DNA of 34,516 nt from an uncultured Candidatus Saccharibacteria bacterium. Lineage in GTDB: Bacteria > Patescibacteriota > Saccharimonadia > Saccharimonadales > Saccharimonadaceae. The notes beneath the pieces are model-generated. The model had not been told where the DNA came from and ran no database searches. It was given only the letters and a program-made list of their open reading frames with translations. Each line of letters starts with the position of its first letter. The first letter of the stretch is position 1. A program made the translations under genes and the position numbers. The stretch is taken from NCBI GenBank assembly GCA_946186455.1, contig CAMHNK010000007.1:1-34516 (forward strand). Reading direction: 5' to 3'. Of this stretch, positions 1-34,516 are shown one piece after another.

Positions 1-314
1 TCCCGGATATCAGTTACATGCCGATGCCTGGAGATGAGGTTTTGCCACCTCCGCCCACGCCACCAATTAGTCTATCTGATTCTAGTAGTCCAGTCCTCCC
101 GCCGCCCCCATCCTCGGCCCCTACTAAGGTCACAGGAGCAAATATAGCACCCGACACCACGGACCTTCCGCTACCATCGTCCGGGCCTTCTTCCTCGTCG
201 ATGGATGAATCTAAAACAACACTTCCTAGTGGCCAGTCGTCCACCCAAAATCAAGCTTATCCTCCTCAGGCACCCGATCCAGGCGCGTTCAAGATCCCAG
301 GGATTCATAGCTAA
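1..314 (+). CDS. 3' end of a truncated CDS with Pro-rich disordered C-terminal tail, paralogous to the tail of the 627..2390 protein
   Basis: Open frame from nt 3 (PDISYMPMPGDEVLPPPPTPPI...DPGAFKIPGIHS*) matches the other tail (PDINYMPLPGDEVLPPPPTPPID...NPGAFQIPGM*). Confidence 0.75.
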   Translation, partial: PDISYMPMPGDEVLPPPPTPPISLSDSSSPVLPPPPSSAPTKVTGANIAPDTTDLPLPSSGPSSSSMDESKTTLPSGQSSTQNQAYPPQAPDPGAFKIPGIHS

Positions 315-330
315 ACTCTATAATTAGTCC

Positions 331-361
331 AAAATAACCTCATATCAAATGAGGTTATTTT
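331..361. terminator. Rho-independent terminator, possibly bidirectional
   Basis: Perfect 13-bp inverted repeat aaaataacctcat-atcaa-atgaggttatttt just after the stop at 314. Confidence 0.75.
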
Positions 362-409
362 GGCATGGATCGGGCAACAAAAAAGGGCCTAAAGCCGTCT
401 ATCAAATCG

Positions 410-526
410 TTTGTGAAACAAAAATGGCGGATCCGACGAGACTCGCACCGAAGGTCGAAGACCGAGATACGAGTTTCGCTTTTTGAAGTTTTTGTGAAAC
501 AAAAATGGCGGATCCGACGAGACTCG
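410..526. repeat. 36-bp direct repeat (410-445 and 491-526) containing the tRNA-Asp 3' end and downstream flank
   Basis: tttgtgaaacaaaaatggcggatccgacgagactcg occurs exactly twice with an 81-bp period; the second copy is the real tRNA 3' end. Confidence 0.85.
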
Positions 527-582
527 AACTCGCGACCTCTGCCGTGACAGGGCAGCGCTCTAACCAACTGAGCTACGATTCC
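506..582 (-). tRNA. tRNA-Asp(GTC), CCA encoded
   Basis: Reverse complement GGAATCGTAGCTCAGTTGGTTAGAGCGCTGCCCTGTCACGGCAG...CGGATCCGCCA; loop CTGTCAC; TATAAT upstream at about 595-600. Confidence 0.9.
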
Positions 583-626
583 ACTGTATTCGTAATTATA
601 GCGTACTTTTAATCAAATTGCAAGTT

Positions 627-2390
627 TTACATGCCTGGGATCTGGAAAGCACCCGGATTAGAGGCCTGGGCGCCGTAGATTTGGTCTTGCATGGCCGGTT
701 GTGGGCCAAGTTGAGCTGGAGCTGGAGCAGCATTCATATCAATTGGTGGAGTTGGTGGTGGTGGCAAGACTTCATCGCCTGGAAGTGGCATATAATTGAT
801 GTCTGGCACACCATTAATCTCTGGGGCAGTAGCAGCAGCTGGAGCGGCCGCAGTGGCTGGATTCGGGAAATCAGATGGGCTAGCAATAATCGTATTTGGA
901 TCAGAGAGTTCGGCTTGTGCTTCGGCGAGGGCATCTTCAAGCATTTGACCGTATTTATTAGTTCCCTCTCCCAATGTTTCTGGAGTGAAATCAGTTGGAA
1001 CGCCAATAACTTTTTCTGGTTTAACGGCTGCTTCGAAATTATTCGCAGCAGATTGTTCTTCAACGCTTTGCTCGTGCTCTGGGACACTAGAAGTGTTGGC
1101 AGCATATTCAGTACCAGTAGCAGTTGGCTCTTCGACTGGGGCCGGAGCGGCTTCGGTTTTGATTTCTGATGGTGTGGCTGGAGCTTCGGTGGCTGGAGCT
1201 TCGGCTGGAGCTGGGCCTTTGTCGAGATCGACTGGTTTGTTACTATCATCTGGAGTAACTTCGGCGGCAGCACCAGAAAGGCTGGCTTCGGCCGCTTTAA
1301 GGTCGTTTAGAAGTGTAGATTCTTTTTCATTAACAGATGCATCGATTTCGACAGATTCGTCGACGTCTTCTTCGTTGCCATGCTTTATATCAAGTTTAGT
1401 TTGGTCGCGGTCGGATTTTTCAAAGCCCACACCACCAAGGCCGAACAATTGGTTGTCGACATCAGAGGTGATGTTCTTGGAAACGAGTTGCTGATTGGCG
1501 CCGGAGTCGATGAGACGGGCGGACAATTTCATCGTGCGGGAAGTGGTAGAAGCGGTAGCAAAACGGTTGGTCGAGGCAACGATACCAGTAAGAAAGGCGG
1601 TAGCTTCTTCCTTTTGGAGGCCTTCCTTACCAAGCCCGTAAAGAAGCTCGGCGAGCATTTCGGAGACGGAGCTGGCAGTTTTGTCGCTCCATTCGATTTC
1701 ACCAAGTTTGCCTGGCTTACCGGTAGTGACATTAACAACCACGGCATCGTGCATAATGCGGCCGTGCTCGCGAAGTGCATCATCGAGGTCGACACCGTTC
1801 GCAACATCGAGCGCGATGACGAGGTCGACGTTGAAATCGCCATAAGAAAATTCGAGGTCGTCGGCAGTAATACGAGAACGGTATGGAGTAATGAAAATCT
1901 TGACGTAGTCACCATCGAGTTTATAACGAAGGTGATCGGCTTTCTCTTTGTTCAAAGCAATCACGAAATCTTGAAGAATATCAGCGGAAGTTTCGAAGGT
2001 TTCTTCTGGCTTTAAGAATTTCAAAACATTTGGAGTGCTGCCAGAGTAAATTGCAGTGACACGCTTGCCAATGCGGTCCAGATAGAGCGAAAGACCAATG
2101 GCGGCAGCAAGTTCATCAATGGATGGATCAGAAGATAACGCAACCAAAATGTTATGCGATTCGCCAATTTTAGAAGCTACAGCAGCGATAGTTTCAGAGT
2201 TGTCGACTGGGTCAGCCTTCTTCCCTTCTTCAGCTGGAGCATCAGTTGTCGCGGTGTCATCAGAAATAGCATCACTCGGGATGATTGGAGTCGGATTATC
2301 TGCTCCTGGATCGGTTACAGGAGTCGGCGAGTCAACTGGCTGTGTTTTTGTGTTATCCTGATCAGGCATTTTTACCTTTCTAATCATCAT
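627..2390 (-). CDS. DHH-family phosphoesterase-like protein with long disordered Ala/Pro/Glu-rich C-terminal tail
   Basis: ORF of 587 aa; the N-terminal half resembles DHH/NrnA-like folds (SHNILVALSSDPSIDELAAAIGLSLYLDRIGKRVTAIYSG). An alternative start at 2369 (MPDQDN) has an AAAGG ribosome-binding site. Confidence 0.65.
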   Translation of the reverse strand: MMIRKVKMPDQDNTKTQPVDSPTPVTDPGADNPTPIIPSDAISDDTATTDAPAEEGKKADPVDNSETIAAVASKIGESHNILVALSSDPSIDELAAAIGLSLYLDRIGKRVTAIYSGSTPNVLKFLKPEETFETSADILQDFVIALNKEKADHLRYKLDGDYVKIFITPYRSRITADDLEFSYGDFNVDLVIALDVANGVDLDDALREHGRIMHDAVVVNVTTGKPGKLGEIEWSDKTASSVSEMLAELLYGLGKEGLQKEEATAFLTGIVASTNRFATASTTSRTMKLSARLIDSGANQQLVSKNITSDVDNQLFGLGGVGFEKSDRDQTKLDIKHGNEEDVDESVEIDASVNEKESTLLNDLKAAEASLSGAAAEVTPDDSNKPVDLDKGPAPAEAPATEAPATPSEIKTEAAPAPVEEPTATGTEYAANTSSVPEHEQSVEEQSAANNFEAAVKPEKVIGVPTDFTPETLGEGTNKYGQMLEDALAEAQAELSDPNTIIASPSDFPNPATAAAPAAATAPEINGVPDINYMPLPGDEVLPPPPTPPIDMNAAPAPAQLGPQPAMQDQIYGAQASNPGAFQIPGM

Positions 2391-2517
2391 ATTACCATAA
2401 GCTCAACTTAAGTGCAAGCGTTTTAAGATTTTTGCCAAATTTTCTACTCTTTACTTTTAGAGAGAAAAGAGTTATAATGTGAAGAAGCAATTAATTTTTA
2501 ATCTATATAGGAAAAAA

Positions 2518-2772
2518 ATGCCGATTATTAAATCTGCCAAGAAGGCTGCTCGTCAAGCTGATAAGCGTACGAAGCATAATGTAGAAATCAAGAAGGATAT
2601 CAAAGCCGCGGTAAAGGCTTTTAAAGCCAAGCCAAGCGCTAAGACTCTTGCTGCTGCTCAATCTGAATATGATAAAGCCGTCAAGAAAGATCTTCTCAAG
2701 AAGAATACTGCTTCACGTCGCAAAGCCAACCTTCATGAGTTCGCTAAAAAAGCTGGTGTGAAATTAGCTTAA
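2518..2772 (+). CDS. rpsT: 30S ribosomal protein S20
   Basis: MPIIKSAKKAARQADKRTKHNVEIKKDIKAAVKAF...; TATAAT at 2473-2478, AGGA upstream of ATG 2518. The ORF-track start at 2479 is an in-frame GTG extension. Confidence 0.93.
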   Translation: MPIIKSAKKAARQADKRTKHNVEIKKDIKAAVKAFKAKPSAKTLAAAQSEYDKAVKKDLLKKNTASRRKANLHEFAKKAGVKLA

Positions 2773-3372
2773 AGACGAAAGCCTCAGCAAAAAAGATTCG
2801 ATAAGCAGCCAAGGTTCAACCTTGGCTGATTTCATATCTAGATCTAGTTTCGCGAGTTCTTTTAGAACTCGTTTTTCCTTTGTTCCCTGGTTAAAGCTAA
2901 AATCTTTAATGGCCTGCGAAGCGAGGAGGCCGAAAAACATGATTGGATCTTCGTCTTGTTTAATTTTACTAAGTTGGCTGATGGCTTTTTTGCCGTCTCG
3001 TTTGGCGGTTTTATAAATATCAAAAACGAGGCGGAAGTTCGGGTCTTCAGGGAGTTCGAACTTGGCGACTTCGACTTTATCTTTGAGTTCTTTGAAAGTG
3101 GTAGTGCGGGTGTCGAGTTTAGATTCGAGCAAGATGATGTTATGCGGAGTGTTTAGGTAATTTGTGAGTTGCTCGAAGGCGGGTTTATTCTGAGCGAGGT
3201 CACGAATTAAGATGTTTCTCGTGTCGGAGAGAAGCGAGGCGCCTAGGAATATGTTCGGAAGGTCAGTAAGGTCAAGGTTTTCGCCATCGACAACCTCGTA
3301 ATTCTCGCCGAGGAGGCTTTTAATCTTAGCATTGGCTTTCACGCGGTCGTCGCCGTAGAAGATTCTAATCAT
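2764..3372 (-). CDS. holA: DNA polymerase III delta subunit
   Basis: MIRIFYGDDRVKANAKIKSLLG...GASLLSDTRNILIRDL...; HolA-like layout. Confidence 0.75.
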   Translation of the reverse strand: MIRIFYGDDRVKANAKIKSLLGENYEVVDGENLDLTDLPNIFLGASLLSDTRNILIRDLAQNKPAFEQLTNYLNTPHNIILLESKLDTRTTTFKELKDKVEVAKFELPEDPNFRLVFDIYKTAKRDGKKAISQLSKIKQDEDPIMFFGLLASQAIKDFSFNQGTKEKRVLKELAKLDLDMKSAKVEPWLLIESFLLRLSSLS

Positions 3373-4213
3373 CTTTCCTCCTCTGGCAGTTTGGACAAAT
3401 GTGGGTGCCACGACCGGCGACACGAATTTTCTCGATCTTGGTGCCGCAAACTAGGCATGGTTTACCAGTGCGGTTAAAGATTTGAGCGAATTTATCAAGG
3501 TAGTCACCTTTGGTGCCGTCGGCTTTGACGTAGTCCTTCATGGTGGAGCCCCCAGAGGCAATGGCGGTATCCATGGCTTTTGCGGCCATACTAAGCAGGG
3601 TTGAGGCTTCTTTTTTCGTGAGGGCGCCGGCTTTCGTGGCGGGATGAATCTTAGACATAAAGAGACTCTCGTCGGCATAGATGTTACCGAGGCCGCAGAT
3701 GATAGTTTGATCTAGTATAACGGCTTTAATCGGAGAGTTTTTGTGCTTCTGTAATTTTTCGTAGAATTCATCGCTAGGCATTTGCCAAGGTTCTTTAGCG
3801 AGTTTTTTGATGAAAGCGTCCTGCTCAACCTGATTAGTGTCGATAGCTTTTATGAAGCCGAATTTGCGCTGGTCGTTAAAGAAGAGCGGCTCATAGTCGA
3901 ATTCAAGGACGACGCGGGTCTGTTTGTTTGGGAGCTCGTCGATGAAATTATCGCTCGGATGGCCGGCGGCGAAGCGTTCTTTACCATCGTAAATCAGTTG
4001 GCCGGTCATACGAAGATGAATCATCAAGGATTTACCGTTATCGAGGTCGATGATGAGAGCCTTACCGAAGCGGCGAATGGCTTTTACGGTGCCGGTAACG
4101 GGGGTACCAACAAAAGATTTAGCACACAAAATCGTGGTCTTCGTAAGCTTCTTCTTAATGATAAACTTACTTAGACCACGTTTAATTGTCTCAACCTCGG
4201 GTAGCTCTGGCAT
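3365..4213 (-). CDS. mutM: Formamidopyrimidine-DNA glycosylase
   Basis: MPELPEVETIKRGL N-terminus, C-terminal zinc finger CLVCGTKIEKI...CPNCQ. Confidence 0.97.
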   Translation of the reverse strand: MPELPEVETIKRGLSKFIIKKKLTKTTILCAKSFVGTPVTGTVKAIRRFGKALIIDLDNGKSLMIHLRMTGQLIYDGKERFAAGHPSDNFIDELPNKQTRVVLEFDYEPLFFNDQRKFGFIKAIDTNQVEQDAFIKKLAKEPWQMPSDEFYEKLQKHKNSPIKAVILDQTIICGLGNIYADESLFMSKIHPATKAGALTKKEASTLLSMAAKAMDTAIASGGSTMKDYVKADGTKGDYLDKFAQIFNRTGKPCLVCGTKIEKIRVAGRGTHICPNCQRRKDD

Positions 4214-4232
4214 ACCCGTATTATATCACACC

Positions 4233-4670
4233 TCAGTGAGCGTAGGCGATGTTCTGCTCCATCGCTTGAGTTTCGAGAGCGGCAAGGCGCTCGGCATCAT
4301 CGATGGCGGAGTTTACAGAGTGCTTAACACGTGCACGTTCTTCGGCTTTTTTAGCATCGTTCCAGCGATCAAGCGTACCGACGAGATAGCCGGTGATGCG
4401 GCGAAGGCGTTCAAATTTGCCTTCATCGAAGTATTCGGCGTACTCTTCGAAATACTCTTTAGCAGCTGCTTCGCCCTTTTTCTCGGCGATGAGTCTCATG
4501 CCAACTTCAACAAGGCAGGAGACGTGCATGGTTTCATATTGTTCGAAATCTTCGAGTGCAGCAGCGACTTCTTTTTCGCTGACTTTGGCATACCTTTCGA
4601 GCGATTTCACGAAACGCTTGATGTCGAAAGTGCAGGCATCATTCGGATTTCGGTAAATGATTTTCTTCAT
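4233..4670 (-). CDS. Small standalone protein resembling the C-terminal glycyl-radical region of class III ribonucleotide reductase (NrdD)
   Basis: 145 aa containing LRRITGYLVGTLDRWNDAKKAEERARVKH, matching the NrdD C-terminal glycyl-radical motif R-x-x-G-Y...K-x-E-x-x-x-R-V-K-H; no large catalytic domain attached. Confidence 0.65.
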   Translation of the reverse strand: MKKIIYRNPNDACTFDIKRFVKSLERYAKVSEKEVAAALEDFEQYETMHVSCLVEVGMRLIAEKKGEAAAKEYFEEYAEYFDEGKFERLRRITGYLVGTLDRWNDAKKAEERARVKHSVNSAIDDAERLAALETQAMEQNIAYAH

Positions 4671-4725
4671 GGTTTTCTTTCTGTCATTTAGACTTTTAAT
4701 TTATTATAAGCATTACCTGAAATCC

Positions 4726-4754
4726 ATTATATACACTATATATGGTGGTGTCAA
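4726..4754 (-). promoter_or_regulatory. Consensus sigma70-type promoter (TTGACA-N17-TATAAT) with embedded NrdR box
   Basis: Minus strand TTGACA CCACCATATATAGTGTA TATAAT; the spacer contains ccaCcATATATaGTGT (NrdR consensus acaCwAtATaTwGtgt, 14/16). Confidence 0.8.
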
Positions 4755-4790
4755 GGGCTTTTTAACACTAAATGTGGAGTTTTTCCACAA

Positions 4791-7157
4791 TTAGAGTTCG
4801 CCCCAATTTTTCCCAATAGTGACTTCTACGGCTAGTTTAATTGCGAGTTCTGGCGCGACAGATTCCATTTCTTTTTGAAGGATTTTAGCGACATTTTCGG
4901 CTTCGTTTTCGTCGCATTCGACGATGAGTGAGTCGTGGACTTGCATGACGAGTTCGGCGGTTTCTGGCAAGGCTTTATCGACATTAATCATGGCCCGTTT
5001 CATGAGATCGGCTTCGGTGCCCTGGATTGGCATGTTGGCGGCAGCGCGCTCAGCGGCTTGGCGGATCACCCAGTTGCTGGATTTTACATCTGGAGTTGGG
5101 CGACGGCGACCGTAGAAGGTTTCAACATAGCCAGCCTCTCTCGCCTGAGTCAGGATGGCTTCGAGTTTTTGCTTAATTGGAGCACGGAGTTTGAAATAAT
5201 CGTCGATGAATTGCTTGGCTTCGCCGATTGGCATGCCGGTAGCATCGGAAAGACCCTTGACGCTCATACCATAGATAATACCGAAATTGATAACCTTAGC
5301 GGCACGGCGTTGATTCTTGGTAACCTCATCAAATGGCACATGGAAGGCCTCAGAAGCGGTCTTAGTATGGATATCGATGCCGGAGTTAAAGTCGTCAATT
5401 AGTTTAGTGTCGCCAGAGAGAATGGCGGCAAGACGAAGCTCGAACTGAGAGTAATCGGCAGAGACAAGGACTTTACCCGCTGGTGCGACAAAGCCGGTAC
5501 GGATGCGCTTCCCTTCTTCGGTACGAACTGGGATGTTTTGGAGATTCGGATTTAAGCTGGAGAGACGCCCGGTGGCGGTCACATTTTGAGTAAAGGTCGT
5601 GTGGATACGGTCGTTTTTGTCAGCGAGCTCCGGAATCGGAATGATGTAGGTCGAAAGGAGTTTGGCGGCCTCGCGATACTCGGTGATTTTAGCGATGACT
5701 GGATGGAGATCTTTTAGTTTTTCGAGTTCTTTAGCACCGGTGGAGTAGCCACGCGAAGTCTTTTTAATACCCTTGGTCGGAAGCTGGAGAAAGTCAAAGA
5801 GGACCTCGGAGAGCTGAATCGGTGAATTGACATTAAATTCTTTGCCAGCGAGTGAATAGACTTCTTGTTCAAGCTTCCTCACCTCGGCTTCGTACTCGGT
5901 TTTTAGACTATCGAAGTAGGCGCGGTCGATGAGCATGCCCTTATCTTCCATCTTGTAGAGGACTGGGATGAGTGGCAAATCGAGCTCAGTTAAAACGTTA
6001 TATAGTTTCGGCGTCTTTTTGAAGAATTCAAGCTGAGTTTGGTATTCAGCGACAAGATTAGGATTTCGCTCTTCTTCCTCCGGACGAGCGAGTGGATTAA
6101 TGAGGAAGGCCGCTTGGGATAAATCCCAGAATTTCTCGCCACTTAGAATTCTCTTGGCAGTATCTTTTGACTGATGCATTTCACCTTTGATATCGTAACT
6201 TAGGAACGGAAGGTCCTTTGGAACTTCGACTGGTTTAGCTGGGGATTCCGGGAAAACTGGGGCGACTTTTGGCGCTTCTGGAGTTGGTGCAGATGGATGT
6301 TCCTTTTCAATTTTGCGAATCAGAGAATTAAATTGAAGTTTCTTGAGGCCGGCAACGACTTTTTCTTTGCTAAAGACAAAATCGTCGATATCTTCTAGTT
6401 TAACAGGGGCATCAAACATGATTTTGGCGAGTTTTTTAGACATGTAGGCGGAGTCACGCCCGGCGCTTAACTTTTCTTTTAAAGAGCCAGAAATCTTATC
6501 CAAATTCTCGTAAACACCATCGAGCGAGCCGTAGTCGTTTAGGAGTTTCACAGCGGTTTTTTCGCCGATACCAGGGACACCTGGGATGTTGTCAGAGGAA
6601 TCGCCTTTAAGAGATTTAAGATCTAAGAATTGAGATTTCTTGATGCCATATTTCTCTTCGACTTCTTTCACATTAATCTGTTCGATGTTCGAAAAGCCTT
6701 TCAAGATGCGCCACATGTGGGTATTTTCGTCGACAATTTGGAGCATATCGAGGTCGGAAGAAATGATGTAGGTTTCCCAATCGCCAGCGTTGTCGGCATG
6801 GAGACTAAGAGTACCGATGATATCATCGGCTTCGTAATCGTCGATTTCGACAAAGTTCCAGCCAAGGTTTAGGATTAATTCTTTTAAATAAGGGATTTGA
6901 GCATAAAAATCGTCGCCCGGTTTGACGCGACCGGCTTTGTAATCTGGATAGATAGCGCGACGCTTCGAGACGGAGGTCTTGGAATCCCAAGCCACGACGA
7001 CTTTGTCTGGGTGAAGCTTTTTAACAATTTCCATGGCGATGGCGGCAAAACCATAAATGCCACCGGTTGGCGTACCGTCGGAAAGGCTGAGGGCGCCCAT
7101 TGCGAAATAACCTCGATAGAAAACCGACTTTCCATCGATTAAAACTAGTCTTTTCAT
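4791..7157 (-). CDS. polA: DNA polymerase I (5' nuclease + polymerase; 3'-5' exonuclease region degenerate)
   Basis: 5' nuclease N-terminus; Pol A motifs SADYSQFELRLAA, RRAAKVINFGIIYGMS, MQVHDSLIVE. Confidence 0.97.
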   Translation of the reverse strand: MKRLVLIDGKSVFYRGYFAMGALSLSDGTPTGGIYGFAAIAMEIVKKLHPDKVVVAWDSKTSVSKRRAIYPDYKAGRVKPGDDFYAQIPYLKELILNLGWNFVEIDDYEADDIIGTLSLHADNAGDWETYIISSDLDMLQIVDENTHMWRILKGFSNIEQINVKEVEEKYGIKKSQFLDLKSLKGDSSDNIPGVPGIGEKTAVKLLNDYGSLDGVYENLDKISGSLKEKLSAGRDSAYMSKKLAKIMFDAPVKLEDIDDFVFSKEKVVAGLKKLQFNSLIRKIEKEHPSAPTPEAPKVAPVFPESPAKPVEVPKDLPFLSYDIKGEMHQSKDTAKRILSGEKFWDLSQAAFLINPLARPEEEERNPNLVAEYQTQLEFFKKTPKLYNVLTELDLPLIPVLYKMEDKGMLIDRAYFDSLKTEYEAEVRKLEQEVYSLAGKEFNVNSPIQLSEVLFDFLQLPTKGIKKTSRGYSTGAKELEKLKDLHPVIAKITEYREAAKLLSTYIIPIPELADKNDRIHTTFTQNVTATGRLSSLNPNLQNIPVRTEEGKRIRTGFVAPAGKVLVSADYSQFELRLAAILSGDTKLIDDFNSGIDIHTKTASEAFHVPFDEVTKNQRRAAKVINFGIIYGMSVKGLSDATGMPIGEAKQFIDDYFKLRAPIKQKLEAILTQAREAGYVETFYGRRRPTPDVKSSNWVIRQAAERAAANMPIQGTEADLMKRAMINVDKALPETAELVMQVHDSLIVECDENEAENVAKILQKEMESVAPELAIKLAVEVTIGKNWGEL

Positions 7158-7159
7158 AG

Positions 7160-7603
7160 TTATAATCCTATATACTCGCGGCCAACCCTACGCGAAATTA
7201 ATCTTTTTATCACGGCGAGAACCTTTGGACGCTGGTAGCATGCCCCAAGTTCGCAGATTTCCGTCGTGTCGTTTTCGTTGTACTCCAGAGTTGAAGTAGA
7301 AATATTATCATAGATTAAGAGAGTTCGGTTAACTTCGTCATTATTAAAGCTTTCATCTTCGACAATAATGTGATCTTTATAGACATAATAGGTGGAACGG
7401 ATGCTACTTTTCTCGGCATAGTTGTCTGTCACGGAAAAACGGTAGCCTTCTGGAACTGCGGCTGAGATGTCACCACTTATCATTGTATTAAAGAAAAAAG
7501 AAAACAGGATAATTAAAGAAACAGCAGCGATGCCCCAAAATGAATAGCGGAGCCAGTTCCCTTTTTTATAGGCTACATTTGATAGTTTTTCGATATCGCT
7601 CAA
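7160..7603 (-). CDS. Single-pass membrane protein of unknown function
   Basis: 147 aa with an N-terminal TM segment (YSFWGIAAVSLIILFSFFF); TTG start overlapping the TGA of the upstream kinase. Confidence 0.65.
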   Translation of the reverse strand: MSDIEKLSNVAYKKGNWLRYSFWGIAAVSLIILFSFFFNTMISGDISAAVPEGYRFSVTDNYAEKSSIRSTYYVYKDHIIVEDESFNNDEVNRTLLIYDNISTSTLEYNENDTTEICELGACYQRPKVLAVIKRLISRRVGREYIGL

Positions 7604-8166
7604 AACTCAATCTCCTTTAAGATTTCGTCTATACGTTTTTCGACATCTTCGACGGAACCATTGTTCAAAATATAATAGTCAGCAGCGGCAATTGGGCCGC
7701 CTTTTTCGAGATTTTCGATTTCGGAACGATCGCGCTCGCGAATGGCGGCAGTATCAAAGGAACGATTTGGACGAACTGCGACACGCTTGTAGCGAATTTT
7801 TTTGTCAACAACAATGGCGATAAAAGTGAGGCATTGTGGGAATTCATGCTTCAAAGTCTTGTATTCGGTCCAGGAGTAGACGCCATCTAAGACGATACGC
7901 TTTTGTCCGGCAGCGATTAAATCTTTGGTCTCGGCAATCACTTGGCGCACAACCCAGTCTTTGCCTTCGGTCTCGCGGATCATTTCGCGGAAATTTTTCT
8001 CAGATTCACCATCTTCAGTGCGCTCAATGCCACGTTTTTCCATTTCTTTATAAATCATGCCACCAAAATAGACTTTTGGATAACCTTTTCCGGTCAGATA
8101 ATCAACAGCGACGGACTTCCCACTGCCACTCATGCCCACAATAGCAAGAATTTTCACATTTTCCAT
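7600..8166 (-). CDS. P-loop kinase, dephospho-CoA kinase/NMP-kinase-like
   Basis: Walker A GMSGSGKS; DGVYSWTEYKTLKHEFP; TATACT-N6-ATG upstream. Confidence 0.75.
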   Translation of the reverse strand: MENVKILAIVGMSGSGKSVAVDYLTGKGYPKVYFGGMIYKEMEKRGIERTEDGESEKNFREMIRETEGKDWVVRQVIAETKDLIAAGQKRIVLDGVYSWTEYKTLKHEFPQCLTFIAIVVDKKIRYKRVAVRPNRSFDTAAIRERDRSEIENLEKGGPIAAADYYILNNGSVEDVEKRIDEILKEIEF

Positions 8167-8196
8167 ATCTAAAGTATAACATGATATAATATATAT

Positions 8197-9009
8197 ATGG
8201 TGAGTTTTTTTACTACCGAGGATCCATTAGATAAGATTATTTCGGAGACTTTTCCAGAGAAAGAAATCCTACAAACCGAACATATCTTGACCGGATGGAC
8301 AAATATAGTAATTGAGGTCACGACAAATGAAGGGTCGTATTTTTTTAGGTTCCCGAGAAACCCATTTTGGTCGAGGATGATTGTAAAAGATGCAGCGGTC
8401 TGCAATTTTGTCGATGGAAAGACTAGTTTTTACACGCCACAGATGAAACTTTATTACGATAAAAAGCACCGTCCGTATTCAGTACATGAGAAAATCGAGG
8501 GGTATACGCTGGGAGATAGGATTTATCATCTGTCACACACGGCACTCACGGGAGCGGCTTACGATGTGGCGAAGTTTATTAAGGAGCTATCTGGTATTGA
8601 TCTAAGAAGTGCGCCGAAAGAGGTACAGTTCCCGCTTTCGGAATTCCTGAAGGAACTCGATTACGAGCACTATAAAGAACATATTGATAAGGATCATGAG
8701 TTCATTAAGTTGACCGAACAGGATAAATTGGTGCATGGCGATTTGAACCTTGGTAATATCTTGCTCGATGAGAATGACAAGGTAATTGGCGTGATTGATT
8801 TCTGCTTTGCTGGAACTGGCAATCCGCAGATGGACGAGGCGAGAATCTTGTCGAGACCGGTGCCAAAAGAATTTGAAGAAGCATTCCTTGCGCAGTTTGC
8901 TGATACGTCAGATATCGACCGGATGAAAGAGGCATGGAAAAATATCGATGCCGGATATGCGGACCACATCCGCACAAATTTCCCGGAAATCAATTTGCCG
9001 GAATTATAG
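8197..9009 (+). CDS. APH/choline kinase-type phosphotransferase
   Basis: LVHGDLNLGNILLDENDKVIGVIDFCFAGTGNPQMDEARI motif. Confidence 0.85.
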   Translation: MVSFFTTEDPLDKIISETFPEKEILQTEHILTGWTNIVIEVTTNEGSYFFRFPRNPFWSRMIVKDAAVCNFVDGKTSFYTPQMKLYYDKKHRPYSVHEKIEGYTLGDRIYHLSHTALTGAAYDVAKFIKELSGIDLRSAPKEVQFPLSEFLKELDYEHYKEHIDKDHEFIKLTEQDKLVHGDLNLGNILLDENDKVIGVIDFCFAGTGNPQMDEARILSRPVPKEFEEAFLAQFADTSDIDRMKEAWKNIDAGYADHIRTNFPEINLPEL

Positions 9010-9804
9010 AGATTTTAGATAATTGATCTTAGCTTCGCGACGTTCGTCGTCGTCTTTTTTCGGGAGTTCGGTGCGATTCGAATAATCTTCGAAAATATCG
9101 AGACAGTCTTTAATCTTGCCGTCAAAGATTGGCGGTTTATCGTAAACGCTCCAGAGAATAATGTGAGTGTCTGGGTGATTTTCGGCATAATAGACGATGG
9201 ATTTTTTAGTGGCGCGGATGAATTCGGCTTCAGTTTCTTTGGTGTGGCGCCAGGCGCGGCCGCTCAAGAACTTTTCGGTTACAGTTGGGGAGATGGCGAT
9301 CATTAAGATGATCTGATTATAATTAGCGGCGGTGAGCATTTCTTGAAGAATGTGTTCCATGGCTGGATCGAGAAGAGTGACGTCTAAAATAATGTCATAG
9401 CCGTTTTTAATCAGTTCGGTGATGGCTAAGAATAACATAATGGTTGAGAACTCATCGGTCATTTTGCGGAGGTTTTCTTCGCCATAGAATTCTTTGATTT
9501 CGTTGTGATGCGGGTGGTATTTGACAAATTCGCGAGCCGCGACGAGGACCGGTTTTAATTCCCTATTTTTAAAGAAAGCTTCGGTGGCTGGGAGAAGTTG
9601 CGTGGTTTTACCGGAACCAGAAAGGCCGGCGATACGAATAAGATTTCTGCCTTTAGTCTTATCAGCGGTGAAGTCTTTTAAAACCTGCGGGAGAATAGCC
9701 GGGTAATCACTAATTTCAACTTGCCATTCAGGTTTCACTTGGCTTGGCCAGTGGGACTTCATGTAGGCAATGATTTGTTCTAGTTCAGAATGACTTTCAG
9801 ACAT
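9004..9804 (-). CDS. Zeta-toxin-like P-loop kinase
   Basis: IRIAGLSGSGKTTQLLPATEAFF Walker A plus DIILDVTLLDPA and Lys/Arg-rich kinase layout. Confidence 0.65.
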   Translation of the reverse strand: MSESHSELEQIIAYMKSHWPSQVKPEWQVEISDYPAILPQVLKDFTADKTKGRNLIRIAGLSGSGKTTQLLPATEAFFKNRELKPVLVAAREFVKYHPHHNEIKEFYGEENLRKMTDEFSTIMLFLAITELIKNGYDIILDVTLLDPAMEHILQEMLTAANYNQIILMIAISPTVTEKFLSGRAWRHTKETEAEFIRATKKSIVYYAENHPDTHIILWSVYDKPPIFDGKIKDCLDIFEDYSNRTELPKKDDDERREAKINYLKSL

Positions 9805-10691
9805 TTTTTCGGTTTCCTAACTTCAATGATTTTAATATTCTCGAAGGTTTTGTATTCACCCTCAGCTTGGAGTGAGACGGTAGATGGTTCAATAAATTCA
9901 AGGATGTCGCCTTTAGTTTCTTTGCCTGGAACGCGGGAAAGGATACTTTTTGTCATCAGTTTAGTGAGACGCCAAAAGTTCGTGGCGAGGCGGTCGGCGT
10001 AGCTACGAAAAACGTCTGGTTTTAAGAAATCTTTTCCGCCTTTCATGACGCGACACATAGAGCTACCACTAACGGCGGCATAATCAGAAGTTTTCTTGTG
10101 TTGAAGTTCACCGTTTATCTTGAATTCCGGAATGAAAGTTTTTTTGTGGCGATTTTTAAAATACCACTTCATGAGGTAAATATAGGAACGCCAGGAACTC
10201 TTGTGGCCTTTTTGGAGTTTTTTGCGAATCTTTTTATCATCGAAGAGCGCAACGGATTCGGCGGTCATACCAATCGTGACGTAGCAACAGGCGTAGCGCC
10301 AATGTTTGCCATCGACAATGACATCAAGCGGATAGAAGTTGGTGGATTTGAAGCCAGAGTTCAAAATGTCGTCGAACTTAAAGGTTCTGAGCGTGCGGGC
10401 GAGATCGTTGAAATTGCCGTATGGAAGAACAGAAAGAGTGACATCCTTGCCACTTTCCAAAATAGCGTTGGCAGAAACGGCAGCTGTAGCATCACCACCG
10501 GCAGACAAAACGACATCGCCGTCTTCTAGCACCTTTTTAAGGCGCTTGACGTTGTCCTCAAAGGGGGCTTTTTCAATGACAAATTTACCAATCATAAAGC
10601 CACTTATATTCGGGAGTCTTTCTAGGACTTCATTCCTAACTCGAACATAATTCGAGGAGTTGGGATTATAGACAACGAGGAGACGGCGCAT
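9780..10691 (-). CDS. Diacylglycerol kinase family lipid kinase
   Basis: RRLLVVYNPNSSN...GDVVLSAGGDATAAVSANAIL...LPYGNFNDLART motifs. Confidence 0.9.
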   Translation of the reverse strand: MRRLLVVYNPNSSNYVRVRNEVLERLPNISGFMIGKFVIEKAPFEDNVKRLKKVLEDGDVVLSAGGDATAAVSANAILESGKDVTLSVLPYGNFNDLARTLRTFKFDDILNSGFKSTNFYPLDVIVDGKHWRYACCYVTIGMTAESVALFDDKKIRKKLQKGHKSSWRSYIYLMKWYFKNRHKKTFIPEFKINGELQHKKTSDYAAVSGSSMCRVMKGGKDFLKPDVFRSYADRLATNFWRLTKLMTKSILSRVPGKETKGDILEFIEPSTVSLQAEGEYKTFENIKIIEVRKPKKCLKVILN

Positions 10692-11164
10692 TAGCTGTTG
10701 CCACCACTACTACTTTGCTGCTCAGAACTACCACCATTATTAGAACCGCTATTATTAGCATTTGGATCAGTGCCAGTGAGCCACTGAACAATCACATTAG
10801 CTAGGAGGAAGAGCGCGACGCCAATCACGATTTCAACGATACGGCGTTTGGCTTTTTTGATCTGCTCTTCGTTATCGCCGGCAGTGAGATATTGGAAACC
10901 GACAAAGACTAAGGCAGCAAAACCAAGAGCACCAACAATCCACGAAAGAATATCAAGACCTTGCCTTAAAAGACACAAAATTCCGCCACCCTTACCGTCA
11001 TCCTTAGCACAGGATTTAAGAATTGCGGTTTTAGCAGTACCGTCGGTGTGAGTCGTTTCGCTGTGCTGGCTAGGACCATTGCTAGCCATGGCTGGAGCTG
11101 GCGTAGCAATAGTCGCGACTCCGAGTACGAGTGCGGTGAGAGCTAGAGCAATTTTTCTAATCAT
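10691..11164 (-). CDS. Secreted VirB2/TrbC-like pilin (two TM segments, signal peptide)
   Basis: Signal peptide then GLDILSWIVGALGFAALVFVGFQYLTAGDNEEQIKKAKRRIVEIVIGVALFLLANVIVQWL; AGGAGG ribosome-binding site. Confidence 0.7.
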   Translation of the reverse strand: MIRKIALALTALVLGVATIATPAPAMASNGPSQHSETTHTDGTAKTAILKSCAKDDGKGGGILCLLRQGLDILSWIVGALGFAALVFVGFQYLTAGDNEEQIKKAKRRIVEIVIGVALFLLANVIVQWLTGTDPNANNSGSNNGGSSEQQSSSGGNS

Positions 11165-11171
11165 ATACCTC

Positions 11172-12146
11172 CTATTTTAGATATTCGTGTAGTTTTTTGG
11201 TGTCTTTGTTCTTGCGAAGTTTTGACAAAGCTTTAGCTTCGATTTGACGAATACGCTCACGGGTAACATCAAATTCGTTACCAACTTCTTCGAGGGTGTG
11301 CGGACGACCGCCACCAATGCCAAAGCGGAGACGGATAATCTTTTGTTCACGATCGGTAAGAGTGGCAATGATTTCAGAAAGTTGTTCCTTTAAGATTTGG
11401 TTAGCGGCGGAATCTTCTGGCGAATCACGTTCTTCATCTTCAACAAAATCACCAAGGACAGAATCTTCGTCGTCGCCTTCACGGCCGACGGAAGCATCGA
11501 GCGAAGCGATGTCTTGCTTAATGCGCATGACGTAGTCGACTTTTTCTGGCTCCATATCTAATTCTTTAGCAATTTCTTCGTTAGTCGGTTCGCGATTTAG
11601 TTCGGAAGTAAGTTTTCTAGTAGTGCGGAGAACTTTGTTAATGGTTTCAACCATGTGAACTGGAATACGAATGGTACGGGCTTGGTCAGCGATAGCACGG
11701 GTAATGGCTTGGCGTACCCACCAAGTGGCGTAGGTGGAGAATTTGAAACCTTTTTCTGGATCGAATTTTTCGACGGCACGAAGTAGGCCAGTGTTTCCCT
11801 CTTGGATTAAATCGAGAAAATCGAGGCCACGGCCACCATAACGCTTGGCAATCGAGACGACAAGACGCATGTTGGATTCGACCATCTTGTCTTTGGCTTT
11901 TTTATCACCTTTGACGATGCGCTGAGCAAGGTCGGCTTCTTCTTCTGGAGTGAGAAGTGGAATTTTACCAATCTCACGAAGATAAAGACGCACGGAGTCG
12001 TCGGCAAAGGCGTCGACGTTTTCAGCGGTAATGGCGAGGTCTTCGTCGGAAAACTCTTCTTCACCTTCAAGGTCAGAAGTTTCGGGCTCGTCAAAGTCGA
12101 GTGATAAATCACTCGGATTCAAAATATCATCACTATTAGAATTCAT
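11172..12146 (-). CDS. rpoD: Primary RNA polymerase sigma factor
   Basis: [21 protein letters not shown]...[19 protein letters not shown]...[33 protein letters not shown]; region 4 [15 protein letters not shown]. Confidence 0.97.
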
Positions 12147-12161
12147 TGAATAAAGTATAGA

Positions 12162-13796
12162 CTAGTTTGATGATTTTTGCAAGTCAGTAATCTCTTGCAG
12201 GATCTTCAAATATTCATCGGAAGAATCGTCTAATCCGGCGAGTTTTTCGTTTAATTCTTTGATGCGATCTTTCCTTATTTCAGTGTTGTAGCGTGCCATT
12301 AAATCAGCGGCTTCCTGCTCGTAATTCGGGGATTTGACGTTTTCGTGGCTAGTGTTAAAAATGAATTCGAGTTCGTTGATTCTGGTTTCATCCTCAGGTA
12401 CATCAAGAGGAATGTTGGTCTTTGTGATGCCACCGAAGAGTTTTAAGGCGAGCAGGCTATCTTCAAGTTTTTTGATGTGGTCTGGGGTGACAGTGGTTTT
12501 TGGTTTCTTTAAGTATTTGGTGGTTTGACTTAGTTTATCGTCTAAGCGCTTCCCTTTTTCGCGTAGAATGGTGACTTCAACGCCAAGTTTTTTGGCGACT
12601 TTTTCTTCGTAAGTGGCGCGTTCGATTTCGTCTTTGACGTAGCTTAAGAGTTTCAGGGCGATGTCAGAATACTTTTTCTTGTCTGGAGCGAGGCGGAGAT
12701 TCAAATTCTCCTCGTATTTGTTCAGGAGCCAGTCGACGGCTGGGACGCGTTCTTCGACGGCCTTTTGCCAGAGAGTTGGGTCTTTTTGAATGAGTTCGTC
12801 AGGGTCTTTGGCACCGTGGTAGTTTGAAATCACAGTGAGGTCAATGCCGAGGTCACCGGCAATCATAATGGCGCGTTCGGTGGCCTTTACACCGGCTTCA
12901 TCACCATCGTAAGCGAGACGGATATCGGAAGTGAGATTCGAAAGAGCTTTTAATTGCTGCTCGGTCATGGCGGTACCGGAAGTTGCCACGGCTTCTTTGA
13001 CGCCGGCTTGGTGCGACGAGATTACATCCATGTTGCCTTCGACGATGACGACAAAACCATTATGACGAATGGCCTCTTTGGCATTAGAAAGACCGAAGAT
13101 AAAACGAGATTTATTAAAGAGAATAGTATCTTGGGTGTTCAAATATTTTGGTTCGCCTTTGCCGACGATGCGAGCGGTGAAGCCAATGATGTTGCCGGTG
13201 GTGTCGATGAATGGGATCATCATGCGATCTCTAAACATGTCTTTACCATATTGATTGAGAAGGCCGGCATCTTTTAATTCTTGGTCGGTAAAGCCACGTT
13301 TTTTTAGAGCGTCGTAAAGAGCTTTGCCACTCGCGGGCGAGTAACCGATTTTAAATTCTTTCACGGTGTTACGGTTTAAGTTTCGTTTATAAAAAACGTA
13401 TTCACAGACTTCACGATTGCGAGCAAGGCAGGCCTGGTAAAACCGGGTAGCGAGGACGAGAGCTTCTTTGGCGCGGACTTTACGCTTGGTGACGTTCGGG
13501 TCACCGCCACGATATTTGGACAAATCAACACCGGCTTCAGCGGCAAGTTTTTCCATGGCCTCTTTGAAGCTAATACCTTCAACTTCCATGACGAAGGTAA
13601 AAATATCGCCACCCTTGTTGGCGGAAAAATCATGCCAAATACCTTTTTCTGGTGAAACCATAAAGCTTGGAGTCTTGTCTACTCCCCAAGGTGAATGGCC
13701 TTTTAAGTTCCGGCCGGCCCGTTTCAGCTCCACATAGCGCCCAACCACATCTTCAATGCTAAGCCGAGATTTAATTTCCTCCTTCGCATCGTTCAT
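12162..13796 (-). CDS. dnaG: DNA primase (CHC2 domain without zinc ligands)
   Basis: IEDVVGRYVELKRAGRNLKG...KTPSFMVSPEKG...; TOPRIM VIVEGNMDVISSHQAGVKEAVATSGTAM. Confidence 0.95.
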   Translation of the reverse strand: MNDAKEEIKSRLSIEDVVGRYVELKRAGRNLKGHSPWGVDKTPSFMVSPEKGIWHDFSANKGGDIFTFVMEVEGISFKEAMEKLAAEAGVDLSKYRGGDPNVTKRKVRAKEALVLATRFYQACLARNREVCEYVFYKRNLNRNTVKEFKIGYSPASGKALYDALKKRGFTDQELKDAGLLNQYGKDMFRDRMMIPFIDTTGNIIGFTARIVGKGEPKYLNTQDTILFNKSRFIFGLSNAKEAIRHNGFVVIVEGNMDVISSHQAGVKEAVATSGTAMTEQQLKALSNLTSDIRLAYDGDEAGVKATERAIMIAGDLGIDLTVISNYHGAKDPDELIQKDPTLWQKAVEERVPAVDWLLNKYEENLNLRLAPDKKKYSDIALKLLSYVKDEIERATYEEKVAKKLGVEVTILREKGKRLDDKLSQTTKYLKKPKTTVTPDHIKKLEDSLLALKLFGGITKTNIPLDVPEDETRINELEFIFNTSHENVKSPNYEQEAADLMARYNTEIRKDRIKELNEKLAGLDDSSDEYLKILQEITDLQKSSN

Positions 13797-13816
13797 GCTA
13801 TAATTATAGCATGAAC
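13791..13816. promoter_or_regulatory. 26-bp perfect palindrome forming divergent promoters for dnaG and the 13811 gene
   Basis: GTTCATGCTATAATTATAGCATGAAC equals its own reverse complement; TATAAT-N6-ATG on both strands. Confidence 0.85.
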
Positions 13817-14425
13817 CAACAAGAGTATCTCTCGCAAATCTCTAATAATGTTAGGCCACCAAAAGCACCAAAACCAAGTTTATTTTCTTCTGCAATTTTC
13901 AAGTGGGGGCTAATTGTGGTAGCAGCTATCATCGGTATTGCGATTTTTGGTGCAGTGATTTCTGGGAATAAAAAGAGCGTAAAAGATATGGCAATCGCTC
14001 TGAAACTGCACACTGATGGCACGATGGCTGAAGTGAAGAATTTTCAACCTTACATTAAGAATTCTTCCCTTAGAGCGAATGCAGCATCTTTAAACTCGGT
14101 ACTCTCAAATTTTGATAGTAGTTTAGTTGATTATATGAGCGCTAAGTACTCTTATAAGAAGGGTTCCGAAGCGAAGAAGGCGAAGACGAAAGCCGAAACT
14201 GCACAGCAGGCTTTACATGATGAATTATTCGAAGCAAAAATCAACGGCATGCTCGATGATATTTTTGCTCACAAAATGGCGTACGAGATTTCCCTATTTC
14301 AAGCTGAGATGGTAGCCATCGACAAAGCTACTTCAGATAACAATCTGAAGGAGATACTGGGCTCGCCATACGAAAGCTTGGGAAATCTTTACGAACTATT
14401 AAATAATTTTTCAGAAGCAAAGTAG
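13811..14425 (+). CDS. Single-pass membrane protein of unknown function
   Basis: 204 aa; TM segment WGLIVVAAIIGIAIFGAVIS, then a helical extracytoplasmic-like region. Confidence 0.7.
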   Translation: MNQQEYLSQISNNVRPPKAPKPSLFSSAIFKWGLIVVAAIIGIAIFGAVISGNKKSVKDMAIALKLHTDGTMAEVKNFQPYIKNSSLRANAASLNSVLSNFDSSLVDYMSAKYSYKKGSEAKKAKTKAETAQQALHDELFEAKINGMLDDIFAHKMAYEISLFQAEMVAIDKATSDNNLKEILGSPYESLGNLYELLNNFSEAK

Positions 14426-14437
14426 AAAGGAGCCAAA

Positions 14438-14863
14438 ATGGCAGAAAAAAAATCTGAAAAGGCAAAAGAAAAATTGCACGAAGTTCACGAGAAAAGTTCC
14501 GGCTTCAAAAAAGAATTTATTGAGTTTATCAACCGTGGTTCAGTTGTCGATCTCGCTGTAGGTGTCGCTGTAGGTGGTGCATTTACGGCAATCGTTAATT
14601 CCCTGGTGAATGACATCGTGATGCCAATCGTAGGTTTGATTGCTGGTGGCGTTGATTTTACCAACCTTGCAATTACCATCCCAAATTTCTTTGGTACGGG
14701 TGATGCAGCCGTGATTAAATATGGTAACTTCTTACAGAATGTGATTCAATTCCTCGTTATTGCTTGGGTGATTTTCATGATTGTAAAAGCGATGAACCGT
14801 TTGAATCGTCACCGTGACGCGAAGGCCGCTAAAGAAGAAGCCAAAAAAGAAGAAAAGAAATAA
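14438..14863 (+). CDS. mscL: Large-conductance mechanosensitive channel
   Basis: [58 protein letters not shown] ribosome-binding site. Confidence 0.96.
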
Positions 14864-14866
14864 ACT

Positions 14867-15919
14867 ATGAAAAATTCGCTGCAGACGAGAACCCACTATT
14901 TTGATTATTTAAGACTTTCGGCGATGTTTGCAGTGATGGTGCTCCACGTGGCAGCACAGAATTGGTATCACACGCCAGTAGATACATTTGAATGGCAGGC
15001 ATTTAATGTATTTGATAGTTTAATGCGTTGGGGTGTACCGGTTTTTGTGATGATTAGTGGGGCACTTTTCTTGGGTAAAGAGCATTCGATTAAAAAGATC
15101 TACAAGAAGAATATCCTAAGACTAGTAGTGGCACTGCTCTTTTGGTCCATTATCTATGCATTATGGCAGAGATTTGTGACCAATGAGATTACTTCTCCGA
15201 CAGATTTCTTGATTGCGGTCGTGAATGGACATGCACATCTGTGGTTTATTTATATGATTATCGGACTATATATGATTAGCCCGCTACTTAGAAAGATTGT
15301 GGAAGATAGAAAGCTCGCGTGGTATTTTGCGATACTATCAATCGTGTTTTCGTGTTTAATCCCGGAACTTATTAATATCATCAGTCTTAAGGCGGAGCTT
15401 CCGGCAAGTTTACTGGAAAGCGTGTCGGCGGCGCTCAAAATTAACTTCGTGATTGGGTTCTCGGGGTATTTTGTGCTCGGGCATCTACTCAATACAGCGA
15501 AGATTCAGAAAAAGAATGAAAGGTGGATTTATATCTTAGGTGCGGTGAGTTTGCTATTCACAATCTTCTTTACTTTGTTCGTGTCGCTAAGAGGCGGGAA
15601 ACCAACGGCCGATTATTATAGCAATATGACAGTGAACGTGATGCTGATGAGTGTCGCAGTGTTTACGTTCTTTAAGCAACACCTGAATAAGCCAATGAAG
15701 AAGCAGGCGCTCGTGGTGTTCTTATCAAAGTGTAGCTTTGGTGCATATTTGATTCATCTTTTGATTTTATACATGCTGGATTATTTCTGCCATTTTAATT
15801 CGCTGACAATTAATCCAGTGGTGACAGTGCCACTGATTTCGGTAATCATATTTGCCTTGTCGATGGGAATATCGGCAGCATTAAACAAAATACCAGTCGT
15901 AAAAGATTATTTAGTTTAG
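14867..15919 (+). CDS. Acyltransferase family 3 (OafA/WecH-like) membrane protein
   Basis: YFDYLRLSAMFAVMVLHVAAQNW plus about ten TM segments. Confidence 0.85.
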   Translation: MKNSLQTRTHYFDYLRLSAMFAVMVLHVAAQNWYHTPVDTFEWQAFNVFDSLMRWGVPVFVMISGALFLGKEHSIKKIYKKNILRLVVALLFWSIIYALWQRFVTNEITSPTDFLIAVVNGHAHLWFIYMIIGLYMISPLLRKIVEDRKLAWYFAILSIVFSCLIPELINIISLKAELPASLLESVSAALKINFVIGFSGYFVLGHLLNTAKIQKKNERWIYILGAVSLLFTIFFTLFVSLRGGKPTADYYSNMTVNVMLMSVAVFTFFKQHLNKPMKKQALVVFLSKCSFGAYLIHLLILYMLDYFCHFNSLTINPVVTVPLISVIIFALSMGISAALNKIPVVKDYLV

Positions 15920-15929
15920 TTTAGTTTAG
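15910..15929. repeat. (TTTAG)x4 microsatellite spanning two convergent stop codons
   Basis: tttagtttagtttagtttag read directly. Confidence 0.95.
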
Positions 15930-16204
15930 CTTAGGTTGTAACTTAAACGGACGAGATCTTCGAGTTCTTTTTCGTCGAGTTGGCCGGCGAGGACTATTTC
16001 AATACCACCACGGCCAAAGTAACGCGATTCCATGACGGATTCATACTTCTCTTCGAGGAGTTTGGCGAGTTCGCGGTCGGTGCGAACCTCGATGGTATTC
16101 TTGTTTTTGACAAGAAAAACTTTGTCATCTTTCAAGTATAATTCGCGATGTTCTTCAGTTTTCTGTTCATATGGGCCAATGCCGGTGACGTTTTTAATAT
16201 CCAT
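15926..16204 (-). CDS. Small protein, possibly MmcQ/YjbR-like
   Basis: MDIKNVTGIGPYEQ...GIEIVLAGQLDEKELEDLVRLSYNLS; the C-terminus resembles the MmcQ/YjbR end. Confidence 0.5.
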   Translation of the reverse strand: MDIKNVTGIGPYEQKTEEHRELYLKDDKVFLVKNKNTIEVRTDRELAKLLEEKYESVMESRYFGRGGIEIVLAGQLDEKELEDLVRLSYNLS

Positions 16205-16209
16205 GTTCC

Positions 16210-16737
16210 CTACTTTTTGATGAATGATAAATACCATTTAAATTCTTCGATAGAGCCTTTAATGTCGTCAAGAGCGCGATGATGATCGGCTTTAGTGAAT
16301 TTCTTATCAAGGGCGTTTTCGAAATAAATCTTCCAGGCGGAAACGTCGAGCATGCGGTAATGGAGCCTCTTATTTAATTCTGGCATTTCACGCTCGATGA
16401 ATTTACGATCTTGGTGAATGGAGTTGCCGGCAAGGTAGATTTCGGTGCCGAAGTTCTGATCGAGGAAATCTAGGAGTTTCTTCTCTACTGCCTTAACTGG
16501 TTCGCCAGAAGCGTTCTGAGCGAAGAGCGCGTCGTGACTCGTTTTATTCTTTTCCCAAAATTCGCCAACCATGCGAGATTTCATAAGGTCTTCATCGACT
16601 TTAACAACTGCTTCGAGATTTGCGATTTCGTTTAGTTCGAAATCAGTGGCGATAGCGGCGACTTCTAAAATCTTATCTTTTTCTGGTTCGAGGCCAGTCA
16701 TTTCAAGATCAATCCATAAAAGTTTTGCTTTTTTCAT
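16210..16737 (-). CDS. orn: Oligoribonuclease
   Basis: LLWIDLEMTGLEPEKDKILEVAAIATD...LAGNSIHQDRKFI...HHRALDDIKGSIEE; DEDDh motifs. Confidence 0.95.
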   Translation of the reverse strand: MKKAKLLWIDLEMTGLEPEKDKILEVAAIATDFELNEIANLEAVVKVDEDLMKSRMVGEFWEKNKTSHDALFAQNASGEPVKAVEKKLLDFLDQNFGTEIYLAGNSIHQDRKFIEREMPELNKRLHYRMLDVSAWKIYFENALDKKFTKADHHRALDDIKGSIEEFKWYLSFIKK

Positions 16738-18377
16738 TACATTTCCTCCGGGATGTTAATGCCAAGAATGTTTAGGCCATGCGTCATCGTAGCGAGATAG
16801 ACACGGACGAGTGTTAAGCGCTCGGATTCTTTCTCGTAACCGTTCACTTGGCAATTTTCGTAGAAACGAGAGAAGTCTTGGGCGAGTTCGTATAAGTAAT
16901 TTGCAACTTTGTGTGGAGCCATTTCGGCAGTAGCTTCGGCTAGGATGAATTTGTATTCAAGGATTTTCTTAATGAGCTTCTTTTCAGCTGGCTCAAAATC
17001 GGTTGACTCGATTGGGGTAATTTTGCTAGAAGATTTGTTCAGAATCTTCTTGGCGCGGACGGCCGAATAGAGGAGATATGGGCCGGAGTTTCCGGTCATT
17101 CTGACGGATTCTTTTGGATCGAAGATGATGTCGCCACCCATTTTATACTTCAGGAAGGCGTATTTTGTGGCGGCTAGAATCACGTTTTCGTCTTCGGAAT
17201 CATATTCGGTTTTTAGTTCGTCTTTAATCATGTCGAGGACGTCGACAGCTTTCAAAAAGTTCCCTTTTCTCGAGGACATTTTGACGTTGCCCGGGAGTTT
17301 GACGAGACCATGGGTCAAATGGCTAGTTTTTTCGACGAGTTCTGGAGCGAATTGTTCGATAGATTTAAGAACGACTTTCATGTAATCAAGTTGTTCGCTA
17401 CCGGTAATCACGACGGATCTATCAAAATGATAGTCTTGCCACTTGGTGAGGATAAGACCAACGTCTTTGGCTTCATAAGTCGGGACACCTTCTTTATTAA
17501 TGAAAACACGGGTGTGAAGACCGAATTTTTCGCCGTTAAAAATGGTGGCGCCATCGCTTAATTCGTAGACACCTTTTTCGAGTTGCTCTTTCACGGTCTT
17601 TAGACCAAGGCCGGCGACGGTGGATTCTGGGTAGTAGCGGTCAAATTTGACACCGATTTTATTATAAAAATCATTGAAATAATCGTAGGAAAGTTCACGA
17701 CCACGCCAGTAGAGTTTGGCGGTGTCGGTATCGTGGAGATCTTCGGCGTTAATCTTATAAATCTCTTTGTTTATCTCGGTGATTTCGGCGTGAGCGGCTT
17801 CGTCTTCGTCATAAACAGCAGTGCCTTCAACATAGCATCTTGCGATATCGTCGATGGTGAGTTCTTCGAGAGATTTTTGCTTTAAAACATACATCGTTTT
17901 CGCGACGTGAAGACCAACATCGCCACCGAAATTGGCGCGGATGACCTTGGCGCCGGCATTTTCGAAGAGGCGTGAAATCGAATCGCCAACGATCGAAGTA
18001 TAGAGGTGACCAACATGTAAAACTTTAAACGGATTTGGATCGCTAAACTCGCAAATCACGGTTTTCCCGGCGTATTCACCGGAGGAAACGTGGGCGCTGA
18101 AATCTTGATCTAAAGCGTTAATCTTCTCGGCTAATTCGGAACCCATGACAGTGAAATTGAGAAAGCCTGGAGCTGAAACTTCGGCGTTATTGAACTTCCC
18201 TTTTAGCTCTTCGGCGATGGCCATGGGGGCTTTGTGCAAGTCTTTAGCAAGTTTTAACGGAGCGTTCGTGGAATAGTCGGCTGGAATGTTCTCTGGCGCA
18301 GGAGTTAAATCAACATCAAAATCAAGGTGATATAGTTCTTTAATAGTTTGTTCGAGCTGAGATTTGATGCTTTCCAT
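16737..18377 (-). CDS. argS: Arginyl-tRNA synthetase
   Basis: EFSDPNPFKVLHVGHLYTSIVGDSISRL class I signature; KMSSRKGNF; DALR-like C-terminus. Start chosen at MESIKSQ. Confidence 0.95.
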   Translation of the reverse strand: MESIKSQLEQTIKELYHLDFDVDLTPAPENIPADYSTNAPLKLAKDLHKAPMAIAEELKGKFNNAEVSAPGFLNFTVMGSELAEKINALDQDFSAHVSSGEYAGKTVICEFSDPNPFKVLHVGHLYTSIVGDSISRLFENAGAKVIRANFGGDVGLHVAKTMYVLKQKSLEELTIDDIARCYVEGTAVYDEDEAAHAEITEINKEIYKINAEDLHDTDTAKLYWRGRELSYDYFNDFYNKIGVKFDRYYPESTVAGLGLKTVKEQLEKGVYELSDGATIFNGEKFGLHTRVFINKEGVPTYEAKDVGLILTKWQDYHFDRSVVITGSEQLDYMKVVLKSIEQFAPELVEKTSHLTHGLVKLPGNVKMSSRKGNFLKAVDVLDMIKDELKTEYDSEDENVILAATKYAFLKYKMGGDIIFDPKESVRMTGNSGPYLLYSAVRAKKILNKSSSKITPIESTDFEPAEKKLIKKILEYKFILAEATAEMAPHKVANYLYELAQDFSRFYENCQVNGYEKESERLTLVRVYLATMTHGLNILGINIPEEM

Positions 18378-18378
18378 A

Positions 18379-19341
18379 TTATTTACTTTCTTTTTCGTTG
18401 GTTTCTTTCTTGCCGTTATATTCATCGACGAAATAAAGCGGGCGCGATTTGGACTCTTTGAAGATGCGACCGAGATACTCGCCGACAATACCAAAGAGCA
18501 TGATGTTTACAGCGGCAAAGAAGAGGATGAGTAGGATGATAGCCTGGTAGGCTTGGACCGGAATCTGGGTGATAATAGCCTTCACGATGGCATAAATGAA
18601 GTAACCGATAAACATGATGGTGGTTGGGATGGCGATGTAGGTCGCAACTTTAAGAGGTGAAGTCGTGAAGGAAGTGATGCCGTCGATGGCGAGGTCGATG
18701 AGGCGACCATATTTCCATTTGGTCTTCCCGGCGACACGTGGGTCACGGTCATAGAGAACTTCTTTTTTCTTGTAACCAATCCAGCTGAACATCGATTTGG
18801 AATTGCGGGAGGTTTCGCGCATCTGTTTCAAGGCGTTAACGCAACGGCAGTCTAGCAAGCGGAAGTCGCCGGTGTCTTTTTGGATTTCGACGCTGGACAT
18901 CTTTTGGAGGACGCGGTAGTACATCTTGGAAGTCCACTTTTTTAGCCATGATTCGCCTTTGCGCGAGCGACGCTTGGCATAGACATCGTCGTAGCCTTGT
19001 TCCCAATACTTAATTAACTCTGGGATGACTTCAGGTGGATCTTGGAGATCGGCGTCGATAAAAATCACCGCATCGCCTTTGGCATAGTCGAGACCGGCCA
19101 TGATGGCAATTTCTTTACCGAAGTTACGTGAAAAAGCGACATAACTGAAGCGCTTGTCTTCTTGGCGCTTTTTCTTGATGATTTCGACGGTTTTATCCTT
19201 CGAACCATCGTCGACTAAAAGAACCTCAAAATCGTGACTGGTCTCTTTGTCAATCAACTTAGTGATGCGCTGAAGGCACTTTGGGAGTGCTTCTTCCTCG
19301 TTGTAAGCTGGAATAATAATTGTGATTAGTTTTTTCGCCAT
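18379..19341 (-). CDS. Glycosyltransferase family 2 (DPM1/GtrB-like) with two C-terminal TM helices
   Basis: TIIIPAYNEEEALPKCLQRI...FIDADLQDPPEVIPELI... Confidence 0.92.
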   Translation of the reverse strand: MAKKLITIIIPAYNEEEALPKCLQRITKLIDKETSHDFEVLLVDDGSKDKTVEIIKKKRQEDKRFSYVAFSRNFGKEIAIMAGLDYAKGDAVIFIDADLQDPPEVIPELIKYWEQGYDDVYAKRRSRKGESWLKKWTSKMYYRVLQKMSSVEIQKDTGDFRLLDCRCVNALKQMRETSRNSKSMFSWIGYKKKEVLYDRDPRVAGKTKWKYGRLIDLAIDGITSFTTSPLKVATYIAIPTTIMFIGYFIYAIVKAIITQIPVQAYQAIILLILFFAAVNIMLFGIVGEYLGRIFKESKSRPLYFVDEYNGKKETNEKESK

Positions 19342-19465
19342 CTCTAATAAAAATCTTGTTTATAAGATATATTTTACTACATTTTTAGGTAAAAAGAAAA
19401 TGGTAGAGGTGCGGGTGTTGGTGCGGGTAAGCGCTTCGCGCTTTCCCGTACAGGCAATAAAAAAT

Positions 19466-19489
19466 AAGATAAGAGTAAACTCTTATCTT
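19466..19489. terminator. Rho-independent terminator downstream of the tRNA-His/tRNA-Gly unit
   Basis: aagataagag-taaa-ctcttatctt, A/T tracts on both sides. Confidence 0.8.
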
Positions 19490-19499
19490 CTTTTTTATT

Positions 19500-19574
19500 T
19501 GGTGCGGGTAGAGAGAATCGAACTCTCATCTCAAGTTTGGAAAACTTGCATACTAACCACTGTACTATACCCGC
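19500..19574 (-). tRNA. tRNA-Gly(TCC), CCA encoded
   Basis: GCGGGTATAGTACAGTGGTTAGTATGCAAGTTTTCCAAACTTG...TACCCGCACCA; loop TTTCCAA. Confidence 0.92.
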
Positions 19575-19581
19575 TTGTTAA

Positions 19582-19659
19582 TGGGGTGGGATATCGGGAT
19601 CGAACCGACGACCTTCTGGACCACAATCAGACGCTCTAACCATCTGAGCTAATCCCACC
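19582..19659 (-). tRNA. tRNA-His(GTG), with encoded G-1, C73 and CCA
   Basis: G-GTGGGATTAGCTCAGATGGTTAGAGCGTCTGATTGTGGTCCAGA...ATCCCAC-C-CCA; loop TTGTGGT; TATAAT upstream. Confidence 0.9.
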
Positions 19660-19699
19660 ATGTGAGTAATTATAGCATTTTTTCTCTTGAATTACTAGT

Positions 19700-19969
19700 C
19701 TATTTTGGTGGGCGAGAAGGGCCCATTGGCTTAGGCGGAGTGTAGGTCTTTGGCTTTGGGGCGCCTTGAACAATATTTTTACCCATGATGCTAGACTGAT
19801 GATAGCCACCGATGTGTTGGCGATTTTGTTCGATTGCTTGACGAGCGGCGAAAGATTGGGCCGAAGCAGAACCCATGTTGCCACCATTTTGGGCTTTGCT
19901 GTATGCCGAAGAATGAAAAACATCCTCTTTTTTGTCCTTGATGATGTATTTCGAAAATAGGCTAGTCAT
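19700..19969 (-). CDS. Small hypothetical protein, Gly/Gln/Pro-rich
   Basis: MTSLFSKYIIKDKKEDVFHSSAYSKAQNGG...; ends just before the upstream CDS in an apparent operon. Confidence 0.55.
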   Translation of the reverse strand: MTSLFSKYIIKDKKEDVFHSSAYSKAQNGGNMGSASAQSFAARQAIEQNRQHIGGYHQSSIMGKNIVQGAPKPKTYTPPKPMGPSRPPK

Positions 19970-19970
19970 A

Positions 19971-20588
19971 TTATTTTGGTAAGAGTAAGAATGCGACGGT
20001 ACCAGCAGCAGCACCGAGAATAATGGTGATGATGATTGTAACAACTAAACCAATGCGGGAATCTTTTTCTGGCTTGTCGATGATGGTAACTGGTGTAGTT
20101 TCCTTCTCGACTGGAGCGACAACCTTTTTCTGGTAGACATTCTTAGAAAGCGGACGCTTGGTGACTTTCTCAGTGTTAACGAAGTTCGCTTTTGGAACTT
20201 TCAAAGTCTCGGTCTTTTTCGGCTCTGGCTTTGGCACCGGAGTAGCTTTTGCGACTGGCTTAGGAGCCGGCTTAGTAGCAGGCTTCTTCCCCATGATTGG
20301 CATTCTCGAGGCGGTGATTTTGCGGGCTTTGGCCGCTTTAATCTCAGAATCATCACCAATTGGACGCTTAGCAACTGGGGCAGTTTTTACAAATTTCTTG
20401 TTGTAGTCAACCTTTGGTGCAGGATGATTAGAAATGGTAACACCGGCACGTGGTTTGCGCACGGCAAACATATCATTGATATCAATTTCATCGATCCCTT
20501 TGGTATGAGAATCATTTGCCTGAGTCGGTGTATCGTCAGGCTGATCTACTTTATGCGTTGGCACGAAATCGATGTATTTTCTGTTCAT
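19971..20588 (-). CDS. C-terminally anchored membrane protein of unknown function, disordered Pro/Lys-rich N-terminal region
   Basis: 205 aa ending IGLVVTIIITIILGAAAGTVAFLLLPK. Confidence 0.65.
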   Translation of the reverse strand: MNRKYIDFVPTHKVDQPDDTPTQANDSHTKGIDEIDINDMFAVRKPRAGVTISNHPAPKVDYNKKFVKTAPVAKRPIGDDSEIKAAKARKITASRMPIMGKKPATKPAPKPVAKATPVPKPEPKKTETLKVPKANFVNTEKVTKRPLSKNVYQKKVVAPVEKETTPVTIIDKPEKDSRIGLVVTIIITIILGAAAGTVAFLLLPK

Positions 20589-21355
20589 GACTTCACTCTT
20601 TTAGCTGTCTCGATTATATCAGCAAACTCACTGAGAATCAAGGAAGAGCCACCGATGAGGAGGCCGTTCACGCCTGGAACGGTGAGGTAGGCACCGGCAT
20701 TGGATGGGTTGACGCTACCACCAAAGAGGATTGGCACGGCTTCGGCAACTTTGGCACTATAGGTGTCAGTGAGAATTTTGCGAATGAGTTTAACAACTTC
20801 GGCAATCTCGTCTGGGGAGGCGAGCTTGGCGGATTTAGTACTGGAAATAGCCCAGACTGGTTCGTAGGCAATGATAACTTTATCGAGATCCTCTTCGGAG
20901 ATTTCGGAAAGACCACCAACAACTTGGTCGCGAATAACATCGGCAGTTTCGCCAAAGGCACGTTCGGATTCGGTTTCACCAACGCAAAGAATTGGGGTGA
21001 TTTTGTTACGAACGGCAGCTTCGACTTTTTTCTGAATCATTTTGTCATCTTCGCGGAAGATGTAACGGCGCTCGGAATGACCAATAATACAATAATCGGC
21101 AAGACCACGGAGCTGGTTAAATGAGACTTCACCAGTATAAGCACCATAATCGCGGTAATAGGCGTTTTGGGCGGCAAGTTTCATCTTGTGACGGTCGATT
21201 TGAAGTGACAGAGATTGTAAAGCGAGCGCACCAGGTGCGACGACAACTTCAACATCACGATAATTTGGTACCCTCTTTAAGAGTTTATGAAGATAGATGG
21301 AGGCTTCACCGACCGAGAAGTTCAACTTCCAGTTGCCCACGATATAAGTTTTCAT
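20585..21355 (-). CDS. tpiA: Triosephosphate isomerase
   Basis: MKTYIVGNWKLNFS...CIIGHSERR...VIIAYEPVWAISS...LFGGSVNPSNAG. Confidence 0.97.
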   Translation of the reverse strand: MKTYIVGNWKLNFSVGEASIYLHKLLKRVPNYRDVEVVVAPGALALQSLSLQIDRHKMKLAAQNAYYRDYGAYTGEVSFNQLRGLADYCIIGHSERRYIFREDDKMIQKKVEAAVRNKITPILCVGETESERAFGETADVIRDQVVGGLSEISEEDLDKVIIAYEPVWAISSTKSAKLASPDEIAEVVKLIRKILTDTYSAKVAEAVPILFGGSVNPSNAGAYLTVPGVNGLLIGGSSLILSEFADIIETAKRVKS

Positions 21356-21385
21356 ACCTTAATTATAGCATGCTATAATGGAATT

Positions 21386-22150
21386 ATGAAAAAAGTTCTA
21401 GCATTTGATATTGACCAAACTCTAAATGTCGCAAAGACGCCAATTACGGACGAAATTGCTGAATTACTGACAAAATGTCTGGATAAATTTGAGGTCTGTC
21501 CGATTTCGGGGCAGAAGTTTGACCAGTTTTTGATTCAGATTGTGAATCGTTTGCCGAACCCGACGCCAGAACAACTTTCGCATCTGCATTTGTTCGTGGC
21601 ACAGGGTACACAGTACTATCGTTTTAACACCTTGAAGAAGGATTGGGAACAAGTTTACAACTATCCTTTAACTAATGAACAGGTTGCGAAGATTTCTGCG
21701 ACGATTGAGCAAGCAGCGAAGGAACTGGGTTACTGGGAAGAGGATAAGTTGAAGCCAGGCGATGAGATTATTGAAAATAGATTATCGCAAGTCACATTCT
21801 CGGCGCTCGGACAAGAGGCCGGAACCGAAGAAAAGTACGCCTGGGATCCGGATCACAAGAAGCGCGAGCAAATTGTAAAGCGCTGTAAAGAACTCGCGCC
21901 GGAGTTTGATTACGAAATCGGCGGGACAACTTCCATCAATGCGATTACACCGGGAATGAACAAAACGTTTGGGATGACGCATTTACTCGAAGAATTAAAA
22001 GTAGAGAAGTCTGATATTCTCTATTTTGGCGATATGACCCAGCCTGGCGGTAACGACTATCCGGTAGTCGCGATGGGTATCGATACGATTACGGTGCGCA
22101 ATCACGAAGATACCGCATTTGCTCTGCGTGGTATTCTAGGTGTGATATAA
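21386..22150 (+). CDS. HAD-superfamily hydrolase, phosphomannomutase-like (HAD-IIB)
   Basis: MKKVLAFDIDQTLNVAKTPI...LYFGDMTQPGGNDYPVVAMGIDTI; start moved to ATG 21386. Confidence 0.8.
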   Translation: MKKVLAFDIDQTLNVAKTPITDEIAELLTKCLDKFEVCPISGQKFDQFLIQIVNRLPNPTPEQLSHLHLFVAQGTQYYRFNTLKKDWEQVYNYPLTNEQVAKISATIEQAAKELGYWEEDKLKPGDEIIENRLSQVTFSALGQEAGTEEKYAWDPDHKKREQIVKRCKELAPEFDYEIGGTTSINAITPGMNKTFGMTHLLEELKVEKSDILYFGDMTQPGGNDYPVVAMGIDTITVRNHEDTAFALRGILGVI

Positions 22151-22157
22151 TAAAAGC

Positions 22158-23951
22158 ATGAATATTTTGATAGTGGGCAATGTCTTAAAGGACGTTTATC
22201 TTAATTTTGATAGCCGAACGGCTGACTTTGAAATTGACAGACATAATGTTAAGTGGTTAAACGTCGGGTTTAATGCATCTGAACACTTTTTTTACAGCCG
22301 ACATTCGAGCCTCGGTGGCGCCGCGGTAACGCTCGATGTGCTCAAGAAAATGGGGATTGAAGCGAGGATTTCGGCATCGAAACTGAAACTTGAAGAAGAT
22401 GATAAAGGGATTGAGGCGGCGTTTTACCGCTATATCTTAGTGTCCGATGAAGGAGTGTCATATCTCGCGCCGATTCAAACGACCGATTCCCTGTTTGCTT
22501 CGCCGATTAATCCGGTGGACTACATTTTTGTGGATCGCTCGGCACATTTGTCACAGAAGGTGGCTGAGAAAATTGCCTCATTTCTAGATGAACATAGAGA
22601 AACCAAATTCGTGGCTTACGTAAAGAAGAATAATAAAGATCCATATCTAAAGGAACTAACTAACCGGGCGGATTTGTTGTTTGTGGAATCGATGGATGGA
22701 ATCGAACATGAGAATGTGATTTTGATTTCTGATAGTGAGATTTCGTACAAAGATATTAAAGAGACGGTTTCGATTGAGCGCGTGGATAAACTTACGCACC
22801 TGTCTGCTTATTCGATTATGGCAGCAACGATTCTTGGTGGTTTTGTACTCGGTGAAACCGTGGAGGAGAGCTTAAGAATGGCTAAGGCAAATGTTGAGAA
22901 TTCGAATCTAGATTCAGTGCTAACGCTTGAGGAAATGAAGAATCTCGCGACGATGCCAGCTGAAAGCATTGAACTGATTGCAGCGAGCCTAGTAGCACCA
23001 AAGAAAGGAATTCTCGCGGCAGATGAATCGGGTGGCTCAATTAAGAAGAAGTTCGCGGAACTGGAGATTGAAGATACGTTTGAGAACAGGCATGATTATC
23101 GCAATATCTTTCTTACGACGCCAGACCTTGAGCAGTATGTGAATGGCGTGATTCTCTTTGACGAGACAGCGCGCGACAAGACTGACAACGGTATGCCGAA
23201 CGTAGACTATCTGATTTCGAGAAGGATTATTCCAGGAATTAAGGTTGATCAGGGGCTCGAGAAGTTTGAGAATTCGGAAGAGACTTGGACGAAGGGCTTA
23301 AATGATTTACCGGAGAGACTCCGCGAATACTATGGTATGGGGCTCCGATTTGCGAAGTGGCGCGCAGCATTTAATCTAACACTTGATGAAAATGGCGAGG
23401 TTTTGACACCAACGGAGCATGCGATTAGTGAGAACTGTAAGATTCTCGCTGAATATGCGAAGGACTGCCAATCGGCCGGGCTGGTGCCAATTGTGGAGCC
23501 AGAGGTGGTTTATGATGGGTATTATCCGATTGAGAGAAATATCGAAGTGACGAGTAGGATTCTCGATTGCCTCTTTGACGAGCTCGAAAATTTCGAAGTG
23601 AAACTCGAGGCGTGTGTCTTAAAGGTCAACATGGTGCTCGCCGGAAAGAAGTTTGAAACACAGTCGACACCGGAAGAAGTCGGCAAGGCGACGGCAGATG
23701 TGTTAAAGAATCACGTGCCAGAGAAACTGGCTGGCGTAGTATTCTTGTCGGGTGGACAAACGGTCGAACAAGCCACGGCCAACCTCGGTGAAGTGATTAA
23801 AAATGGTCCGTTCCCGTGGCCAGTGACGTTCTCGTTTGCAAGAGCTTTGCAGGACCCAGCGCTCTATGCCTGGCATGGTGATATCAATAACGCTGAAGAG
23901 GCGAAGCAGGCCTTCAAAGAGCGTCTAATCGAGAACACGAAGGTTTTGTAA
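22158..23951 (+). CDS. Fusion protein: PfkB-like sugar-kinase-fold domain + class I fructose-bisphosphate aldolase
   Basis: N-terminal MNILIVGNVLKDVYLNF...SSLGGAAVTLDVLKKMGI; C-terminal KKGILAADESGGSIKKKF, KWRAAF, VEPEV, ACVLKVNMVLAGK, VVFLSGGQ. Confidence 0.9.
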   Translation: MNILIVGNVLKDVYLNFDSRTADFEIDRHNVKWLNVGFNASEHFFYSRHSSLGGAAVTLDVLKKMGIEARISASKLKLEEDDKGIEAAFYRYILVSDEGVSYLAPIQTTDSLFASPINPVDYIFVDRSAHLSQKVAEKIASFLDEHRETKFVAYVKKNNKDPYLKELTNRADLLFVESMDGIEHENVILISDSEISYKDIKETVSIERVDKLTHLSAYSIMAATILGGFVLGETVEESLRMAKANVENSNLDSVLTLEEMKNLATMPAESIELIAASLVAPKKGILAADESGGSIKKKFAELEIEDTFENRHDYRNIFLTTPDLEQYVNGVILFDETARDKTDNGMPNVDYLISRRIIPGIKVDQGLEKFENSEETWTKGLNDLPERLREYYGMGLRFAKWRAAFNLTLDENGEVLTPTEHAISENCKILAEYAKDCQSAGLVPIVEPEVVYDGYYPIERNIEVTSRILDCLFDELENFEVKLEACVLKVNMVLAGKKFETQSTPEEVGKATADVLKNHVPEKLAGVVFLSGGQTVEQATANLGEVIKNGPFPWPVTFSFARALQDPALYAWHGDINNAEEAKQAFKERLIENTKVL

Positions 23952-23971
23952 TTCCCTTTTAGATAAAAAAT

Positions 23972-23990
23972 AACCCCCGTGACGGGGGTT
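23972..23990. terminator. Bidirectional terminator between convergent genes
   Basis: aacccccg-tga-cgggggtt flanked by A6 and T6 tracts. Confidence 0.85.
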
Positions 23991-23996
23991 AATTTT

Positions 23997-24662
23997 TTAT
24001 TCAGCTGGAGTTTCTTCTGGCTTCGAACCATTATCGGATGGAACATCAGCGGCGTCGACTGGAGCTTCGGCTTCGGCTTCACGAGCGGCAGCTTCGGCAG
24101 CTGGATCGAAGAGCGAGGCAATAACTTGGTCGCCCTCGAGCTCTTTGTTGGCGAGTTCAACACCAGCTGGGAGCTTAAGATCAGCGATAGTTAACTTGTC
24201 GTCAACTTCTTTGAGGTTCGTAGCATCAACGATAAGCTCGCTTGGAAGGTCGGCAGGCTTAGCCTTAATGTCGATTTCCTCCATAGCTTGGTTCATTTCG
24301 AAGTGGAAGATCTTAGAGGCATCAGATGCTTCGAAGTTTGCAATCACGATTGGGGTGGTTGCTTCAACGACTTCGTTGGCCTTAATTGCCTGGAACTCAA
24401 TGTTGATAATCTTACGAGAAACTGGGTCGATGTGAACATCCTTTATGATAGCAAGTTGTTTCTTGCCAGCGATGTCGAGATCAACTGGGGAGTGGTAGCC
24501 GGCTTTTTCGAGAACTTTTTCGGTCGGAACGTATTCAGACGAAGCAAGAACTGGCTCTTTGCCACCGTAAACAACGGATGGGATAAAACCCTTAGAGCGA
24601 AGAGCTTTAAGCTTTTTACCAGTAATTTCACGTTTTTCTAATGCTAATTTGTATTCAGCCAT
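23997..24662 (-). CDS. rplY: 50S ribosomal protein L25 (CTC family, long form)
   Basis: LALEKREITGKKLKALRSKGFIPSVVYGGKEP...IDPVSRKIINIEFQAI. Confidence 0.93.
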   Translation of the reverse strand: MAEYKLALEKREITGKKLKALRSKGFIPSVVYGGKEPVLASSEYVPTEKVLEKAGYHSPVDLDIAGKKQLAIIKDVHIDPVSRKIINIEFQAIKANEVVEATTPIVIANFEASDASKIFHFEMNQAMEEIDIKAKPADLPSELIVDATNLKEVDDKLTIADLKLPAGVELANKELEGDQVIASLFDPAAEAAAREAEAEAPVDAADVPSDNGSKPEETPAE

Positions 24663-24714
24663 ATAAATCCTTTTTCTACTGTTTGATATATTTTATCACT
24701 TTTGGGGTGATTTT

Positions 24715-25164
24715 TCAAGATTCTCTCTTGACTTTGACCATCGCCGGACGCAGAACCTCCGATTCGTAGTAATAGCCCGGGCGGAGAGTTTCTTCGATGA
24801 TTTCCTTCTCGCCTTCGCCTTCGACCATGACGGCGTCGTGGAGGTCTGGGTTAAACTCGGTGCCTGGGTTTGAATTAATCTTAATGAGGCTCAGGTCTTT
24901 TAATGATTTCTCAAGGGATTTTGAAAGTGGCGCGAGTTCGCTATAGGTCGCGATGGCGCGGTCGAGGTCGTCTAAGAGTGGCAGAAGTTTAAAGACGGTG
25001 GAGAGGCGGGCGGATTTCTTTTCGTTCTCTTTTTGAACTTCGGTTTGCTTGCGATAGTTCTCAAAATCGGCACGGGTGCGCTGAAGGTCGCTAATCAGCT
25101 CGTTCATCTTGGTTTCGAGCTCAAGCTCCTTAGGGTTCTCAGTTTGTTCTACTTTTTTATGCAT
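24715..25164 (-). CDS. grpE: Nucleotide exchange factor GrpE
   Basis: LQRTRADFENYRKQTEVQKE...LLPLLDDLDRAIA...GTEFNPDLHDAVMV...LRPGYYYESEVLRPAMVKV; AAGGAGG ribosome-binding site. Confidence 0.93.
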   Translation of the reverse strand: MHKKVEQTENPKELELETKMNELISDLQRTRADFENYRKQTEVQKENEKKSARLSTVFKLLPLLDDLDRAIATYSELAPLSKSLEKSLKDLSLIKINSNPGTEFNPDLHDAVMVEGEGEKEIIEETLRPGYYYESEVLRPAMVKVKRES

Positions 25165-25173
25165 GTTCCTCCT

Positions 25174-25902
25174 TTATAAAATTTCTTCGAGCATTTGACC
25201 GGCGTGACGGACGAGGGCCATGACGCGAGAGTAGTTCTGACGAGTCGGGCCGAGGACGCCGATGTAGCTACGATCCGAAAACGGCGAACGGAACTTGGAA
25301 ATAATTAGAGAGACTTCGGAGTTCTTGCCGATGGGGTTTTCGTGGCCGATAAAAATGTTTAATGCTTCGCCTGGGGCAGCTTCGCGGAGCCACGGCTCGA
25401 GGTTATCGAGGAGTTTCGCGACGGCTTGGACGCGACGGGTATCGCCGAATTCCGGCTGAGTAAAGAGACGGGAGATGCCGGATAGATAGAGTTGACCACC
25501 GATGGTAGCGAGACCGAGGTTACCGGTAAGTTCAACGAGTGTGTCGACAGCGCCACGAATGGCAGCATCAGCACGAGATTGTGAAGAGACGCGGACCTCA
25601 AGAGCATGAGTGCTGCGCTCGATGGAGTTACGGGCGGATTCAGATTCGATTTGATCGTTCCCTGCGCCATCAAGATGATTGACGTAGAAGCGGTAGCCGG
25701 CATCAGTCGGAACACGGCCAGCCGAGGTGTGAGGCTGGGCGATGAGGCCGAGGCCTTCGAGACGGGCCATTTCGGCGCGGATGGTAGCCGGCGAGACACC
25801 AAAAAGTTTAGCCAGAGTTACGCTACCGACTGGAGAGGCGGTTTCGGCGTATTCCTCGATGATTTGGCATAAAATCTGTTTTTGGCGTTCAGTTATATCC
25901 AT
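25174..25902 (-). CDS. hrcA: Heat-inducible transcription repressor HrcA
   Basis: [74 protein letters not shown]. Confidence 0.96.
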
Positions 25903-25908
25903 GCTTTA

Positions 25909-25937
25909 ATTATAGTAAATTAGCACTCGATAGTCAA
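25909..25937 (-). promoter_or_regulatory. hrcA promoter (TTGACT-N17-TATAAT), predicted leaderless
   Basis: Minus strand -35 at 25932-25937, -10 at 25909-25914, six nt before ATG. Confidence 0.75.
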
Positions 25938-25946
25938 GAGTGCTAT
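25920..25946. promoter_or_regulatory. CIRCE operator (HrcA binding site)
   Basis: TTAGCACTC-gatagtcaa-GAGTGCTAt matches TTAGCACTC-N9-GAGTGCTAA at 17/18 conserved positions. Confidence 0.95.
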
Positions 25947-26004
25947 TACAACCATTTTCCGCTGTTTATTTACCATTAGTATTTACTTTTTTGGTGTTTT
26001 GTGC

Positions 26005-26010
26005 TATAAT
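26005..26010 (+). promoter_or_regulatory. Extended -10 promoter element for the 69-aa ORF
   Basis: TGcTATAAT with TTTACT 17 nt upstream. Confidence 0.65.
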
Positions 26011-26090
26011 TAGAAGATACCCCCTAAAAAATTGCATAGGGGAAACACAGCTGCCCTTGGGGTAGTGCACATTTTAAGGAGGATAGTATC

Positions 26091-26300
26091 ATGGCGAAGA
26101 ATTCCAAGCAGAAGACCATCGAGTACAAGGGGGCCCGTTATATGGGTATTCTGAAAGAGGGTAAGGTTCACGTCCGCGTGAAGCGTACTGCGCGTGGCCA
26201 GAATATGCTGGTAGGTGTTTTCGACCCCGCTGAGGGGTTTTGGCACAATGACACACTTCCCCTCTTCGTGAGGCATCAAATCGAAGATTGCTTCGGCTAA
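26091..26300 (+). CDS. Small basic protein of unknown function (69 aa), monocistronic
   Basis: AAGGAGG ribosome-binding site, own promoter and strong terminator; MAKNSKQKTIEYKGARYMGILKEGKVHVRVKRTARGQN... Confidence 0.75.
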   Translation: MAKNSKQKTIEYKGARYMGILKEGKVHVRVKRTARGQNMLVGVFDPAEGFWHNDTLPLFVRHQIEDCFG

Positions 26301-26313
26301 TCTTTCTCCTTTA

Positions 26314-26338
26314 CCCCGACCTAGTGTCGGGGATTTTT
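26314..26338 (+). terminator. Rho-independent terminator
   Basis: ccccgac-ctagt-gtcgggg followed by attttttat. Confidence 0.88.
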
Positions 26339-26355
26339 TATGGTATGATAAAGGT

Positions 26356-26979
26356 ATGGAAGAAAAAATTGCAAAGATTAAAGACTGGCTCGGATCGGGC
26401 TCGATTAATATTTTTGGTTTGCCGATGTCCGGTAAGGATACACAAGGCGTGATGCTGGCGCAAGCGCTCGGGGCGAAACTGTTGTCATCCGGAATGATTA
26501 TCCGCGCCAAAGAGGCTGAAACGAGGCAGAATTTGACGGACAATGGGAATTTGCTTCCAACGAACATGTTCTATGATTGGGTATTACCATATTTTGAGAG
26601 ACCAGATTTGTTTAGACAACCTTTAATTCTCTCTTCGATTGGCAGGTGGTATGGCGAAGAAAATGCCGTGATGTCTGCAGCGGCAGGAGCTGGGCACGAG
26701 ATTATGGCAGTGATTCTCTTAAATGTCTCGGAAAAAGACGTTGAATCAAGATTTGAATCGGCAAAAATCCTAAACGACCGGGGCGACCGGAAGGATGATG
26801 ATAATATCGAGGTGTTTAGGAACCGGATGAAGGAGTTCCGTGAAAAAACTTTGCCGGTACTCTATCATTACCGCGATTTGGACTTATTAATAGAGGTGAA
26901 TGGTAACCAGGAGCGCGACAAAGTATTTAACGAGATCGTCGAAAAACTTTACGAAAAAGCTTCGCAATCTCCTGCCTAA
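26356..26979 (+). CDS. Adenylate kinase-like nucleoside monophosphate kinase
   Basis: INIFGLPMSGKDTQGVMLAQALGAKLLSSGMIIR; TATGAT-N6-ATG upstream. Confidence 0.75.
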   Translation: MEEKIAKIKDWLGSGSINIFGLPMSGKDTQGVMLAQALGAKLLSSGMIIRAKEAETRQNLTDNGNLLPTNMFYDWVLPYFERPDLFRQPLILSSIGRWYGEENAVMSAAAGAGHEIMAVILLNVSEKDVESRFESAKILNDRGDRKDDDNIEVFRNRMKEFREKTLPVLYHYRDLDLLIEVNGNQERDKVFNEIVEKLYEKASQSPA

Positions 26980-28309
26980 ATTCATAAATCACATAGATTA
27001 AACCGAGAACCACGACACCCAGCACCGCATAGAGAGCGATGAAGGAGGTATTTTCTTCGAAGGTGGAGGTGGCGAGGCTGTAGTCGGCGCCGTTATTGAC
27101 TTTGATTTTCTTGCATTTACCGGTTTCGGGGTTTAATTCGTAGCCTTCTTTGCAGGTGGTGACCTTTTCTTCTTCGACTTTTTTGCAACGGTTAGTGAGG
27201 GGATTTAGATACTGGCCGGTGGGGCAGGTTTTTTCTTCGATAATAGTGGCTTTGACGCAGTTGCCGGTTTCTTCGTTGATGATTTTTCCCTCTCCGCAAG
27301 TGCGGTACTCCTGATAGATATTGGGCTCTGACGGGGTGGGGAGAAAGGTGGTCTCATAGAGGCGAGCGCCGTTTTCTTGGTAGCCAATCCAGGCGTAGGA
27401 AGTGGCGCGTTTTTGGCCGTGGGGGAGCTCAAGTCGATCGAGCGATTCACCGGTAGTATCAATGAGCGAAATAGCAACGAAATTGGTAGGGTTTTTGGTG
27501 ATAGTAAAGTCGGTTCGATATTCGGCTTTGTAGGCGTCTGGTTTCATGATGCCGGATAAGGGGTAGAGTTTGTTTTTGTACTCGAGCGAACAACCGTCTA
27601 AAAGGATTTGTTCGGAGGATGAATTATAGAGTTCAATGAACTGTTCTTCCCTCGATTCGTCGTAGTAGCTGAGTACTTCTGAGATAAGAAGGCCTTTACA
27701 CTGGCTCAAAATCTCGGGTTTTTCCTCCTCCTCGACAAAATAACTATTCTCGTCGTAGACGGGCTCGTAGGAATCGACCTGAATGAAGGTCGCAAGAGAA
27801 TCACGGAGCAAAATCTTGGGATTTGCGGATTTAAAGGCCGGGTAGCAATCGTTTTTACCGGTCCAACAGATCGAATCGAGAATAGTGCCATCCCGTTTAA
27901 GATCAAGAGCAGCGGAAAAGGCGAGGCCACGAAAAGTACGCGTGGATTTATAGTTCACGGCTGCCAGCTCGCTCCCGGGCGAGCTGGCTAAGCGAAGGAG
28001 GATGCTCTCGCCGACCAACCAACTGTTCTCGGGGAATTCCATCAGCACAAAGGATTCCCCGCTAGAATTAGTATAGCCTATGGACAGGCCAGCGAGCGAA
28101 AGAGGGTCACCGGGTGTGGACCGAGCAAGCTCGATCATTTCGCCGGTGTTAGCGACGCCATCAATAGTGTAGCCAGGATTGATGGCACGAATGTAGATTT
28201 CGGGATATTCGGTGGCAGTATCGGCAAAGACGGATGGGGAGATAAATATGGAAATGATTAATAACCCGAAAACACATTTTAAAATGAATAAAACATTTTT
28301 CATGCCCAC
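26927..28309 (-). CDS. Surface-anchored lamin-tail-domain protein with Cys-rich repeats
   Basis: Signal peptide; LTD-like ISEVLSYYDESREEQFIELYNSSSEQILLDGCSLEY; three repeats ending ...NPeTgkCkk; C-terminal TM plus basic tail. Confidence 0.75.
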   Translation of the reverse strand: MGMKNVLFILKCVFGLLIISIFISPSVFADTATEYPEIYIRAINPGYTIDGVANTGEMIELARSTPGDPLSLAGLSIGYTNSSGESFVLMEFPENSWLVGESILLRLASSPGSELAAVNYKSTRTFRGLAFSAALDLKRDGTILDSICWTGKNDCYPAFKSANPKILLRDSLATFIQVDSYEPVYDENSYFVEEEEKPEILSQCKGLLISEVLSYYDESREEQFIELYNSSSEQILLDGCSLEYKNKLYPLSGIMKPDAYKAEYRTDFTITKNPTNFVAISLIDTTGESLDRLELPHGQKRATSYAWIGYQENGARLYETTFLPTPSEPNIYQEYRTCGEGKIINEETGNCVKATIIEEKTCPTGQYLNPLTNRCKKVEEEKVTTCKEGYELNPETGKCKKIKVNNGADYSLATSTFEENTSFIALYAVLGVVVLGLIYVIYEFRQEIAKLFRKVFRRSR

Positions 28310-28363
28310 GACGCTAACAAAACATCTCTAGAATTGCAACCCCCCACATGATATAATGTAAGC

Positions 28364-29068
28364 ATGGGCATCTTCATCTCTGTGATTATTCTTGTACTCG
28401 TTATGCTAATTCAGTTAATGCTTCAGCTAAATACGGGTGTTTTTGCGCTTTTCTATCATTACGCTCTTGGTAAACTATCCCGCAAAAAGACGGATGATTT
28501 ATGCCTTTATTACATTCTCGGTACGGAAATGTTTATCGGTGGAATTTGGCTGATTATCTATATTTTTCTGTTTAATATGGTGGGCGAGTCTGGCGAAGCC
28601 GTATTTAGAATTATGCCGTGGGTACTCGTAGGGGTATGCATGGCAGAGGCGCTCGCGAGCCCATTCTTCTATTATCGTAAGGGTAAAATGACCGAATTAT
28701 TTGTGCCGCGTAGGATTACAAGTGGGATTTCGGGTAAGGTAAAGAGCGTGAAGACGCGGCTCGATGCCTTTATTTTAGGATTTGTGGTAGGGGCGTTTGA
28801 ACTCATCTTTACATTGCCACTCTATCTGGTAGCACTCACGGTTTTGATGGATGCGACGGAGATTCCAAGGGCGCCAGTAATTATTGTTTACATTATTCTC
28901 GCGACCGTACCGCTATTTGCAACAAGGATTATGTTTAGAACCGATCATAATTTGGCCGAAATTGAGCGAAAAAGAGTGAAGGCGAAGCCGTTTGTGAAGA
29001 TTTCGCTTTGTGTTCTATATCTAATCGTAGCAGGATTAATGGCATACATCGGGGTACAACATGGATAG
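28364..29068 (+). CDS. Polytopic membrane protein of unknown function
   Basis: Multiple hydrophobic segments; TATAAT-N6-ATG upstream. Confidence 0.65.
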   Translation: MGIFISVIILVLVMLIQLMLQLNTGVFALFYHYALGKLSRKKTDDLCLYYILGTEMFIGGIWLIIYIFLFNMVGESGEAVFRIMPWVLVGVCMAEALASPFFYYRKGKMTELFVPRRITSGISGKVKSVKTRLDAFILGFVVGAFELIFTLPLYLVALTVLMDATEIPRAPVIIVYIILATVPLFATRIMFRTDHNLAEIERKRVKAKPFVKISLCVLYLIVAGLMAYIGVQHG

Positions 29069-29300
29069 TAGCACAGAAAAAGATTTAAGAAGAGAGTTAA
29101 AGATCCATGCGAAAGCGCTCGGAATCCCATCAGGGGCAGCGGATTCGTTTATCGACGAGACAATTAAGACTGTAAAGAAGAATTTGAAGAAGAAAACGGT
29201 GATTACAAAGGCGGATTTTGAGCGAATGGTAGCTAGAGAACTAAAGAAGTATAATGCCGATTTTGCTTATGTATATCAAAATCGTGATAAGATAATATAA
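29061..29300 (+). CDS. Small helical hypothetical protein (79 aa)
   Basis: Overlaps the upstream CDS end by 8 nt and precedes the oxidoreductase. Confidence 0.6.
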   Translation: MDSSTEKDLRRELKIHAKALGIPSGAADSFIDETIKTVKKNLKKKTVITKADFERMVARELKKYNADFAYVYQNRDKII

Positions 29301-29308
29301 GAGGTACT

Positions 29309-30667
29309 ATGGGAAAGAAATACAATTTTGACTACGTCGTAATCGGTAGTGGTCCTGCCGGTACCACGGCGGCATTAACTTTAGCCAGAAAAGCCAAAAA
29401 CAAGGTCGCGATTGTTGAGGACCATGCTTTTGGTGGCAATAATTTGAATTCCCGTGATGTTCCCTATCTGGTAAGCCTCGGCTTTTCCCACACATTCTCA
29501 AAACTCACGAATTATCCAGAGATTAATGCACAAGAGATGCATTTTAATTTCCCTTCTGTAGTAATGCACCAAAACCAGACGATTCAAGCACTCGGGGGTG
29601 GCTCGACAGACGTATTTGATACGGCTGGGATTATTTCGATGTTTGGGCATGCGCATTTTATTGATGCACATACGCTCGCGGTGGGCCACGAACAGATTAC
29701 TTCGGAACACTTTATTATCGCAACTGGCGCGAAGTTAAATACGGGTGATATCGTGGGGCTTGATAATGTGCCTTGTCTCACACCGGAGACGGCGATTAAG
29801 CTGAGAAAACTGCCAAAATACGCTCTTGTAGTCGGCGGTGGCTCGACCGGATGCGAAATTGCTTCGTATTTTGCCGAACTCGGTACGTCGGTCTTTATGG
29901 CAGAGGCGAGTGAAAGAATTCTACCAAAGGAAGATCCAGAAGCGAGTAATGCGGTGATGGATTATTCCACGACGAAGCTTGGAATTAAGATTGCAACCGA
30001 GACGAAAGTAGTCGCGGTAGAGCGCGATGCGGTGAGTAAAAAAGTGATTATCTCTTCGAACGGACGCGAGAAATCAGTTAGAATTGATTGTATTATCCTC
30101 GCAACGGGTTCGAAGCCGGTGCTCGATATCGGGCTTGAGAATGCCGAAGTGAAATATAGCGAAAATGGTATTCAGGTGAATAAGATGTTCCAGACATCCA
30201 CCAAGAATATCTATGCGATTGGCGACGCGCTCGGGGGTGATTCATCGACCGAAAGAGCGGTATATCAGGGCAAAACTTTGGCACTTAATCTCCTTGATAA
30301 GGCGAGGGTTTATCCGGATTACAGAGGATTCGTTAGAGTAACCTCGACGAACCCAGAGGTCGCGGCGATTGGTAAAACTGAGGCGGAACTCAAAAAAGAA
30401 GGTATTAAATTCCGTAAAGCAGTAGTCTATATCAAGGATCTACCAATCAGTAAGATTGATCGTTTTAGTGATGGTTTAGTAAAGATGATTATCGGTGGGA
30501 ACCGGAGGATTCTCGGCGCGACAATTGTAGCACCGAATGCTTCCCTGATGGCCTCGGAGATATCGCTCGCAGTGCGTCATAATATGACAATTGATCAACT
30601 GAGAGAGACGCCACACATTGCAAATAGTTTTGCAGCCGTAATTGGCGAAATTAGTGATAGTCTTTAA
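29309..30667 (+). CDS. FAD/NAD(P)-dependent pyridine-nucleotide disulfide oxidoreductase family protein lacking the redox-active cysteines
   Basis: YDFVVIGSGPAGTTAAL-type FAD motif, second GGGSTGCEIASYFAELG, NIYAIGDALGG; C-x4-C site is GGNNLNSRDVPYL. Confidence 0.88.
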   Translation: MGKKYNFDYVVIGSGPAGTTAALTLARKAKNKVAIVEDHAFGGNNLNSRDVPYLVSLGFSHTFSKLTNYPEINAQEMHFNFPSVVMHQNQTIQALGGGSTDVFDTAGIISMFGHAHFIDAHTLAVGHEQITSEHFIIATGAKLNTGDIVGLDNVPCLTPETAIKLRKLPKYALVVGGGSTGCEIASYFAELGTSVFMAEASERILPKEDPEASNAVMDYSTTKLGIKIATETKVVAVERDAVSKKVIISSNGREKSVRIDCIILATGSKPVLDIGLENAEVKYSENGIQVNKMFQTSTKNIYAIGDALGGDSSTERAVYQGKTLALNLLDKARVYPDYRGFVRVTSTNPEVAAIGKTEAELKKEGIKFRKAVVYIKDLPISKIDRFSDGLVKMIIGGNRRILGATIVAPNASLMASEISLAVRHNMTIDQLRETPHIANSFAAVIGEISDSL

Positions 30668-30670
30668 AAC

Positions 30671-30712
30671 AAAAATCGACCTGGGTTAGGGGGGTAACCT
30701 AGGTCGATTTTT
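30671..30712. terminator. Rho-independent terminator
   Basis: aaaaatcgacctgggtta-gggggg-taacctaggtcgattttt, 18-bp stem with one G:U. Confidence 0.85.
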
Positions 30713-30731
30713 ATCCTGAACAATTTAAACT

Positions 30732-30808
30732 TGGTGGCGGGGGTTGGATTTGAACCAACGACCTTTTGGTTATGAGCCAAACGAGCTACCAGGCTGCTCT
30801 ACCCCGCG
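30732..30808 (-). tRNA. Initiator tRNA-Met(CAT)
   Basis: CGCGGGGTAGAGCAGCCTGGTAGCTCGTTTGGCTCATAACCAAAAGG...CCCCGCC-A-CCA; A11:U24 D-stem pair and 1:72 mismatch. Confidence 0.93.
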
Positions 30809-30866
30809 ATATTTAAGGTACCTGTATATTATACACCAAATTTTGTTTTTTGTAAAGAATTATAGG

Positions 30867-32162
30867 TTAGTCGAGGAAATCCCACTCTGAAGTGACGGTA
30901 AGGTCTTTCTCGAGGGCTTCGCCAACTTGAACAGCGTAGAACGGATAGGCAAAGGCATTGTCGGCTGGCTCGAGACGGACTTCAACACGGCGGTAGAGGT
31001 CGTTAGCACGGCCAGTGGAATCGATGAGAACCTGAACGCCGTTAAGAGATGCGAGAGAGGTATCGCCCATTGCGCCACCACCAGCGACGGCAGAGCCACC
31101 GCAATCGACGCCATCTTTACAGATGAATTCAAGCGAGAAGTCGGTTTCTGGTTGACCATAAGGGAGTGAAACGACAAACATGAAGGTGTCGTTGCTGCGA
31201 GCGCCACCAAGTGGGTCTGGGAGGTTTAAAGTGGTGGAACAGACATATTCATCGGAAACGTTGTTCCCTGGGCAGTAGACGAGGAATGGGAGATCCTTTC
31301 TAAGATCGTTCGTTGCGGCCATTTGGGCGGCGGAAATTTGGTTGATACCATCTTTGTAGGCGCCCATGTAGGTGGAATTTGAGGTTCTACCAGCGGCGCT
31401 AGCGTTAGCGGTTGGGACCATATAAACCGTAGCGCGGTCAGTCCTACCACCGGAGGTTTGGCCATTGAGCTGATCAAGGGTAAAGTTGGCAGCGGTTTGA
31501 ATCATTTCGACGCCGAGAGTCGGTGGAGTGGAAGCGTTCACGAGGTTAAGTGGCTGGAAAACGACTTGATCGGAAATGTAATTTGAGTAATCAAGCACCA
31601 TGGTGCCACCGTTCAAATACCAGTTAACTTTGACGGCTTTGATGTCGGCCGCTTTGGCTTTTTCGAGGTCAACTTTGATGATACGATATGGATTCATCGA
31701 GGAGAGACTAGCACGATAGTCGCTAAGTTTAGTCTTAATAGTGACACAGGTGTAGGCTTGGTTCATTTCGTTGCTACTTGAAGTAGATTCTTCAACTGAA
31801 ACTTCGCCACTTTCGCCATCTTTGATGCGACCAAGGATATGGCCAACCATGTCACAGTTTGGATGATTCATCCAATAGACGATGTCTTGGCAGGTGATTT
31901 CAGCACCGTGAAGGAGTTCGTCTGGATAAGTTGTACCGGAATTGACACAGTTTTGGTAGTTCATGAAGGTGAGTTTAGCATCTTCAACACCAGCAAGAGC
32001 AGCGTCGTAAGCAGATTGGGAAAGGTCGTCGTTTGACGAACGCGTCACTTCTGCCATAATCGCGATGGCAAAGCTCGTAGCGATGACAATTAGAATCAAG
32101 GTTGACAATGCGACAATGTAAAACGACGCAGCACCTTGTTTAAATTTTCTTTTTAGCCTCAT
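30867..32162 (-). CDS. Type IV pilus assembly/minor pilin-like protein (PilX/GspK-like)
   Basis: KFKQGAASFYIVALSTLILIVIATSFAIAIMAEVTRS N-terminus, large exported domain, in pilin cluster. Confidence 0.7.
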   Translation of the reverse strand: MRLKRKFKQGAASFYIVALSTLILIVIATSFAIAIMAEVTRSSNDDLSQSAYDAALAGVEDAKLTFMNYQNCVNSGTTYPDELLHGAEITCQDIVYWMNHPNCDMVGHILGRIKDGESGEVSVEESTSSSNEMNQAYTCVTIKTKLSDYRASLSSMNPYRIIKVDLEKAKAADIKAVKVNWYLNGGTMVLDYSNYISDQVVFQPLNLVNASTPPTLGVEMIQTAANFTLDQLNGQTSGGRTDRATVYMVPTANASAAGRTSNSTYMGAYKDGINQISAAQMAATNDLRKDLPFLVYCPGNNVSDEYVCSTTLNLPDPLGGARSNDTFMFVVSLPYGQPETDFSLEFICKDGVDCGGSAVAGGGAMGDTSLASLNGVQVLIDSTGRANDLYRRVEVRLEPADNAFAYPFYAVQVGEALEKDLTVTSEWDFLD

Positions 32163-33095
32163 CTATCCTCCATTTACCTGAACGGCAAAATTAAATTTAT
32201 TAATCGCACAATAACTATAATTCCCTGATACGATGCCATTTGGAGCGGCGCAGGCATTGCCTTGAGCAACGATGTTAACGCCACCAGAAACGGTACCAAG
32301 GATGAACGAAATTGAATAGAAGGCGTTGTCGCCGTTTTCGGAAACAGCTGGGCGGGCGACGGAAATATCATAGACAGCAAGATCATTGCCATTGTCCGGT
32401 GGAAGCAAGTCGACGATGTCACTTCTTAAGGTACCGTAGCTCACTTCGCTTACATCAAAGACGTTGCTGATGCCACCTTCCGGTAATTCGTAGGATTGTC
32501 CGGTTTTATCGACGGCGGCGAGACAGAAGATGCGAGACTCATCTTGGATACGGAGCAGACGAAATGGCTTTTGACCTGGTTCTGGGTATTCCTTAACAGT
32601 ACCGTTAATAAGATAACGAATCTTAGCCCAGTCGCGATTGGTTTTAGCTGGGAAAACGGCGTTGTCGGCTTCGAAATAACCACTGTTCCAGATGTAAGTG
32701 TAGGAACCAGTACAGAAGGCGCCAAGAATTGGGACTTCTTGTTCGACACCGCTTAAGCGGATTTTAGCGGTTTTGGTGACGGCGACGTAATTTTTAGCAT
32801 TGTCTTCTTCACATTTTTGACGCTCAATTGCGTCGAGTGAAAGACCGGAAGAATAGATATTAGCGTAGCAGCTAGAGATAAGGCCTCTTGCGGATGAGCT
32901 TTGAATCGAGGCACGCATATCATCAACAAGATCAGTACCAGTGGAATTTACACGGCTGAGTTTCATACCACGTTGGAAGGCGGTGACGGTATTAGAGATG
33001 ATAAGGACGATGGAAATAGAGAGCAAACCAATAAAAAGCATGGCTAAAGTTAGCTCAACCAAAGTAAACCCATCCCGGTAAGTCTTCCTAGACAT
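32163..33095 (-). CDS. Type IV prepilin (PilW-like)
   Basis: Prepilin motif DGFTLVELTLAMLFIGLLSISIVLII. Confidence 0.85.
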   Translation of the reverse strand: MSRKTYRDGFTLVELTLAMLFIGLLSISIVLIISNTVTAFQRGMKLSRVNSTGTDLVDDMRASIQSSSARGLISSCYANIYSSGLSLDAIERQKCEEDNAKNYVAVTKTAKIRLSGVEQEVPILGAFCTGSYTYIWNSGYFEADNAVFPAKTNRDWAKIRYLINGTVKEYPEPGQKPFRLLRIQDESRIFCLAAVDKTGQSYELPEGGISNVFDVSEVSYGTLRSDIVDLLPPDNGNDLAVYDISVARPAVSENGDNAFYSISFILGTVSGGVNIVAQGNACAAPNGIVSGNYSYCAINKFNFAVQVNGG

Positions 33096-33133
33096 ACTTA
33101 AATTATATCATAATGCTTATGATTTTTTATAGA

Positions 33134-33949
33134 TTATTTGCAGTGATTTTCGGAGCTGTCTTGGTCAACGATTTCGACGCCGGACGAGTTACGAGCGTTT
33201 CTCACGATGCGAATATCACGACGGAAGGAACCTCTGACGCCCATGCCATATGGATTGACACAGAAGTTGATTTCACCTACATCAAAATAGTCAAGCCGAT
33301 CGGTGAGAAGTTTGCGCGTGCCATCGTAGTTGCCATCGAGACGGGCATTTCTGATAGTTTCATTAACTGGGATGATACGATCCGAAAAGAGCGTATTGAT
33401 GATGCCGGAGCGAGGATGGCGAACGATGAGAATGGAACCTCTGAAATTATTGTTTTCCCCATTTACGAGTGTTGTCCTTTCGATAACAGAACCCCAGGTT
33501 GGCATGTAACTATTGGCATAGCCAGCTGTAGAAACATTGGTAATAACACCACCGGTGACCTCTTCAACGAGGACATTGATATTTAAGGCTTTAAAAGTCC
33601 GAATGATTGAGCCGGTGCCGATGGCATTAGCGTCACCAATCACATCGTAAGTAAAGAAGCGTTGCTCGTCATCTGGAATTCTTTCGCCTTTTAAGTCATA
33701 TTCTTGGCCGAAGACAATGAGCTTGCCATAAATGGCGCGTTCACTACGGCCATCGCTAATTCCCTGTGGGTTGGCAACTTGAGCATAAACGTCACGCAAA
33801 AAGTTCGTGAAGCTTTGGACGGAATCATTATATTTTTGTTGCCAAAGGGAGTTTTGAGTGCCAGCCACAATGCCGACAAACAAAGCACCAGTGAGTGCCA
33901 AAAAGAATGAGATTTCAATCAAAGTAAAACCACGTCGGGCCTTTTTCAT
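33134..33949 (-). CDS. Type IV prepilin
   Basis: Prepilin motif RRGFTLIEISFFLALTGALFVGIVAG; start moved to ATG 33949 on prepilin leader and -10 spacing. Confidence 0.85.
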   Translation of the reverse strand: MKKARRGFTLIEISFFLALTGALFVGIVAGTQNSLWQQKYNDSVQSFTNFLRDVYAQVANPQGISDGRSERAIYGKLIVFGQEYDLKGERIPDDEQRFFTYDVIGDANAIGTGSIIRTFKALNINVLVEEVTGGVITNVSTAGYANSYMPTWGSVIERTTLVNGENNNFRGSILIVRHPRSGIINTLFSDRIIPVNETIRNARLDGNYDGTRKLLTDRLDYFDVGEINFCVNPYGMGVRGSFRRDIRIVRNARNSSGVEIVDQDSSENHCK

Positions 33950-33972
33950 ACTTTTATTATAGCATAAGTTTT

Positions 33973-34401
33973 TTATACATTTGGAAATAGGAACATCATC
34001 CATTTTTCAAAATTGGAATAGTTCTTCTCTACCTTCGTAATGGTGGCGACTTGATGCTTGTTTTTGGCGGTTTCGGAGTTTGGTTCAAGATAAACCATGT
34101 GCTCACCCGGGAGTTGCTTGTTGGCGAGACGGCGAGCGGCGAGCTCTTTATATTCGTCGGTTTTGTAGTATTCGTTCTCGAGTTCAGCGGTTTCGACTTC
34201 GATTTTTAAGAGTTCAAGGGATTTCTTGTCAGCAGAGAGGCGCTCGGTTAATTCCCAGTTTCTAGACATGGCCTGGATAGATTGGTAGGTCCAGGTCAAA
34301 CAGAGAGCAATCGCAATAATTAAGACCACATTTTCGATCGTAAAAAAACCGTGCTTAAGAATATACCGGAGTTGTCGCAACTTGGTCCTAAACGCGTTCA
34401 C
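33973..34401 (-). CDS. FtsL/DivIC-like septum formation initiator
   Basis: One TM, coiled coil LSADKKSLELLKIEVETAELENEYYKTDEYKELAARRLANKQLPGEHMVYLEP; GTG start. Confidence 0.65.
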   Translation of the reverse strand: MNAFRTKLRQLRYILKHGFFTIENVVLIIAIALCLTWTYQSIQAMSRNWELTERLSADKKSLELLKIEVETAELENEYYKTDEYKELAARRLANKQLPGEHMVYLEPNSETAKNKHQVATITKVEKNYSNFEKWMMFLFPNV

Positions 34402-34440
34402 GCTTACTATTATAACATTTTATGGTAAAATAGAGAAGCT

Positions 34441-34516
34441 GGGGGTATAGCTCAGTTGGTTAGAGCATGCGTCTTATACACGCAGTGTCCTTGGTTCGAG
34501 TCCAAGTACCCCCACC
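34441..34516 (+). tRNA. tRNA-Ile(TAT), truncated by the window end in CCA
   Basis: GGGGGTA TA GCTC AGTTGGTTA GAGC A TGCGT CTTATAC ACGCA GTGTC CTTGG TTCGAGT CCAAG TACCCCC A CC; full cloverleaf. Confidence 0.92.

Follow-up and report, generated by a model that had tools for sequence, protein, structure and literature searches.

A protein of 145 amino acids (aa), encoded by an uncultured Candidatus Saccharibacteria bacterium, very probably serves as the subunit that carries the glycyl radical in a class III ribonucleotide reductase (RNR) split between two genes. Its gene lies in a stretch of 34,516 nucleotides from contig CAMHNK010000007.1, which was analysed as a whole and is referred to here as the window. 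The assignment is based on the identity of the loop, the loss of the loop from NrdD, the lack of another RNR in the genomes searched, the co-occurrence of the two genes, the order of events, a shared NrdR-type promoter and purifying selection.

The 145-aa ORF (4233-4670, minus strand) contains LRRITGYLVGTLDRWNDAKKAEERARVKH. The preliminary description of this DNA had taken it for an NrdD-type radical domain that stands alone, without the catalytic domain or a CxxC pair, and the profile searches bore this out. Residues 85-117 matched positions 532-562 of PF13597 (NRDD) with 29.9 bits (E = 3e-7), which is above the curated cut-off of 26.2 bits, and NCBIfam NF011292 (E = 1e-12) and NF005497 (E = 5e-11) were likewise matched at their C-terminal ends. 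Positions 1-531 of PF13597, corresponding to the catalytic barrel, were unmatched in the ORF. A CxxC pair is absent from it, and its only cysteines are at residues 13 and 53. The PFL-type glycyl-radical domain PF01228 gave no match to the ORF. Gly94 aligns with Gly711 in the structure of Prevotella copri NrdD (8p23, chain numbering offset by 4), and Gly711 is the radical glycine of that enzyme (PMC11226230). In an alignment of 88 relatives, the radical glycine and nearly all of F86-H117 were invariant. Thus, two of the checks named in the preliminary description, NrdD similarity in a profile search and conservation of the glycine among relatives, gave positive results. Judged from its sequence, the NrdD-type loop in this ORF is far beyond chance, and the initial observation is confirmed. 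The features of the locus are collected in Table 1.

Table 1. Features of the standalone gene and its upstream region (positions of the window).
Feature	Position	Strand	Basis
Standalone glycyl-radical protein, 145 aa	4233..4670	-	ORF; NRDD positions 532-562; NCBIfam NrdD C-termini; alignment of 88 relatives
N-terminal domain (residues 1-84); fold predicted as ATP-cone-like, KRDG nucleotide-binding signature lacking	4419..4670	-	AlphaFold2, Foldseek
Glycyl-radical loop, residues 85-117 (KFERLRRITGYLVGTLDRWNDAKKAEERARVKH)	4320..4418	-	PF13597 532-562; aligned with P. copri NrdD radical loop; pN/pS 0.05 (rough) in split clade
Gly94 codon, predicted radical glycine, equivalent to P. copri NrdD Gly711	4389..4391	-	Alignment; invariant in 88 sequences
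C-terminal tail, residues 118-145, predicted helix; variable, absent from some relatives	4236..4319	-	Alignment, AlphaFold2
Sigma-70-type promoter TTGACA-17-TATAAT, perfect	4726..4754	-	12/12 matches
NrdR-like box 1 (ACACTATATATGGTGG), within promoter spacer	4733..4748	.	Best NrdR-like site in window
NrdR-like box 2 (ACACTAAATGTGGAGT), its start 32 bp from that of box 1	4765..4780	.	Pair score

The window's assembly (G000) comprises 706,831 bases and is 83% complete. A six-frame search of the whole genome revealed one NrdD (profile positions 2-529) and one separate loop (532-562), the latter being the window ORF. Core and loop are therefore present once each, on different genes in separate loci, and no intact copy was found elsewhere in this genome. 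The truncated NrdD has 731 aa and ends in ...CPHCGRLEGDVPFEKVCNCAKGK, just past the zinc-site cysteines. The break is sharp: the truncated protein stops at ...DPVCGFSGIIKGERCPHCGRLEGDVPFEKVCNCAKGK exactly where intact relatives go on with ...FERLRRITGYLVG, and the nrdG gene overlaps nrdD, its start being placed on the nrdD stop codon. The ATP-cone is retained (E = 9e-23). Also kept, and invariant in 16/16, are both active-site cysteines (the thiyl Cys426 and one on a beta-strand), the NxN flap and the zinc cysteines. A large subunit of class I or class II RNR was found in none of 18 genomes of genera g1 (the genus of the window) and g11; given the 83% completeness of the window's assembly, a second RNR outside the assembly is conceivable there. 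The preliminary description had pointed to the genome's own nrdD as a check, and the sole NrdD found has no glycine loop of its own. Consequently, the standalone protein is the only source of a radical glycine in the window's organism.

Two further observations concern the cysteines of these enzymes. The zinc site of the g1 and g11 NrdDs, e.g., L001:1447-3642 on the minus strand, has three cysteines (DPVCG...CPHCG) compared with four in P. copri, and this three-cysteine site is common to the intact and the truncated forms. Extra cysteines in the tails of truncated NrdDs (CNC, CGC and the like) were dropped from consideration as they are not conserved.

The rest of NrdD might be hidden by an intron, a frameshift or a misassembly, as some phage nrdD genes are interrupted by introns or other insertions (PMC3653736). 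We rejected an intron or frameshift at the break because nrdG starts on the nrdD stop codon and because the break is common to about 90 species. The truncation is identical in 91 genomes of genus g1, and the standalone gene has its own N-terminal domain, its own promoter and a distant conserved locus, so that the chance of an artefact of assembly or annotation of any kind is practically negligible.

The distribution of the separate loop was determined in two samples. In the family sample of 151 genomes, it was present in two genera, g1 and g11, and the class-wide sample of 394 genomes gave strong full-length matches again within these two. A survey of 175 g1 genomes, most of them metagenome assemblies, assigned NrdD by profile coverage and best E-values as truncated in 91, intact in 72 and unclear or fragmentary in 12. 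The standalone gene was detected in 87/91 genomes with truncated NrdD and in 25/72 with intact NrdD (Fisher p = 6e-18). The four genomes with truncated NrdD in which it was not seen are 71-92% complete, and these exceptions are therefore probably assembly gaps. In genus g11, NrdD is intact and mostly accompanied by the standalone gene as well. All of 27 further assemblies, including Ca. Nanosyncoccus alces, combine a truncated NrdD with a separate loop; they were picked via the standalone loci and thus bear on the state of NrdD, not on co-occurrence. Apparent internal stop codons in some standalone genes of intact-NrdD genomes were considered as a sign of decay and rejected, since they merely shorten the C-terminal tail and leave the loop intact.

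This distribution also bears on the idea that the loop protein serves some other glycyl-radical enzyme, or that it binds NrdG as a regulator or decoy. In principle, NrdG could be occupied by a free loop. A decoy, however, leaves unexplained why loss of the NrdD loop occurs only where the standalone gene exists. As for another client, no PFL-type enzyme was found in 13 genomes, where the few PF01228 matches were all inside NrdD reading frames. We regard both variants as extremely improbable.

To establish the order of events, a quick tree was built from 66 NrdD cores with the loop region excluded. All truncated NrdDs fell into one clade, in agreement with a single change (SH-aLRT 99), and the nearest neighbours of this clade were intact NrdDs accompanied in their genomes by the standalone gene. 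The truncation thus arose once, within lineages already holding both an intact NrdD and the standalone gene, and the latter is older than the loss of the loop. Apparently, what began as a GrcA-like spare part is now the obligate carrier of the glycyl radical in a split class III RNR.

The preliminary description had proposed a spare part or regulator similar to GrcA. Its idea of a detached NrdD-type radical subunit holds, but here the protein goes beyond a spare part or regulator, being the sole source of the radical glycine. A role confined to repair would mean that the protein only mends oxygen-cleaved NrdD, as YfiD/GrcA does for pyruvate formate-lyase (PFL), and is no standing subunit. Coexistence with intact NrdD, as seen in g11 and in 25 genomes of g1, is the state expected of a repair part, and the proteins YfiD and Y06I provide the precedent (PMC8683613). 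The NrdD of the window's lineage lacks a loop that could be mended and such a role is inapplicable there, which makes repair alone an unlikely explanation of the protein as a whole. It may well apply to the relatives with intact NrdD and to the ancestor; the state imagined for a spare part is seen in these relatives and not in the window's organism.

In the split lineage, the standalone gene sits between polA and mutM-holA, and it is located elsewhere in the intact lineages and in g11. The polA-mutM-holA neighbourhood pointed out in the preliminary description is thus real, but its conservation is limited to the split lineage, and taken alone it offers no clue to function. In the split group, the N-domain of the standalone gene had a pN/pS of 0.20, the loop one of 0.05 and the NrdD core one of 0.08; these ratios are rough, as synonymous sites are saturated. 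Both genes are clearly maintained under purifying selection.

The promoter of the standalone gene was compared among the relatives. It has 0-1 mismatches to the sigma-70-type consensus in 62/62 relatives of the split group versus about 3.4 in shuffled sequences, and at most one mismatch also in 17/17 relatives with intact NrdD plus the standalone gene. A palindrome of the NrdR-box type lies within the promoter spacer of the standalone genes, and the start of a second copy is 32-33 bp from the start of the first. For scoring we used a letter consensus which we take to be that of the NrdR box. The pair in the window scored 26/32, the next best pair in the window 21, and the maximum in 20 shuffles was 21. 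The boxes are separated by a spacer of 16 bp in the window and 16-17 bp overall, and NrdR binds box pairs with a spacer of 14-17 bp (PMC12051234). Paired boxes were found upstream of nrdD too, with 61/66 loci at or below 1 of 50 shuffles. The standalone gene and nrdD share the NrdR-type promoter architecture and are predicted to belong to one NrdR regulon. The nrdR gene is present in 15/16 genomes; it was not found in the incomplete G000 (83%), where the NrdD cone was the sole match. The phage homologues of the standalone gene have no paired NrdR boxes. The predicted regulatory link to RNR is the NrdR-box promoter, not the polA-mutM-holA neighbourhood.

One may also suppose that NrdD is decaying, i.e., that the truncated enzyme is dead, deoxynucleosides are taken up, and the loop is a leftover or otherwise employed. 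These bacteria have reduced genomes, and 91 of the 151 family genomes gave no NrdD match. Nevertheless, strong purifying selection acts on both the truncated NrdD and the standalone loop over a saturated synonymous divergence, the catalytic residues are all kept, nrdG overlaps nrdD, and NrdR-box promoters precede both genes. Moreover, the truncated NrdD and its standalone partner are retained together in about 90 species. On these grounds we consider decay very unlikely.

The N-terminal domain was analysed with the use of predicted structures. In the AlphaFold2 model of the window protein, the mean pLDDT was 78, with about 83-94 for residues 10-80. In the model of a phage homologue, which shares 44-52% identity with the other aligned rows, residues 1-70 mostly exceeded 86. 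Foldseek searches against the PDB returned RNR or NrdR chains as the best 20 matches of the window protein, nearly all of them ATP-cone proteins (NrdR, NrdB, NrdD, NrdA; class I and class II/III included), and likewise as the best 42 matches of the phage homologue. For both models, the Foldseek probability of the ATP-cone matches was up to 0.99, yet the E-values were 0.02 or worse. In a Pfam search of the 88 family members, PF03477 (ATP-cone) was not among the matches listed, hhalign gave a probability of 3% for ATP-cone homology, the PDB profile search was also without a match, and the KRDG signature occurred in 0/88 aligned rows. ATP-cone homology at the sequence level was therefore rejected; a cone-like fold is suggested by the predicted structure. 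On the models, the N-terminal domain may be an ATP-cone-like docking domain, and the whole protein would resemble an NrdD minus the barrel. The C-terminal tail is lacking in 124-aa versions of the protein (L264, L265). The radical loop was modelled at low confidence, as expected of a part that folds into a partner.

We propose the following mechanism for the split enzyme. The ATP-cone, the zinc-site cysteines and the catalytic barrel, in which the thiyl cysteine resides, would come from the truncated NrdD, and the standalone protein would contribute the loop with the radical glycine Gly94. The two proteins would associate physically, the ATP-cone-like N-terminal domain docking on NrdD. The radical on Gly94 would be installed by NrdG, encoded beside nrdD. 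Once charged, the loop would enter the barrel of NrdD, where its radical would be transferred to Cys426, and catalysis, here in trans, would proceed as in a one-chain NrdD. Oxygen damage may be cheap in this arrangement: with the glycine carried by a small protein that can be exchanged, a cut at Gly94 would sacrifice only 145 aa, not a 731-aa enzyme.

The same family of about 140 aa was found in four viral contigs (L178:2998-3405, L179:2998-3414, L180:2998-3417 and L181:2998-3411), the two longest of which have 80 and 86 kb. A terminase gene lies near the family member in L180 and L181, the latter also having a dihydrofolate reductase gene nearby; no NrdD was found elsewhere in the four records. 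A second scan gave 80 viral loci (L270-L349), in which 73 loop-bearing ORFs were short, about 41-170 aa, e.g., L302:4001-4129 and L345:4001-4117. Many of the viral contigs with loop-only genes come from the gut. The NrdD core was absent from 30 of the 31 whole viral records (28-95 kb) searched, records that may be fragments. In several of the short viral loop ORFs, the N-terminus is rich in cysteines and reminiscent of the NrdD zinc site. The one record with a core is L309. At L309:1-2973, an nrdD core of 760 aa (profile 1-531), a gene for a loop protein of 62 aa and nrdG form one operon in which each gene overlaps or adjoins the next, with an ATGA overlap; from its predicted genes, this is a second class III RNR with a separate split, and it differs from the Saccharibacteria type.

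Other records were of a different kind. In a 49-kb viral contig (L334:250-925), nrdG is directly followed by a short glycyl-loop gene. The standalone loops at L199:2-259 and L200:3941-4291 have a different, strand-rich N-terminal part; both records are filed as phage, have bacterial-looking neighbours (galE-like, metK) and look like chromosomal fragments. In Eggerthella phage EL753P1 (L202:3741-7169), nrdD is followed at a distance by a fragment beginning in the middle of the loop (TGYLVG...), which is unannotated as such and looks like the 3' exon of an intron-containing gene. EL753P1 and L195 were set aside as standalone loops since they resemble intron-split nrdD exons. The tiny 'Bacteriophage sp.' loop records were rejected as phage evidence because several hold a full NrdD or resemble bacterial fragments.

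We lean slightly towards the view that a detachable radical subunit of class III RNR is a general, unrecognised device. It would comprise chromosomal spare parts of anaerobes, the obligate subunit of Nanosyncoccus, the operon of nrdD core, loop and nrdG, and the loop-only genes of many gut phages, which would swap a fresh loop into the host NrdD during infection.

Two other regions of the window were noted by eye. An ORF of 597 aa (22158-23951, plus strand) appears to join a PfkB-type sugar kinase to a class I fructose-bisphosphate aldolase, and a run of ORFs at 30867-34003 (minus strand) has type IV pilin-like N-termini (GFTLVEL, GFTLIEI) and resembles a pilus or competence cluster.

In gut Saccharibacteria, half of an essential enzyme for DNA building blocks is seemingly supplied by a different gene. 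The enzyme appears to have permanently passed its radical to this second gene, and the intermediate state is still visible in relatives. Glycyl-radical catalysis in trans becomes directly testable in an RNR, and a natural two-part system becomes available for NrdG activation and loop motion. It also points to a possible reason for the presence of loop-only genes in phages of anaerobes. By 2021, two spare-part glycyl radical proteins had been validated, both for pyruvate formate-lyase, and spare parts for other glycyl radical enzymes were raised as a question (PMC8683613). We found no description of a trans glycyl-radical subunit of class III RNR in the open-licence literature.

The closest known proteins are YfiD/GrcA of E. 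coli and Y06I of phage T4, which are likewise small, combine a copy of the enzyme's C-terminal loop with an N-terminal extension, and exist in chromosomal and phage versions. In contrast to the PFL-type loop (PF01228) of YfiD/GrcA, the loop described here is of the NrdD type, and the part is obligate because the enzyme in the window's lineage has lost its own loop. In addition, the N-terminal domain is predicted to be folded and ATP-cone-like, whereas it is disordered in YfiD (PMC8683613). Canonical NrdD, exemplified by the enzymes of P. copri (8p23) and phage T4, has the same glycyl loop, ATP-cone, barrel, thiyl cysteine, NxN flap and NrdG partner. It is, however, one chain; in the Saccharibacteria enzyme the break falls after the zinc-site cysteines and before the glycine loop, whose gene is at a distant locus. 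A similar division is known from the split class II enzyme NrdJa/NrdJb of Pseudomonas aeruginosa, in which a C-terminal function resides on a separate small subunit needed in vivo (PMC4520616); NrdJb delivers reducing equivalents, but the detached part described here would carry the radical itself. RNR genes in pieces also occur in phages, where nrdD and nrdA are split by introns, inteins and homing endonucleases (PMC3653736). Those are interrupted genes with adjacent pieces, whereas the loop of the Saccharibacteria enzyme is encoded by an unlinked gene with an added domain and its own promoter.
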